Of a DNA stretch of 64,000 bases, positions 1-64,000 are shown in pieces (positions within the stretch are counted from its first letter, which is position 1; every line of letters starts with the position of its first letter). Both the position numbers and the translations under genes were made by a program. The DNA is from Mycobacterium senriense (lineage in GTDB: Bacteria > Actinomycetota > Actinomycetes > Mycobacteriales > Mycobacteriaceae). The notes beneath the pieces are model-generated. The model saw nothing but the letters and a program-made list of their open reading frames with translations, was not told the DNA's origin and did not search any database. The stretch covers positions 496,001 through 560,000 of the forward strand of contig NZ_AP024828.1 of the NCBI RefSeq assembly GCF_019668465.1, read 5' to 3'.

Positions 1-1
1 A

Positions 2-160
2 ATCCACCACCGAGGACCCGGCCTGACCTCGGCCGTTTGCCACCAGAAGGCGCGGCGCCGCGACTCGGCGCGCGCCTTGACCGCCGACGAGCCTCGGCCG
101 CGCGATGAAGCTCGCGGGCGGTTGTCGCAACTCGGCGATGCGGCGTTCCAGCTGACCTGA
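2..160 (+). CDS. 3' end of an unidentified gene (partial)
   Basis: Reading from base 2 gives 52 open codons to a TGA at 158-160, with G or C at most third positions, as in the real genes nearby. The visible peptide is rich in Arg, Ala and Asp and ends in AAFQLT; I recognise no domain. The other two forward frames are stopped early. The start lies outside the window, so this may be the tail of a real upstream gene or chance open frame in GC-rich DNA. Confidence 0.25.
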   Translation: MHHRGPGLTSAVCHQKARRRDSARALTADEPRPRDEARGRLSQLGDAAFQLT

Positions 161-377
161 TCGTCCGGCCCGCCACGCAGATCGTCTAAACGTAGTTCCT
201 TCTGCGCGGATGAGTTTCGGCTTAGGACGCAAATGCGGACAGGGCGGATATCGGCTCTGAGGAACACGTCCTTACCCTGCAGTCACCGCCCGGGGCAAAG
301 ATTCGGCAGGCCATCACCAAAAGGCCGGGCTGTACCATGACCCGAAGCTGTTACCGTGCGCACGAAACGGGAGACCA
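161..377. other. Intergenic region upstream of the EspR-like regulator
   Basis: No gene is seen here. The stretch is less GC-rich than its surroundings and must carry the promoter of the regulator starting at 378, but no convincing -10/-35 pair or dyad could be picked out by eye. Confidence 0.4.
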
Positions 378-842
378 GTGGGAGTCGACGATACCCAGGC
401 CGACGGGCCGGATAACGGTGAGTTGGCATCGCGTTTGACGAAGCTTTTCGAGGTGATGCGCACGGCCGGTACGGCCCCGCTGTCCAACGCCGCCGCCGCG
501 GCCGCGATCACCGAGAAAACCGGCGTATCAATCAGTCCGGCGTATCTGTGGCAGCTGAGAAGCGGCATTAAAAGAAACCCGACGGTCGCGCATTTACGGG
601 CGATCGCAGAGTTTTTCGGGGTGCCGGCGTCCTATCTGATCGATCGAGACACGGACCCGGCCATCGACGCGCAACTCAACCTCCTGCAAGCATTACGCGA
701 CAACGGCGTGCGCGACCTGGCAGCGCGTGCATCTGGGCTGACTCCCCAGGCACTCAAGAGCGTGGCAGCGATCATCGATCACCTTCGCGAACTCGAGCGA
801 CTGCCCCCGATCGCCTCTCCTCGAGCGGACCAATCCGAATAG
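378..842 (+). CDS. EspR/XRE-family DNA-binding regulator
   Basis: The 154-residue protein resembles mycobacterial EspR, a nucleoid-associated regulator with an N-terminal helix-turn-helix and a C-terminal dimerisation helix bundle. Shared features are an N-terminal RLTKLFEV segment (EspR has RLNRLFDT), a recognition region SPAYLWQLRSGIKRNPT (EspR: APYLSQLRSGNRTNPS), a following AIAEFFGV helix, and a C-terminal DNGVRDLAARASGL stretch (EspR: DDGVRRIAQRAHGL). The start is GTG at 378 with GGGAG four bases upstream. It is not espR itself by position, because the neighbours are those of Rv3300c, so it is probably a paralogue. DNA-binding is well supported; its targets are unknown. Confidence 0.8.
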   Translation: MGVDDTQADGPDNGELASRLTKLFEVMRTAGTAPLSNAAAAAAITEKTGVSISPAYLWQLRSGIKRNPTVAHLRAIAEFFGVPASYLIDRDTDPAIDAQLNLLQALRDNGVRDLAARASGLTPQALKSVAAIIDHLRELERLPPIASPRADQSE

Positions 843-851
843 CGGAATCGG

Positions 852-1718
852 TCAGGGGCCAACCCGGCGGCTGACGAACTCACGCCGATCGCCGGTCAGC
901 GGATCGGTGAACTCGATGCGCTGCGCCAACAGCCGCAGCGGGGCACTGAAGTCATCGCGCGCGACGTCAATAACGTTGGGATACAACGGATCACCTTCGA
1001 TAGGTATTCCCAGCGAGGCCATGTGCAGGCGCAGCTGGTGGGTGCGCCCGGTGCGCGGCGTGAGCCGGTACAGCCCGTCCGGGGCCACCAGCTCCACGCG
1101 GGTCTCCGCGTTGGGCACACCGGGTTCGCAGACGGCCTGTAAGTGGCCGCGGCGCTTGATGATTCGGTTCTTCACCACGCGGGGCAGCTCCAGCTCCGGG
1201 TCGACGCCGGCCCGGGCCAGATACGTCTTGGTGACCAACCCGCGGGAGAACAGCGTCTGGTAGGCGCCGCGCACCTCGCGCCGCGTGGTGAACAGCAGTA
1301 CCCCGGCGGTCAGCCGGTCGAGCCGGTGCGCCGGGCTCAGCTCGGGCAACCCCAGTTCCCGCCGCAGCCGCACCTGCGCGGTCTGCGCGACGTGGCGTCC
1401 GCGCGGCATGGTGGCCAGGAAGTGCGGTTTGTCGACGACCACGATGTCGGCGTCACGATGCAGCACCGGGATGCCGAACGGGACGGGCACCTCGTCCGGC
1501 AGCTCGCGGTACAGGTAGACACTCGCGCCGGCGGGAAGCACTGTGCTGGCGTCGATTACCGCGCCGTCGGCGCCGACGACCTCACCGGCCAGCACCTTGG
1601 CGCGGGCCTGCGCGCCGAACCGGGCGGCGAGTTCGGCCAGCACCGGCCCGCCGCGCAGCCGCACCCGCGCCGGGCCGAGCCCGTCCCGCACGGGCAGCGG
1701 CGCCGGCCGCACTGCCAT
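852..1718 (-). CDS. RluA-family RNA pseudouridine synthase (Rv3300c-like)
   Basis: The 288-residue protein converts uridine to pseudouridine in rRNA or tRNA. It carries the RluA-family catalytic motif as HRLDRLTAGVL, where the Asp is the nucleophile, and the downstream family block RTGRTHQLRLHMASLG. DKPHFLATMP corresponds to the conserved DKPxG motif 1, here with a divergent glycine. ATG at 1718 lies 12 bases downstream of the glpD stop, so the two are probably co-transcribed. The position matches Rv3300c, which follows the glycerol-3-phosphate dehydrogenase gene in M. tuberculosis. The specific RNA target cannot be told from sequence. Confidence 0.9.
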   Translation of the reverse strand: MAVRPAPLPVRDGLGPARVRLRGGPVLAELAARFGAQARAKVLAGEVVGADGAVIDASTVLPAGASVYLYRELPDEVPVPFGIPVLHRDADIVVVDKPHFLATMPRGRHVAQTAQVRLRRELGLPELSPAHRLDRLTAGVLLFTTRREVRGAYQTLFSRGLVTKTYLARAGVDPELELPRVVKNRIIKRRGHLQAVCEPGVPNAETRVELVAPDGLYRLTPRTGRTHQLRLHMASLGIPIEGDPLYPNVIDVARDDFSAPLRLLAQRIEFTDPLTGDRREFVSRRVGP

Positions 1719-1730
1719 CTCAGGACCTGC

Positions 1731-3488
1731 TCAACTGAGCGGGACCGGCTCAAGGATCTCGGCGCGCGCCTCGGGCGCGCTGGCCCGCAACTCGTCGGCG
1801 GACACGTCGTCGGGCTGGGCCTGGGACAGGATCTCGGCCTCCACCCGGGCGGTGTAGTTCGCGACCTCACGCTCGATGTCCTCGGCCGTCCAGCCCAGCA
1901 CCGGCGCGACCACGTCGGCGACCTCGCGCGCGCAGTCGACGCCGCGATGCGAGTATTCGATGGAGATGCGCATCCGGCGGGCCAGAATGTCCTCCAAATG
2001 CAAAGCGCATTCGGCGGTTACCGCGTACAGCGCCTCCACCCGCAGGTAGCCCGGCGCTTCCTTGATCGGGTTGAGCAGGCCGGGGTTTTGCGCCGCAAGC
2101 GCCAGCACGTCACCGATCAGCGAGCCGTAGCGGTCCAGCAGATGACGCACCCGGTAGGGATGCAGCCCCTGCAGCTCCGCGACGTGCTCGGCCTGGTTGA
2201 TCAGCGCGAAGTAACCGTCGGCCCCCAACAGGCTGACCTTCTCGGTGATCGACGGCGCCACCCGGGCCGGAATGAACTGGGCCGCAGCATCAATCGCGTC
2301 GGCGGCCATCACTCGATAGGTGGTGTACTTGCCGCCGGCGATGGCCACCAGGCCCGGCGCGGGCACCGCCACCGCGTGCTCGCGGGACAGCTTGGAGGTT
2401 TCCTCGCTCTCGCCGGCCAGCAGCGGCCGCAGACCGGCGTATACGCCGTCGATGTCGGCATGTGTCAGCGGGATCGCCAGCACCGTGTTGACGGTCTGCA
2501 GGATGTAGTCGATGTCGGCCTTCGTCGCCGCGGGGTGGGCAAGGTCGAGATTCCAGTCGGTGTCGGTGGTGCCGATGATCCAGTGGCTTCCCCACGGGAT
2601 GACGAACATCACCGACTTCTCGGTGCGCAGGATGATCGCGACGTCGCTGACGATGCGGTCGCGCGGCACCACCACGTGCACGCCCTTGGAAGCACGGACC
2701 TGAAATCGCCCGCGCTGCTTGGACAATGCCTGGATCTCGTCGGTCCACACCCCGGTCGCGTTGACCACCACGTGCCCGCGGACTTCGGTGACCGCGCCGT
2801 CCTCGGAGTCGCGGACGCGCACGCCGGTCACCCGATCGCCCTCGCGGAGCATGGCGACCACCTGGGTGGAGGTGCGCACCACCGCGCCGTAATGCGCGGC
2901 GGTGCGCGCGACGGTCATGGTGTGCCGGGCGTCGTCGACAACCGTGTCGTAGTACCGGATTCCGCCGATCAACGAGCTGCGCTTGAGGCCCGGGCACAGC
3001 CGCAACGCGCCGGCGCGCGTCAAATGTTTCTGCGCCGGAACCGATTTCGCGCCACCCATCCGGTCGTAGAGAAAGATGCCGGCGGCGATGTAGGGACGCT
3101 CCCACATGCGATTGGTCAACGGGAACAGGAACGGCATCGGCTTGACCAGATGCGGCGCCAGCGTGGTCAGCGACAACTCACGCTCAAATAGCGCCTCACG
3201 CACCAGGCCGAACTCCAGCTGTTCGAGATAGCGCAGGCCGCCGTGGAACATCTTCGACGAGCGGCTAGAGGTGCCCGAGGCGAAATCACGCGCCTCCACC
3301 AGCGCCACCTTGAGCCCGCGGGTCGCGGCATCCAGCGCGCAACCCGAGCCCACCACGCCGCCGCCGATCACCACCACGTCGAACTGCTCGGTGCCCAGTC
3401 GTTCCCAGGCCAACGCACGTTGCCTAGGTCCCAAAGAGGAAGCTGTCCAGGTTTGCGCGCTACCGGGTGCCTGAATCGGGTTGCTCAC
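1731..3488 (-). CDS. glpD2: Glycerol-3-phosphate dehydrogenase GlpD2
   Basis: This FAD enzyme oxidises sn-glycerol 3-phosphate to dihydroxyacetone phosphate and passes electrons to the quinone pool at the membrane. The 585 residues match the family length. The N-terminal dinucleotide motif VVVIGGGVVGSGCALDAATRG lies at about residues 38-58, followed by the family signature SSRSSKMFHGGLRYLEQ and the internal GTTDTDWN and AGGKYTTYR motifs. The sequence is close to Rv3302c throughout, starting at MSNPIQAP. It is followed on the same strand by the pseudouridine synthase and preceded by lpdA, the same order as in M. tuberculosis. Confidence 0.97.
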   Translation of the reverse strand: MSNPIQAPGSAQTWTASSLGPRQRALAWERLGTEQFDVVVIGGGVVGSGCALDAATRGLKVALVEARDFASGTSSRSSKMFHGGLRYLEQLEFGLVREALFERELSLTTLAPHLVKPMPFLFPLTNRMWERPYIAAGIFLYDRMGGAKSVPAQKHLTRAGALRLCPGLKRSSLIGGIRYYDTVVDDARHTMTVARTAAHYGAVVRTSTQVVAMLREGDRVTGVRVRDSEDGAVTEVRGHVVVNATGVWTDEIQALSKQRGRFQVRASKGVHVVVPRDRIVSDVAIILRTEKSVMFVIPWGSHWIIGTTDTDWNLDLAHPAATKADIDYILQTVNTVLAIPLTHADIDGVYAGLRPLLAGESEETSKLSREHAVAVPAPGLVAIAGGKYTTYRVMAADAIDAAAQFIPARVAPSITEKVSLLGADGYFALINQAEHVAELQGLHPYRVRHLLDRYGSLIGDVLALAAQNPGLLNPIKEAPGYLRVEALYAVTAECALHLEDILARRMRISIEYSHRGVDCAREVADVVAPVLGWTAEDIEREVANYTARVEAEILSQAQPDDVSADELRASAPEARAEILEPVPLS

Positions 3489-3561
3489 GGCAGAGGACTC
3501 CGCACTGGGGAAACTCCTGTCGGTTACTCGTCAGTAGGACGTGCTCCAGCAAGGCTAACCG

Positions 3562-4977
3562 CTAGTCCAGATCGTCGTGCGCCATCAGCCGCCGGGCGGC
3601 CTCGGTGATCGAGCCGGACAACGACGGGTACACCGCCAGCGTCTGCGCCAGCTCGTTGACCGTGATCCGGTTCGTCACCGCCACCGCGATCGGCAGGATC
3701 AGCTCGGAGGCGATCGGCGCCACCACCACCCCGCCGATCACCACGCCGGTGGCCTGGCGACAGAACAGCTTCACGAAGCCCTGGCGCAGCCCCGACATCT
3801 TGGCCCGCGCGTTGGTCCGCAGCGGCAGCATGACGGTGCGGGCCGGCACCGAACCGTCGTCGATCATCGTCTGCGGAACCCCGACGGCGGCGATCTCGGG
3901 CCTGGTGAACACCGTCGCCGCCACCGTGCGCAGCCGGATCGGGCTGACGCCCTCGCCCAGCGCGTGATACATCGCGATCCGGCCCTGCATGGCCGCGACC
4001 GAGGCCAGCGGCAGCAACCCGGTGCAGTCGCCTGCGGCGTAGATACCGGCGACCGAGGTCCGCGACACCCGGTCCACGGTCAGGTAGCCGCCGCGGCCCA
4101 GCTCGATGCCGACCCGGTCGAGACCCAGGCCGGTGGTGTTGGGAACCGACCCGATGGTCATCAGCGCGTGGCTGCCCTCGACCGTGCTCCCGTCGCCCAG
4201 CGTGACCAGCACGCCGTTCTCGGTGCGGGTCACCAATTGCGCGCGCGCGTTCTTGACCAGCTCGACGCCGCGCTCGGAGAACGCCTCCTCCAGCACCAGG
4301 GCGGCGTCGGCGTCCTCGTAGGGCAGCACCCGATCCCGGCTGGCCACCACGGTCACCGGCACACCCAATTCGGTGTAGGCGTGCACGAATTCGGCGCCGG
4401 TGACACCGGACCCGACCACGATCAGGTGCTCGGGCAGCGCCTCCAGGTTGTAGAGCTGGCGCCAGGTCAGGATCCGCTCGCCGTCGGGCGGCGCCGACGG
4501 CAGCACCCGCGGGCTGGCGCCGGTGGCGATCAGCACGACGTCGGCCTCGTACTCGCTGGTGGAGCCATCAGCCGCAGTCGCTTTGATGCGGTGACAGGCC
4601 AGGCCGGGCGCGGGGTCGATCAGCTCGCCGTGGCCGGCCACCACGTGCACGCCCACGCTGAGCAGCTGATCGGTGATGTCGGCGGACTGCTCGGTGGCGA
4701 GCTGCTTGACCCGGGCATGGATCTGCGGCAGCGAGATCTTGGCGTCGTCGATGTCGATCTCGAACCCCAGCCGCGGCGCCCGGCGCAACTCGGTGCGCAG
4801 CCAGGTCGAGGCGATGAACGTCTTGGACGGCACGCAGTCGGCCAGGACGGCCGCCCCGCCGATGCCCTCGGAGTCGATCACCGTGACTCGGGTGGTGTCG
4901 GGGTGCGAGGTCGCGGCCACCAGCGCGGCTTCGTAACCGGCCGGGCCTCCGCCAAGGATCACGATGCGGGTCACCAC
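3562..4977 (-). CDS. lpdA: Flavoprotein disulfide reductase-like NAD(P)H quinone reductase LpdA
   Basis: The 471-residue protein has the FAD motif RIVILGGGPAGYEAAL at the N terminus, a second nucleotide-binding motif VVGSGVTGAEF, and the IYAAGDCTG FAD loop. The position of the redox pair reads GGAAVLADCVPSK, so the first cysteine of the lipoamide dehydrogenase CxxxxC pair is missing. This is characteristic of mycobacterial LpdA, which acts as a quinone reductase, not as a lipoamide dehydrogenase. GTG at 4977 was chosen because it gives MVTRIVIL, the start used by Rv3303c; upstream ATG at 5007 is possible. The protein ends at AHDDLD, without the longer tail seen in some annotations. Confidence 0.93.
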   Translation of the reverse strand: MVTRIVILGGGPAGYEAALVAATSHPDTTRVTVIDSEGIGGAAVLADCVPSKTFIASTWLRTELRRAPRLGFEIDIDDAKISLPQIHARVKQLATEQSADITDQLLSVGVHVVAGHGELIDPAPGLACHRIKATAADGSTSEYEADVVLIATGASPRVLPSAPPDGERILTWRQLYNLEALPEHLIVVGSGVTGAEFVHAYTELGVPVTVVASRDRVLPYEDADAALVLEEAFSERGVELVKNARAQLVTRTENGVLVTLGDGSTVEGSHALMTIGSVPNTTGLGLDRVGIELGRGGYLTVDRVSRTSVAGIYAAGDCTGLLPLASVAAMQGRIAMYHALGEGVSPIRLRTVAATVFTRPEIAAVGVPQTMIDDGSVPARTVMLPLRTNARAKMSGLRQGFVKLFCRQATGVVIGGVVVAPIASELILPIAVAVTNRITVNELAQTLAVYPSLSGSITEAARRLMAHDDLD

Positions 4978-5047
4978 AGCCCCCAACCTAACGAAGCGGC
5001 GGGGCACCTGCGAATGCTCGGGGGAAGACCGACCAGCATCGGACGTC

Positions 5048-5053
5048 TAAGAT
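5048..5053 (+). promoter_or_regulatory. -10 box TAAGAT, leaderless start
   Basis: TAAGAT fits TANNNT and ends six bases before the GTG at 5060, which places transcription start at or next to the start codon. Confidence 0.5.
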
Positions 5054-5059
5054 TTCCCC

Positions 5060-5539
5060 GTGCCGATCTACGCCGCGTACGGGTCGAACATGGATCCCGA
5101 GCAGATGCAGAAACGCGCGCCGCATTCGCCGATGGCCGGAACCGGCTGGCTGCACGGCTGGCGATTGACCTTCGGCGGCGAGGACATCGGCTGGGAGGGC
5201 GCGCTGGCCACCGTCGTCGAGGATCCGGATTCGAAGGTGTTCGTCGTCCTCTACGACATGACATCTGCGGACGAGAGCAACCTGGACCGCTGGGAGGGCT
5301 CGGAGTTCGGCGTCCACAAGAAGATCAGGTGCAGAGTTGAGCGCATCTCCTCGGACACCGACACCGACCCGGTGCTGGCGTGGCTGTACGTCCTGGACGC
5401 CTGGGAGGGCGGGGTGCCGTCGGCACGGTACCTGGGTGTGATGGCCGACGCCGCCGAAATCGCCGGGGCGCCAAGCGAATACGTGCACTGGCTGCGGACC
5501 CGCCCGGCCAGCAACATCGGTCCGGGAACCGGCGCCTGA
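5060..5539 (+). CDS. Gamma-glutamylcyclotransferase-like protein (Rv3304-like)
   Basis: The 159-residue protein begins PIYAAYGSNM, the YGSNM substrate-binding loop typical of the gamma-glutamylcyclotransferase/AIG2-like fold. The acidic segment ADESNLDRWEG, about residues 70-80, is where the catalytic glutamate of this fold lies. Family members release 5-oxoproline from gamma-glutamyl compounds, but the substrate in mycobacteria, which use mycothiol, is unknown. It is divergent from lpdA, as Rv3304 is from lpdA. The GTG start is supported by the -10 box six bases upstream. Confidence 0.85.
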   Translation: MPIYAAYGSNMDPEQMQKRAPHSPMAGTGWLHGWRLTFGGEDIGWEGALATVVEDPDSKVFVVLYDMTSADESNLDRWEGSEFGVHKKIRCRVERISSDTDTDPVLAWLYVLDAWEGGVPSARYLGVMADAAEIAGAPSEYVHWLRTRPASNIGPGTGA

Positions 5540-5613
5540 CCGGGCTCCCCGACGACGCCCGCAATAAATCATTCGCCCGACGGCGATCGGCAGGGTAGAC
5601 AGACAGACCGACG

Positions 5614-6564
5614 ATGCGCGCGCCCCGATTCTGCGGGTGCCGCCCAGGGAAGGAAAATCGGCTGTCCATTCTGTCCATACCGCTGGTCGCCGACGCGGCG
5701 GCGCGCACCTTCGCCGCGACGGTCAACCCCGCCCCCAAACCCGCCGTGCGCTTCCCGGAGTTCGCCGGCCGCACCTCTGAGGTCACCATCGACACCCGCC
5801 AAGGCCCGGTGTCCGCGACCGTCTACCACCCGCCGGCGGCGACGAACCCGCCCGTCTACGTCAACGTCCACGGCGGCGGGTTCGTGGTCGGGCACCCCGA
5901 ACAGGACGATCCGTGGTGCCGCTACCTGGCCGCCAACGCGGGTGTAGTGGTGATCAACCCCGACTACGTCCTGGCACCCCGGCATCGCTTTCCCGCCGCG
6001 GTGCATCAGATCTACGACGTCGTCTGCTGGGCGGCCGGCCCCGGCCGCGACTGGGACGGCACCCGGCTGTGCGTCGGCGGTCAAAGCGCGGGCGGCAACC
6101 TCAGCGCCGCGGCGGCCCGGCTCGCGCTGGAGGACGGCGGTCCCGACATCGCGCTGCAGGTGCTGCACTATGCGCCGCTGGATTTGGTCACGCCCAGCCG
6201 CGACAAGCCATCCACCCTGGGCCGCCGCGCCATCATGAAGCCGTGGATGAGCGAGGTTTTCGACACCGCCTACATCCCCGAGCGGGCGCGGCGGCGCGAC
6301 CGCCTGGCCTCGCCCGCCTGGGGTGACAACGCCGACGACGTCGCCGGCATCGCGCCCGCGCTGGTCGTGACGGCCGAGCACGACCGGCTGCGCGACGAAG
6401 CCCGCAGGTACGCAGGGAAACTCGACGCCGTCGGAGCGTTAGCGGAGTACCACGAGGTGGCCGGCGTCGACCACGGCTACAACATCATGAGCGGGGCCGG
6501 CGAGGTCGCGCGGCGCACCTACGCCCATATCGCCGACCACGTCGTCCGCGCCACCGGCGGCTAG
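5614..6564 (+). CDS. Alpha/beta hydrolase, hormone-sensitive-lipase type esterase
   Basis: The 316-residue protein shows the HSL-family oxyanion motif HGGGF at residues 86-90 and the nucleophile elbow GQSAGG with Ser158. A later TAEHDRLRDE segment probably supplies the acid and GVDHGYN the histidine, so the triad looks complete. It should hydrolyse a carboxylic ester of a small or acyl substrate. No gene of this kind is expected here from the M. tuberculosis order, so it looks like a lineage-specific insertion between Rv3304 and amiA1. Its stop overlaps that of convergent amiA1. The ATG at 5614 has no clear ribosome site; a later start is possible. Confidence 0.85.
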   Translation: MRAPRFCGCRPGKENRLSILSIPLVADAAARTFAATVNPAPKPAVRFPEFAGRTSEVTIDTRQGPVSATVYHPPAATNPPVYVNVHGGGFVVGHPEQDDPWCRYLAANAGVVVINPDYVLAPRHRFPAAVHQIYDVVCWAAGPGRDWDGTRLCVGGQSAGGNLSAAAARLALEDGGPDIALQVLHYAPLDLVTPSRDKPSTLGRRAIMKPWMSEVFDTAYIPERARRRDRLASPAWGDNADDVAGIAPALVVTAEHDRLRDEARRYAGKLDAVGALAEYHEVAGVDHGYNIMSGAGEVARRTYAHIADHVVRATGG

Positions 6565-7739
6565 GAGCGCTCGAACGCGGCCGACTGCTCGACGATGTTC
6601 GTCATCACGCGCACCCCGATCGGCAGGGCCCGCTCGTCGAGATTGAACGTCGGCTGATGCAGATCCAGCTGCGGCCCCACCCCCGGCCACACCCCCAACC
6701 GGGCCATCGCACCGGGAACCTCCTCCAGGTACCAGGAGAAGTCCTCGCCACCGCCGGACTGGCGGGTGTCGGCCAACGCGTCCGGGCCGATCGATTCGAT
6801 CGCGTGGGTCAGGATGCGCGTCGAGACGTCCTCGTTGACCACCGGCGGCACGCCGCGCCGATATTGCAGCGTGTGCTCGATGGCCAGCGGCGCCAGCAGC
6901 CCGGACACCGTCTCGCGGATGATCTCCTCCATGCCCACCCAGGTCTGCCGGCTCGCCGTGCGCACGGTGCCGGCCAGCACGCCGGTCTGCGGGATGGCGT
7001 TGGCGGCCACACCCGCGTTGACCGCGCCCCAGACCAGCACGGTGCCGTTGCGCGGGTCGATGCGGCGCGACAACACCCCGGGCAGCCCCGTGATCAGCGT
7101 GCCCAGCCCGTACACCAGGTCGGCGGTCAGGTGCGGCCGCGACGTGTGCCCGCCGGGTGAATACAGCGTGATCTCTATCTGGTCGGCCGCCGAGGTGATG
7201 GGGCCGTGCCGGACCGCGATCTTGCCGACCTCCAGCCGGGGGTCGCAGTGCAGGGCGAAGATCCGCGACACCCCGGCCAGCGCCCCGGCCGCGATGGCGT
7301 CGATCGCCCCGCCGGGCATCAGCTCCTCGGCGGCCTGGAAGACCAGCCGCACCCCGACCGGCAGCTCGGGCACCGACGCCAGCACCAGCGCGGTACCCAG
7401 CAGGATCGCGGTGTGCGCGTCGTGACCACAGGCGTGCGCCACATTCGGCATGGTGGAGGCGTACGGGGCGCCGCTGAGCTCGGCCATCGGCAGCGCGTCC
7501 ATGTCGGCGCGCAGCGCGATCCTGGGCTCGTGCTCGGGGCCGAGGTCGCAGACCAGCCCGGTTCCGCCGGGCAGCACCTTCGGGTTGAGCCCGGCTTCGG
7601 CCAGCCGCACGGCGACGAACTGGGTGGTGGCGTACTCCTGGCGGCCCAGCTCGGGATACCGGTGAATGTGCCGGCGCCATTCGACCAGGTCGTCGTGGTG
7701 GGTGGCCAGCCAGGCGTCGGCGGCGTCGACCAGGCTCAT
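6561..7739 (-). CDS. amiA1: M20-family amidohydrolase AmiA1
   Basis: This 392-residue zinc amidohydrolase belongs to peptidase family M20D, whose members hydrolyse N-acyl amino acids and related amides. Visible metal-site motifs are HACGHDAHTA, the AAEE pair, and HCDP. The dimerisation-domain landmark PGGHTSRPH is also present. The open frame extends far upstream, but ATG at 7739 is the right start because it gives MSLVDAADAW and overlaps the stop of amiB1 in an ATGA, showing translational coupling. The order amiB1-amiA1 matches Rv3306c-Rv3305c. The true substrate is not known. Confidence 0.92.
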   Translation of the reverse strand: MSLVDAADAWLATHHDDLVEWRRHIHRYPELGRQEYATTQFVAVRLAEAGLNPKVLPGGTGLVCDLGPEHEPRIALRADMDALPMAELSGAPYASTMPNVAHACGHDAHTAILLGTALVLASVPELPVGVRLVFQAAEELMPGGAIDAIAAGALAGVSRIFALHCDPRLEVGKIAVRHGPITSAADQIEITLYSPGGHTSRPHLTADLVYGLGTLITGLPGVLSRRIDPRNGTVLVWGAVNAGVAANAIPQTGVLAGTVRTASRQTWVGMEEIIRETVSGLLAPLAIEHTLQYRRGVPPVVNEDVSTRILTHAIESIGPDALADTRQSGGGEDFSWYLEEVPGAMARLGVWPGVGPQLDLHQPTFNLDERALPIGVRVMTNIVEQSAAFERS

Positions 7740-8926
7740 GATCGCGCCCCGGCGCGCCTGCGCTCCCGCGCGTCCAGCACCCGGTCGCGCTGGGCGGGCG
7801 TCTGAGCCAGCTGAACCACCGTGCGCGCCAACATGATCGCGCCCTCGACCACCGCGCGGTCGGCGCTGGGACCGGCCGCGGCGTCGGCGAAGGCGCGCTG
7901 GTGAACCATGGCGCCGCCGGCGTCGACCCCGACCACCGGGTGGATCCCGGGCAGCACGTGCGTCACATTGCCCATGTCGGTGCTGCCCATCGGCAGCGCC
8001 GCCTCGTACTCGCGGGCCACCGGCTCGCGGCCGAGCCGGCACATCTCGTCGCGGAAGGTGTCGGCCAGCCATTGGTCGGGCTTCAGCTCGTCATACGGCG
8101 GAGCGGGGTTGTCGATCTGGTATTCGCAGCCGGTGGCCAGCGCGCCCGCGGCGAAGCAGGCGTACATCCTGCCCTCCAGCTCGCGCAGCGAATCCGCTTC
8201 GGCCGCGCGCATCGCGTACTCCAGCGTCGCGTGCCCGGGGATGACGTTGACCGCCTGGCCGCCGTCGGTGACGATCCCGTGCACCAACTGCCCGGGCGCC
8301 AGTTGCTGGCGAAGCAGCCCGATGGCCACCTGAGCGACGGTGACCGCGTCGACGGCGTTGATGCCCTGGTGCGGCGCGACGGCCGCGTGGGATTCCTTGC
8401 CGCGGTAGTTCACCGTCGCCTCGGACAAGGCCAGCGACCGGGCCGCGGCGATGTCGGCCGGCCCGGGGTGGAGCATGACCGCCGCGGCGATGTCGTCGAA
8501 AACCCCGGCCTTCAGCAGCAGCGCCTTGCCGCCGCCGGCCTCCTCGGCCGGCGTGCCCAACAGCGACACCCGCAGCCCCAGGTCGTCGGCCACCTCGGCC
8601 AGCGCCAGCGCGGTGCCCACCGCCGAGGCCGCGATGATGTTGTGGCCGCAGGCGTGGCCGATCTCGGGCAGCGCGTCGTATTCGGCGCAGATCCCGATGG
8701 TCAGCGGGCCGCTGCCGAAGTCGGCGCGAAAGGCGGTGTCGAGCCCGCCGGCGGCCGGGGTGATCTCGAAGCCGCGCTCGGCGACCAGTGCCTGCGCCTT
8801 GGCGCAGCTGCGATGCTCGGCGAAGGCCAGCTCGGGCTCGCCGTGGATGTCATGAGACAACTCGACAAGGTCGGCACCACGCCGCCGCACGACATCTTCA
8901 ACGCTGTCTAACGGGGTTATGGGCAC
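7736..8926 (-). CDS. amiB1: M20-family amidohydrolase AmiB1
   Basis: The 396-residue protein is a second M20D amidohydrolase upstream of and coupled to amiA1. It carries EIGHACGHNIIA, GTPAEEAGGGK, and PMGSTDMGNV, all characteristic of the subfamily that cleaves acyl- or aminobenzoyl-amino acid conjugates. GTG at 8926 (VPITPLDSVEDVV) was chosen over far-upstream starts because it aligns with the beginning of Rv3306c, and a CATACT box lies six bases before it, consistent with a leaderless transcript. The pair probably recycles peptide or amino-acid conjugates in the cytosol, an inference from family only. Confidence 0.92.
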   Translation of the reverse strand: MPITPLDSVEDVVRRRGADLVELSHDIHGEPELAFAEHRSCAKAQALVAERGFEITPAAGGLDTAFRADFGSGPLTIGICAEYDALPEIGHACGHNIIAASAVGTALALAEVADDLGLRVSLLGTPAEEAGGGKALLLKAGVFDDIAAAVMLHPGPADIAAARSLALSEATVNYRGKESHAAVAPHQGINAVDAVTVAQVAIGLLRQQLAPGQLVHGIVTDGGQAVNVIPGHATLEYAMRAAEADSLRELEGRMYACFAAGALATGCEYQIDNPAPPYDELKPDQWLADTFRDEMCRLGREPVAREYEAALPMGSTDMGNVTHVLPGIHPVVGVDAGGAMVHQRAFADAAAGPSADRAVVEGAIMLARTVVQLAQTPAQRDRVLDARERRRAGARS

Positions 8927-8972
8927 TCTCGCAGTATGTCGCAGTGTGTGATCGGGGCCCAACCCCGCCGGG

Positions 8973-9647
8973 CTACACCAGCCCCGCGATGAATCCCGCC
9001 GCCTGGCCAGGATACGGCGGCTCCTCGTAAACGTGGTGCGCATCGCGGTCGCGACCGCCGACGACGCAGACGGGGTCGCCGTCGCTGCACAGATCGATGG
9101 CGCGGCCGGCGAAGGCGCCGGTCGACGACAGGGGCGTGTTGAAGCGGTTGCCGGGGTTGCCGAAGACCGCGACGGCCCGGATCTTGCCGGCCAGGCCGGG
9201 ATCCAGCGCGGGCGCCGAGCCGAAGTTGCCGATCCGCTGGCCCACCGGCGGCACCCCCGCGAGCATCGAGACCGCGGCGGCGCCCTGCGAGAAACCGCCC
9301 AGCACCAGCCGCGTCGACGGGCACTGGTCGACCATCTGCGCGATGTGGTCGCGCGCGTCATTGGCGCCGTCGGCGGTGGTCAGGAAGTTGTAGCTGGCCG
9401 GGTAGTTCACCGCGTAGGAGTCGACGTTGCGTGATCCCAACGCGGGCTGCAGCGCGGCGAACAGCGCGTCGCCGACGGCCCCCAGGCCGGGCGGCTCGGC
9501 GGTACCGCGGGCGAAGATGAGTTGTACGTCGGGACAGTCCGCTTTCGCCGACGGCGCCGGGCCGAATGTGATCGAAACCACCGATAGCGCAACGGCGACG
9601 GCTGCCCCCATGACCGGGCCAACCACCGGCCACTTTCCAAAATTCAT
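8973..9647 (-). CDS. Secreted cutinase-family esterase
   Basis: The protein starts with a hydrophobic signal segment (about residues 8-35, ending near PSAKA), then CPDVQLIFARGT, the conserved cutinase opening. The nucleophile motif is GGFSQGA, the acid lies in CSDGDPVC, and the histidine in AHHVYE. The cysteines are placed for the usual cutinase disulfides. Members of this family in mycobacteria are exported esterases or lipases. The gene is divergent from deoD and downstream of nothing on its strand. M. tuberculosis has no cutinase gene between amiB1 and deoD as far as I recall, so this is an insertion. ATG at 9647 was preferred over the upstream start at 9677. Confidence 0.9.
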   Translation of the reverse strand: MNFGKWPVVGPVMGAAVAVALSVVSITFGPAPSAKADCPDVQLIFARGTAEPPGLGAVGDALFAALQPALGSRNVDSYAVNYPASYNFLTTADGANDARDHIAQMVDQCPSTRLVLGGFSQGAAAVSMLAGVPPVGQRIGNFGSAPALDPGLAGKIRAVAVFGNPGNRFNTPLSSTGAFAGRAIDLCSDGDPVCVVGGRDRDAHHVYEEPPYPGQAAGFIAGLV

Positions 9648-9688
9648 ACGGCCGATCCTGACACACACCGGCGACACCGCCCCACCGA

Positions 9689-9694
9689 TAGGCT
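9689..9694 (+). promoter_or_regulatory. -10 box TAGGCT, leaderless start of deoD
   Basis: TAGGCT ends six bases before the GTG at 9701; there is no purine-rich ribosome site between them. Confidence 0.5.
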
Positions 9695-9700
9695 CCCAGT

Positions 9701-10516
9701 GTGACCGAAACCCCGTCCGACCCAGGCGACCTCGCGCGGCGGGCGGCCGAGGCCATCGCCGAACGCACCGGAATCGCCGAGCACGACGTCGCCATCGTGC
9801 TCGGATCGGGCTGGCCGCCGGCCGTCGCCGCGCTCGGCACCCCCACGGCCGTGCTGCCGCAGGCCGAGCTGCCCGGGTTCAGGCCTCCCACCGCGGTCGG
9901 GCACAGCGGCGAGCTGTTGTCGATGCGCATCGGTGCCCATCGGGTGCTGGTGCTGGTCGGGCGCATCCACGCCTACGAGGGCCACGACCTGTGTCACGTC
10001 GTGCACTCGGTGCGGGCGGCCTGCGCGGCCGGCGTGCGGGCGGTCGTGCTGACCAACGCGGCGGGCGGCCTGCGCCCGGACATGGCCGTCGGCGAACCCG
10101 TGCTGATCAACGACCACCTGAACCTGACCGCCCGTTCCCCGTTGGTAGGCCCGCAATTCGTGGACCTGACCGACGCCTACTCGCCGCGGCTGCGCGCGCT
10201 CGCCCGTCAGGCCGACCCGACGCTGACCGAGGGCGTCTACGCCGGGCTGCCCGGCCCGCACTACGAGACGCCCGCCGAGATCCGGATGCTGCGCACGCTG
10301 GGCGCCGACCTGGTCGGCATGTCGACGGTGCACGAGACCATCGCGGCCCGCGCCGCCGGCGCCGAGGTGCTGGGGGTGTCGCTGGTGACCAACCTGGCCG
10401 CCGGGATCAGCGGCGAGCCGCTGAGCCACACCGAGGTGCTGGCCGCCGGCGCCGCGGCGGCCACCCGGATGGGGGCGCTGCTGGCCATGATCCTCGAGCA
10501 GCTCCCCCGGTTCTAG
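9701..10516 (+). CDS. deoD: Purine nucleoside phosphorylase
   Basis: This enzyme splits purine nucleosides with phosphate into base and ribose 1-phosphate. The 271-residue length and sequence fit the trimeric PNP family: IVLGSGW phosphate loop near residue 32, [20 protein letters not shown], and the base-binding [13 protein letters not shown] and [13 protein letters not shown] segments. It lies four bases upstream of pmmB, so ribose 1-phosphate from this enzyme can go directly to a phosphopentomutase-type partner. The order deoD-pmmB is that of Rv3307-Rv3308. Confidence 0.96.
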
Positions 10517-10520
10517 GGCC

Positions 10521-12101
10521 ATGACGCCCGAGGAGTGGATCGCCCACGATCCCGACCCGGCGACCGCTGCTGAGCTCGCGGCGTGCGACCCGGACGAGCT
10601 CGCCGCGCGGTTCGCCCGCCCCCTGAGGTTCGGCACGGCGGGCCTGCGCGGCCCGGTGCGCGGTGGGCCGGACGCCATGAACGTCGCGGTGGTGTCGCGG
10701 GCCAGCTGGGCCGTGGCGCAGGTGCTCATCGGGCGCGGCCCGCGCGGCTCGTCGGTGATCGTGGGACGCGACGCCCGGCACGGCTCGGCGGTATTCGCCA
10801 CGGTGACGGCTGAAGTGCTTGCCGCCCAGGGATTTTCCGTGCTGTTGCTGCCCGGTCCGGTGCCCACCCCGGTGGTGGCGTTCGCGGTGCGGCACACCGG
10901 CGCGCCGGCCGGCGTCCAGATCACCGCATCGCACAACCCGCCGGGCGACAACGGCTACAAGGTGTACTTCGACGGCGGCATCCAGATCGTCTCCCCCACC
11001 GACCGCGAAATCGAAGCCGCGATGGCCGCCGCCCCGCCCGCCGACCAGATCGGCAGGGTCCCCGTCGAACCCGCGCACACCGACCTGGTCGAGCGCTACA
11101 TCGAGCGGGCGGCCGGGTTGCGGCGCGGCACCGGCTCGGTGCGGGTGGCGTTGACCGCGTTGCACGGGGTGGGTGGCGCGGTGGCCGTCGATACATTGCA
11201 CCGCGCCGGGTTCATCGAAGTGCACTCCGTCGGAACGCAATTCGCGCCCGACCCGGACTTCCCCACGGTCGCGTTCCCCAACCCCGAGGAGCCCGGCGCC
11301 ACCGACGCCTTGCTGGCCCTGGCCGCGGACGTCGGCGCCGACGTGGCGATCGCACTGGATCCCGACGCCGACCGGTGCGCCGTCGGCATTCCCGACGCAG
11401 GGCGGTGGCGGATGCTGTCGGGCGACGAAACCGGTTGGCTGCTGGGCGATTACCTGCTGTCCACGGCCCGGCCGGACACGCCGGTAGTGGCGAGCACGGT
11501 GGTGTCGTCGCGGATGCTGTCGGCCATCGCCGCCCGCCACGGCGCCGTCCACGTCGAAACCCTCACCGGCTTCAAATGGCTGGCCCGCGCCGACGCGGAA
11601 GTGCCCGGCGGCATGCTGATCTACGCCTACGAGGAGGCGATCGGGCACTGCGTCGACCCCGCGGCCGTCCGCGACAAGGACGGCATCAGCGCCGCGGTGC
11701 TGGTGTGCGACCTGGTGGCCGCGTTGAAGGCGGGTAACCGCACCGTGCCCGACGCCCTCGACGAGCTGGCCCGGCGATACGGGGTGCACGACGCCGCCGC
11801 GGTGTCGCGCCGGGTCGCCGATCCCGCCGAGGCGGTCGAACTCATGCGGCGGTGGCGCGCGGCGCCGCCGAAAGCGCTGGCGGGTTACACCGCGAGCCTC
11901 ACCGATATCACCGACGCGCTGATCTTCACCGGCGGCGACGACGACACGTCGATCAGGCTGGTGGTGCGGCCTTCCGGGACCGAGCCGAAGTTGAAGTGCT
12001 ACTTGGAGATTCGCTGCGCGGTGTACGACGACCTGGATTCTTCGCGGCGGCGCGCCGGCGTCCTGCGCGAGGAGCTGGTCGCTGCGGTGCAGAGCTGGTG
12101 A
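10521..12101 (+). CDS. pmmB: Alpha-D-phosphohexomutase/phosphopentomutase PmmB
   Basis: The 526-residue protein interconverts sugar 1- and 6-(or 5-)phosphates. The four domain landmarks are in order: [12 protein letters not shown] near residue 38, the phosphoserine loop [11 protein letters not shown] with Ser137, the metal loop [12 protein letters not shown], the sugar-binding AYEEAIGH, and the C-terminal phosphate loop [12 protein letters not shown]. The N-terminal GTAG and length place it in the PGM2/phosphopentomutase branch, which suits its place behind a nucleoside phosphorylase. Its last 149 bases are overlapped by the antisense extension of upp. Confidence 0.94.
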
Positions 12102-12726
12102 ACAGGTTGGGCCCGAATTGGCGGTCGCCGGCGTCGCCGAGGCCCGGCACGATATAGGCCGCCTTGTTCAGGCCCTTGTCGACCGCGGCGGTGAACACCC
12201 GCGCGTCCGGCGCCGCTTTCCGCACCGCCGCAATGCCTTCCGGTGCCGCAACCACACAGAGCACCGTGATATCCGTTGCGCCGCGGCGGGCCAACAGGTC
12301 GATGGCGTGCACCATCGACCCGCCGGTGGCCAGCATGGGATCGAGGACGATCACCGACCTGCCCGCGAGCTTGTCGGGCAGCGCTTCCAGATACGGCACC
12401 GGCAGGTGCGTTTCCTCGTTGCGGGCGACACCGACGAAGCCCACTTCCGCGTCGGGTATCGCCGCGTGCGCCGCGTCGACCATCCCCAGTCCGGCCCGCA
12501 GCACCGGCACCAGCAGCGGCGGCTTGACCAACCGCGTCCCGACCGCCGGGGCCACCGGCGTGCGGATCTTCACCGACTTTCGCGGCGCGTCCCGGCTGGC
12601 TTCGTAGACCAGCATCAGCGTCAGCTCGTGCAGCGCCGCGCGGAATCCGGCGGTATCGGTGCGTTCGTCACGCAGCACCGTCAGCCTGGCGGCGGCCAAC
12701 GGGTGGTCTACGACGCACATTTCCAT
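11953..12726 (-). CDS. upp: Uracil phosphoribosyltransferase with an unusual C-terminal extension
   Basis: The enzyme makes UMP from uracil and PRPP. Residues 1-206 match Rv3309c closely: [15 protein letters not shown], the PRPP loop [12 protein letters not shown], and the C-terminal uracil-binding [16 protein letters not shown]. In M. tuberculosis the protein ends right after this FGP. Here no stop follows and the frame runs on for about 50 residues, rich in Ser, Arg and Pro, antisense through the end of pmmB. The tail has no recognisable domain. ATG at 12726 gives [13 protein letters not shown] at 12720 is an alternative. A TATATA stretch 12 bases upstream (12738-12743) could be the -10 region. 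Confidence 0.9.
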
Positions 12727-12806
12727 GGGGTCGAGGGTATATAACGATCGGGCAAAGCCCTTCTGACACGCTCGCGTACGTCGGGGAAGAAGCCCGCGCC
12801 CGTTCC

Positions 12807-12812
12807 TATACT
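12807..12812 (+). promoter_or_regulatory. -10 box TATACT, leaderless start of sapM
   Basis: TATACT is the best -10 hexamer noticed in the window and ends six bases before the GTG at 12819, so the mRNA should begin at the start codon. Confidence 0.55.
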
Positions 12813-12818
12813 CCGGGC

Positions 12819-13709
12819 GTGTTGCGCGAAATTCGAAGTCCGAGAAGGCTGATCGGCGGGGCATACCGGAGCCTGCGCATCCTCGGCGCGTGGGCGCTGG
12901 TGGCACTGGCGGCCAGCCCGTTGACCCCGCGCATAAGCCTTGCGGCAGCGGCTATTCCGCAACCGGCGCACATCGTGATCGTGGTCGAGGAGAACCGCTC
13001 CGAGAACGCCATCATCGGCAACAAGTCGTCGCCCTTCATCACCACGCTGGCCGCGAACGGCGCCAACATGACCCAGTCGTTCGCCGAAACCCATCCCAGC
13101 GAACCGAATTACCTGGCGTTGTTCGCCGGCAACACGTTCGGCGTGACCAAGGACCTGTGCCCGGTCAACGGCGGCGCCGCGCCCAACCTCGGCTCCGAAT
13201 TGCTCGCCGCGGGCTACACATTTGTCGGTTTCGCCGAGGGCCTGCCGGCGGCGGGATCACCGGTCTGCAGCGCGGGCAAGTACGCGCGCAAGCATGTGCC
13301 CTGGGCCAACTTCACCAATGTGCCTGCGGCGAACTCGCTGCCGTTCTCCGCGTTCCCGAGGGGCAACTACTCCAGCCTGCCGACCGTCTCGTTCGTCATC
13401 CCCGACAACGGCGACAACATGCACGACGGCTCGGTCGCGCAGGCCGACTCCTGGCTGAACCGCGAGCTGTCCGGGTACGCGAACTGGGCGGTGGCCAACA
13501 ACAGCCTGCTGATCGTCACGTTCGACGAGGACGACAACAGCAGCCGCAACCAGATCCCCACGGTGTTCTACGGCGCCCACGTCCGTCCGGGCAACTACAG
13601 CGAACAGATCAACCACTACAACGTGCTTGCCACCGTGGAGCAGATGTACGGATTGCCCAAGACGGGCTACGCCGCCAACGCCGCGCCCATCACCGACATC
13701 TGGGGCTAG
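12819..13709 (+). CDS. sapM: Secreted acid phosphatase SapM
   Basis: SapM is an exported phosphatase; in M. tuberculosis it dephosphorylates host phosphatidylinositol 3-phosphate and blocks phagosome maturation. This 296-residue homologue has a signal segment at residues 18-45, then [50 protein letters not shown] and [21 protein letters not shown], the conserved blocks of the phosphoesterase family that includes phospholipase C-like phosphatases. GTG start at 12819 aligns with Rv3310 (MLR). It is divergent from upp. Whether it works on host lipids depends on whether the organism is intracellular. Confidence 0.93.
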
Positions 13710-13750
13710 TCCTCGATGGTGGCCCCATGAGCGCGTTCGGCCGTCGTCGC

Positions 13751-13756
13751 TATTCT
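13751..13756 (+). promoter_or_regulatory. -10 box TATTCT, leaderless start
   Basis: TATTCT ends seven bases before the ATG at 13764. Confidence 0.5.
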
Positions 13757-13763
13757 GTGCCGC

Positions 13764-15065
13764 ATGGTTGCTGACCTCGTGCCGATCCGCTTGAGCCTGT
13801 CCAAAGGTGACCGCTACACCGTGTGGGCACCCCGCTGGCGCGACTCCGGCGACGAGTGGGAGGCGTTCCTGGGCAAGGACGAGGACCTGTTCGGGTTCGC
13901 CAGCGTCGCCGACCTGGTCGCGTTCGTGCGTTCGGACGACGACAACGACCTGACCGACCACCCGGCGTGGGAGGAGCTTCGTGCCGCGCACGCGCACACC
14001 TTCGAGCCCGCCGCCGACAAGCAGTTCGACCTGGTCGCCGTCGAGGAACTGGTGGCGGAGAAGCCCACCGAGGAGTCGGTCTCGGCGCTGGCCGGCACGC
14101 TGTCGATCGTGTCGTCCATCGGATCGGTCTGCGAGCTGGCGGCGGTGTCGAAGTTCTTCAACGGCAACCCCAGCCTGGGCACCGTCTCCGGTGGAATCGA
14201 GCACTTCACCGGCAAGGCCGGCGCCAAGCGCTGGAATGCGATCGCCGAGGTGATCGGGCGCAGCTGGGACGACGTGCTCGCCGCGATCGACGGCATCGTC
14301 AGCACTCCGGAGGTCGACTCCAAGCTGTCGGACAAGGCCGCCGACGAACTGGCCGAGGAGCGCGAGGAGGACGAGCCGGAGGAAGACACCGGTGCCGAGG
14401 ACGCCGTCGAGGACGAGGCCGCCGAGGAAACCGCGGAGGACGACGCCGAGGCGCAGGACGAGGACGCCGACGACGAGCCCGACCGCGCGACCGGCGACAC
14501 CGTCGTGCTGGGCGGCGACAAGGACTTCTGGCTGCAGGTGGGCATCGATCCGATCCGGATCATGACGAGTTCTGGCACCTTCTACACGCTGCGCTGCTAC
14601 CTGGACGACCAGCCGATCTTCCTGGGCCGCAACGGGCGCATCAGCGTCTTCACGTCCGAGCGTGCGCTGGCCCGCTACCTGGCCGACGAGCACGACCACG
14701 ACCTGGCCGACCTGAGCACCTACGACGACATCCGCACCGCCGCGACCGACGGCTCGCTGGCGATCGAGATCACCGACGACAACATCTATGTGCTCAGCGG
14801 GCTGGCCGACGACCTGGCCGACGGACCGGACGCCGTGGATCGCGAGCAGCTGGAACTGGCCGTCGAGGTGCTCCGCGACATCGGCGACTACTCCGAGGAG
14901 AGCACCGTCGACAAGGCCCTCGAGACGAGCAAGCCGCTGGGCAAGCTGGTGGCCGCCGTGCTCGAGCCCGACTCGGTCACCAAGCCTTCGCCGCCGTACG
15001 CCGCCGCGGTGCGCGAGTGGGAGAAACTCGAGCAGTTCGTCGACGGACGGCTGCGCCGCGAGTAG
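13764..15065 (+). CDS. Conserved acidic protein of unknown function (Rv3311-like)
   Basis: The 433-residue protein corresponds by position and opening sequence (MVADLVPIRLSLS) to Rv3311. The N-terminal part (1-190) and C-terminal part (250-433) look folded and related in composition, with ALARYLADEHDHDLADL resembling the earlier SVADLVAFVRSDDDNDL, suggesting an internal duplication. They are joined by a very acidic, low-complexity linker at about 195-245 made mainly of Glu, Asp and Ala. There is no signal peptide or membrane segment. I do not know a function. The vWA gene follows 30 bases downstream with its own promoter-like box. Confidence 0.85.
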   Translation: MVADLVPIRLSLSKGDRYTVWAPRWRDSGDEWEAFLGKDEDLFGFASVADLVAFVRSDDDNDLTDHPAWEELRAAHAHTFEPAADKQFDLVAVEELVAEKPTEESVSALAGTLSIVSSIGSVCELAAVSKFFNGNPSLGTVSGGIEHFTGKAGAKRWNAIAEVIGRSWDDVLAAIDGIVSTPEVDSKLSDKAADELAEEREEDEPEEDTGAEDAVEDEAAEETAEDDAEAQDEDADDEPDRATGDTVVLGGDKDFWLQVGIDPIRIMTSSGTFYTLRCYLDDQPIFLGRNGRISVFTSERALARYLADEHDHDLADLSTYDDIRTAATDGSLAIEITDDNIYVLSGLADDLADGPDAVDREQLELAVEVLRDIGDYSEESTVDKALETSKPLGKLVAAVLEPDSVTKPSPPYAAAVREWEKLEQFVDGRLRRE

Positions 15066-15082
15066 TGCCGTCGTCGACGCGA

Positions 15083-15088
15083 TAGGTT
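15083..15088 (+). promoter_or_regulatory. -10 box TAGGTT, leaderless start
   Basis: TAGGTT ends seven bases before GTG 15096 and overlaps the alternative TTG at 15087, which argues for the GTG as the true start. Confidence 0.45.
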
Positions 15089-15095
15089 GGGTGAC

Positions 15096-16079
15096 GTGTC
15101 GCTTCCCGGTATCGGCCCGCTACCTCTGTACGGGTTCCAACGTCCGGGCCTGTTGCTGTTCGGCTTGGTGCCCCTGGCCCTGCTGGCCGTCTACGTCCTG
15201 GTCCAGGCGAGGCGCCGGCAACGGCTGCACCGCTACACCGACACCCCCGTGGCGCAATCGCCGTGGCGGCACCTCCCGATCGCCGTGTCGCTGCTGTGCC
15301 TGGCGCTGTTGACCATCGCGCTGGCCACCCCCACCCACGACATGCGCATCCCGCGCAACCGCGCCGTCATCATGCTGGTGATCGACATGTCGCAGTCCAT
15401 GCGGGCGACCGACGTCGAACCCAACCGGCTCAAGGCCGCCGAACAGGCCGCCACCCAGTTCGCCGGCCAGCTCACGCCCGGCATCAATCTCGGGCTGGTC
15501 GGATTCGCCGGCACACCCTATTTGCTGGTGCCGCCGACCCCGCAGCACCAGGCCACCATCGACGCGCTGAAGAAGCTGGATTTCGCCGACAGCACCGCCA
15601 CCGGCGAGGCGATCTTCACCGCCCTGCACGCGATCAGCGCCACCGCGGTCGCCGGCGGCGACAAACCGCCCCCGGCCCGCATCGTGCTGCTCTCCGACGG
15701 CGGCGAGAACAAGCCCTCCAACCCAAGCGATCCGCACGACGGCGTCTACACCGCGGCGCGGCTGGCCAAGGACGAGGGCGTGCCCATCTCGACGATCTCG
15801 TTCGGGACGAAGGGCGGCGAGATCGAGATGGACGGGCACCGCATCGCCGTCCCGGTCTCGACCGACCAGATGAAGATGGTCGCCAAGCTGTCCGGCGGGC
15901 AGTCCTACACCGCCACCACGCTCGGCGAGCTCGAAAAGAGCTACAACGCCATCGAGAACGAGATCGGCTACCGCACCGTCCCGGGGCCGGGCAGCGCCGG
16001 CTGGCTGCGCCTGGGCGTGCTGACCGCCCTGATCGCGACGGCGCTGGCGCTGCTGATCAACCGGCGCCTGCCCAGCTGA
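15096..16079 (+). CDS. Membrane-anchored von Willebrand factor A protein (paralogue 1)
   Basis: The 327-residue protein has two N-terminal membrane segments (about 15-38 and 58-80), a vWA domain with the metal-ion-dependent adhesion site motif VIDMSQSM followed by LVGFAG and LLSDGGEN, and a C-terminal membrane segment ending in LLINRRLPS. It is close to M. tuberculosis Rv1481, whose neighbourhood includes a MoxR-type ATPase; such vWA proteins usually act with MoxR chaperones. No MoxR gene is present here. It is convergent with a second, similar protein only four bases away. Confidence 0.85.
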   Translation: MSLPGIGPLPLYGFQRPGLLLFGLVPLALLAVYVLVQARRRQRLHRYTDTPVAQSPWRHLPIAVSLLCLALLTIALATPTHDMRIPRNRAVIMLVIDMSQSMRATDVEPNRLKAAEQAATQFAGQLTPGINLGLVGFAGTPYLLVPPTPQHQATIDALKKLDFADSTATGEAIFTALHAISATAVAGGDKPPPARIVLLSDGGENKPSNPSDPHDGVYTAARLAKDEGVPISTISFGTKGGEIEMDGHRIAVPVSTDQMKMVAKLSGGQSYTATTLGELEKSYNAIENEIGYRTVPGPGSAGWLRLGVLTALIATALALLINRRLPS

Positions 16080-16083
16080 GCGC

Positions 16084-17091
16084 TCAGGCGGGCAGCCTGC
16101 GGTTCAACAGCAGACCGGCCAGGATGGCGCCGGCCATGACGAAGGCGCCGAGCAGCATCCAGGCCAGGCTCGCGTCGCCCTTCACGGTTTCGTAACCGAT
16201 CTGGCGCTGCAGCGTCGTGTACACGTTCTTCAGCGAGTCCAGGCTGTCGGCGTGGAACGACTGGCCGTCGGTGATCTCGCAGATCTTCTGCAGGGTCTGG
16301 TCGTCCACCGGGACCGGGATGGTGGCGCCCTCGTAGTCGACGGTGCCGTACGGCGTGCCGAACGAGATCGTCGAGATCTGCACGCCCTCGGCCTTGGCGG
16401 CCCGGGCCGCGGTGAACGCCCCCTGCGGGGCGTTGGGGTCCAGCGGCACGTTCTCGGCGCCATCGGACTCCAGCACGATCCGCGCCGGCGGCGGGCCGTC
16501 GCCGCCGCCCATCACCGAACCCACCGTCGCGATCGCCTGCAAAGCGGTGAAAATGCCTTCTCCCGTTGCGGTTTTGGGCATCGGCTTGAGGCTGTCGATG
16601 CCCGCCTTCACCGCGCCGCGGTTGGTCGTCGGGGGCACCAGCAGCGTGGCGTTGGCCGCGAACTCCACCAGACCCAGGTTGATCGCCGGGGTCAGCTGGT
16701 CGGCGAACTGCTTGCCGGCCTCCTTGGCCGCGTCCAGGCGGTTGGGCGGCACATCGGTGGAGGCCATCGACTCCGACACGTCGATCACCAGCATCACGAC
16801 CGCACGGTTGAGCGGAATCCGGACATCCGACGTCGGCCCGGCCATCGCGGTGGTCAGCAACACCAGCGAGACGGCCAGCAGGATGGTCGGCACGTGCCGC
16901 CACTTGCTGGGCCGCGGCGGCGCCACCCGCTCCAGCACCTCCATGTTGGCGAAGCGCAGCACCCGGCGACGACGGGCGAATTGCTGCACGACGTAGAGAC
17001 CGATCACCAGCAGCACGATCAGCAGGACCAGGAAGAACCAGGCGTTCTGGAAGCCCGTGAGCGACACCGGTCCCAGCAGGGGCACCTTCAT
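16084..17091 (-). CDS. Membrane-anchored von Willebrand factor A protein (paralogue 2)
   Basis: The 335-residue protein has the same plan as the previous gene and is nearer to Rv1481 in detail ([27 protein letters not shown]). MIDAS residues are in VIDVSESM. N-terminal membrane segments lie at about 18-40 and 60-82; the C-terminal one ends in [12 protein letters not shown] at 17091 (MKVPLLGPV) aligns with Rv1481; a start four codons upstream exists. Most likely an extra Rv1481-type copy that arose by duplication; role inferred only from the family, which binds divalent metal and partner proteins outside the membrane. Confidence 0.85.
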
Positions 17092-17144
17092 GTCCAGCCA
17101 CACTATGCGCCGAACTCCGGCGGTGCATGGACCGCCGCCGGAGA

Positions 17145-18167
17145 CTACCCGGCGACGAGATCGCGACGCTGGGTGAACTTGATGTCCAGGCTGCGCAGGT
17201 GGGTCTGCAGCCCGGCGTCCTGGACCGGGATCAGGTGGGCCGGCTCATCGGTCTCGTTGTAGTGCGCGTGCCACATGCCCGGCGGGGTGGTGAACGCGCA
17301 CCCGGCCCGCCAGTCCACCCGGGTGGGGTTGACGATGTCGCCGTGCTCGTCGAGGCGGGTGCCCAGCAGCGTGTAGCAGCCGGACTCCGGGGCATCGAGG
17401 ATGAGATCCAGCGCGACCGACTGGTGCCGGTGCGGACGCTGCACCTGGTTGGGCGGCAGCACACCGAACATGGCCCACAGCACGTGGGTGATGGTCAGCG
17501 TCTGCTCCTGGTTGGCGTTGGCCAGCAGCACGCTCACCCGGCTCTTGTCGTTGGCGCCCGGCCGCGACGCGATCTCCTCCAGCTTGGCCACCGCGTCGGC
17601 GCGGCGGAACTTGGTCGCCGCAAACCGCGGCCGCGTGGCCTCGGCGCCCAGGTAGTTCATCAGCGGCTCGTCGTGCACCCAGTACATGGCCGTGTCGGTG
17701 GCGGCGTAGAACACCGAGCGGCTGCCGGCGGGCAGCGTCACGAAGTCACCCTTCTCCCACGCGATCAGCCGGCCGTTGACCGCCGCGAAGCCCCGCCCAT
17801 AGAGCACGTAGTACAGCTGCGAGGTGGCGTTGGGGCTGGTGTCGACCTGCTCCCGGGCGCGGATGCTGACGAAGTTGGCCAGCAGCGCCGGGCTGGTCGC
17901 CGCGCCGGTGTCGATGCCCAGTTCCCCGCACAGATCCAGCGGGATCACCCCGGTCGGCGCGCCGAGGTAGAGCTCGGGATCGAACCGCCGCAGCGGAACC
18001 GGCGGGACGTGCCCGGATCCGATCGGGTTGGCCGCCTTGGAGTACTCGAAGTATTCGGCCTGCTGCGCCCACTCCTCGAAACGGCCCTCGAACCCGTACT
18101 CCGCCACGTTGATCATCGGTGCCGGGATGGTCGGGTCCAGGCTCGGCATCACCAACTGCTGGGGCAT
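17145..18167 (-). CDS. Bicupin ring-cleaving dioxygenase-like protein (gentisate dioxygenase type)
   Basis: The 340-residue protein has two cupin-like halves. The second holds the metal-binding histidines His246 and His248 (RPHRHQ) and His300/His302 (PPGMWHAH); the first (about 100-170) lacks such a set, apart from a lone histidine. This arrangement resembles gentisate or hydroxynaphthoate 1,2-dioxygenases, which open aromatic rings with Fe(II), although their active iron site is often in the first cupin, so the substrate call is weak. ATG at 18167 is fixed by a strong AAGGAGG eight bases upstream; the longer frame to 18242 is not needed. It is divergent from a GntR regulator, its probable controller. 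Confidence 0.75.
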
Positions 18168-18194
18168 CTGCAGCCTCCTTGATTCAAAGTTTCT

Positions 18195-18204
18195 TCGTAT
18201 CTGA
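18195..18204 (+). promoter_or_regulatory. Putative GntR operator half-site 1
   Basis: TCGTATCTGA, 28 bases upstream of the cupin start; the first of three related decamers in the divergent region. Confidence 0.4.
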
Positions 18205-18216
18205 ATAGTATTTATC

Positions 18217-18226
18217 TTGTATCTCA
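18217..18226 (+). promoter_or_regulatory. Putative GntR operator half-site 2
   Basis: TTGTATCTCA, the same orientation as site 1 and 22 bases (about two helical turns) from it. Confidence 0.4.
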
Positions 18227-18285
18227 GTGGCCGTAGTGTCAATCCCCGCAGCTAGGACGGCACGGTGTACGGTCGTGACCACGCT

Positions 18286-18295
18286 TGAGATACGA
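18286..18295 (-). promoter_or_regulatory. Putative GntR operator half-site 3 (inverted)
   Basis: TGAGATACGA on the + strand is the inverse of TCGTATCTCA, matching sites 1 and 2 at nine of ten positions. It lies just before the GntR start and would allow autorepression. Confidence 0.4.
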
Positions 18296-18320
18296 CTTAG
18301 CTACCAGAAGAGAGCTCGCG

Positions 18321-18986
18321 TTGGCAGCAAAGCACCCCCGGCCGGGCACGGCCAAGGACCGCGCGCTGGACTACGTCAAGACGCAGGTCCTCACCGGCGA
18401 ATTCCCCGGCGGGGAGCTGATCAGCGAGGGCGACGTCGCCACCGCGCTGGGGATGTCGCGCACCCCGGTGCGCGAGGCTTTCCTGCGACTGGAGGCCGAG
18501 GGGCTGCTGCGGCTCTACCCCCAGCGCGGCGCGCTGGTGGTCCCGGTCTCGCCCGACGAGGTGCGGGCGGTGATGGAGGCCCGGCTGGTGCTGGAGCAGT
18601 TCGCGGCCGGCAAGGTGGTCGGGCGCGGACCCGCCGTCTGCGCGATGGTCTTCGAGCGGCAGTCGGGCGAACTGCGGCGGCAGCGCGACGCCGCGGCCGC
18701 GGCCGACTGGCGGGAGTTCCTGGAATCCGACCGCGCCTTCCACGCGATCACCCTCGAAGAATCGGGCAACGCCATCCTGTCGAACTTGTACTCGACGCTG
18801 CGCGACCGCCAGATGCGGATGATCGGGGAATCGGCGCTGCGCGAGCCCGACCGGGTGGCCACGATCATGGCGGAGCATCGGGGCATCGCGGAAGCCTTGC
18901 GCGACGGCGACTTACCGCGCGCACTGCGGGCGGTGCAGACCCACTTGGCCAGCACGGTGCGGGCAATGGGCCTTTCCGTGTTCTAG
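18321..18986 (+). CDS. GntR-family regulator with FCD ligand domain
   Basis: The 221-residue protein has an N-terminal winged helix (GDVATALGMSRTPVREAFLRLEAEGLL, the GntR signature) and a C-terminal FCD domain. The FCD metal/ligand residues are visible as DRAFH, EHRG and QTHLAS. FCD regulators usually bind carboxylic acids or aromatic breakdown products. TTG at 18321 with AGAAGAGAG upstream was chosen; TTG at 18285 in the same frame is possible but would overlap the third operator-like site. It is divergent from the cupin gene and its stop overlaps that of the convergent deacetylase. Confidence 0.88.
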   Translation: MAAKHPRPGTAKDRALDYVKTQVLTGEFPGGELISEGDVATALGMSRTPVREAFLRLEAEGLLRLYPQRGALVVPVSPDEVRAVMEARLVLEQFAAGKVVGRGPAVCAMVFERQSGELRRQRDAAAAADWREFLESDRAFHAITLEESGNAILSNLYSTLRDRQMRMIGESALREPDRVATIMAEHRGIAEALRDGDLPRALRAVQTHLASTVRAMGLSVF

Positions 18987-19642
18987 GACTCGGGTCGCAG
19001 GTGATCGACGGGTGTCCGCATCCGACCGCGGACGATCGGCACACAATCCTCGGGGAGTTGTGTGGTGACCTCCACACCGGAGTGGATGAGTTCGTCGAGA
19101 AATCTCGGTAGCTGCTCCATCGCACCGGTGGGCAGGTCGTGCAGTACCACCACGGTGTGCTGATGGCTGCGGGTATCGGCGAGCGCTCGGCTCACCCATC
19201 CGCCGGGGTCCGCCCAGTCGCGCGGGACGCTGTTCCAGAGTACGCAGGTGTACTTCTCCGCGATGAGGTGATCGACCGCCGCCCGATTCAGGCAGCGCCG
19301 TTCGAGCACGCCCTGCGTTCCCCACGGTCGAAAGTACCGATCGACATCGGCGAAATCTTCCAAAAGCTTTTGTGTGCCGCTGATTTCGTGAATGCCTTCC
19401 GCCGGGGACAGCTCGCCCAGAGGTCGACCATGGGTGAACGAATGATTGCCGATCCGATGCCCCTCACGCACAGCACGCACCATCAGCTCACGTCCCTGCT
19501 GCGAGCAAACCCTCTCCCCGACGACGAAGAAGATGGCGGACACCCGCCGCTGAGCCAGCGCATCGAGAACCCGATCAGTGACACCAGAGGTCGGGCCGTT
19601 GTCAAAGGTCAAAGTGATCTTCGGCGACACATTCTCATGCAT
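18983..19642 (-). CDS. NodB-fold polysaccharide deacetylase with altered motif 1
   Basis: The 219-residue protein is a single NodB domain without signal peptide. Motif 1 reads TFDNGP (12-17): the first Asp (catalytic base) is present, but the second Asp, a metal ligand in the usual TFDDGP, is Asn. Motif 2 HSFTH (67-71) keeps both metal histidines, motif 3 is RPWG (105-108), motif 4 RDW (141-143) and motif 5 LHD (167-169). The family removes acetyl groups from chitin, peptidoglycan or small amides. It is divergent from the TetR gene and may share its operator. A TFDNGP subgroup exists in other bacteria as I recall, so activity is possible. Confidence 0.85.
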   Translation of the reverse strand: MHENVSPKITLTFDNGPTSGVTDRVLDALAQRRVSAIFFVVGERVCSQQGRELMVRAVREGHRIGNHSFTHGRPLGELSPAEGIHEISGTQKLLEDFADVDRYFRPWGTQGVLERRCLNRAAVDHLIAEKYTCVLWNSVPRDWADPGGWVSRALADTRSHQHTVVVLHDLPTGAMEQLPRFLDELIHSGVEVTTQLPEDCVPIVRGRMRTPVDHLRPES

Positions 19643-19669
19643 AGCACGTGCTCACCCGTCACATCATGG

Positions 19670-19699
19670 TTGCCTGACTGATCGATCAGACAGTATGTT
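19670..19699 (+). promoter_or_regulatory. Promoter of the TetR/hydrolase-methyltransferase operon
   Basis: TTGCCT (19670-19675) and TATGTT (19694-19699) stand 18 bases apart, and the TetR ATG at 19731 follows with a GAAGAGGTGAG ribosome site. The spacer is filled by the palindrome annotated below. Confidence 0.5.
19674..19693. promoter_or_regulatory. Putative TetR operator palindrome
   Basis: CTGACTGATCGATCAGACAG contains the perfect 12-base palindrome CTGATCGATCAG and three more symmetric bases on each side. It occupies the spacer between the -35 and -10 boxes, the usual place for TetR autorepression, in the 88-base gap between the divergent deacetylase and TetR genes. Confidence 0.6.
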
Positions 19700-19730
19700 A
19701 TCGGCTATTCGGTAGCGAAGAGGTGAGTCG

Positions 19731-20369
19731 ATGTTGACCACAACAGTTCCGGAGACTCAGCACGACGCTGGTTCGACGGCTGGCGACGCCCGGCAGCGAA
19801 TCCTGCAGACAACGGTGCGGTGCTTCGGCACGTACGGCTACGAGAAATCCTCGATGAAGCTCATCTCGAAAGAGGCCGGCGTTTCGCAGACGCTACTGCA
19901 CTATCACTTCGAGACGAAGGAAAAGCTCTTCCGGGCGGCGATCGACGACATGGCCGAGACCATGTTCTCCACCGCCTCGGCCCGAATGGCGGACTCGGTG
20001 TCCGTGGGTGACAGCCTCACCAAGGCGGGCGATCTGGTCTACACCCTGTTCATCGACAACCTCGACGCCGTCACCTTCATGGTCGAGTTCGCCGCAGCGG
20101 CCAATCACAACGAGTTCTTGCGGGCCGCGTACGTCGACTATCGCGATACCCAGCGCGGGCGGATCGCCGAGCTGCTGCGCACGATCATTGGTGACGATGC
20201 GCCGCCGGGTTTGATAGACGAGACGGTGCATCTCTTCGAAATCGTGCTGCTGGGCATGTCGATGCAGCGTCCGTTCATCTCCGACACTGCACGCTTCCGC
20301 AGCGATTTCGACGCTTTCGCGCGCATGATCGGCACCCACATCACCGAAGGATTGGATCGGAGGCACTGA
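19731..20369 (+). CDS. TetR-family transcriptional regulator
   Basis: The 212-residue protein has a TetR N-terminal domain: ARQRILQTTVRCFGTYGYEKSS, then the helix-turn-helix ISKEAGVSQTLLHYHFETKEKLF at about 45-67. The C-terminal half is a helical ligand domain with no recognised subfamily. Its TGA shares one base with the ATG of the fusion gene, so the two are translated together. With the palindrome between its promoter boxes it probably represses itself, the fusion and perhaps the divergent deacetylase. Confidence 0.92.
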   Translation: MLTTTVPETQHDAGSTAGDARQRILQTTVRCFGTYGYEKSSMKLISKEAGVSQTLLHYHFETKEKLFRAAIDDMAETMFSTASARMADSVSVGDSLTKAGDLVYTLFIDNLDAVTFMVEFAAAANHNEFLRAAYVDYRDTQRGRIAELLRTIIGDDAPPGLIDETVHLFEIVLLGMSMQRPFISDTARFRSDFDAFARMIGTHITEGLDRRH

Positions 20370-22189
20370 TGACCCCGGAGACCATGGCGGCGGTGCCACC
20401 GATGGCCGAAGATGCGGTGACCGGATCCGGTGCCAGACGTATCTTCGTGCGCCGCTACGACAACGACAATGCCGACTATGTCTTGGTGCTGGTGCATGGG
20501 ACCGCCGGGAACAGCGAAGGCTATGACAAGTTCGCCGAGCACATGCGCCGCCATTATCGAGCGGCGGTCTATTCGTTCGACCTCACCGGGCACGGTCGCA
20601 CCGAAGGCAAGGCGGGGGTGTTCAGCTTCGAAGCCTTCCTCGAAGACACCAGGGCAGTAACCGATTACGCCGCACGACGCACTTCGCTGCCCGTCGTCGT
20701 GCACGGCGCGAGCCAGGGCGGCGAAGTCGCGTTCCACGCACTCGACGCGTGTCCGGCCGTGGTGGCCGGTGTGTGCATGAACATCCTGTTGAACCACGAG
20801 GCGCCAATGAGCTTGGCGATCCGGTTGTTTCAGTCGCGCCCAGCGCAGTACGCGGCAGGCAAGATCGGTGATCGGCTGCCGATCCCGCTGCGGCGGTTCA
20901 TTGACTTCAAAGCCGCCTACCAAGAAGACCCCGGATTGCTGGAGACGAAGAAAAAGGACCCGCTGTACGTCTGGTCGTATGGGTTCAAGAGTTACCACTC
21001 GGTGTTCAACTATGTCCCGTCACTGCCCGCCGCCGCCAATACCAAACCTGTTCTGATCACCTGCGGCGAGCACGATGAAATCGTCGGCGCCGAGCACTGC
21101 CGGGCATGCTTCGAACGGATCGGCGGGACCAAAGACTTTTTCATGATGCCCGGTGGCGGTCATCAGCTCATGTTGTTCGACAGAAACGTCTACAGTCGAG
21201 TCATCGACTCGTGGATTCGGGAGCGGGTGCTCGGCAAGGCCCAATCATGGGAAGCGGCAATCGAACCCGAAGAGCGAAGCTACTTCGAGTTTCTCGAACG
21301 TGAACGCGCCAACGACGTCGCTGGTGAGCCCGAGTACCGCTATTCGATGATCGATCGCGCACTGATGCGGCTCTGCAACGGCACCATCGAGCGCGGGGTC
21401 CGTTACTTCTCCAACGCCGACGTCAGCGCACAGTGGCGCTTCACCGCCGAACTGGTCAGCCAAATCGACTACACCGCATGGGATTTCATACGCGATTACC
21501 TGCCGTCTACGCATACTCAACGCCCGCAGATGGCGGTGGTCGGCTGCGGCAGCGGCGGGGCGATCGCGGGATTGCTGGAACGATATCCGGAGCTGTGCGA
21601 ATGGGACATCGTCGGCGTCGACGTCGACTACAAAGCGATCGGCGCAGCCCGAAAGCGCTTCGCCGACCAGCCCGAGGTGAACTTTATTGTCGGTGACGCA
21701 CGAGAAGCGGATGTGTTGGCGGACAGTCGGTTCGATGTTGTCTACCTGCACGGAGTTCTCGACCATTGCACCGAGCATCGCCGCCTGTTCGACAGCGTAT
21801 TACGCGCGCTGAAGCCGGGCGGCCGGATGTTCTATGTCACACCGGACCGCAACCTGTTCACCTGGCTTTGCTTCGTCGCGATCGGGCCGCTGTACGTGTT
21901 CGGTCTGCACAAGACCAACCACGACTTTCGGCGATTCCCCCGCCCAGCGGAGTTGAATCGCCTGCTTCAGGACGCCGGTTTCGAGCTGCTGCCCAGACGA
22001 GGCCGGCCGACCGCACCGGCCATGATCGGCCTCGAGTACAAGTCCGGGATGAATCCGTTCCCGGTCAGGAGGTCGGTGCGCACTCGCATCCTCGACGACA
22101 AGATCTTCAAGCACACCAACCCCAGGTGGTGGTTGCGCGACGGCTTCATCGGCGAGTATGTGGGAGCGGCCCAAAAACCGAGTCGATGA
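20369..22189 (+). CDS. Fused alpha/beta hydrolase - SAM-dependent methyltransferase
   Basis: One 606-residue protein holds two enzymes. Residues 35-290 form a monoacylglycerol-lipase-like alpha/beta hydrolase: HGTAG (43-47), DLTGHG (71-76), nucleophile GASQGG with Ser115, acid Asp236 in GEHD, His265 in GGGH. Residues 330-600 form a class I methyltransferase: SAM loop VVGCGSGGAIAG (390-401), acidic strand end VGVDVD (415-420), GDAREAD (442-448), and ALKPGGRMFYVTPDR (480-494). Both active sites look intact. A hydrophobic FTWLCFVAIGPLYVFGL patch (497-513) suggests a lipid or membrane-associated substrate. The region is less GC-rich than its neighbours, suggesting later acquisition. The natural substrate is unknown to me. 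Confidence 0.9.
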   Translation: MTPETMAAVPPMAEDAVTGSGARRIFVRRYDNDNADYVLVLVHGTAGNSEGYDKFAEHMRRHYRAAVYSFDLTGHGRTEGKAGVFSFEAFLEDTRAVTDYAARRTSLPVVVHGASQGGEVAFHALDACPAVVAGVCMNILLNHEAPMSLAIRLFQSRPAQYAAGKIGDRLPIPLRRFIDFKAAYQEDPGLLETKKKDPLYVWSYGFKSYHSVFNYVPSLPAAANTKPVLITCGEHDEIVGAEHCRACFERIGGTKDFFMMPGGGHQLMLFDRNVYSRVIDSWIRERVLGKAQSWEAAIEPEERSYFEFLERERANDVAGEPEYRYSMIDRALMRLCNGTIERGVRYFSNADVSAQWRFTAELVSQIDYTAWDFIRDYLPSTHTQRPQMAVVGCGSGGAIAGLLERYPELCEWDIVGVDVDYKAIGAARKRFADQPEVNFIVGDAREADVLADSRFDVVYLHGVLDHCTEHRRLFDSVLRALKPGGRMFYVTPDRNLFTWLCFVAIGPLYVFGLHKTNHDFRRFPRPAELNRLLQDAGFELLPRRGRPTAPAMIGLEYKSGMNPFPVRRSVRTRILDDKIFKHTNPRWWLRDGFIGEYVGAAQKPSR

Positions 22190-22250
22190 TATTTCGAGTT
22201 CAGTGCTCGAAACTTCGTACCGTGCAGATTTGCCGGCCCCCGGTGGGCCG

Positions 22251-23339
22251 CTAGCCGATCAGCACGGCATAGCGCGGCTTGATCACCTCGTCGATGATCG
22301 CCAACCGCTCGTCGAACGGGATGAAAGCGGATTTCATCGCGTTAATGGTGAAGCGCTCGAGGTCGCTCCACCCGTAGCCGAAAGCCTCTACCAGCCGGTG
22401 CATTTCGCGGCTCATGAAGGTATCGCTCATCAGCCGGTTGTCGGTGTTGACGGTCACCCGGAAGCGGGTTCGGGCCAGCAGATCGAACGGATGCTCGGCG
22501 ATGCTCTTGACGGCACCGGTCTGCACGTTGGAGCTGGGGCACAGTTCCAGCGGAATTCGCTTGTCGCGCAGGATGGATGCCTGTTGACCCAGCCGGACTT
22601 GCCCGTCGTCTGACACCTCGATGTCGTCGACGATGCGTACCCCGTGGCCCAGCCGGTCCGCACCGCAGAAGGCGATCGCCTCATGGATGGACGGCAGCCC
22701 GAACGCCTCGCCGGCGTGAATGGTGAAGCGGGCGTTGTGGTCTCGCATGTACTCGAAGGCGTCCAGGTGCCGCGTCGGCGGGTTGCCGGCCTCGGCGCCG
22801 GCGATGTCGAACCCGACGACTCCCTTGTCCCGGAATCGGATCGCCAGCTCGGCGATCTCCCGGGACACCGCCGCGTGCCGCATCGCGGTGACCAACAGCC
22901 GCACCACGATCGGGCGATTCGAGGCGGCACACGCCTTCTCGCCGTCGGCGAAGCCGGCCAGCACGGCGTCCACGATCGCGTCGAAGGACAGCCCCCGGTC
23001 GATATGCAGCTCGGGGGCGAACCGAACCTCCGCGTACACCACCGAGTCCGCGGCCAGATCCTCCACGCACTCGTAGGCGACCCGATGCAGCGCCTCCGGT
23101 GTCTGCATCACGGCCACGGTGTGCGAAAACGGCTCCAGGTAGCGCTCCAGCGAACCGCTGTGCGAACGGGTGCGAAACCACGTGGCCAGCTCGTCGACGT
23201 CGGTGGCGGGCAGGCCGTCGTAGCCGACCTGCCCGGCGATCTCCAGCACGGTCGACGGGCGCAGCCCGCCGTCGAGGTGATCGTGCAGCAGGGCCTTGGG
23301 GGCCTTTCTGATCTGCTCCAGCCCTAGGGGTGCGGTCAT
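22251..23339 (-). CDS. add: Adenosine deaminase
   Basis: The enzyme converts adenosine and deoxyadenosine to (deoxy)inosine. The 362-residue protein has the zinc motif [12 protein letters not shown] near residue 20, HAGEAFG with the catalytic Glu, [11 protein letters not shown], and NTDNRLMS, where a zinc ligand Asp is kept. ATG at 23339 gives [21 protein letters not shown] and overlaps the deoA stop as ATGA; the longer open frame to 23399 is ignored. Third gene of the cdd-deoA-add operon, as in Rv3315c-Rv3313c. Confidence 0.96.
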
Positions 23340-24619
23340 GTGACGATCCGATCGATGATCAGCGGTCGGGGGGCCGGTGGTGTGCCGTCGACGCTCCACC
23401 CGCCGTCCAACTCGGCGAGCGCGGCGGCGAAGCGCTCCGGGGTGTCGGTGTAGAGAGTGAACAACGGCTCACCGGCGATGACCGGCTCGCCGGGGCGGCG
23501 GTGGATCCGGATACCCGCGCCCAACTGCACGCGTTCACCCGGACGGGACCTGCCCGCGCCGAGCCGCCATGCCCCCAGCCCCACTGCCATCGCGTCGATA
23601 TCGCCCATTGTGCCGCCCCGGGGGGCGATCACGGTCTCGGCATGCCCGGCGACGGGCAACGGCACCGACAAATCGCCGCCCTGGGCCGCGATGAGCCGGC
23701 GGAACCGGTCCATCGCGGTGCCGTCGCGCAGGGTGTCGGCGGGATCGCGGTCGTCGATCCCGGCCAGCTCGAGCATCTCGGAGGCCAGCCGCAGCGTCAG
23801 CTCGACGACGTCGGGCGGGCCTCCCCCGGCCAGCACCTCGAGCGACTCGGCGACCTCCAGGGCATTGCCGACGGTCGCGCCCAGCGGGCGGTTCATGTCG
23901 GTCAGCAGGGCGCGGGTGGGCACCCCGTGCGCCGCGCCCAGCTCGACCATGGTGTGCGCCAGCTCGCGGCACCGCCACTCGGAGTCCAGCAATGCCCCCG
24001 AGCCGACCTTGACGTCGAGCACCAGCGCGCCGGCCCCCTCGGCCAGCTTCTTGCTCATCACCGAGCTGGCGATCAGCGGCAGCGATTCGACCGTCGCGGT
24101 GATGTCGCGCAGCGCGTACAGCTTGGCGTCGGCCGGGGCCAGGTCACCGGCGGCGAAGATGGCCGCGCCGACCTCGCGCAGCTGGTCGCGCACGCGCCGG
24201 CTGGACAGCTCGGCGCTGAATCCGGCGATGGAGTCCAACTTGTCCAGGGTGCCGCCGGTGTGGCCGAGCCCCCGTCCCGACGCCTGCGGGACGGCGGCTC
24301 CGCAGGCGGCGACGACGGGAACCAGGGGCAGGGTGATCTTGTCCCCCACCCCGCCGGTGGAGTGCTTGTCGACCGTCCGCAGGCCCAGGTCGCCGAAATC
24401 GAGCGTGTCGCCCGAGGCCAGCATCGCCGCCGTCCACCGGGCGGTCTCGCCGGGATCCATGCCGCGCAGCAGGATCGCCATCAGCAGCGCCGCCATCTGC
24501 TCCTCGGCCACCCGGCCGTCGGTGTAGGCGCCGATGACCCAGTCGATGGCGGCGTCGGACAACCGGCCGCCGTCGCGCTTGGTCCTGATCACCGTGGGCG
24601 CGTCGAACGCGGCGGCCAT
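23336..24619 (-). CDS. deoA: Thymidine phosphorylase
   Basis: This 427-residue enzyme splits thymidine and deoxyuridine with phosphate. The pyrimidine phosphorylase signature [18 protein letters not shown] is present, together with the phosphate-binding [10 protein letters not shown] and VKVGSGA segments. It starts inside the cdd stop (TGATG, one shared base) and ends in the add start (ATGA), so all three proteins are translationally coupled. Its product deoxyribose 1-phosphate may be handled by PmmB, encoded 11 kb away. Confidence 0.96.
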
Positions 24620-25020
24620 CAGCCGCGCCCCGCGGCCAGGTCGTCGGGGCCGAAGGCGTCCGGCAGCAGGTCAGCGAGCCGGCGCGGGCCGGCCGGGTGG
24701 TCGATCAGCAGCTCGGGGCCGCCGTGTTCGAGCAGCACCTGACGGCACCGCCCGCACGGCATCAGCACCGATCCGCGCCCGTCCACGCATGCCAGCGCCA
24801 CCAGGCGGCCACCGCCGGTGGCATGCAGGGCGCACACCACCGCACATTCGGCACAGAGACCAAGGCCATATGAGATGTTCTCCACATTGCAACCGGTGAC
24901 CACCCGGCCGTCGTCGACCAGTGCGGCCGCCCCGACCCGGAATCGCGAGTAGGGTGCATAAGCCCCCGCAGAGACATCGATTGCCTTGTCCCGCAACGTT
25001 TTCCAGTCGATCTCAGGCAT
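24619..25020 (-). CDS. cdd: Cytidine deaminase
   Basis: The 133-residue zinc enzyme deaminates cytidine and deoxycytidine to uridines. The active site is visible as NVENISYGLGLCAECAV, with the zinc cysteine and the proton-shuttle Glu, and PCGRCRQVL with the two remaining cysteines. ATG at 25020 (MPEIDW) was chosen because it aligns with the M. tuberculosis protein (MPDVDW); ATG at 25041 would add seven residues. It is the first gene of the salvage operon and is divergent from sdhC. Confidence 0.95.
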   Translation of the reverse strand: MPEIDWKTLRDKAIDVSAGAYAPYSRFRVGAAALVDDGRVVTGCNVENISYGLGLCAECAVVCALHATGGGRLVALACVDGRGSVLMPCGRCRQVLLEHGGPELLIDHPAGPRRLADLLPDAFGPDDLAAGRG

Positions 25021-25168
25021 CACGAAACCCCGCTCACCCATCGTCGATTCCGACAGTCACCCTAGCCGCAAAACGGCATTTCGCTTGGCGGACATTGGCC
25101 CAAGTCACACCGTGTCCGAGCTAAGCTCAAGTGCCCGGAGTGGCTGACGTCGAAGTCGGAAGAAGGCG

Positions 25169-25618
25169 GTGAGGACTGGGGTGACTACGCAACCGACGAC
25201 CGCAAATCCGGCGGCACCGGTATCGGCTCCCTCGCGCAAACGCAGGCCACCACGGACGCTGTACCGCGGCGACCCCGGCATGTGGGCATGGGTACTGCAC
25301 CGGATCAGCGGTGCGACGATCTTCTTTTTCCTGTTCGTCCACGTGCTCGACGCCGCCATGCTGCGGGTGAGCCCACAGACCTACAACGCGGTGATCCACG
25401 ACTACCAGATGCCCGTCGTCGGCCTGATGGAATACGGCCTGGTCGCGGCGGTGCTCTTCCACGGCCTGAACGGGATCCGGGTGATCCTGATCGACTTCTG
25501 GTCCGAGGGCCCGCGCCACCAGAAACTGATGTTCTGGATCGTCGGAATCGTGTTCCTGCTGCTGATGGTCCCGGCCGGCGTGGTGACGGTCATCCACATG
25601 ATGGAGCACTTCCGATGA
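25169..25618 (+). CDS. sdhC: Succinate dehydrogenase cytochrome b556 subunit SdhC
   Basis: The membrane subunit anchors the complex and helps bind heme and quinone. After a polar leader, MWAWVLHRISGATIFFFLFVHVLD begins three membrane helices (about 45-68, 85-105, 118-142); the HRISG motif and VLFHGLNGIR, with a probable heme ligand, are typical. GTG at 25169 follows AGAAGG; GTG at 25181 is possible, and annotations that start at MW lose the leader. Its stop overlaps sdhD in ATGA. Confidence 0.93.
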   Translation: MRTGVTTQPTTANPAAPVSAPSRKRRPPRTLYRGDPGMWAWVLHRISGATIFFFLFVHVLDAAMLRVSPQTYNAVIHDYQMPVVGLMEYGLVAAVLFHGLNGIRVILIDFWSEGPRHQKLMFWIVGIVFLLLMVPAGVVTVIHMMEHFR

Positions 25619-26085
25619 GCAGCCCGGACCTGCAGCTGGGCCGGGGCGAGGTCGCCCCGGTCAAACAGCGCCTCTACGACCGTCCCGCCAGCCTGGACAA
25701 CCCCCGCTCGCCGCGGCGGCGGGCCGGCATCCCCAACTTCGAGAAGTTCGCCTGGCTGTTCATGCGGTTCTCCGGGATCGCGCTGTTCGTGCTGGCGATC
25801 GGCCACCTGTTCATCATGCTGATGTGGGATGACGGGGTTTACCGCATCGACTTCAACTACGTGGCGCAGCGCTGGGCGTCGCCGTTCTGGCAGTTCTGGG
25901 ACCTCGCGCTGCTGTGGCTGGCACAGCTGCACGGCGGCAACGGGCTGCGCACCATCATCGACGACTACAGCCGCAAGGACAGCACCCGGTTCTGGCTCAA
26001 CAGCCTGCTGCTGTTGTCCATGGGCTTCACGCTGGCGCTGGGCACCTATGTGCTGCTGACATTCGACCCCAACATCGGAGGCTGA
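25615..26085 (+). CDS. sdhD: Succinate dehydrogenase membrane subunit SdhD
   Basis: The 156-residue protein has a polar N terminus and three membrane helices (about 50-75, 92-112, 127-150). AQLHGGNGLRTIIDDYSR resembles the heme- and quinone-site segment of SdhD proteins. It starts within the sdhC stop and is followed three bases later by sdhA. The separate overlapping frame from 25282 is not used. Confidence 0.92.
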   Translation: MSSPDLQLGRGEVAPVKQRLYDRPASLDNPRSPRRRAGIPNFEKFAWLFMRFSGIALFVLAIGHLFIMLMWDDGVYRIDFNYVAQRWASPFWQFWDLALLWLAQLHGGNGLRTIIDDYSRKDSTRFWLNSLLLLSMGFTLALGTYVLLTFDPNIGG

Positions 26086-26088
26086 CCC

Positions 26089-27843
26089 GTGATTCAGCAA
26101 CACCGGTACGACGTGGTGATCGTCGGCGCGGGTGGTGCGGGCATGCGCGCCGCGGTGGAGGCGGGCCCGCGGGTGCGCACCGCGGTGCTGACCAAGCTCT
26201 ACCCCACCCGTAGCCACACCGGCGCCGCCCAGGGCGGCATGTGCGCGGCGCTGGCCAACGTCGAAGAAGACAACTGGGAATGGCACACGTTCGACACCGT
26301 CAAGGGGGGCGACTACCTCGCCGACCAGGACGCCGTGGAGATCATGTGCAAGGAAGCCATCGACGCGGTGCTCGACCTGGAGAAGATGGGGATGCCGTTC
26401 AACCGCACCCCCGAGGGCCGCATCGACCAGCGCCGGTTCGGCGGGCACACCCGCGACCACGGCAAGGCCCCGGTGCGCCGGGCCTGTTATGCCGCCGACC
26501 GCACCGGCCACATGATCCTGCAGACCCTGTACCAGAACTGCGTCCGGCACGATGTGCAGTTCTTCAACGAGTTCTATGCGCTGGACCTGGTGCTCACCCA
26601 GACCCCCAGCGGTCCGGTGGCCACCGGGGTGGTGGCCTACGAGCTGGCCACCGGCGACATCCACGTGTTCCACGCCAAGGCGATAGTGCTGGCCACCGGT
26701 GGCTCGGGCCGGATGTACAAGACCACCTCCAACGCGCACACGCTGACCGGTGACGGCATCGGTATCGTCTTCCGCAAGGGACTTCCGTTGGAGGACATGG
26801 AGTTTCACCAATTCCATCCCACCGGCCTGGCGGGCCTGGGCATCCTGATCTCCGAGGCGGTGCGCGGTGAGGGCGGCCGGCTGCTCAACGGCGAGGGCGA
26901 GCGCTTCATGGAGCGCTACGCCCCGACGATCGTCGACCTGGCCCCCCGCGACATCGTGGCCCGTTCCATGGTTTTGGAGGTCCTGGAGGGCCGCGGCGCG
27001 GGCCCGCACAAGGATTACGTCTACATCGACGTCCGCCACCTCGGCGAGGACGTGCTCGAGGCCAAGCTGCCCGACATCACCGAGTTCGCCCGCACCTATC
27101 TGGGTGTGGACCCGGTGCACGAACTGGTCCCCGTCTACCCGACCTGCCACTACGTGATGGGCGGCATCCCCACCACCGTCACCGGACAGGTGTTGCGGGA
27201 CAACACTTCCACCGTGCCGGGGTTGTACGCGGCCGGCGAGTGCGCGTGCGTGTCGGTGCACGGGGCCAACCGATTGGGCACCAATTCGCTGCTGGACATC
27301 AACGTGTTCGGCCGCCGGGCGGGCATCGCCGCGGCCAATTATGCGCGGGGGCATGACTTTGTGGACATGCCGCCGGAGCCCGAGGCGATGGTCGTCGGGT
27401 GGGTCGGCGACATTTTGAGTGAGCACGGCAACGAGCGCGTCGCCGACATCCGCATCGCCCTGCAGCAGTCGATGGACAACAACGCCGCGGTGTTCCGCAC
27501 CGAGGAGACACTCAAGCAGGCGCTCACCGACATCCACGCCCTCAAGGAACGGTACGCCCGAATCAGCGTGCACGACAAGGGGAAACGATTCAACAGCGAC
27601 CTGCTGGAGGCCATCGAGCTGGGCTTCTTGCTGGAGCTCGCCGAGGTCACCGTGGTCGGTGCGCTGAATCGCAAGGAGTCGCGCGGCGGTCACGCCCGCG
27701 AGGACTACCCCAACCGCGACGACGTCAACTTCATGCGCCACACCATGGCCTACAAGCAGGGCAGCGACCTGCTGAGCGACATCGCGCTGGACTTCAAACC
27801 GGTGGTGCAGACGCGCTACGAGCCCAAAGAACGGAAGTACTGA
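26089..27843 (+). CDS. sdhA: Succinate dehydrogenase flavoprotein subunit SdhA
   Basis: This 584-residue subunit oxidises succinate to fumarate in the TCA cycle. The FAD motif is VVIVGAGGAGMRAA; the covalent FAD histidine lies in TRSHTGAAQGG; the active-site block FHQFHPTGL and FGGHTRDHGKAPVRR are intact, and GANRLGTNSLLDINVFGRRAG is the FAD-binding end of the fold. The start is GTG at 26089. TGATG couples it to sdhB. Confidence 0.97.
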   Translation: MIQQHRYDVVIVGAGGAGMRAAVEAGPRVRTAVLTKLYPTRSHTGAAQGGMCAALANVEEDNWEWHTFDTVKGGDYLADQDAVEIMCKEAIDAVLDLEKMGMPFNRTPEGRIDQRRFGGHTRDHGKAPVRRACYAADRTGHMILQTLYQNCVRHDVQFFNEFYALDLVLTQTPSGPVATGVVAYELATGDIHVFHAKAIVLATGGSGRMYKTTSNAHTLTGDGIGIVFRKGLPLEDMEFHQFHPTGLAGLGILISEAVRGEGGRLLNGEGERFMERYAPTIVDLAPRDIVARSMVLEVLEGRGAGPHKDYVYIDVRHLGEDVLEAKLPDITEFARTYLGVDPVHELVPVYPTCHYVMGGIPTTVTGQVLRDNTSTVPGLYAAGECACVSVHGANRLGTNSLLDINVFGRRAGIAAANYARGHDFVDMPPEPEAMVVGWVGDILSEHGNERVADIRIALQQSMDNNAAVFRTEETLKQALTDIHALKERYARISVHDKGKRFNSDLLEAIELGFLLELAEVTVVGALNRKESRGGHAREDYPNRDDVNFMRHTMAYKQGSDLLSDIALDFKPVVQTRYEPKERKY

Positions 27844-28670
27844 TGGCCGAGAGCGCCGGAACCGAAGAGGCCGCCGAGGTCGAGACCAGCCTGGAGCCAC
27901 CGCTGCCGGCGATTCCCGACGGGGCGGTGATGGTGACCGTCAAGATCGCCCGGTTCAATCCCGACCAGCCCGACGCCTTCGCGGAAACCGGTGGCTGGCA
28001 AAGCTTTCGGGTACCGTGCCTGCCCAGCGACCGGATGCTTAACCTGCTGATCTACATCAAGAGCTACCTGGATGGGACGCTGACCTTCCGGCGCTCGTGC
28101 GCGCACGGGGTGTGCGGGTCGGACGCCATGCGCATCAACGGTGTCAACCGGCTGGCGTGCAAGGTGCTGATGCGCGACCTGCTGCCCACCCGGAAATCGG
28201 GGAAGGGGCCGGGCAAGGCGTTGACCATCACGGTCGAGCCGATCCGCGGGCTGCCGGTGGAGAAGGACCTGGTGGTCGACATGGAGCCGTTCTTCGACGC
28301 CTACCGGGCGGTGAAGCCGTACCTGATCACCACCGGCAACCCGCCCACCCGCGAACGCATTCAGAGCCCGACCGACCGCGCCCGCTACGACGACACCACC
28401 AAGTGCATCCTGTGCGCGGCGTGCACCACCAGCTGTCCGATCTTCTGGCACGAGGGCAGCTACTACGGCCCGGCGGCGATCGTCAACGCGCACCGGTTCA
28501 TCTTCGACAGTCGCGACGAGGCCGCCGCCGAGCGCCTGGACATCCTCAACGAGGTCGACGGGGTGTGGCGCTGCCGCACCACGTTCAACTGCACCGAGGC
28601 CTGTCCGCGCGGCATCGAGATCACCAAGGCGATCCAAGAGGTCAAGCGCGCGATCATGTTCTCGCGCTAG
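27843..28670 (+). CDS. sdhB: Succinate dehydrogenase iron-sulfur subunit SdhB
   Basis: The 275-residue subunit carries electrons from SdhA to the quinone. [2Fe-2S] ligands are in SCAHGVCGSD and LAC, with the Asp in place of one Cys that is usual in SdhB. The [4Fe-4S] and [3Fe-4S] sites are in CILCAACTTSCP and FNCTEACPRGI. It is the last gene of sdhCDAB (Rv3316-Rv3319). The next gene is convergent, 27 bases away. Confidence 0.97.
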   Translation: MAESAGTEEAAEVETSLEPPLPAIPDGAVMVTVKIARFNPDQPDAFAETGGWQSFRVPCLPSDRMLNLLIYIKSYLDGTLTFRRSCAHGVCGSDAMRINGVNRLACKVLMRDLLPTRKSGKGPGKALTITVEPIRGLPVEKDLVVDMEPFFDAYRAVKPYLITTGNPPTRERIQSPTDRARYDDTTKCILCAACTTSCPIFWHEGSYYGPAAIVNAHRFIFDSRDEAAAERLDILNEVDGVWRCRTTFNCTEACPRGIEITKAIQEVKRAIMFSR

Positions 28671-28697
28671 GCGGTTTCGCGGCGGCGGCTCGTCGGG

Positions 28698-29171
28698 TCA
28701 GGGCTTCGACTCGCCGGTGCGGGTACCCGCCACGTGCGCCGGCCCGACGCGGTCGTCGTCCCGGTCGGATTCGGGCATCTGCGAAGCCGGTTGTTCGTCT
28801 GCCGGAGACTGGCTCGCACCGCCAGGGGTGCTCGCCGGGCTGGCCGACTTGTAATCGGGATTCGTCGTGGGGCCCGTCGCACCGCCGGTGCCTTGGGTGT
28901 CACTCGGGGCGCTTTCTTGGCGTCCCTCGTATGGCGGGATGGCGCTCCCGGTGTCCTGCGGGGGCATTTCGCCGGTGCCGCTGTAGGTGTCCGACGCGGT
29001 CGGGTCGCTCATCGGCGGATTCGCGTCTTCGTCGACGGTTCCGACCGGACGGCCCGCCCGGCCGTGTTCGGGAGTGTCCGAGCCGGTGTCGCGCGCACCG
29101 CTACCCAACTCGGGGTCGTCGAAGTGTTCCAGCCTCGCATCGTCGGGTTGTTGATCATCTTGAGAGGTCAT
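28698..29171 (-). CDS. Acidic, intrinsically disordered protein of unknown function
   Basis: The 157-residue protein is made almost wholly of Asp, Glu, Gly, Pro, Ser, Thr and Gln, with no hydrophobic core, signal peptide or membrane segment. The opening MTSQDDQQPDDARLEHFDD is the only ordered-looking part. The start at 29171 is fixed by GAGGAG seven bases upstream; an upstream frame to 29270 is rejected. The ribosome site is half buried in a perfect 10-bp stem, so translation may be controlled. I know no function; low-complexity stress-associated proteins of this composition exist in actinobacteria. Confidence 0.7.
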   Translation of the reverse strand: MTSQDDQQPDDARLEHFDDPELGSGARDTGSDTPEHGRAGRPVGTVDEDANPPMSDPTASDTYSGTGEMPPQDTGSAIPPYEGRQESAPSDTQGTGGATGPTTNPDYKSASPASTPGGASQSPADEQPASQMPESDRDDDRVGPAHVAGTRTGESKP

Positions 29172-29180
29172 AACCAATCT

Positions 29181-29230
29181 CCTCACCCTCTCGCTACCCC
29201 GCCGCGCCGGTTGGCGTGGCGAGGGTGAGG
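29181..29230 (-). promoter_or_regulatory. Hairpin sequestering the ribosome-binding site of the 28.7-29.2 kb gene
   Basis: CCTCACCCTC (29181-29190) and GAGGGTGAGG (29221-29230) are a perfect 10-bp inverted repeat. In the minus-strand mRNA the 3' arm ends in GAGG, the first four bases of the GAGGAG ribosome site, seven bases before the ATG. Confidence 0.55.
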
Positions 29231-29309
29231 GACGGGTACCCGAACCGTTTGCCAGGAAACACCCGCTCACGACGAGCGCCTCTCCGCGACCACTAGGCCT
29301 TTCCCAAAA

Positions 29310-29331
29310 GCGCTAGCGGATGTGCTAGCGC
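29310..29331. promoter_or_regulatory. Dyad GCGCTAGC-N6-GCTAGCGC
   Basis: A perfect 8-bp inverted repeat with a six-base spacer, flanked by AAAA and GTTT, in the divergent region about 25 bases before the proposed ECF promoter. An operator is more likely than a terminator, since no gene ends here. Confidence 0.4.
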
Positions 29332-29356
29332 GTTTGAAATTCGCCTCACGGTTCCC

Positions 29357-29383
29357 CGTCACACATCGCGGGCCTGCGCCGTC
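29357..29383 (+). promoter_or_regulatory. ECF41-like (SigJ) promoter
   Basis: CGTCACA (29357-29363), then 16 bases, then CGTC (29380-29383). This is one mismatch from the TGTCACA-N16/17-CGTC promoter known for ECF41 sigma factors. The ATG at 29392 follows eight bases after CGTC, so the message would be leaderless or nearly so. Confidence 0.55.
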
Positions 29384-29391
29384 TGACGGGT

Positions 29392-30054
29392 ATGACACAG
29401 AAAACCCGCATCGAGCCCCTGCCACCCAAGAGCACCGGATTGCTGACCCGGGCGATGTACCGGATCGCCAAGCGACGCTACGGCCAAGTTCCCGAGCCGT
29501 TCGCCGTGGCCGCGCATCATCGCAAGCTGATGATCGCCAGCGCCATGCACGAGACGATGGTCGACCGGGGGTCGAAAGCTCTGCCGACCAGCGTGCGTGA
29601 GCTGGCGGTGTTGTGGACCGCGCGCCAGATCGGTTGCTCGTGGTGCGTCGACTTCGGGTCGATGCTGCAGCGCCTGGACGGCCTGGACATGCAGCGCCTC
29701 AAGGACATCGACAACTACGCCACCTCAACGGCGTTCACCGACGACGAACGCGCGGCCATCGCCTATGCCGCCGCGATGACCACCGATCCGCACACCGTCA
29801 CCGACGAGCAGGTCGACGATCTGCGGGCCCGCTTCGGCGACGCCGGTGTGTTCGAGCTGACCTACCAGATCGGGTTGGAGAACATGCGGGCGCGGGTGAA
29901 CTCCGCGCTGGGCATCACCGAGCAGGGCTTCAATTCCGGTGACGCCTGCCGCGTACCCTGGGCCACCGACGATCGCAAGCGCGGCGTAGCCGGGCGCAGC
30001 GGGTCGTCGGCATCGGCCACCGAGCTCAACGAGCCCGCAGCGGGGAGCCGGTGA
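29392..30054 (+). CDS. Carboxymuconolactone decarboxylase/AhpD-like protein, probable SigJ partner
   Basis: The 220-residue helical protein carries the CxxC motif of the CMD/AhpD family at Cys82-Cys85 (GCSWCVDFG), without the downstream His of AhpD peroxidase sites. CMD-family genes are the most frequent partners and targets of ECF41 sigma factors, and this one faces sigJ tail to tail with a 29-base overlap. The last 30 residues are not part of the fold: they are encoded by a degenerate copy of a dispersed repeat (29971-30014), which appears to have replaced the original end. Reaction unknown; redox or peroxide-related chemistry is likely from the CxxC. Confidence 0.85.
   Translation: MTQKTRIEPLPPKSTGLLTRAMYRIAKRRYGQVPEPFAVAAHHRKLMIASAMHETMVDRGSKALPTSVRELAVLWTARQIGCSWCVDFGSMLQRLDGLDMQRLKDIDNYATSTAFTDDERAAIAYAAAMTTDPHTVTDEQVDDLRARFGDAGVFELTYQIGLENMRARVNSALGITEQGFNSGDACRVPWATDDRKRGVAGRSGSSASATELNEPAAGSR
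29971..30014 (-). repeat. Degenerate copy of the 45-bp dispersed repeat
   Basis: GATCGCAAGCGCGGCG and the following bases to 30004 match the reverse complement of the 53.1-kb repeats with two mismatches in 34 bases. It lies inside the 3' end of the CMD gene. Confidence 0.6.
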
Positions 30055-30937
30055 ATTTGTCGGGATTGGCCACATCCCAAAGGGCGCAGACCTTTCCGTC
30101 GCGCACGGTCACGGCCATGATCCGAGGCATCATCTCGCGGTACCCGTCGCTGGCGGGGCAGCCGGGCGTGTAGCCGCCCAGCTCGCCGTTGACCAGCCCG
30201 AGCTGATACGAGGTGAACATCGCCGGGCCGTAGCGCTGAGCCAGGCCGAAGAAGAACCGGGCCACCTTGTCCGCGCCCTGGATGACGTTGATCGCGGTGG
30301 GCGCCTTGCCATTCGCGTCGCCGGTCAGGATCACGTCGGGATGCAGCAGCGCCACCACGGCCTCCAGATCGCCGGATGCCATGGCGGCCAGCAACTTACC
30401 TACCACCTCGCTGTGCGCGGGATCGGGCTTGGGCGGCGCCTCGGCCGCGACGGCCTTGCGGGCCCGCGACGCCAGCTGGCGGGCGGCGGCCTCGTTAGTC
30501 CCCAGTACCTGGGCCACCTCCGCGAACGGCACGGCGAACCCGTCGTGCAGCACGAAGGCGACGCGTTGATCGGGTGACAACCGCTCCAGCACCACCATCG
30601 CCGCGAACCGTGCGTCCTCACCGGCCACCACCGCGGACAGCGGATCGGCCGCTTGAGAATCCGCGAACCCGGTGACGACCGGTTCGGGCAGCCAGTTGCC
30701 CGTGTAGGACTCGCGACGATGCGCGGCGGAACGCAAGCGATCCAGGCCCAGCCTGCTCACCACCGTGGTCAGCCAGGCCCGCAGGTCGGTGATCGCGCCA
30801 TCCTGCCGATACCAGCGCAGCCAGGCGTCCTGCACGATGTCCTCGGCATCGGCCACCGTGCCGGTCAGCCGGTAGGCGACCGACATGAGATGCGGTCGCA
30901 ACGACTCGAACTCGCTGACCTGCTGGGCCGAGCTCAT
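30026..30937 (-). CDS. sigJ: ECF41-type RNA polymerase sigma factor SigJ
   Basis: The 303-residue protein has sigma region 2 (SVAYRLTGTVADAEDIVQDAWLRW, 19-42) and region 4 (LSPDQRVAFVLHDGFAVPFAEVAQVLG, 120-146), then a SnoaL-like C-terminal domain. Hallmarks of ECF41 are all present: the linker WLPEP (82-86), the DGGGK-like loop GDANGKAPTA (about 206-215) and the C-terminal NPDKF (291-295). In this group the C-terminal domain, not an anti-sigma factor, controls activity. The protein matches Rv3328c closely. It is divergent from an aminotransferase gene 26 bases away. Confidence 0.95.
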   Translation of the reverse strand: MSSAQQVSEFESLRPHLMSVAYRLTGTVADAEDIVQDAWLRWYRQDGAITDLRAWLTTVVSRLGLDRLRSAAHRRESYTGNWLPEPVVTGFADSQAADPLSAVVAGEDARFAAMVVLERLSPDQRVAFVLHDGFAVPFAEVAQVLGTNEAAARQLASRARKAVAAEAPPKPDPAHSEVVGKLLAAMASGDLEAVVALLHPDVILTGDANGKAPTAINVIQGADKVARFFFGLAQRYGPAMFTSYQLGLVNGELGGYTPGCPASDGYREMMPRIMAVTVRDGKVCALWDVANPDKFTGSPLRAR

Positions 30938-30963
30938 AGCGCGAGGCTACGCTCAGCGGCAAG

Positions 30964-32295
30964 ATGACTGACAACCTGTGGCTGCACTTCGCCCGGCACG
31001 GCCCGGGCATCACACCGCCGATCATCACCCGCGGCCAGGGTGTCACCATCTTCGACGACCGCGGCAGAAGCTACCTCGACGGCCTGTCCGGACTGTTCAC
31101 CGTGCAGGTCGGACACGGCCGCACCGAACTCGCCGAGGTCGCCGCCCGGCAGGCCGGCACGCTGGCGTTCTTCCCGCTGTGGGGGTATGCCACTGCGCCG
31201 GCGATCGAGCTGGCCGAACGCCTCGCCGGCTACGCCCCGGGCGACCTGAACCGGGTCTTCTTCACCACCGGCGGCACCGAGGCCGTCGAGACCGCGTGGA
31301 AACTGGCCAAGCAATACTTCAAGCTCACCGGCAAACCCGGTAAGCACAAGGTGATTTCGCGCGCGGTCGCCTACCACGGCACCACCCAAGGGGCGCTGGC
31401 GATCACCGGGCTGCCGAAATACAAGGCGCCCTTCGAACCGGCGACGCCCGGGGGCTTCCGGGTGCCCAACACCAACTTCTACCGGGCGCCCGAACCGTTC
31501 CGAACCGACCCGAAGGCCTTCGGGCGGTGGGCCGCCGACCGGATCGCCGAGGCCATCGAGTTCGAGGGCCCCGACACCGTGGCCGCGGTGTTCCTGGAGC
31601 CGGTGCAGAACGCGGGCGGCAGCATCCCGTCTCCCCCAGGCTATTTCGAACGGGTGCGCCAGATCTGCGACGAATACGACGTGCTGCTGGTCTCCGACGA
31701 GGTGATCTGTGCGTTCGGCCGGATCGGGTCGATGTTCGCCTGCGACGACTTCGGCTACGTGCCCGACATGATCACCTGCGCCAAGGGGATGACGTCGGGC
31801 TACTCACCTATCGGGGCCATGATCGCCAGCGACAGGTTGTTCGAACCGTTCAACGACGGCGCCACCATGTTCCCGCACGGGTATACCTTCGGCGGCCACC
31901 CGGTTTCGGCGGCCGTCGGGCTGGCGAACCTCGACATCTTCGAGCGCGAGGGCCTCAACGATCACGTCCGGACCCACGCGCCCGCCTTCCGCGCCACCCT
32001 GGACAAGCTCTACGACCTGCCCATCGTCGGCGACGTGCGCGGCGAGGGTTTCTTCTACGGCGTGGAGCTGGTCAAGGACAAGGCGACCAGGCAGACCTTC
32101 ACCGACGAGGAACGCGGCCCGCTGCTCGCTTGGGTCGGTGCGGCGCTGTTCGAGGCCGGGTTGTACTGCCGCACCGACGATCGCGGCGATTCCGTCATCC
32201 AGCTGGCGCCGCCGCTGATAAGCGGTCAGGCCGAATTCGACACCATCGAAGCCATCCTGCGCGAGGTGCTGACGCAGGCCCACGCGCAGCTCTAA
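30964..32295 (+). CDS. Class III PLP aminotransferase (Rv3329-like)
   Basis: The 443-residue enzyme belongs to the omega-aminotransferase group. PLP residues are visible: TTGGTEAVETAWK phosphate loop, VAYHGTT stacking segment, SDEVICAFGR with the ring-N Asp, and the Schiff-base lysine in CAKGMTSGY. The donor could be a beta- or omega-amino acid or a diamine; sequence does not decide. TACGCT (30948-30953), ten bases upstream, is a possible -10 box. It is probably followed in transcription by the propeller gene. Confidence 0.92.
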   Translation: MTDNLWLHFARHGPGITPPIITRGQGVTIFDDRGRSYLDGLSGLFTVQVGHGRTELAEVAARQAGTLAFFPLWGYATAPAIELAERLAGYAPGDLNRVFFTTGGTEAVETAWKLAKQYFKLTGKPGKHKVISRAVAYHGTTQGALAITGLPKYKAPFEPATPGGFRVPNTNFYRAPEPFRTDPKAFGRWAADRIAEAIEFEGPDTVAAVFLEPVQNAGGSIPSPPGYFERVRQICDEYDVLLVSDEVICAFGRIGSMFACDDFGYVPDMITCAKGMTSGYSPIGAMIASDRLFEPFNDGATMFPHGYTFGGHPVSAAVGLANLDIFEREGLNDHVRTHAPAFRATLDKLYDLPIVGDVRGEGFFYGVELVKDKATRQTFTDEERGPLLAWVGAALFEAGLYCRTDDRGDSVIQLAPPLISGQAEFDTIEAILREVLTQAHAQL

Positions 32296-32298
32296 AGT
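32293..32298 (+). promoter_or_regulatory. -10 box TAAAGT, leaderless start
   Basis: TAAAGT begins with the aminotransferase stop codon and ends seven bases before ATG 32306. Confidence 0.4.
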
Positions 32299-32305
32299 CC
32301 TGGGC

Positions 32306-33316
32306 ATGGCCCGCAAACCCCGTATCCACCCGGTGCGGTGGCAGCCGCCGCCGGTCGAGAAGCTGCCCGACGTGCCGGTGCCCGGGGTCACCGTCGTCCC
32401 GCTGCCCGGCAACGGCCCCGAGGACGTCGTCGTCGACGCGGCCGGCCGGTTGTGGACGGGTCTCGAGGACGGCCGCATCGTGCGGATCTCCCCCGGCGAC
32501 GGGGGCACCGTCCCCGAAGTTATCGCCGACACCGGCGGGCGACCGCTCGGCCTGCACTTCGCCCGCGACGGCCGGCTGCTGATCTGCGACACCCATCGCG
32601 GGTTGCTCGCCCTGCACCCGGAGGGCGGCACCCTGGACGTGCTGGTGGAATCGGTCGGCGGCAGGCGGCTCAAGTTCTGCTCCAACGTCACCGAAACAGC
32701 TGACGGCACAATATATTTCACCGAGTCGACGAGCGACTATCAATTCGAGCACTTCACCGCCCCGATCGTGGAGGCACGCGCAACCGGCGGCTTGTACCGC
32801 CTCGGCGCGGACGGCGCCGTCACCACGCTGGCCGACGGGCTGTACTTCGCCAATGGGGTGACGGCCACGGCCGACGGGTCGGCGCTGGTGTTCGCCGAGA
32901 CGCAGGCGCGCCGCCTGTCGAAGTACTGGCTGAGCGGGCCGAGGGCCGGAACGGTGACACCGTTGGCGGTGCACCTGCCCGGGATGCCCGACAACGTGTC
33001 CACCGGGGGCGACGGCCGCATCTGGGTCGCGATGGTCGCCGAGGCGAACCCGGCGCTGGAATCGCTGTTCCCGCGCGCCCCGATCATCCGCAAGGTGGTG
33101 TGGCGGCTGCCCGAGCGGCTGCAACCGCGGATCAAGCCGGAGATCTGGGCGGTCGCGTTCGATCCGGACACCGGCGCGGCGGTGGCCGGCCTGCGCACCG
33201 CGCATCCGGACTTCGGCTCCGTCACCGGCCTGGTCGAGGCGGCCGGCAAGCTCTGGATGGGCACGATCAACTTCCCGGCACTGGCCCACGTGGACCTGGC
33301 CGCCACCACGCTGTAA
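32306..33316 (+). CDS. SMP-30/strictosidine synthase-like beta-propeller protein
   Basis: The 336-residue protein shows repeated propeller blades (GPEDVVVDAAGRLWTGLEDG, GRPLGLHFARDGRLLICD, ANGVTATADGSALVFAET, MPDNVSTGGDGRIWVAM) and the strictosidine-synthase-like segment FTESTSDYQFEHF. Related proteins are calcium-dependent lactonases or esterases; alkaloid synthesis is not implied. There is no signal peptide. It lies 10 bases after the aminotransferase gene. It is not part of the M. tuberculosis order as I recall it. Confidence 0.85.
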   Translation: MARKPRIHPVRWQPPPVEKLPDVPVPGVTVVPLPGNGPEDVVVDAAGRLWTGLEDGRIVRISPGDGGTVPEVIADTGGRPLGLHFARDGRLLICDTHRGLLALHPEGGTLDVLVESVGGRRLKFCSNVTETADGTIYFTESTSDYQFEHFTAPIVEARATGGLYRLGADGAVTTLADGLYFANGVTATADGSALVFAETQARRLSKYWLSGPRAGTVTPLAVHLPGMPDNVSTGGDGRIWVAMVAEANPALESLFPRAPIIRKVVWRLPERLQPRIKPEIWAVAFDPDTGAAVAGLRTAHPDFGSVTGLVEAAGKLWMGTINFPALAHVDLAATTL

Positions 33317-33322
33317 GCCGCG

Positions 33323-33745
33323 CTAGCCGGCGGGTGCCCGCCGGACCGCGTCGACGGCCATCATCACCTCGCGGACGTGCGTCGCGGTCGGGTTGTGGCC
33401 CAACCGCGTCACGGCGTTGCACAGCCAGGCCAGCGCCGACCGCAACTCGGGGTCGGTGGCGGTGTCACGGTGCAGCTTCAGCTCCGCCAGCACCTGGTCG
33501 AGCCCGGAACGTCGCACCTGCGTTGCCTTCTCGACCTGCTTGAGCAGATCGTTCAGCGCTCGCGGGCCGGCACCGGGCGAGGCGTCCGCGCCGCCGCGAT
33601 TGCGCCGCCAGGCGGACCAAAACTGATCGCGTGAAATGACAAAACCCCTGGAATTCGGTGCGGTGGGTGGCTTTCGGGCTGACCGCGCGCCCAGCGTATC
33701 GCGGTCCCGCCGGCACCGCTGAGTAACTTCCGCCTCACCAGTCAC
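33323..33745 (-). CDS. Small conserved-looking protein of unknown function
   Basis: The 140-residue frame has a basic, probably unstructured first 35 residues and a helical C-terminal half ([41 protein letters not shown]). Third-position GC is high and no competing gene covers it. It begins with GTG at 33745 and converges on the propeller gene, seven bases from its stop. I do not recognise a family; the true start could lie inside the frame near FVISRDQFW. Confidence 0.55.
33327..33344. terminator. Possible bidirectional terminator hairpin
   Basis: CCGGCGGG and CCCGCCGG form a perfect 8-bp stem with a two-base loop between convergent genes. There is no U tract, as is common in mycobacteria. 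The hairpin overlaps the last codons of the minus-strand gene. Confidence 0.35.
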
Positions 33746-33794
33746 AGCGCGGCTCCCCGGATTCGGGCCGTCGATCGCTTACTGTGCACAGACG

Positions 33795-35048
33795 ATGAGC
33801 CTGTTACGTTCCGCATCATGCCTGGCAGCGGCGCTTTTCCTGATGGCCGCCCCGGCCACGTTGGCGGCACCGGCGACCTTGCCACCGGCAAACGCCGAAC
33901 CCGGCGCCGAACCCAATGCCGCACCCCCGGACTGCCCGTACAAGGTGAACACCCCGAAGGCCGTGGATTCGTCGGAAGCGCCCACCGCCGGTGACCCGCC
34001 GATACCGCTGGCGGTGCCCGCCAAGCCGGTCGGCGGTGACGCGCTGGGTAGCTGCGGCATCGTCGCCGCGCCGAATACGCCGGCGCTGCCCAACGACGTC
34101 TCCGCCGAGGCCTGGCTGGTGGCGGACCTGGACAGCGGCGCTATCGTCGCGGCCAAGGACCCGCACGGCCGGCACCGCCCGGCCAGCATCATCAAGGTGC
34201 TGGTCGCGATGGCCTCCCTCAACGCGCTCAACCTGAACAAGTCGGTCCCCGGAACCGCCGACGATGCCGCCGCCGAGGGCACCAAGGTCGGTGTCGAGGA
34301 GGGCGGCGTCTTCACCGTCAACCAGCTGCTGCACGGGCTGCTGATGCACTCCGGCAACGACGCCGCCCACGCGCTGTCCATGCAGCTGGGCGGCATGCAG
34401 CAGGCGCTGGAGAAGATCAACGTGCTGGCCGCCAAGCTGGGCGGCCAGGACACCCGGGTGGCGTCGCCGTCGGGGCTGGACGCGCCCGGCATGAGCACCT
34501 CGGCCTACGACATCGGGCTGTTCTACCGCTACGCGTGGCAGAACCCGACATTCGCCGATATCGTCGCGACGCGGACCTTCGACTTCCCCGGCCACGGCGA
34601 CCACCCGGGCTACGAGCTGGAGAACGACAACCAGCTGCTCTACAAGTATCCCGGCGCCCTGGGCGGCAAGACCGGTTACACCGACGACGCGGGCCAGACG
34701 TTCGTCGGTGCGGCCAATCACGACGGGCGACGGCTGGTGGCGGTGCTGCTGCACGGGACGCGGGTGCCGATCGCCCCGTGGGAACAGGCCGCGCACCTGC
34801 TGGACTACGGCTTCTCCACGCCGCAGGGCACGCAGGTCGGCTCGCTGATCGCGCCCGACCCGTCCCTGGCGCCGGCCAAGCACGACGCCGCCGCGGACCC
34901 GCTCGCCAATAACGCCGCGGCCGCCGGGATCCTCCCGTCCGCCGACGCCATGCCGATCCGGGTGGGTGTGGCGGTGATCGGCACCGTCGTCGTGTTCGCG
35001 CTGATCATGATGGCCCGCTCGATGAACCGCCGACCGCAGCACCGCTGA
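33795..35048 (+). CDS. dacB1: D-alanyl-D-alanine carboxypeptidase DacB1
   Basis: This 417-residue penicillin-binding protein trims the terminal D-Ala from peptidoglycan stem peptides. A signal peptide covers residues 1-25. The serine-peptidase motifs are SIIK (131-134, Ser131 nucleophile), SGN (186-188) and KTG (292-294). A C-terminal membrane helix at about 385-404 anchors it outside the cytoplasmic membrane. It corresponds to Rv3330. TACTGT (33780-33785) lies nine bases before the ATG. sugI follows five bases after its stop. Confidence 0.94.
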
Positions 35049-35053
35049 GCGCC

Positions 35054-36406
35054 GTGGCACGCGAATCGCGGCGCGGACTGCTGGTCGGCCTGACCGCCGC
35101 CAGCGTGGGCGTCATCTACGGCTACGACCTGTCCATCATCGCCGGGGCGCAGTTGTTCGTCACCGAGGACTTCGGATTGTCCACGCGCCAGCAGGAACTG
35201 CTGACGACGATGGTGGTGATCGGCCAGATCGTCGGGGCGCTGGGCGCCGGCGTGCTGGCCAACGTGATCGGGCGGAAACGGTCCGTCGTGCTGATCCTGT
35301 TCGCCTACACGGTTTTCGCGCTGCTGGCCGCCTTGTCGATCTCGCTGCCGATGTTGCTGACGGCGCGGCTACTGCTGGGGCTGACCATCGGCGTGACGGT
35401 GGTGGTGGTCCCGGTCTATGTGGCGGAGTCGGCCCCGACGGCGGTGCGCGGTTCGCTGCTGACGGCCTACCAGCTGGCGATCGTCAGCGGCCTGATCGTC
35501 GGCTATGTGACCGGCTACCTGCTGGCCGGCGGCCACAGCTGGCGGTGGATGCTGGGGCTGGCCTGCGTACCCGCAGTGTTGTTGTTGCCATTGGTGATTC
35601 GGATGCCCGACACGGCCCGCTGGTACGTGTTGAAGGGCCGGATGGACGACGCCCGGCGCGCGCTGCTGCTGGTGGAACCCAGCGCGCAGGTCGACGACGA
35701 GCTCGCCGAGATCGGCCGCGCGCTGAGCGAAGCCGCGCCCGGCGCCAGGGGTGGGTTCACCGAGATGCTGCGGCCCCCGTACCTGCGGGCCACCGCCTTC
35801 GTGGTGGTGCTCGGCTTCCTGATCCAGATCACCGGCATCAACGCGATCATCTACTACAGCCCCCGAATCTTTCAGGCCATGGGCTTCACCGGCAATTTCG
35901 CGCTGCTCGGGCTGCCGGCCCTGTTGCAGGTCGCCGGCCTGGCGGCGGTCGGTGCGGCGCTGCTGCTGGTCGACCGGGTGGGCCGGCGGCCAATCCTGTT
36001 GTGGGGCACCGCCATGATGATCGTCGCCGATCTCGTGCTGATGGCCGTGTTCGGTCAGGGCTTCGGCGGCGCGATCGCCGGGTTCGCCGGCATCCTGCTG
36101 TTCATCATCGGCTACACGATGGGGTTCGGCTCGCTGGGCTGGGTGTACGCCAGCGAAAGCTTCCCGTCCCGGCTACGCTCGATCGGGTCGAGCACCATGT
36201 TGACCTCCAACCTGGTGGCTAACGCCATCATCGCCGCCGTCTTCCTGAGCCTGCTCCATTCGCTGGGTGGCGCAGGGACTTTCGCGCTGTTCGCGGGGCT
36301 CGCGGCGGTCGCGCTCGTCTTCGTGTATCGGTACGCGCCGGAAACCAAGGGCCGCCAGCTCGAGGACATCCGCCACTTCTGGGAAAACGGCGGCCGATGG
36401 TCGTGA
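35054..36406 (+). CDS. sugI: Sugar-porter MFS transporter SugI
   Basis: The 450-residue membrane protein has 12 predicted helices and the sugar-porter signatures: GRKRSV after helix 2, RLLLGLTIGVTVVVVPVYVAE, DRVGRRP in the middle loop, and the C-terminal PETKGRQLE. It should import a sugar by proton symport. It ends inside the nagA start (10-base overlap), pointing to an amino sugar as a plausible cargo. GTG start at 35054. Confidence 0.93.
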   Translation: MARESRRGLLVGLTAASVGVIYGYDLSIIAGAQLFVTEDFGLSTRQQELLTTMVVIGQIVGALGAGVLANVIGRKRSVVLILFAYTVFALLAALSISLPMLLTARLLLGLTIGVTVVVVPVYVAESAPTAVRGSLLTAYQLAIVSGLIVGYVTGYLLAGGHSWRWMLGLACVPAVLLLPLVIRMPDTARWYVLKGRMDDARRALLLVEPSAQVDDELAEIGRALSEAAPGARGGFTEMLRPPYLRATAFVVVLGFLIQITGINAIIYYSPRIFQAMGFTGNFALLGLPALLQVAGLAAVGAALLLVDRVGRRPILLWGTAMMIVADLVLMAVFGQGFGGAIAGFAGILLFIIGYTMGFGSLGWVYASESFPSRLRSIGSSTMLTSNLVANAIIAAVFLSLLHSLGGAGTFALFAGLAAVALVFVYRYAPETKGRQLEDIRHFWENGGRWS

Positions 36407-37509
36407 TCGCCGCGGGCACCATGGTGCTCGACGGTCAGGTCTGCCGCCCCGGCTGGCTGCAGACCTCCGGCGGACAGATCGCGGCCTGCGGGCCCGGTCC
36501 GCCGCCCCACCCGGCCGACCGGGACTTCACCGATTGCACTGTGGTGCCGGGCTTTATCGACATGCACGTGCACGGCGGCGGCGGCGCGTCCTACACCGAT
36601 GCCGACGGCATCGCCGGCGCCGCCGCTTTCCACCTGCGGCACGGCACCACCACCACGCTGGCCAGCCTGGTAACCGCCGCGCGGTCCGAACTGCTCGCCG
36701 GGGTGCGCGCGCTCGCCGAGGCCACCCACCGGGGCACGGTCGCGGGCATCCACCTGGAGGGGCCGTGGCTGAGCCGCGCACACTGCGGAGCCCACGATCG
36801 CACGAAGATGCGCGAGCCCGACCCGGGCGAGATCGACGCGGTGCTGGCCGCGGGCGACGGCACCATCCGGATGGTGACGCTGGCACCCGAGTTGCCCGGG
36901 GCCGACGCGGCCATCCGCCGTTTCGTTGACGCGGGAGTTGTTGTGGCGGTGGGACATACCGGAGCCACCTACGAGCAGACCCGGAACGCCATCGCACTCG
37001 GCGCCACGGTCGGCACGCATCTGTTCAATGCGATGCCGCCGCTGCACCATCGCGAGCCCGGCCCGGCGCTGGCCCTGCTGCAAGACCCGCGGGTGACCGT
37101 CGAGGTGATCGCCGACGGCGTGCACCTGCACCCCGACGTGGTGGCGGCGGTGATCGCGGCCGCAGGGGCGGACCGGGTCGCGATGATCACCGATGCGATC
37201 GCCGCGGCCGGCCGGCCCGACGGCGCGTTCCGGCTCGGCCCGGTGCACGTCGATGTCGTCGCCGGTGTCGCACGGGTGCACGGGACGCCGACGATCGCGG
37301 GCAGCACCGCCACCATGGATCGGATCTTCCGCGCGGTGCATGCCGACGCCGGACTGCTCGCCGCGGTTCAGACGACCGCCACGACGCCGGCGCGTGCACT
37401 CGGCCTGCAACGGGTGGGCGAGCTGAAGGCGGGCTACGACGCCAATCTTGTTGTGCTGGAAGCTGTTTTGGGCGTATCGGACGTCATGGTGCGCGGCGCC
37501 TGGCGCTAA
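36397..37509 (+). CDS. nagA: N-acetylglucosamine-6-phosphate deacetylase
   Basis: The 370-residue amidohydrolase makes glucosamine 6-phosphate and acetate. Metal and substrate motifs are DMHVHGGGG, HLEGPWL with the metal Glu, VGHTGATYE, HLFNAMPPLHHREPG, and MITDAI with the catalytic Asp. ATG at 36397 is inside the end of sugI. Together the two suggest uptake or recycling of cell-wall amino sugars. The stop overlaps that of the convergent YihY gene. Confidence 0.94.
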   Translation: MVVIAAGTMVLDGQVCRPGWLQTSGGQIAACGPGPPPHPADRDFTDCTVVPGFIDMHVHGGGGASYTDADGIAGAAAFHLRHGTTTTLASLVTAARSELLAGVRALAEATHRGTVAGIHLEGPWLSRAHCGAHDRTKMREPDPGEIDAVLAAGDGTIRMVTLAPELPGADAAIRRFVDAGVVVAVGHTGATYEQTRNAIALGATVGTHLFNAMPPLHHREPGPALALLQDPRVTVEVIADGVHLHPDVVAAVIAAAGADRVAMITDAIAAAGRPDGAFRLGPVHVDVVAGVARVHGTPTIAGSTATMDRIFRAVHADAGLLAAVQTTATTPARALGLQRVGELKAGYDANLVVLEAVLGVSDVMVRGAWR

Positions 37510-38534
37510 CGCAGCCACCGGGTAAGGCGCGATAGCGCCAGCGCCCCAACGGCTCCCAATGCCATCGCGGTCAGGGTCTGGCGGGTGTTGAGGCCCTCGT
37601 CCATCTGAATCCGCGGCGCGATGATCGCCGGGGCCGGAGGCGCGACGGGTTGACTGCGCGGGTCGTCGGTGGCCGTCGCCGCCCAGGCGGTGCAGAACAG
37701 CACGAGATACGCGGTGATGTAAGCGAACACCATCAACCCGAGCACCGGGCCGAAGGCCGCGCCCGCCGGGCTGCGCAGCACCGTCCGCAAATAGATGGAG
37801 GCGACCTGTTTGAACACCTCGAAGCCGATCGCCGCGATCAGCCCGGCCCGCATCGAATCGACCAGGCTGACCTTTTCGCGCGGCAGCCGGGCGATCATCC
37901 AGGTGAACAGCAGCCACGACACCAGCGTCGCGATCAGGATCGAGAACAGCCAGAAGAGCCAGTCGAACACCACGAACTGCGGTATGCCAAGCCATTTCAG
38001 CAGCGCGCGCATGGGCGCGGCATGGCCGACGGTGGTCAGCGCGACGGTGGCCACGATCACCGCGAACGTCCCCCCCATCGCCAGCAGGTCGGATAACTTG
38101 TTGCGCACGAAGCCCGGTGACTCGATCTGCTCGTCCCACCACATCTCGGTCAGCGCCTGGCGCAGGTGCGATATCCAGCCCAGGCCCGCCCATACCGCGG
38201 TGGCCAGACCGATCACGCCGACCGACGTCCGGGCGTCGATGGCCGAGTTCATCAGCTCCTGCAGCTGATTACCCAGCGTGCCGGTCACCTGGGAGCGGAT
38301 GTGGTCGTCGATGGTGCTCAACAGCTGCGGCCGGTGGGCCAGCACGAACCCGAAGACCGCGAAACCGACCATGAGCAAAGGAAACAACGCGAAGATCGTG
38401 TAGTAGGTGAGGCCGGCCGCAAAGAACCCGCCGCTGCGCTCGTCGAAACGCTGGTAGGCGCGGATGACGTGATCGATCCACCCGTGGCGGGCGCGCAGCC
38501 GATCGAAAAAGCCCGGCTTGGCCGGCTCGCTCAT
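37506..38534 (-). CDS. YihY/BrkB-family membrane protein (Rv3335c-like)
   Basis: The 342-residue protein has about six membrane helices and family segments YTIFALFPLLMVG, AVWAGLGWISHLRQALTEMW, and GPVLGLMVFAYITAYLVLFCTAWAA. The function of this family is not established; older tRNA-processing claims have been withdrawn. It lies 26 bases downstream of trpS, as in M. tuberculosis. Start ATG 38534. Confidence 0.9.
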   Translation of the reverse strand: MSEPAKPGFFDRLRARHGWIDHVIRAYQRFDERSGGFFAAGLTYYTIFALFPLLMVGFAVFGFVLAHRPQLLSTIDDHIRSQVTGTLGNQLQELMNSAIDARTSVGVIGLATAVWAGLGWISHLRQALTEMWWDEQIESPGFVRNKLSDLLAMGGTFAVIVATVALTTVGHAAPMRALLKWLGIPQFVVFDWLFWLFSILIATLVSWLLFTWMIARLPREKVSLVDSMRAGLIAAIGFEVFKQVASIYLRTVLRSPAGAAFGPVLGLMVFAYITAYLVLFCTAWAATATDDPRSQPVAPPAPAIIAPRIQMDEGLNTRQTLTAMALGAVGALALSRLTRWLR

Positions 38535-38560
38535 CGCACGACTCCAAATGAGTAGCGGTA

Positions 38561-39595
<1,035 letters not shown>

Positions 39596-39670
39596 TCACG
39601 CGCGGTCCCCGCGACCGCACCGACCGGCGCCCGGCAACCCCGCCGGTTGCGGTACCGGCGGTACCGCATT

Positions 39671-39676
39671 TAATGT
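39671..39676 (+). promoter_or_regulatory. -10 box TAATGT, leaderless start
   Basis: TAATGT ends six bases before ATG 39683. Confidence 0.5.
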
Positions 39677-39682
39677 CGGGTT

Positions 39683-40525
39683 ATGACGACTCGTTCCCCG
39701 ATCCACCTTGGTTCCGGAGAGCCGGTCCTGATGCTGCACGGATTCCTCATGTCGCAGACGGTGTGGGATCCGGTCGCGCCACGGCTGGCCGAGACCGGCC
39801 GCTTCGAGGTCTTCGCCCCCACCATGGCCGGGCACAACGGCGGCCCCTACGCGGGCACCTGGTTGCTGAGCTCGTCGGTGCTGGCCGACCACGTCGAGCG
39901 CCAGCTCGACCAGCTCGGCTGGGAGTCCGCCCACCTGGTGGGGAACTCGCTGGGCGGCTGGGTCGCCTTCGAGCTGGAGCGGCGTGGGCGCGCGCGCAGC
40001 GTGACCGGCATCGGCGCCGCGGGCGGATGGACGCGGTGGAGCCCGGTGAAATTCGAGGTCATCAGCAAGTTCATCGCGGGTATGCCCGTCCTGGCGCTGG
40101 CCCGGCTTTTCGGAGAGCGCACCTTGCGGCTGCCGCTGAGCCGGCGGCTGGCCACCCTGCCGCTGACCGCGACGCCCGACGGGATCAGCGAGGAGCAGCT
40201 GCGCGGTGTTGTCGACGACGCCGCCCACTGCCCGGCCTACTTCCAGCTGCTGGTCAAGTCGCTGCTGGACCCCGGCCTGCTGCAGCTGGCCGATACCGCG
40301 GTGCCCGTCCAGCTGGTGCTGTGCGAGAAGGACCGGGTGGTGCCCGCGAGCAGGTTCAGCCGGCACTTCACCGACTACCTGCCGCCGGGAACGAAGATCA
40401 CCAAGCTCGACGGCGTCGGGCACGTGCCGATGTTCGAGGCGCCCGAGCGGGTCGCCGCGGCCATCGCCGACTTCGTCGACGGGTGCGCCGGCGGGGCCGA
40501 CCGCCAACAGCCACCGGCTAGCTAG
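39683..40525 (+). CDS. Alpha/beta hydrolase (full-length form of Rv3337/Rv3338)
   Basis: The 280-residue protein has MLHGFLMS at the oxyanion site, nucleophile GNSLGG with Ser89, acid in LCEKDRVVP and histidine in GVGHVPMFE. In M. tuberculosis this locus is annotated as two short genes, Rv3337 and Rv3338; here it is one intact frame, which suggests the split is a decay event in that lineage. Substrate unknown. Its stop and the icd1 stop overlap inside the palindrome GGCTAGCTAGCC (40516-40527). Confidence 0.88.
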
Positions 40526-41747
40526 CCAGCTGTTTTTCCAGGTTCTCGGCGATCGAGTTGAGGAATTCCTCGCTCTGCTGCCATTCCTGGTCCGGGCCGA
40601 TCAGGATGGCCAGGTCCTTGGTCATCTTGCCGCTCTCGACGGTGGAGACCACCACGTTCTCCAGCGTCTGCGCGAACTCGATCACCTCGGGGGTGTCGTC
40701 CAGCTTGCCGCGGTGCGCCAGCCCGCGCGTCCAGGCGAAGATCGAGGCGATGGGGTTGGTCGAGGTCGGCTTGCCGGCCTGATACTGGCGGAAGTGCCGG
40801 GTGACGGTGCCATGGGCGGCCTCGGCCTCGACCGTCTTGCCGTCGGCGGTCATCAGCACCGACGTCATCAGCCCCAGTGAGCCGTAGCCCTGCGCGACGA
40901 GGTCCGATTGGACGTCGCCGTCGTAGTTCTTGCAGGCCCACACGTAGCCGCCCTCCCACTTCAGGCAGGCCGCGACCATGTCGTCGATCAACCGGTGCTC
41001 GTAGGTCAACCCCTCGGCCTCGAACTGGTCCTTGAACTCCTCGTCGTAGACGCGCTGGAACTCGTCCTTGAACATGCCGTCGTAGGCCTTGAGGATGGTG
41101 TTCTTGGTGGACAGGTACACCGGCCACTTGGCGTTCAGCCCGTACTTCAGCGAGGCGCGGGCGAAGTCCCGGATGGAGTCCTTGAAGTTGTACATCCCCA
41201 TCACGACGCCGCCGTCCTCGGGGATGGACACCATCTCGTGCACCATCGGCTCGCTGCCGTCGGCGGGGGTGAAAGTGATTGCGACGGTTCCGGGTTTGTC
41301 GACCTTGAAGTTGGTCGACCGGTACTGATCGCCGAAAGCGTGACGGCCGATGACGATCGGCTTGGTCCAGCCCGGTACCAGCCGCGGCACGTTCGAGATG
41401 ACGATGGGCTCGCGGAAGATGGTGCCGCCCAGAATGTTCCGGATGGTGCCGTTCGGCGACAGCCACATCTTCTTGAGGTTGAACTCCTGGACGCGGGCCT
41501 CGTCCGGGGTGATGGTCGCGCACTTGACGCCCACGCCGTGCCTCTTGATGGCGTAGGCGGCGTCGATGGTCACCTGGTCGCCGGTGCTGTCGCGGTTCTC
41601 GATGCCCAGGTCGTAGTAATCCAGGTCGATGTCGAGGTGGGGCAGGATCAGCATGTCCTTGATGAACTTCCAGATGACGCGGGTCATTTCGTCACCGTCG
41701 AGTTCTACGACGCGGCCCTTGACCTTGATCTTGTCTTCGCCTGCCAT
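40518..41747 (-). CDS. icd1: NADP-dependent isocitrate dehydrogenase, homodimeric type
   Basis: The 409-residue enzyme makes 2-oxoglutarate and NADPH in the TCA cycle. It is of the eukaryote-like homodimeric class: [14 protein letters not shown] start, [20 protein letters not shown], the [10 protein letters not shown] segment and the metal-site stretch [23 protein letters not shown]. It corresponds to Rv3339c. It lies 28 bases downstream of icd2, separated by a stable hairpin. Confidence 0.96.
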
Positions 41748-41775
41748 GTCGAGTCCGGGCTTCCTGCTTGCGGCG

Positions 41776-44010
<2,235 letters not shown>

Positions 44011-44161
44011 GGTCCCTCTCCCGGCGACAATGATGGGTTGAAAATTTGGGGGCTCAGCGTTCTGACTGCCACGTTAGCAAGGGTGTTTGGACAGGTGTCG
44101 ACCTGCACATGCACCGCGATGGTTGGCACCGACTCGGCACAGTAAGCTAGTCTTTGTATTT
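44011..44161. other. Divergent promoter region of icd2 and the metC riboswitch
   Basis: No gene. For the + strand, TTGGCA (44123-44128) and TAGTCT (44148-44153) are a possible promoter with a long 19-base spacer; it would start transcription near 44160, exactly at the riboswitch. A small dyad CAGGTGTCGACCTG lies upstream. Confidence 0.35.
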
Positions 44162-44275
44162 GGTCATGAGCGCCAGCATCAAGCCCCGGCTTGCTGGCCG
44201 GCAACCCTCCAACCGCGGTGGGGTGCCCCGGGTGATGACCAGGTTGAGTAGCCAGACAAACCGGCTATCCGGCAA
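44162..44275 (+). ncRNA. SAM-IV riboswitch
   Basis: The sequence and order of elements match the SAM-IV riboswitch found upstream of metC in mycobacteria. P1 is GGTCAT (44162-44167) with ATGACC (44235-44240). Inside it CCAGCA pairs with TGCTGG, the CCGGCAACCCTCC core is conserved, and CCCCGG elements flank the junction. After P1, GTAGCC and GGCTA form the outside hairpin. It senses S-adenosylmethionine and should lower metC-metA expression when SAM is abundant. The 3' limit is approximate. Confidence 0.88.
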
Positions 44276-44445
44276 GCGCGGGTCCGCCATGACGGGCCCC
44301 TGAGTAGACAGGGAAACGTGATGTGCGCTCGCTCCGCTCATTCGCTCCTCATCGTGTGTCGCTGCTAACCCGCGGCGCCGGTTGATGCCGCCTTGCGGCG
44401 TCCCGCCCGTCCGCTAGCAGTCCCCTACCAGCAGAAAGCAAACCC
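44276..44445 (+). promoter_or_regulatory. Expression platform/leader between the riboswitch and metC
   Basis: The 170-base leader holds a strong hairpin, GATGCCGC (44384-44391) with GCGGCGTC (44395-44402), nested in a longer imperfect stem between CTGCTAAC and GCTAGCAG. There is no U tract, so control could act through Rho or at the weak AGAAAG ribosome site. A GCTCGCTCCGCTCATTCG low-complexity stretch lies in the middle. Confidence 0.45.
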
Positions 44446-45816
44446 GTGACCTCCGACAACGCCGATCACGACACCGATCCGACCGCGAATTGGTCGTTCG
44501 ACACCAAGCAGGTGCACGCGGGCCAGCACCCGGACCCCGCCACCAACGCCCGCGCCCTGCCGATCTACCAGACCACCTCGTACACCTTCGACGACACCAC
44601 GCACGCCGCCGCCCTGTTCGGGCTGGAAGTGCCGGGCAACATCTACACCCGGATCGGCAACCCGACCACCGACGTCGTCGAGCAGCGCGTCGCCGCGCTC
44701 GAGGGCGGGGTGGCGGCGCTGTTCCTGAGCTCCGGACAGGCCGCTGAGACCTTCGCCATATTGAACCTGGCAAGTGCCGGAGATCACATCGTCTCCAGCC
44801 CGCGGCTCTACGGCGGGACGTACAACCTGTTCCACTACTCGCTGGCCAAGCTCGGCATCGAGGTCAGCTTCGTGGAGGACCCCGACGACCTGGATTCGTG
44901 GCAATCGGCGGTGCGCCCGAACACCAAGGCCTTCTTCGGCGAGACCATCTCCAACCCGCAGATCGATGTGCTGGACATCCCCGGGGTCGCCGGGGTAGCC
45001 CACGCCAACGGCATCCCGCTGATCGTCGACAACACCATCGCCACGCCGTATCTGATCCAGCCGTTCAAGCACGGCGCCGACATCGTCGTGCACTCGGCCA
45101 CCAAGTACCTCGGCGGCCACGGCTCGGCGATCGCCGGGGTCATCGTCGACGGCGGCACCTTCGACTGGACGCAGGGCCGCTTCCCGGGCTTCACCACCCC
45201 CGACCCGAGCTACCACGGCGTGGTGTTCGCCGAGCTCGGTCCGCCGGCCTACGCGCTCAAGGCGCGCGTGCAGCTGCTGCGTGACCTCGGTTCGGCCGCT
45301 TCCCCGTTCAACGCGTTCCTGGTCGCCCAGGGCATCGAGACGCTGAGCCTGCGTATGGAGCGCCACGTCGCCAACGCGCAGCGCGTGGCCGAGTACCTGG
45401 CCGGCCACGACGGCGTGCTGTCGGTCAACTATGCGGGCCTGCCCGGCTCGCCCTGGCATGAGCGGGCAAAGAAGCTGGCGCCCAAGGGGACCGGCGCGGT
45501 GCTGGCCTTCGAGCTGGCCGGCGGCGTGGAGGCCGGCAAGGCGTTCGTGAACGCGCTGAAGCTGCACAGCCACGTCGCCAACATCGGCGACGTGCGCTCG
45601 CTGGTGATCCACCCGGCGTCCACGACACACGCGCAGCTGTCCGCGCAGGAGCAGCTGAGCACCGGGGTCAGCCCCGGGCTGGTGCGCCTGGCCGTCGGCA
45701 TCGAGGGCATCGACGACATCCTGGCCGACCTGGAGCTCGGTTTCGCGGCGGCAAGCAAATTCGGTGCGACGGCGGGGGCGTCCGGCACCGATCCGCAAGC
45801 CGTGGCGGCGTTCTAA
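44446..45816 (+). CDS. metC: O-acetylhomoserine sulfhydrylase
   Basis: The 456-residue PLP enzyme makes homocysteine from O-acetylhomoserine and sulfide (called metC or metY in mycobacteria). It has the Cys/Met-metabolism fold: [27 protein letters not shown], and the PLP lysine in [12 protein letters not shown]. The GTG start at 44446 lies behind the SAM-IV leader. metA follows 11 bases later and supplies its substrate. Confidence 0.96.
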
Positions 45817-45827
45817 GGAGCCCGGCG

Positions 45828-46970
45828 ATGACGATCTCCGACGTCCCGACCCAGACGCTGCCCGACGAAGGCGAAATCGGCTTCGTCCACATCGGCTCGC
45901 TGACCACCGAGAGCGGCGTGGTCATCGACGACGTGCACATCGCCATCCAGCGCTGGGGCGAGTTGTCGCCGACGCGCGACAACGTGGTGGTGGTGCTGCA
46001 CGCGCTGACCGGTGACTCGCACATCACCGGGCCCGCCGGCCCCGGACACCCCACCGGCGGCTGGTGGGACGGGATGGTCGGGCCGGGCGCGCCGATCGAT
46101 ACCAACCGCTGGTGTGCGCTGGCCACCAACGTGCTGGGTGGTTGCCGCGGCTCCACCGGGCCCAGCTCGCGGACCCGGGACGGAAAGCCTTGGGGCTCGA
46201 GGTTCCCCCGCATCACTATCCGCGACCAGGTCGAGGCCGACGTCGCCGCGCTGGCCGCGCTGGGGATCGAACGGGTCGCCGCGGTGGTCGGTGGATCCAT
46301 GGGTGGTGCAAGGGCTTTGGAGTGGATCGTCGGCCACCCCGATCGGGTCCGGGCCGGGCTGCTGCTGGCTGTCGGCGCGCGCGCCACCGCCGATCAGATC
46401 GGCACCCAGTCCACACAGATCGCCGCGATCAAGGCCGACCCGAACTGGCAGGGCGGTGACTACCACGACACCGGGCTGGCGCCCGACACCGGTCTGACGA
46501 TCGCCCGCCGCTTCGCGCACCTCACCTATCGCGGTGAGGCCGAACTGGACACCCGGTTCGGCAACGACGGGCAGAACGACGAGGATCCGGCCAACGGCGG
46601 CCGCTACGCGGTGCAGAGCTATCTCGAATACCAGGGCAACAAGCTGCTGGAGCGTTTCGACCCCGGCAGCTACGTGGCCCTGACCGAGGCACTGAACAGT
46701 CACGACGTCGGCCGGGGGCGCGGCGGGGTGCGTAAAGCCTTGCGTAACTGCCCGGTTCCGGTGGTGGTCGGCGGCATAACCTCCGACCGGCTCTATCCGC
46801 TGCGCCTGCAGCAGGAGCTGGCCGAGCAGCTGCCCGGCTGCACCGACCTACAGATCGTGGACTCGCTGTGCGGGCACGACGGCTTTCTGGTGGAATCCGA
46901 TGCCGTCGGCGAAATGATCCGTAAGACACTGGTGTTGGCCGACTCCGACGACAGGGAAGGCGCGTCGTAA
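45828..46970 (+). CDS. metA: Homoserine O-acetyltransferase
   Basis: The 380-residue alpha/beta-fold enzyme acetylates homoserine with acetyl-CoA (metA in mycobacterial naming, metX elsewhere). Landmarks are [22 protein letters not shown], the nucleophile elbow [12 protein letters not shown], and the histidine in [22 protein letters not shown] ribosome site precedes ATG 45828. Second gene of the riboswitch-controlled operon, as Rv3340-Rv3341. Confidence 0.96.
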
Positions 46971-46973
46971 CGC

Positions 46974-47705
46974 ATGACCCGCTCGCGGCACGACCGCTCC
47001 CTCTCGTTCGGCTCGGCGGCCGCGGCTTATGAACGTGGCCGTCCCTCCTATCCCCCGGAGGCCATCGACTGGCTGTTGCCGGTCGGGGCGCGCCAGGTGC
47101 TCGACCTGGGCGCCGGCACCGGCAAGCTGACCACCCGGCTGGTGGAACGCGGCCTGGACGTGGTGGCCGTCGACCCGATTCAGGACATGCTGGAGGTGTT
47201 GCGCACGTCGCTGCCGGAGACCCGGGCGCTGCTGGGCACCGCGGAAGAGATTCCGTTGGAGGACAACAGCGTTGACGTGGTGCTGGTGGCACAGGCCTGG
47301 CATTGGGTGGATCCGGACCGCGCGATTCCGGAGGTGGCCCGGGTGCTGCGGCCCGGCGGCCGGCTGGGCTTGGTGTGGAACACCCGCGACGAGCGGCTCG
47401 GCTGGGTGCGCGAACTGGGCCAGATCATCGGCAGCGACGGCGACGGCCGCACCCAAGTGACGCTGCCCGAGCCGTTCACCGACCTGGCGCATCATCGGGT
47501 CGAGTGGACGAGTTACCTTACCCCGCAAGCGTTGATCGACCTGGTCGCATCGCGCAGCTACTGCATCACTTCGCCGACCGAGGTCCGCACCCAGACGCTC
47601 GACCAGGTGCGCCAACTGCTGGCCACCCATCCCGCGCTGGCGAATTCGTCGGGCCTGGCGCTGCCCTACGTCACCATGTGCACACGGGCGACGCTCGCCG
47701 GGTAG
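46974..47705 (+). CDS. SAM-dependent methyltransferase (Rv3342-like)
   Basis: The 243-residue protein is a class I methyltransferase: VLDLGAGTGKLTTRL is the SAM loop, VAVDPIQDM the acidic strand, and AQAWHWVDPDRAIPEVARVLRPGGRLGLVW the later motifs, as in methyltransferase type 11. It begins four bases after metA and so may be co-regulated by SAM supply. Substrate unknown. Confidence 0.9.
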   Translation: MTRSRHDRSLSFGSAAAAYERGRPSYPPEAIDWLLPVGARQVLDLGAGTGKLTTRLVERGLDVVAVDPIQDMLEVLRTSLPETRALLGTAEEIPLEDNSVDVVLVAQAWHWVDPDRAIPEVARVLRPGGRLGLVWNTRDERLGWVRELGQIIGSDGDGRTQVTLPEPFTDLAHHRVEWTSYLTPQALIDLVASRSYCITSPTEVRTQTLDQVRQLLATHPALANSSGLALPYVTMCTRATLAG

Positions 47706-49070
47706 CTACCACCCGTCATCGTCGTCCTCACCCAGCAGCTTCTCCGGATGGTGAAAGGTGTTGGTGCGGGGTTGGTTGCGTTCGAGGTGCGACGGCGGCT
47801 TCCATTCGGTGTCTCCGCGCGCGTTCTTTAGGGTGGTCCAGCCGCGGGGTCGCAGCAGGCGGTGATGCGGGCCGCAGGCGAAGGTGAGGTCGTTGACATC
47901 GGTGGCGTGGCACTTGCTGTAGTCGGTGACGTGATGGACTTCGCAGTAGTAGCCCGGCACGGTACAGCCGGGGCTGCTACAACCGCGGTCCTTGGCTTAC
48001 AACACGATTCGCTGCCCGGCTGAAGCCAGGCGCTTGGTGTGATAGAGCGCCTGCGCCTTGCCCTTGTCGAAGATGGCCAGATAGTGATGCGCGTGGCGGG
48101 CGAGGCGGATCACGTCGCTCATCGGCAGGATGGTGCCGCCACCGGTCAACCCGCGCCCAGCGGCCGCTTCAAGGTCCTGCAGCGTCGTGGTGACGACGAT
48201 GGAGGCTGGTAAGCCGTTGTGCTGACCCAGGTCTCCGGAGGCCAACACGGCGCGCAGGGCGGCGAGCAGTCCGTCATGGTTGCGCTGGCCGGCCGACCTC
48301 GGGTCGTGCTCGATGGCTTCCTGGGTGGGTGCGCCGTCCACGCACGGGGTGTCGTCTAGGGGGTTGCACATGCCGGGGGCGGCGAGTTTGGCCAAGACGG
48401 CTTCCAGCGTGGCACGTGCTTCAGGCGTCAGCCAGCCGCGCAGCGCCGACATGCCGTCGGCTTGTTGATTACCCAGCGTCAGGCCGCGCTGACGGGCGCG
48501 GTCTTCATCGGTGAAGGTGCCATCGGGGTTGAGCACATTAGCCATTCCCCGCGCCAGATCGGCGAGTTGTTCGGGGCGAAACTGGGTTCCGAATTCAGCA
48601 AGTTGGGCTTCGGCCTGCTCGCGGGTGGCGAGGTCTACCCAACCGGGCAGCTGGTGGTAGAACTTACGGATCACCGCCACCTGGCCGGCCCCCAGCGTGC
48701 CGTCGCGTTGGCCGGCCGCGGTGGCGGCCAGGGCGGGTGGGATCGGTTCGCCGGTCAGGCCGTGGCGCGGGCCCAGGTCACGTGCCTCTTTGATGCGCCG
48801 GGACGCTTCGGCGCTGCTGATCAGCGTTGCCTCGCAGATCGCGTGGGACACTGTGCCGCCGAGCTCCAGCGAAGGAGCTTGGCGGGCAAGGGAATTGATC
48901 AGCGGATGTTCGAGGGCCGGGATGCGCCGGCGCAGCTTCTCACAGCGCTCCAACACCCTCAGTTGCTGATGGGGGTTGAGCGCGTCGAAGTTCAGCGCGC
49001 AGGCTCGATCCCAGGCGGCGTCGAGCGCGTCGAACACCACGTCGACATCCTGCTGACTGCTCGGGCTCAC
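47706..49070 (-). pseudogene. 13E12-repeat family protein (DUF222/HNH) broken by an in-frame stop
   Basis: The first 357 codons encode the DUF222 part ending GQRIVL. A TAA at 47997-47999 follows, and the same frame continues without any shift as [18 protein letters not shown], then EVHH, ending with the HNH part ([12 protein letters not shown]) at 47706. In intact 13E12 proteins a Tyr codon stands where TAA is here, so one base change (TAC to TAA) explains the break. Without the HNH part the product cannot be a nuclease. The upstream half may still be made. 13E12 genes are multicopy in mycobacteria and linked to mobile DNA. Confidence 0.85.
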
Positions 49071-49281
49071 ACCGCCAAACTAGCCGCACCCACCGACAAA
49101 AAGCGGCGCAAGGCCGCCATAGATGCACACTCGCACAAACGATTTCGCAGATAATCGGTTGGTGGGACATCGACGGGTACGGTGCCGATTCGGACGATCA
49201 GGAGCCAAGCCTGCCCGGCGGATTCAAAAGCTGCGCAGTGCCCTCGCCGCGATTAGACTTGCCGCAGGTAGAGGTGGCGTC

Positions 49282-49704
49282 ATGTTCAAGCTTTTAGCGT
49301 CCGCGGTGGTACCCGCCGTCTGCGCCCTCGGACTGGCTGCACCGGCGAATGCCGATGGCGGCTACATCGTGATGGCGGGGTCGGACTCCGCCCATACCTT
49401 CGAAACCACGGTCGGCGGGGGTCTCGCCGACCTGAGCCGCGTCGAGGAGTATGCGGTAAACCAGTGCGCGCGGAAGCACGGCGCAACCGACTGCCGGATC
49501 CTTGCCGAAGGCGAGGGCGGCTGTGTGGCCCTCTCCGATGATGGCCCCAGCTTGCTCGGGGCCTGGGGCGCCAGCCGTGAGGCCGCCGTCGCCGCTGTGG
49601 TGGCCAAGGTAGGGCAGGCAGGGGCGGCTGCGGACAAGGCCTACTGCGTCGGCGACCCCGGTCTGGTGCCCCCTGGCGGGGGGCCATTTTGGACCACGCA
49701 GTAG
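49282..49704 (+). CDS. Secreted DUF4189-type protein
   Basis: The 140-residue protein has a cleavable signal (MFKLLASAVVPAVCALGLAA, cut after ANA), then a small domain with three or four cysteines (NQCARK, DCRI, GGCVAL, AYCVGD) that resembles the DUF4189 secreted family of mycobacteria such as Rv1813c. ATG at 49282 was chosen because it starts the signal peptide and follows AGGTAGAGGTGG; the longer frame from 49123 is not. Function unknown; related proteins are exported and stress-induced. Confidence 0.8.
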   Translation: MFKLLASAVVPAVCALGLAAPANADGGYIVMAGSDSAHTFETTVGGGLADLSRVEEYAVNQCARKHGATDCRILAEGEGGCVALSDDGPSLLGAWGASREAAVAAVVAKVGQAGAAADKAYCVGDPGLVPPGGGPFWTTQ

Positions 49705-49717
49705 CCCCGCAGCGTCG

Positions 49718-51175
49718 CTAGAAATCCAACCCCGAGAACATTATCCGGTTGGGGTCGTACTTCTGCCGGACGGTGGTCAACCGCGGCAGGTTCGACCCGT
49801 AATAGCGGGCCGGCGTGGGGTTGGGCTCCAGGTAGTTGACGTAGCCGCCGACCGAGAACTGTTGCACCGCCTGGTGTGCGCCGCCCACCCAGCTGGTCGC
49901 GGCGCCGACCTGGTTGCCGGCGGGCTCGACATACCACTGCACCACCGCGGACTGATTGCGCCACGGGAACGCGGTGTCGCCCGGGGCCACGTCGGCCACC
50001 GCGCCACCGAGCGGATCGATCAGCACCGAAGCCTGTCCCGCCCCGGAGGCCGGCCACTGCCCGGCCGCGGTCGCAATGGCATGGGCCGCAGCCGAAGTCA
50101 TCGGGCCGATCACATCGGACCCGGCCACGAAGCCGCGCGCCGGGCTGGTCCCGCTGCCCCCGGCCAGATAGGTGACCAGGTCCATGTGGCTGAGCGTCTT
50201 GTTGGTCACCGCGGTGGGCGACAACCCCACCGCCGACTTGAGGGCGTCCACCACAGCGGAGCCGGTGCCGGACGGAGCTGTCGCCAGCACATGGCAATTC
50301 GCCTGCGCCGAACCGACCGACAGGTCGACCATCCCCCACGTGTTCCGGTCCGCGCCCGCCAGCCAGGATTGCCAGCCGGTGAGGACCTGCACCGCCGACG
50401 ACGGCGGAAAGTCCAGCCGCACCAGGTCGCTGTCGGCGGTGGCGTAGGTCGCGAACGTCATCGAGGTCGTCACCCCGAAATTGCCGCCGCCGCCACCGCG
50501 CAACGCCCAGAACAGATCCGGGTTGTCGTTGGCCGACGCGGTGACCACGTCGCCGCTGGGCAGCACCACGGTCGCGGACTGCAACGCATCGCAGGTGAGC
50601 CCGGCGCGCCGGGCGTCGGCCCCCACGCCGCCGCCCAGCGCCAGCCCCGCCATGCCGACGGTGGGACAGGTGCCGGTGGGGACGGCGCGACCCGCGCCGG
50701 CCAGGGCCTGGTGTACCGCATACAGATTCGTCGCCGGGGTGACCGTGACGTTGTTGCCGTCGAAGTTCGCGCCGCCGGGAAGGCCGCGTAGGTCCAGGAC
50801 CATGGTGCCGTTGGCGCCGGACGCGCCGACATACGAATGCCCGCCGCCACGCGGGGCGATCTTGAGGTTGTTGGCCTTCGCGAAGCCGACCGCCTTCTGC
50901 ACATCGTCCTGTGACGAAATCCGCACCACCGCAGCGGGATTGGAGTTGTTGTAGAACGAGTTGAAAACCTGTTTGCCGGTGGAGAACTGGGCGCCGTTGG
51001 CGGGCAACAGCACGTTGCCGCCGATCGACGAGGCCAGACCACTCCACCCCGCGGCGGGGTCCGCGGCCGCCGAGCCGGTGCCGAACACCGCTCCCGTCGC
51101 CAACGTGACGGCGCCGCGAAGAAACGCCTGACGAGAGATCACATGGCTGGGCGGACGGCTGCGATTAGTCGTCAT
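49718..51175 (-). CDS. Exported FAD-linked oxidase, berberine-bridge-enzyme type
   Basis: The 485-residue protein has an N-terminal export signal with the Tat-like core SRQAFLRG (only one of the two arginines) and an Ala-rich h-region. The FAD domain shows PRGGGHSYVG, whose His is the usual 8-alpha attachment site, and GTCPTVGMAGLALGGGVG, whose Cys is the second attachment site in bicovalent enzymes. The C-terminal NYLEPNPTPARYYGSNLPRL and KYDPNRIM are typical of the family. It probably oxidises a sugar or alcohol outside the membrane. Confidence 0.87.
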   Translation of the reverse strand: MTTNRSRPPSHVISRQAFLRGAVTLATGAVFGTGSAAADPAAGWSGLASSIGGNVLLPANGAQFSTGKQVFNSFYNNSNPAAVVRISSQDDVQKAVGFAKANNLKIAPRGGGHSYVGASGANGTMVLDLRGLPGGANFDGNNVTVTPATNLYAVHQALAGAGRAVPTGTCPTVGMAGLALGGGVGADARRAGLTCDALQSATVVLPSGDVVTASANDNPDLFWALRGGGGGNFGVTTSMTFATYATADSDLVRLDFPPSSAVQVLTGWQSWLAGADRNTWGMVDLSVGSAQANCHVLATAPSGTGSAVVDALKSAVGLSPTAVTNKTLSHMDLVTYLAGGSGTSPARGFVAGSDVIGPMTSAAAHAIATAAGQWPASGAGQASVLIDPLGGAVADVAPGDTAFPWRNQSAVVQWYVEPAGNQVGAATSWVGGAHQAVQQFSVGGYVNYLEPNPTPARYYGSNLPRLTTVRQKYDPNRIMFSGLDF

Positions 51176-51435
51176 GCGCGCAGATTCTGGTTCATTCCGC
51201 GCCCAGAATTCCGTTGCTGTCGCCCGTGTTACATCACAGTGTGGCGTCGATCCGCCGCCCGGCCTTGCGCAATGGGGCCGCGTAATAACCGACGCCGCGC
51301 GGACCGTGACCTCACGAAACGCTTATTGTGCGAACCTTTACCCCACCGTGTCGCAAACGTGACAGTTATGGCGCAGAGTTCGTAGGCGTGATTCGAGTGC
51401 CTCAGACGCACTCCATGGCGGGCGGGGAGGCTGGC
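51176..51435. other. Intergenic region between two exported-protein genes
   Basis: No gene is supported. It must hold the promoters of the divergent oxidase and DUF732 genes; none is convincing by eye. Several in-frame starts of the DUF732 gene lie in it. Confidence 0.3.
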
Positions 51436-51975
51436 GTGAAGGCATTTGCACGAACTCATCAATGGATCTGGGTTTTCCGCCATCAGCCCTTCACCATTCG
51501 CCTGCTGGCCACCGCCGCCGGCCTGCTGACCGTCGCCTCGGCGTTCGCGGCGCCGGCCGAAGCGAACGGGAACGGCGACGACTTCATCGATGCGCTCAAC
51601 CACGCCGGCATCGATTTCGGCGAGCCCGGCAACGCGATGTCCGTCGGCGAGTCGGTGTGCCCGATGCTGGCGCAGCCGGGCGGCAACTTCGCCGCCGTCG
51701 CATCCAGCGTCGCCGGCCGGGGTATGTCACCCACGATGGCGCGCATGTTCACCACGATCGCGATCCAGACGTACTGCCCCGAGGAGATGGCGAACATCGC
51801 CAACGGCAACCTGTCCGGCGCCATGCCCCCGGGCATGGCGGGACAGATCCCGGGCATGGGGGGTCAGGTTCCGGGCATGCCCGGACAGATCCCCGGGATG
51901 GCGGGCCAAATCCCGGGGATGGCCGGCCAGGTCCCGGGCATGCCGGGGCAGATTCCGGCGCTGCCGAGGTACTAG
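51436..51975 (+). CDS. Secreted DUF732 protein with PGMxGQ heptad tail (Rv3354-like)
   Basis: The protein has a signal peptide ending near AAPAEA, then the DUF732 domain (DDFIDALNHAGIDFG, GESVCPMLAQPGG, IAIQTYCPEEMANIANGNL) with its two cysteines, as in Rv3354. Unlike Rv3354, as I recall it, the C terminus carries six tandem heptads PGMxGQ(I/V). GTG at 51436 has GGGGAGG five bases upstream; ATG at 51415 and a start at 51328 are in frame. Function unknown. Confidence 0.82.
   Translation: MKAFARTHQWIWVFRHQPFTIRLLATAAGLLTVASAFAAPAEANGNGDDFIDALNHAGIDFGEPGNAMSVGESVCPMLAQPGGNFAAVASSVAGRGMSPTMARMFTTIAIQTYCPEEMANIANGNLSGAMPPGMAGQIPGMGGQVPGMPGQIPGMAGQIPGMAGQVPGMPGQIPALPRY
51829..51954 (+). repeat. 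Six 21-bp tandem repeats coding PGMxGQ(I/V)
   Basis: 126 bases code six consecutive heptads at the C terminus of the DUF732 protein. Copies differ mainly at the fourth and seventh residue. The structure is that of a coding minisatellite. Confidence 0.85.
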
Positions 51976-52253
51976 CGAGTGCCCAGCGGGTCGATCGTCC
52001 ACGCGATATAGAACATCGCCGCCCCGACCGTCGCGGTGGTCACGAAGTCGATTCCCTTGCCGCGCACCACCAGAAGCCCGGCCCGGTCCTCGGACAACAC
52101 CAGCCGCAGCAGCGCCGCCACACCAACACCGATACCGATCAACAACGAACCGCGCCGCCAGAAGTTGGCCCCGACCAAGGCCAACGCCGCCGCAAAGATC
52201 AGTCCCACCAACAGAATTGGCCACTGGGCCCGCAGCACGGTGCGCGCGGTCAT
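51972..52253 (-). CDS. Small membrane protein (Rv3355c-like)
   Basis: The 93-residue protein has about three hydrophobic helices ([39 protein letters not shown], and a last one near [11 protein letters not shown]) and resembles DUF3017 proteins that sit next to folD in mycobacteria. Its ATG overlaps the folD stop as ATGA, so it is translationally coupled. It overlaps the end of the convergent DUF732 gene by four bases. Function unknown. Confidence 0.85.
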
Positions 52254-53095
52254 TGCCGCTCGGCCAGCTCGACGACGTTGGTCAGCAGGAACGCGCGGGT
52301 CAGCGGTCCCACGCCGCCGGGGTTCGGCGACACGTGGCCGGCCACCTCCCACACGTCGGGGTGCACGTCGCCGGTGAGCTTGCCGTCCACCCGGCTGACG
52401 CCGACGTCGATGATTGCGGCACCGGGGCGCACCATGTCGGCGGTCAGCAGATGCGGCACCCCCACCCCGGCGACGATGATGTCGGCCTGTCTGGTCAGCG
52501 CCGGCAGGTCGCGAGTTCCGGTGTGGCACAACGTCACCGTGGCGTTCTCGGAGCGGCGGGTCAGCAGCAGCCCCAACGGGCGGCCGACGGTGACGCCGCG
52601 GCCGATGACGACCACGTGCGCCCCGGCGATCTCGACGTCGTAGCGCCGCAGCAGATGCACGATGCCGCGCGGCGTGCACGGCAGCGGGGCCGGGTCCATC
52701 AGCACCAGCCGGCCCAGGTTGGTCGGGTGCAGCCCGTCGGCGTCCTTGTCCGGGTCCACCCGCTCCAGCGCCGCGTTCTCGTCCAACTGCTTTGGCAGCG
52801 GCAACTGCACGATGTAGCCGGTGCACTCGGGGTTGGCGTTGAGCTCGTCGATGGTCTCGTTGAGCGTGGCGGTGCTGATGTCGGCGGGCAGGTCGCGGCG
52901 GATCGAGGTGATGCCGACCTTGGCGCAGTCCGCGTGCTTGCCGCGCACGTATGCCTGCGAGCCGGGGTCATCGCCCACCAGGATGGTGCCCAGTCCCGGG
53001 GTGCGGCCCGCGGCGGTCAACGCGGCCACCCGCTGTTCGAGGTCGACGAAGATCTCGTCGCGGGTGGCCTTGCCGTCCAGCGTGATTGCTCCCAC
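52250..53095 (-). CDS. folD: Methylenetetrahydrofolate dehydrogenase/cyclohydrolase FolD
   Basis: This bifunctional enzyme interconverts 5,10-methylene- and 10-formyl-tetrahydrofolate with NADP. The 281 residues include the catalytic [14 protein letters not shown] with its Tyr and Lys, [21 protein letters not shown], and the NADP loop [27 protein letters not shown] is the C-terminal signature. GTG at 53095 ([15 protein letters not shown]) aligns with Rv3356c; the antisense-like frame upstream to 54463 is rejected. Confidence 0.96.
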
Positions 53096-53119
53096 GCTGA
53101 CAGTCTGGCAGACATCGAC

Positions 53120-53164
53120 GATGGCGACCCGCCGCGCCCGGCTTCGCCGCGCTTGCGATCGCCA
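53120..53164 (+). repeat. 45-bp direct repeat, copy 1
   Basis: GATGGCGACCCGCCGCGCCC begins a 45-base unit that ends GCGATCGCCA. The unit is bounded by TGGCGA and TCGCCA, so it is partly palindromic. Identical to copy 2. Confidence 0.9.
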
Positions 53165-53175
53165 CAGTGCCCGAT

Positions 53176-53220
53176 GATGGCGACCCGCCGCGCCCGGCTT
53201 CGCCGCGCTTGCGATCGCCA
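53176..53220 (+). repeat. 45-bp direct repeat, copy 2
   Basis: Perfect copy of 53120-53164, offset by 56 bases. The -10 box of the next gene begins two bases after its end. Confidence 0.9.
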
Positions 53221-53221
53221 T

Positions 53222-53227
53222 TAGGCT
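53222..53227 (+). promoter_or_regulatory. -10 box TAGGCT, leaderless start
   Basis: TAGGCT ends six bases before ATG 53234 and directly follows repeat copy 2, which would occupy the -35 region. Confidence 0.5.
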
Positions 53228-53233
53228 CCCGGT

Positions 53234-54448
53234 ATGTCTATCCCTCCGGACGTGTTCAGCCCCGCGAAGCTCGGTCCGATAACGCTGCGCAACCGCACCA
53301 TCAAGTCCGCCACCTTCGAGGCGCGCACGCCCGATGCGCTGGTGACCGACGACCTCATCGAATACCACCGCCTGCCGGCCGCCGGTGGGGTGGGCATGAC
53401 GACCGTCGCCTACTGCGCGGTCTCCCCCGGCGGCCGCACCGAGGGCAACGGGATCTGGATGCGACCCGAGGCCGTGCCCGGCTTCCGCCGGCTCACCGAC
53501 GCGATCCACGCCGAGGGCGCCGCGGTCAGCGCGCAGATCGGCCACGCCGGCCCGGTGGCCAACGCCAAGTCCAACAAGGCGAAGGCGCTGGCGCCGGTCC
53601 GGTTCTTCAACCCGATCGGGATGCGGTTCGCCAAGAAGGCGACCCGTGACGACATCGACGATGTGATCGCCGGGCACGCCAACGCCGCCCGGCTGGCCAT
53701 CGAGGCCGGCTTCGACGCCGTCGAAATCCATTTGGGCCACAACTACTTGGCGAGTTCGTTCCTGTCCCCGCTGATCAACCGCCGCGACGACGAGTTCGGT
53801 GGATCGCTGCAGAATCGGGCGAAGGTGGCCCGCGGCATGGTGATGGCCGTCCGGCGCGCGGTGGAAAAAGAGGGCACCCCCATCGCGGTGACCGCCAAGC
53901 TGAACATGGCCGACGGGGTACGCGGCGGGATCAGCACGGAGGAATCGCTGACCACCGCCAAGTGGCTGGAGGAGGACGGCGGGCTGGACGCGATCGAACT
54001 CACCGCGGGCAGCTCGCTGGTCAACCCGATGTACCTGTTCCGCGGCAACGCGCCGCTCAAGGAGTTCGCCGGGGCGTTCAAGCCACCGCTGAGCTGGGGC
54101 ATGCGCATGACGGGCAAGAAGTTCTTGCGTGAGTACCCCTACCGCGAGGCCTATCTGTTGCGCGACGCCAAGCTGTTCCGCAACGAGTTGAAGATGCCGC
54201 TGATCCTGCTCGGCGGGATCACCAACCGGGAGACGATGGACCTGGCGATGGCGGAGGGATTCGAGTTCGTCGCGATGGCCAGGGCGCTGCTGGCCGAGCC
54301 GGACCTGATCAACCGGATCGCCGCTGATGGTGCCCAGCACCAGGTGCATTCGGCGTGCACGCACTGCAATCAGTGCATGCCGACGATCTACACCCGAACG
54401 CACTGCGTGGTGACCGGCGCGCCGGACGTCGCGGGCGCTCGAAGCTAA
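53234..54448 (+). CDS. Old Yellow Enzyme-family NADH:flavin oxidoreductase (Rv3359-like)
   Basis: The 404-residue protein is a TIM-barrel FMN oxidoreductase: [14 protein letters not shown] start, [41 protein letters not shown], and [14 protein letters not shown] with [14 protein letters not shown] for FMN phosphate. The end has [17 protein letters not shown], like the Fe-S cysteines of 2,4-dienoyl-CoA reductases, but the FAD/NAD domain that follows in those enzymes is absent. It probably reduces an activated alkene; the electron donor is unclear. Confidence 0.9.
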
Positions 54449-54465
54449 ACCACAGGGCTGCAAGC

Positions 54466-54471
54466 TACAGT
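54466..54471 (+). promoter_or_regulatory. -10 box TACAGT, leaderless start
   Basis: TACAGT ends seven bases before ATG 54479 and only one base before the alternative GTG 54473, favouring the ATG. Confidence 0.4.
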
Positions 54472-54478
54472 TGTGGCG

Positions 54479-57127
54479 ATGTCAGCACCAGCCCCGCCAG
54501 CGCTAACCGTCCATCACGAAGGATCGGAACGCACCTTCGCAGCGGGCCACGATGTAGTAGTCGGGCGCGACCTGCGAGCGGACATGCGTATCACCCACCC
54601 GTTGATTTCGCGTGCCCACCTGCTGCTGCGTTTCGATCAGGGCAAGTGGCTGGCCATCGACAACGGTTCGCTCAACGGAACTTTCGTCAACGGCCGGCGC
54701 GTGCCCGTGGTCGAGATCCACGACGGGCAGACCCTGAACATCGGAAACCCCGACGGCCCGCTGCTGACTTTCGACGTGGGGCGCCACCAGGGCATGGCCG
54801 GGCGTCCGCCCCAAACCGAATCGATGGGCATTCCGGTGGCGGCTTCGCCGCAGGCCGCGGCGTGGTCGGCGCAGCCGGCCCCGCCGGCCCCCGCTCCGCC
54901 CCCGCCCCCGCCCGGCCGCACGCCCAACTGGGCGGCGCCGCCGCGGCGACCGCAGCCCGCGCCCGTGCAGCGGCAAGGCCCACCGGGGCACACCATGTAC
55001 GGGGGTGGCGCCGGACGCCCGCCCGCGTTCCCGCCCGGCGCACCACCACCGCCGCACAACGCCCCGCCGCTGGCGCAGATGCCGGTCGCCTCGGCCAGCC
55101 CGCACACCCAGATGGCCCCCGCCTCAGTCAAGCCGCCCGAGGTGGCAAACCTGGCCACGAAGATGTTCCAGGCGCTGATGCCGTCGCGCTCCGGCGCGAT
55201 TCAGAAGCCGGCGGGGTCGCAGACCATCGGCCGGGCCACCGATAACGACATCGTCATCCAGGACGTCCTGGCCTCACGCCACCACGCGTTTTTGATCCAA
55301 ACGCCGCTGGGCACCGAGATCCGCGACGCGCACAGCGTCAACGGGACGTTCGTCAACGGCGTCCGGGTCGGCTCGGCGGTGCTGACCCAGGGCGACGTGG
55401 TCACCATCGGCAACGTCGACCTGGTCTTCACCGGCGACAGCCTGGTCCGGCGCACCGAGGCGGCGACACGCAGCGGGGGGCTGGAGGTCAACTCCGTCTG
55501 CTACACCGTCGACCACGGCAAGCAGCTGCTCGACCACATCTCGCTTACCGCGCGGCCCGGGACCCTGACCGCCATCATCGGCGGTTCGGGCGCCGGCAAG
55601 ACCACCCTGTCGCGGCTGATCGTCGGCTACACCAGCCCGACCTCGGGCAGCGTGACCTTCGAGGGTCACAACATTCACACCGACTACGCGTCCATGCGCA
55701 GCAGGATCGGCATGGTCCCGCAGGACGACGTGGTGCACCGGCAGCTGACGGTCAACCAGGCCCTGAACTACGCGGCCGAACTGCGCCTGCCGCCGGACAC
55801 CAGCAAACAGGAACGGGCCCGCGTCGTCGCACAGGTGCTCGAGGAACTCGACATGACCCAGCACGCCGACACCCGGGTCGACAAGCTCTCGGGTGGCCAG
55901 CGCAAGCGCGCCTCGGTCGCCCTCGAGCTGCTCACCCAGCCGTCGCTGCTGCTGCTCGACGAACCGACGTCGGGTCTGGACCCCGCGCTGGACCGCCAGG
56001 TCATGCTGATGCTGCGCCAGCTGGCCGACGCGGGCCGCGTGGTGCTGGTGGTGACCCACTCGGTGTCCTACCTGGACGTGTGCGATCAGATCCTGCTGGT
56101 GGCGCCCGGTGGTAAGACCGCGTTCTGTGGGCCGCCCGATCAGGTCGAGTCCGCCATGGGGACGCGCAACTGGGCCGACATTTTCGCCAAGGTGGGTGCC
56201 GATCCGGACGAGGCCAACCGCCGCTTCAAGGAGCGCAACCAGCAGTCGTCGCAGCCACCGACCCCGGAGAGTCCGGCGGATCTGGGCGAACCACCCCAGA
56301 CCGACCTCTTCCGCCAGCTGTCCACGATCGCCCGCCGCCAGGTTCGCCTCGTCGTGTCCGACCGCGGTTACACGATCTTCCTGGCGGTCCTGCCGTTCCT
56401 CATCGGAGCGTTGTCGCTGACGGTGAAGGGCCCGCACCCGGGCCTGGGTCCGGCCGATCCGATGGGTCCCGCGCCGACGCAGCCGCAGTACATCATGGTG
56501 CTGTTGAACATCGGTGCCGTCTTCATGGGCACCGCGCTGACCATTCGCGACCTGATCGGTGAGCGCGCCATCTTCCGACGAGAGCAGGCGGTCGGCCTGT
56601 CCACCACCGCCTATCTGCTGGCCAAGATCGCGGTGTTCTGCGTCTTCGCCACCGCCCAGGCGGCGATCGCGACCATCATCGTGCGGCTCGGTAAGGGCGC
56701 GCCGACGGCGCATCCCCAGTTCTTCGGCAACTCCACTTTCTCGCTGTTCGTCACCGTTGCGGGCACCTGTGTGGCGTCGGCCATGCTGGGCCTGTTGCTG
56801 TCCGCGCTGGCGCAGTCCAACGAGCAGATCATGCCGCTGCTGGTGGTGTCGATCATGTCCCAGCTGGTGTTCTCCAGCGGCATGATCCCGGTGTATCAGC
56901 GCTTCGGCCTCGAGGAGATGGCCTGGCTGACGCCCGCCCGCTGGGGCTACGCGGCGGGCGCGTCCTCGATCGACTTCCCGTCGCTGGTGAAGGTCAAGCA
57001 AATCCCGACCAACGACCCGATCTGGCAGCACTCCAAGCACATTTTCGTGTTCGACATGCTCATGCTCGCCGCGCTGTCGATCGGCTACACCGGCTTCGTC
57101 CGCTGGCATATCCGGCTGAAACGCTAG
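54479..57127 (+). CDS. FHA-domain ABC exporter, Rv1747-like (copy 1)
   Basis: The 882-residue protein matches Rv1747 in plan. FHA-1 (about 18-88) has intact phosphothreonine-site residues GRD (Arg30) and LISRAH (Ser44). A Pro-rich linker (about 110-210) follows, then FHA-2 (220-310) with IGRATDNDI and LASRHH. The nucleotide-binding domain has Walker [10 protein letters not shown] near 367, LSGGQRKR near 470 and [13 protein letters not shown]. Six membrane helices of the ABC-2 type fill 625-880. In M. tuberculosis Rv1747 is phosphorylated by PknF and moves PIM glycolipids. Six residues longer at GTG 54473 in older style. Confidence 0.93.
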
Positions 57128-57163
57128 GCCGGCGCCCCAACCTCGACCCCCAACCTGGATGTG

Positions 57164-59740
57164 ATGACTCGACCTGCGCAGCCCGTGCTGACGGCTCGAT
57201 CTGACCGCTCCGAAGGTAGTTTTGCCGCGGGCCGCGACGTGGTCGTGGGCAGCGACCTGCGCGCCGACCTGCGCGTCGCGCACCCGCTGATCGCCCGCGC
57301 GCACGTGCTGCTGCGCTTCGACCAGGGGCGGTGGCTGGCCGTCGACAACAACTCGCTCAACGGGATCTACCTGGACGGCCAACGGGTGCCGGTCGTCGAT
57401 ATCCACGACGGCCAGACGATCAACATCGGCAAGCCCGACGGCCCCCGCATCACCTTCGAAGTGGGCCACCACACGGGCAATGTCGGCCTGTTGCCGCCGA
57501 CCACCAAGTCGATCCCCATCATCACCGCGCGGCCCGCCGCGCCGTCGCCGGCCACCAGTCCGCGTCCGGCGACCGCCCCGTCCCGGCCCGTCGCGCAGCC
57601 GCCGCGGCCGCCCGCGCCGCCGTCGTCGCGTCGATTCCCCCGGCGCGACCCCCAGCGCAGGTCCGCCGCTCCGATCGTCCCGCCGGCCGGAGCGATCCGC
57701 GCCGTACCGCAGTCCGGGCCACACCCCGCCGCGCTCACCCCGTCCACCCAGGCCGGTCGCGCCGGCGACTCGGGGGAGTTCCCGACCACGTGGGGCGGCG
57801 TCCCGGGATCCGAGTCCGAGCTCCGGCCGCAGGCCGGCCGCGCCGCCCGGATCGGGCGCGCGCTCAACAACGACATCGTCGTGCCCGACGTGCTGGCCTC
57901 ACGCCATCACGCCTTCCTGAACCCGACCCCGACCGGCGCCGAGATCCGCGACGCGAACAGCAGCAACGGCACCTTCGTCAACGGTGTCAGGGTCGGGTCC
58001 GCGGTGCTGTCCGACGGCGACGTGGTGACGATCGGCAACGTCGACCTGGTGTTCGAGAACGGCATGCTGGTTCGCCGCCAGGAGGCGGCGACGCGCGCCG
58101 GCGGCCTGGAGGTGCGCGAGGTCAACTTTGGGGTGGACGGCAAGAACCTGCTGGAGCGGATCTCGTTCGTCGCCCGGCCCGGCACGCTGACCGCGCTGAT
58201 CGGTGGGTCGGGGGCGGGCAAGACCACGCTGTCGCGGCTGATCGCCGGGTACGCCACCCCCTCGTCGGGGTCGGTCACCTTCGAGGGCCACAACATCCAC
58301 ACCGAGTACGCCTCGCTGCGCACCAGGATCGGGATGGTGCCGCAGGACGACGTCGTGCACCGGCAGCTGACGGTCAGCCAGGCGCTCGGCTACGCCGCCG
58401 AGCTGCGCCTGCCGCCCGACACCAGCAAGTCCGACCGCGAGCAGGTGGTCGCCCAGGTGCTCGACGAGCTGGGCCTGAGCGAGCACGCGAACACCCGTGT
58501 CGACAACCTGTCCGGCGGTCAGCGCAAGCGCGCCTCGGTGGCCCTGGAGTTGCTGACCGGGCCGTCGCTGCTGATCCTCGACGAGCCGACCTCCGGCCTG
58601 GACCCGGCGCTGGATCTGCAGGTCATGACCATGCTGCGGCAGCTCGCCGACGCCGGCCGCGTGGTGCTGGTGGTCACGCACTCGCTGACCTACCTCGACG
58701 TCTGCGACCAGGTGCTGCTGATGGCGCCGGGCGGCAAGACGGCGTATCTCGGCGCGCCCGGCCAGATCGGCGCGGCCATGGGCACCACCAACTGGGCGCA
58801 CATCTTCGCCAAGGTGGGCGCCGATCCCGACGAGGCCAATCGCCGCTTCCTCGCGCAGAATAGGCCGCCGCCGCCCACGCTGACCGAGGCGCCCGCGGAG
58901 CTGGGCGTTCCGGCGCAAACCAGCAAGCGCCGCCAGTTCTCCACGATCGCCCGCCGCCAGGTCCGGCTGGTGGTCTCCGACCGTGCGTACTTCCTGTTCC
59001 TGGCGGTGCTGCCGTTCGTGATGGGCGCGCTGTCGCTGACCGTGCCCGGCAGCGTCGGTTTCGGCTATGCGGATCCGGTGAGTGAGTCGGCCGGTGAGGC
59101 CGGGATGATCCTGACCCTGCTCACCATGGCGGCCGCGTTCATGGGTACCGCGCTGACCATCCGCGACCTGATCGGCGAGCGGCCGATCTTCCGGCGGGAA
59201 CAGGCGGTCGGCCTGTCGAGCACGGCCTACCTGCTGGCCAAGGTGGCGGTGTTCTGCACGTTCGCCGTCATCCAGGCGGCCATCGCCACGGCCATCGTGG
59301 TGGTGGGCAAGGGGCCGCCGACGCGGCCGGCGGTGCTGCTCGGCAACGCCACGCTGGAGCTGTTCGCCGGGGTCGCCGCGACGTGTGTGGCGGCGGCGAT
59401 GCTGGGCCTGTTGCTCTCGGCGCTGGCGCGCACCAGCGAGCAGATCATGCCGCTGCTGGTGGTGTCGCTGATGATGCAGATGGTGCTCTCCGGCGGCATG
59501 GTGCCGGTCACCCACCGGATCTTCCTCGACCAGCTGTCCTGGCTGGTCCCGTCGCGGTGGGGGTACGCGGCGCAGGGGTCCACGGTCGACCTGTGGACGG
59601 TGTCGCCCGGCCCCCAGAGCCCGCGGGACAGCCACTTCGAGCACACGCCTGCGGCCTGGCTGTTCGATATGAGCATGCTCGCGGTGCTGACCGTCGCCTA
59701 CGCGGCGCTGGTGCGGTGGCGCATCCGGCTCACCCGCTGA
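57164..59740 (+). CDS. FHA-domain ABC exporter, Rv1747-like (copy 2), FHA-1 degenerate
   Basis: The 858-residue protein has the same order of domains as copy 1, 36 bases downstream. FHA-1 lacks key residues: GRD is GSD (Ser30 for Arg) and LISRAH is LIARAH (Ala44 for Ser), while FHA-2 keeps IGRALNNDI and LASRHH. Walker A lies near 346 and LSGGQRKR near 448, with [13 protein letters not shown] intact, so transport should work. The linker (about 105-215) is Pro/Arg-rich. The two copies may form a heterodimer. GTG at 57161 is an equal start choice. Confidence 0.93.
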   Translation: MTRPAQPVLTARSDRSEGSFAAGRDVVVGSDLRADLRVAHPLIARAHVLLRFDQGRWLAVDNNSLNGIYLDGQRVPVVDIHDGQTINIGKPDGPRITFEVGHHTGNVGLLPPTTKSIPIITARPAAPSPATSPRPATAPSRPVAQPPRPPAPPSSRRFPRRDPQRRSAAPIVPPAGAIRAVPQSGPHPAALTPSTQAGRAGDSGEFPTTWGGVPGSESELRPQAGRAARIGRALNNDIVVPDVLASRHHAFLNPTPTGAEIRDANSSNGTFVNGVRVGSAVLSDGDVVTIGNVDLVFENGMLVRRQEAATRAGGLEVREVNFGVDGKNLLERISFVARPGTLTALIGGSGAGKTTLSRLIAGYATPSSGSVTFEGHNIHTEYASLRTRIGMVPQDDVVHRQLTVSQALGYAAELRLPPDTSKSDREQVVAQVLDELGLSEHANTRVDNLSGGQRKRASVALELLTGPSLLILDEPTSGLDPALDLQVMTMLRQLADAGRVVLVVTHSLTYLDVCDQVLLMAPGGKTAYLGAPGQIGAAMGTTNWAHIFAKVGADPDEANRRFLAQNRPPPPTLTEAPAELGVPAQTSKRRQFSTIARRQVRLVVSDRAYFLFLAVLPFVMGALSLTVPGSVGFGYADPVSESAGEAGMILTLLTMAAAFMGTALTIRDLIGERPIFRREQAVGLSSTAYLLAKVAVFCTFAVIQAAIATAIVVVGKGPPTRPAVLLGNATLELFAGVAATCVAAAMLGLLLSALARTSEQIMPLLVVSLMMQMVLSGGMVPVTHRIFLDQLSWLVPSRWGYAAQGSTVDLWTVSPGPQSPRDSHFEHTPAAWLFDMSMLAVLTVAYAALVRWRIRLTR

Positions 59741-59759
59741 GCGCTCAGCCACCGAGCGG

Positions 59760-60323
59760 TCAGCCGGCAGGGGCCCCATCCAGCCGCAGCCCGTGGGCGA
59801 GCGCGAAGGCGACGGCCTGGTCGACGTCGACGCGCGCTCCGGCCAGTGAAGTCGTCGTCCACAGCCCCGGATCCACGGTGCTGCCGCGCAGGTCGGCGTC
59901 GTCCAGGCGGGTGCGGGCGGTCCGCGCCCCGCGCAGGTCCGCGCCGCGCAGCACGGCCTTGCGCAGGTCGGCCTCCACCAGGCTGGTTTCTCGCAGCCGG
60001 CAGCCGCTCAGGTCGACGCCGCGCAGGTCGATGCCGCCGAGCACGGCGAGCGTGAAGTCGACCTCGTCGAGCGTGATCGGCCGCAGCCGGCATTGCACGA
60101 ACACCGAGCCGAGCATGCTGCACTGGGAAAACGTGCTGTGCCACAACGACGTCCGCCGGAACGTGCAGTTACGGAAGGCCGATCCACGGTGTCCCGACTC
60201 AGCGAGGTTGGCGCCGCTGAAGTTGCATTCGGTGAACACGACCCGCTCGGTCTGCAGCCGGCTGAGGTCGTCGTCGGTGAAGTCGTGGCCCTCGAATTCC
60301 TGGTCGACCCACCGCGTGGTCAA
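59760..60323 (-). CDS. mfpA: Pentapeptide-repeat protein MfpA
   Basis: The 187-residue protein is a run of A(D/N)LxX pentapeptides (NLAES, DLSGC, DLRKAVL, ADLRGA) that forms a right-handed beta-helix. MfpA (Rv3361c) mimics DNA, binds gyrase and gives low fluoroquinolone resistance. FRNCTFRRTSLWHSTFSQCSMLGSVFVQCRL and TLAVLGGIDLRG are near-identical to Rv3361c. The start is TTG at 60323, overlapping the GTPase TGA (TTGA), so it is coupled to the conservon GTPase, its known partner MfpB in mycobacteria. Confidence 0.92.
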   Translation of the reverse strand: MTTRWVDQEFEGHDFTDDDLSRLQTERVVFTECNFSGANLAESGHRGSAFRNCTFRRTSLWHSTFSQCSMLGSVFVQCRLRPITLDEVDFTLAVLGGIDLRGVDLSGCRLRETSLVEADLRKAVLRGADLRGARTARTRLDDADLRGSTVDPGLWTTTSLAGARVDVDQAVAFALAHGLRLDGAPAG

Positions 60324-60907
60324 TTGGCCGACAGGCTGGCCAGGGCGTATTCGCTGACCGCGATCAGGGCGTCGGTCGCCGACCGGCGATCCCTGGCGTC
60401 GATGCTGATCACCGGGATGTGCGGCGGCAGGGTCAGCGCTTGGCGCACCTCGTCGACCGGGTAGCGGGGCGCGCCGTCGAACTCGTTGACCGCGACGAGA
60501 AACGGCAGGTTGCGGTGCTCGAAGAAGTCGACCGCGGCGAAGCTGTCCTGCAGGCGCCGGCAGTCGACCAGCACGACCGCGCCGATCGCGCCGCGCACCA
60601 GGTCGTCCCACATGAACCAGAAGCGGCGCTGCCCCGGCGTACCGAACAGGTAGAGCACCAGGTCCTCGGCCAGGGTGATCCGGCCGAAATCCATTGCGAC
60701 GGTTGTGGTCCGCTTGTCCGGGGTGGCCTCGAGCGCGTCGACGCCGGTCGAGGCGTCGGTCAGCATCGCCTCGGTGCGCAACGGCATGATCTCCGACACC
60801 GCCCCGACGAACGTGGTCTTGCCGGCCCCGAAGCCGCCGGCGATCACGATCTTCGTCGACGCGTGAGTGCCGGAATCGGGCTGCACGTCAGAGTGCGCGT
60901 AAGCCAC
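60320..60907 (-). CDS. Conservon small GTPase (Rv3362c/MfpB-like)
   Basis: The 195-residue protein binds GTP: GGFGAGKTTF is the P-loop (about 25-34), MDFGR and FGTPGQRRF the switch region, and NEFD the guanine motif. Fourth gene of a conservon (kinase, roadblock, DUF742, GTPase). The GTPase may recruit MfpA to gyrase, as reported for the M. smegmatis pair. It overlaps DUF742 by 20 bases. Confidence 0.93.
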   Translation of the reverse strand: MAYAHSDVQPDSGTHASTKIVIAGGFGAGKTTFVGAVSEIMPLRTEAMLTDASTGVDALEATPDKRTTTVAMDFGRITLAEDLVLYLFGTPGQRRFWFMWDDLVRGAIGAVVLVDCRRLQDSFAAVDFFEHRNLPFLVAVNEFDGAPRYPVDEVRQALTLPPHIPVISIDARDRRSATDALIAVSEYALASLSAN

Positions 60908-61262
60908 GCAGTGTCCTTCCTATGAGTTCGTGGCGCTCGTCTCTGGTGGAACGCTCGGACAACGTCTTATGCACTCGAAGGTAGCCGGACAGCACCAGAT
61001 CCCCGACCAGGACGCGCGCGACGCCGAGCGGAAGATCCAGCCGGGCCGAGATTTCGGCGACCGACGGGTGCTCGACGCACAGCTGGATGATTCTGCCTCG
61101 CGCGTCGTTGGGCGGCCACCGGTGCATCAGGCCGGCCTGCAGCGTCTGAATCGGCGCCTCGAGGGGAAGGTCGACGTTCGTGTCGGTCCGCCCTGACGTC
61201 AGGGTGTACGGGCGGACGAGATTCCCCTTACGGTGCGCTGGCCAGTTCTGGGGGGTGTCCAT
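60888..61262 (-). CDS. DUF742 conservon protein (Rv3363c-like)
   Basis: The 124-residue protein has the DUF742 winged-helix-like core: LVRPYTLTSGRT, IIQLCVEHPSVAEISARLDLPLGVARVLVGDLVLSGYL. Family members sit between the roadblock protein and GTPase in actinobacterial conservons and probably relay signals at the membrane. It lies six bases after the roadblock gene. Confidence 0.92.
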   Translation of the reverse strand: MDTPQNWPAHRKGNLVRPYTLTSGRTDTNVDLPLEAPIQTLQAGLMHRWPPNDARGRIIQLCVEHPSVAEISARLDLPLGVARVLVGDLVLSGYLRVHKTLSERSTRDERHELIGRTLRGLRAL

Positions 61263-61268
61263 CGCGGC

Positions 61269-61676
61269 TCACGAGTGCTGCTGCACGGCCGACCGGCGGG
61301 TCGACTGCACCACGCCGCCCACGCGTTCGACGAGGACGGCCATCTCGTAGCCGATCTGACCGATGTCGCACGACGCAGCGGCAAGCGTCGCCAGGTGCGA
61401 GCCGTCCCCGACCCGCATCAACAACAGGTAGCCGTTCTGCATCTCGACCACCGACTGCAGCACCTGGCCGCCCTCGAACAGCTGGGCGGCTCCGGTGGCC
61501 AGGCTGGCCAGTCCGGAGGCCACCGCGGCCAGCTGGTCGGCGCGTTCGCGCGGGAGATGCTCGCTGGCGGCGATGGGCAGCCCGTCGACGGAGACCAGCA
61601 GCGCGTGCGCGACGCCGGGAACCTCGCGGGCGAACCTGGTCACCAGCCAGTCCAGGGAGTTGTCGGGAGAGGTCAT
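61269..61676 (-). CDS. Roadblock/LC7 conservon protein (Rv3364c-like)
   Basis: The 135-residue protein is a roadblock/LC7 domain: [34 protein letters not shown] followed by the [19 protein letters not shown] sheet. Such proteins serve as GTPase-activating partners of the small GTPase. Its ATG shares one base with the kinase stop (TAATG). Confidence 0.93.
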
Positions 61677-64000
61677 TACTCGTCGGATCCTTGATCGGTT
61701 TCACGGGCGTGCGAGCGGCCGCTGCGCACACCACCGAAATGGCTACTGAACGAGGCGCGGACCGCCTCGGGGTCTCGGGCTACGGGACCGGTGGCGGCGT
61801 GCTGCGGCTCCCGGTGTGACGGGGATCGGCCGTTGAGCCCCTGGTCCGGCTCGGCCGGCTCGTCCTGCTCGCCGCCGTTGGCGCCGCCGGGTACCAGCCG
61901 CGCACCCGGCGTGCGCACCGGCAGGCCGTGGTCCGTGGTGTGGGCCTCGACGGGCTTCTCCTCGGCCGCGGCCGCCAGCGTCCAGCCACGGTCCCAGACC
62001 GACTGCCAGTCCAGGTCCGGGCTGTTGACCAGGTCGTGCGGGTCGCCGAGCATCTCCGACAGCATCCGCCGGTAGATGACGTCGTCGTCGGCCGGGGCCT
62101 TCGGGGCCGGCGGGATGGACGCCACCGGGGCCGGCTGGTCCTGCGTGCGGCTGTCGGCCTCCCGGGAGCGGGCGGAGAAGAACGCCGACGTGTCCGACGC
62201 CGCCCGGGCGGGCTGGGCGGGCGGCGGCGCCGGCTTCGGCTCGGGCTCGGGCTCGGGCGCGGGCGCGGGCTTGGGGGCGTTCTCCCACCACGGCGTCGCC
62301 AGCTCGCGGCGCTGGCGGCTCGGCTGTTGTTCGGCGGCCGGGGCGGGGACCGCGGGAACTTCGGTGATGCCGCTGGAGCCCGGGTTGCGGCGCGGCAGCA
62401 ACGTGACCGACGGGCCGGTGCGCGCGGCCGGCTCGAGCGTGCCGTCGTCCTGGCCGGCGTCCTCGGCGGTGGCGGCGTTAGCGCTGGCGAGCTTGGCGCT
62501 CGGCGAGGAGACGGCGCGGATGTGGCGGGGCGCCGCCGACTCGGCGACGGCCCGGCCGGCGAGCACCGTCGGCGGCAGATAGATCTCGGCGGTGGTACCC
62601 GAGCCCGATTCGTTGGCGGCGGGGCCGCGCAGCCCCACCCGGATGCCGTGCCGGGCCGCGATCCGGCCGACCACGAAAAGTCCCATGTGCCGGGCGTTGT
62701 CGGGGGTTACGTCCCCGCCGGCCTGCAGCCGCATGTTGGCCATCCGCCGGTCGGTGTCGTTCATCCCCAGACCGGCGTCGGCGATCCGCACCACCACTCC
62801 CCCGTCGCCGCCGCGTGACGCGGAGATCCGGGCGGACGTCGTCGGCGGCGAGTAGCGCAGGGCGTTGTCGACCAGCTCGGCGAACAGATGAATGGCGCCG
62901 CCCGCGGCCGAGCCGATCAGCTCGCACTCCGGCAGCCCGGCGACCTCGACACGGCGGTAGTCCTCCACCTCGGACACGGCGGCATTGATCACCGTTTCCA
63001 GCGGCACCGGGTCGCGCTGGTCGCGGGCGAGCTGTGAGCCGGCCAGCACCAGCAGGTTCGCGCTGTTGCGGCGCAGCCGCGCCGCCAGATGGTCGAGCCG
63101 GAACAGGCTTTCCAGGCGTTCGGGGTTCTCCTCATTGCGCTCCAGCCGGTCGATGAGCGCCAGCTGCTGGTCGACCAGCGAGCGGCTGCGCCGCGACATG
63201 GTCTCGAACATGTCGTTGACCAGCAGCCGCAACCGCGCCTCGTCGCCGGCCAGCAGCAGCGCCTGCGTGTGCAGCTCGTCCACCGCGTGGGCAACCTGGC
63301 CGATCTCCTCGGTCGTGTAGACCGGCAGCGGACTCGGAATCGGTTCGGCCCCACCGGCTTTTAACGAGGCGATCTCCTCGACGAGGTCGGTGTGGGCAAC
63401 CTTGAGCGCGCCGTCGCGCAGCATGCGCAGTGGCCGCACCAGGGCACGCGCCACCAGCAGCACGACGCCCAACGCGATGACGATCGCGGCCAGCACCAGG
63501 ACGGTGTCCAGGATCGCGGCCGAGCGCCGCTCGGCGGCCTGGGCGTGCACCGACTTGGTCACCGACGCGGTCGCGTTCTTGATGACCTGGTCGGCGATGT
63601 CGTCGGTGGTCTGGATGGAACGCAGCAGGTCGGCGTTGTCGACCAGCACGCTGGCCGGGTCGGACATGATCGCCATCCGGCTCACCATCTGCTGCTGCAG
63701 CGTCTTTGCCTCCGGCGATCCGGCGCCCAGCACCTCGCTCATGCCGAACAGCGTCGACGGTTCGGTGCCCGCCAGGGTGGCCATCGAGGTCCGCAGCTGC
63801 GGCTCGGGGAGCTCGGCCCCGCGGGTCACCAGGATCTTCTGCATCGTCATCTGCCCGCGGGCACCGACCGCCCGGCTCAGACCCTGCGCCTGCGCGCGGA
63901 TCTTCTCGTCGTCGACGCGCACCGAGGCGTTGATGACGTCCTCGGCCGTCAGCAGGATCGGCGCGTACAGCGTCACCCGCTCCCGCAAACCGAGGCCGGG
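61676..64000 (-). CDS. Conservon sensor histidine kinase-like protein (Rv3365c-like), 5' truncated by the window
   Basis: 774 residues are in view; the frame is open through base 64000. An extracellular nitrate-sensor-like (NIT) region leads to the membrane helix [26 protein letters not shown], a HAMP-like linker, a dimerisation part with [20 protein letters not shown], and an ATPase domain ([31 protein letters not shown]). The C-terminal 300 residues are low-complexity, Pro/Glu/Ala-rich. It heads the conservon. Confidence 0.93.

Follow-up and report, generated by a model that had tools for sequence, protein, structure and literature searches.

A family of hydrolase-methyltransferase fusion proteins and its local gene unit in Mycobacterium

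The pairing of an alpha/beta hydrolase with a class I methyltransferase has a tested precedent. BioG-BioC of B. fragilis likewise holds both enzymes in one chain and, according to the part of the report that we draw on, was expressed and replaced both functions in E. coli (PMC3494674). A second reference point is UbiG, whose insertion is described as membrane-binding in the consulted portion of PMC4796655. Here we analyse a fusion of the same general layout whose families differ from those of BioG-BioC on both sides, encoded within a 64,000-nucleotide stretch of Mycobacterium senriense DNA, hereafter the window. The original prediction knew of no characterised member. For the family itself this agrees with the literature, as a narrow search of open-licence PMC found no paper on it; for the general layout it does not, given the portion of PMC3494674 cited above.

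The fusion gene (20369..22189, forward strand) encodes 606 residues from an ATG start, without an internal stop. As first proposed, this single frame holds a complete hydrolase and a complete class I methyltransferase: Pfam places Hydrolase_4 at residues 35-268 (1.7e-25) and Methyltransf_11 at residues 391-488 (3.3e-18). The hydrolase half (residues 1-288; 20369..21232, forward strand) resembles monoacylglycerol lipases (MGL), with an alpha/beta hydrolase fold and an MGL-type cap. Its triad, Ser115, Asp236 and His265, is invariant in 63 of 63 aligned sequences, and the HG oxyanion motif (H43 G44) is present in 62, the remaining one having a gap there. The methyltransferase half (residues 386-606; 21524..22186, forward strand) is a UbiG-like class I SAM enzyme, and the best PDB match of its family profile is UbiG 4kdc (7.5e-17). 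G394, G396, D418 and D443 of its SAM site are invariant (63/63), as are H461, D465, H466, H470, H518 and D519 in the alignment, and no sequence has lost a catalytic residue. At the sequence level, residues 492-528 (21842..21952, forward strand) align with the membrane-insertion region of 4kdc.

The halves had been described as separated by about 40 residues with no frameshift. The frame is indeed intact, but the segment is no bare linker: residues 296-385 are mostly helices in the model and include the invariant L332, N337, G338 and F347, and we take the conserved bridge (residues 300-385; 21266..21523, forward strand) as part of the methyltransferase half. The full-length structure prediction gave a pLDDT of 93 and a pTM of 0.90, and the match list of the corresponding structural search was filled by the hydrolase half. 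Modelled alone, the methyltransferase half reached a pLDDT of 63.8 from 11 sequences and its structural matches were a broad tie among class I methyltransferases; therefore, no claim about methyltransferase subtype rests on the structural search.

Purifying selection acts on both halves. Against the window copy, dN/dS was 0.094-0.161 over residues 6-295 (hydrolase) and 0.23-0.35 over residues 351-604 (methyltransferase) in all 14 mycobacterial comparisons, in a set that left out L019 and L020, while the Smaragdicoccus comparison was near saturation (dS >0.97). Since independent genomes also share the length and order of the protein, a sequencing or assembly join of two genes is ruled out.

Protein search identified 116 fusion homologues (those scored among the 7993 candidates sharing most words), and precomputed Pfam lists assign the domains of both halves to 109 of them. 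Four of the other seven are pieces with the methyltransferase only, from contigs no longer than 1,970 bp (P0092, P0109, P0110, P0111), and two, P0097 and P0099, have frame shifts inside the methyltransferase part. These two are metagenomic copies on contigs of 17 and 80 kb, reflecting natural loss or sequencing error. The last, P0024, is a metagenomic chimera on a 5.6-kb contig, in which a flavoprotein start is joined to the fusion from about residue 146 by rearrangement or misassembly. Searching with the methyltransferase half yielded 34 matches, 17 close (43-81% identity) and 17 remote (no more than 38% identity, over no more than 66% of the query). The close matches appear to be fragments, fusion pieces or shifted frames: 13 of the 17 lie on contigs of at most 3.3 kb, and on the longer contigs P0093 includes a Pfam domain of the hydrolase type, P0104 begins inside the hydrolase half, P0122 is 'partial' according to its source and P0124 is without most of the methyltransferase core. 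Therefore, we found no convincing free-standing form of this methyltransferase among the 116 homologues and the 34 half-alone matches.

Among the named carriers are M. nebraskense, M. scrofulaceum, M. parascrofulaceum, Smaragdicoccus niigatensis (a soil actinomycete, whose copy is 57% identical), a Nocardiaceae MAG and a deltaproteobacterial MAG. A further clade, P0025-P0088, is 57-65% identical and mostly metagenomic. The carrier search returned 20 loci, 19 of them matching over both halves and one, L028, over residues 67-287 only. The fusion is rare, with 14 carriers among 297 sampled genomes of the genus. At the family level 6 of 401 genomes had a match at E<=1e-60, one of the six being a free-standing hydrolase (the free-standing hydrolases of G649 and G246 fell outside this cut-off and were found only by gene context); at the order level the count was 2 of 397, and at the phylum level 1 of 227, the window's own genome. 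These samples overlap, as the own genome and several others recur, and the fractions are therefore not to be added.

We rejected carriage by phages or plasmids. No relative of the fusion was found in viral_contigs by tblastn, with 28 pattern matches of which none was confirmed, and 33 plasmid records matched without any covering 80% of the query, each of the 15 matches listed corresponding to one half or a part of it. An anti-phage system was also rejected, because the PADLOC mad2 match spans the SAM core (389-499) only and was taken as generic methyltransferase similarity.

The gene immediately upstream of the fusion encodes a 212-aa TetR-family regulator (19731..20369, forward strand; TetR_N PF00440, 6.9e-14). 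Its stop codon TGA (20367-20369) and the fusion's ATG (20369-20371) share one base, exactly the overlap reported at the outset. Two further elements had not been noted before: a divergent gene on the reverse strand (18983..19642) for a 219-aa NodB/CE4-type deacetylase-like protein (PF01522, 2.7e-19), and, between the start codons of the divergent genes, a 20-bp near-perfect palindrome, CTGACTGATCGATCAGACAG (19674..19693, no strand assigned), which is a probable TetR operator. The deacetylase gene adjoins TetR in 17 of 17 mycobacterial loci compared and in L037, having been located by tblastn in L009, L010, L014, L017 and L021. The palindrome recurs with 0-2 mismatches in all 18 mycobacterial fusion loci (window, L009-L024, L037), and it is exact to CTGACTGATCGATCAGRCAG in 13 of the 17 comparison-set loci as well as in L037. 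In the 5.83-Mb genome it is the single site at two mismatches or fewer, and shuffles of the window contained zero sites at three or fewer. At up to four mismatches it was not found in the Smaragdicoccus, Nocardiaceae, deltaproteobacterial, G628, G649, G246 and Rhodococcus loci.

Because the palindrome is kept throughout the mycobacterial loci and is unique in the genome, with the deacetylase always beside TetR, fusion-bearing Mycobacterium probably has a small local regulon, with the deacetylase read one way and TetR and the fusion the other. The TetR control first suggested is thus strengthened by the adjacent regulator and a conserved putative operator. As for the deacetylase, the motif is TFDNGP or SFDNGP rather than TFDDGP in 21 of 22 rows, including the window's own (TFDNGP), the 22nd row ending before the motif; this subfamily may differ either in its metal site or in its substrate class. 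Altogether, we conclude that this is a real, uncharacterised fusion family with a local gene unit.

In Mycobacterium the trio occupies two chromosomal positions. Seven loci are of type A (window, L009-L013, L015): the trio follows a GntR regulator in six of them, and an adenosine deaminase gene comes next in five of the five loci that reach that far, L012 and L013 ending before. L013 is rearranged, with GntR missing, a 30-residue cupin remnant and the neighbours W_15087 and W_16084 placed differently. Ten loci are of type B (L014, L016-L024), with a GlcD-like FAD dehydrogenase and a kinase gene in 10 of 10 and an adjoining PlsC-type acyltransferase in 8 of 10 (not L017 and L019); the 64-kb window gave no match to any of these three type B neighbours at E<=1e-6. 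Both the fusion tree (98% of 200 bootstrap trees, branch support 61/96) and the deacetylase tree (95% bootstrap, branch support 93/94) keep type A apart from type B, so that a single relocation suffices. G001 carries its fusion at position B; at its position A, about 430 bp with a 94-aa ORF stand in place of the trio, the DNA between GntR and add being different.

The region had been judged less GC-rich than its neighbours, and among the window's 55 called frames the three of the trio indeed rank lowest (TetR 61.0%, fusion 61.6%, deacetylase 62.3%; window 68.7%), with other frames nearby in value at 62.8%, 63.3% and 63.8%. The GC3 of the fusion is 0.77 versus 0.87-0.94 in most neighbours, while cdd (0.79) and several short frames are equally low, and the low GC of the trio fades in several type B species, reaching up to 69%. 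Given the two chromosomal positions and the AT-rich trio here, acquisition and relocation are likely on sequence grounds, and the acquired look of the region, to which the patchy distribution also speaks, is a probable reading. A look for mobile-element ends flanking the trio gave nothing beyond weak, chance-like repeats. The available part of PMC6172269 describes Smaragdicoccus as a frequent gene donor to Mycobacterium and counts PF08242 among transfer-prone domains, without mention of this gene.

Close to the trio, a cupin protein (window 17145-18242) encoded divergently from GntR has weak similarity to gentisate 1,2-dioxygenase and 5-aminosalicylate dioxygenase. The cupin-GntR pair also occurs together without the trio in G001, G017, G010, G006 and G007, within the stretch compared.

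As the best explanation, we infer that the fusion is a repressor-controlled, membrane-associating bifunctional enzyme. In this model the TetR protein would bind the palindrome and, as long as no lipophilic inducer is present, repress transcription in both directions. Deacylation of a lipophilic ester would then fall to the MGL-type half, and O-methylation of the freed product, at a phenolic hydroxyl or a carboxylate, to the UbiG-type half docked on the membrane via its insertion. The NodB-like protein may act on the same compound, which could be a lipid of the cell or an aromatic molecule taken up from outside. Sequential action of both halves on one lipophilic ester, with the class of the ester unsettled, is our tentative reading, to which we give somewhat less than an even chance. 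Two-step lipid tailoring, as the original prediction had it, may be what the fusion performs, and a lipid substrate finds indirect support in the hydrolase being of MGL type, in the membrane insertion of UbiG type and in the PlsC-type acyltransferase directly after the Smaragdicoccus fusion. The most far-reaching proposal is a previously undescribed family that obligately joins an MGL-type lipase to a UbiG-type O-methyltransferase; docked on the membrane, the two would deacylate and then methylate one lipophilic ester, and a mobile self-repressing trio would carry them through mycobacteria. We regard this as possible but doubtful.

On the other hand, neighbouring genes in the relatives outside this setting suggest that an aromatic compound is catabolised or detoxified. 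In G628, G649 and G246 a free-standing hydrolase (31-32% identity to the hydrolase half of the fusion) and an FAA-hydrolase are accompanied by the homologous deacetylase and by a different TetR. In Smaragdicoccus and the Nocardiaceae MAG, relatives of that TetR (71-72%) and FAA-hydrolase (70%) lie just before the fusion, the PlsC-type acyltransferase follows it and the deacetylase is 4 to 10 kb away. From these shared TetR and FAA-hydrolase neighbours, the fusion there seems to stand in for the free-standing hydrolase. The Nocardiaceae MAG and G246, a member of the genus Mycobacterium, each encode an FAD-dependent aromatic ring hydroxylase (PRK06184-like) at a distance of up to about 8 kb. The hydrolase might accordingly open a phenolic or enol ester of an imported aromatic compound and the methyltransferase cap the phenol, with the FAA-hydrolase and the FAD hydroxylase as other steps. 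Cinnamoyl and chlorogenic esterases among the hydrolase-half matches fit such a role, as does the methylation of phenols by UbiG described in the portion consulted of PMC4796655. However, neither FAA-hydrolase nor aromatic hydroxylase genes were found in the 18 mycobacterial fusion loci, several of which are short, and we consider this alternative rather unlikely.

The domains of both halves are joined in most homologues, and a related hydrolase also stands alone in G628, G649 and G246. At E<=1e-40 the deacetylase is present in 12 of 401 family genomes: five have the fusion (all the fusion carriers), three a free-standing hydrolase and four neither within the stretch covered, two of these four lying on contigs of 3.2 and 6.8 kb. 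No literature was found on the deacetylase with FAA-hydrolase and TetR in Rhodococcus. G628 has two deacetylase-TetR pairs about 4 kb apart (L048 7009-8270 and 11413-12683), with a DAPG-hydrolase-like (PhlG) gene nearby. On the R. fascians plasmid pA21d2 the hydrolase adjoins TetR and the deacetylase is absent from the stretch; CBASS-like genes (SAVED, ThiF-family adenylyltransferase, DncV-like nucleotidyltransferase) lie a few kb from the hydrolase (L065 14563-18451). A VOC-family protein follows the free-standing hydrolase on the R. fascians (L065 8636-10194) and Rhizorhabdus wittichii (L066 7974-9536) plasmids.

A related hydrolase without the methyltransferase in a similar gene setting implies that methylation is dispensable there. 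Together with the slower evolution of the hydrolase half, this would suit a protein with a single catalytic half in vivo, the other being a membrane anchor, a ligand sensor or a scaffold; yet the catalytic-site residues of both halves are invariant in all 63 sequences, and this possibility appears improbable. A protect/deprotect pair, with a methyl ester that the methyltransferase forms and the hydrolase cleaves once intervening steps are done, would share the layout proven for B. fragilis BioGC (PMC3494674, in part), but is very improbable here, as the fusion scores 25 bits against the BioC model TIGR02072 (cut-off 184.95) and 31.5 bits against the BioH model (cut-off 206.95), M. smegmatis is credited in the portion seen of PMC9302846 with a separate BioC (Tam) and three BioH enzymes, and the fusion is rare in the genus (14/297).

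The fusion would be a further, independent case, beside BioG-BioC, of a hydrolase and a methyltransferase locked in one chain, with the added twist that the methyltransferase was not found outside the fusion. The putative genome-unique operator makes the inducer, and via the inducer the substrate, directly searchable. With a lipid substrate, the fusion would point to a modified lipid not yet recognised in non-tuberculous mycobacteria and soil actinomycetes; with an aromatic one, to detoxification in a single-enzyme step.

Compared with described proteins, the hydrolase half has 22-23% identity to Rv0183, the monoacylglycerol lipase of M. tuberculosis (PDB 6eic, 7ozm), which stands alone without a methyltransferase. 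The free-standing hydrolases of G628, G649, G246 and R. fascians pA21d2 are 31-34% identical to this half and have TetR alongside, three of the four also having the deacetylase and the FAA-hydrolase; all are without the methyltransferase half, and the TetR of G628 is 31% like that of the window over part of its length only. UbiG/Coq3 (PDB 4kdc) aligns with the fusion over both the SAM core and the membrane-insertion region, and the E-H of its EMLEHV stretch falls on D465-H466 within HGxxDHxxxH. However, the fusion scores 60.2 bits against UbiG TIGR01983, below the curated cut-off of 102.95, and UbiG is not fused to a hydrolase. No literature was found on a metal in Coq3/UbiG. The carboxyl O-methyltransferases CysG and BelI (PDB 9fcl, 9fce) have the class I core in common with the fusion, and the metal-binding His-His-Asp of their active site, as described in the part considered of PMC11408123, recalls the invariant His/Asp set seen here, which might bind a metal in like manner; unlike the fusion, they are stand-alone and act on isopropylmalate-type acids. 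Finally, none of the 10 Pfam matches of the fusion at E<=0.001 is the BioG family, Hydrolase_4 being found instead. BioG-BioC belongs to other families on both sides, serves the biotin pathway and has about ten extra residues between its parts, while sharing with the present protein the union of an alpha/beta hydrolase and a class I methyltransferase.
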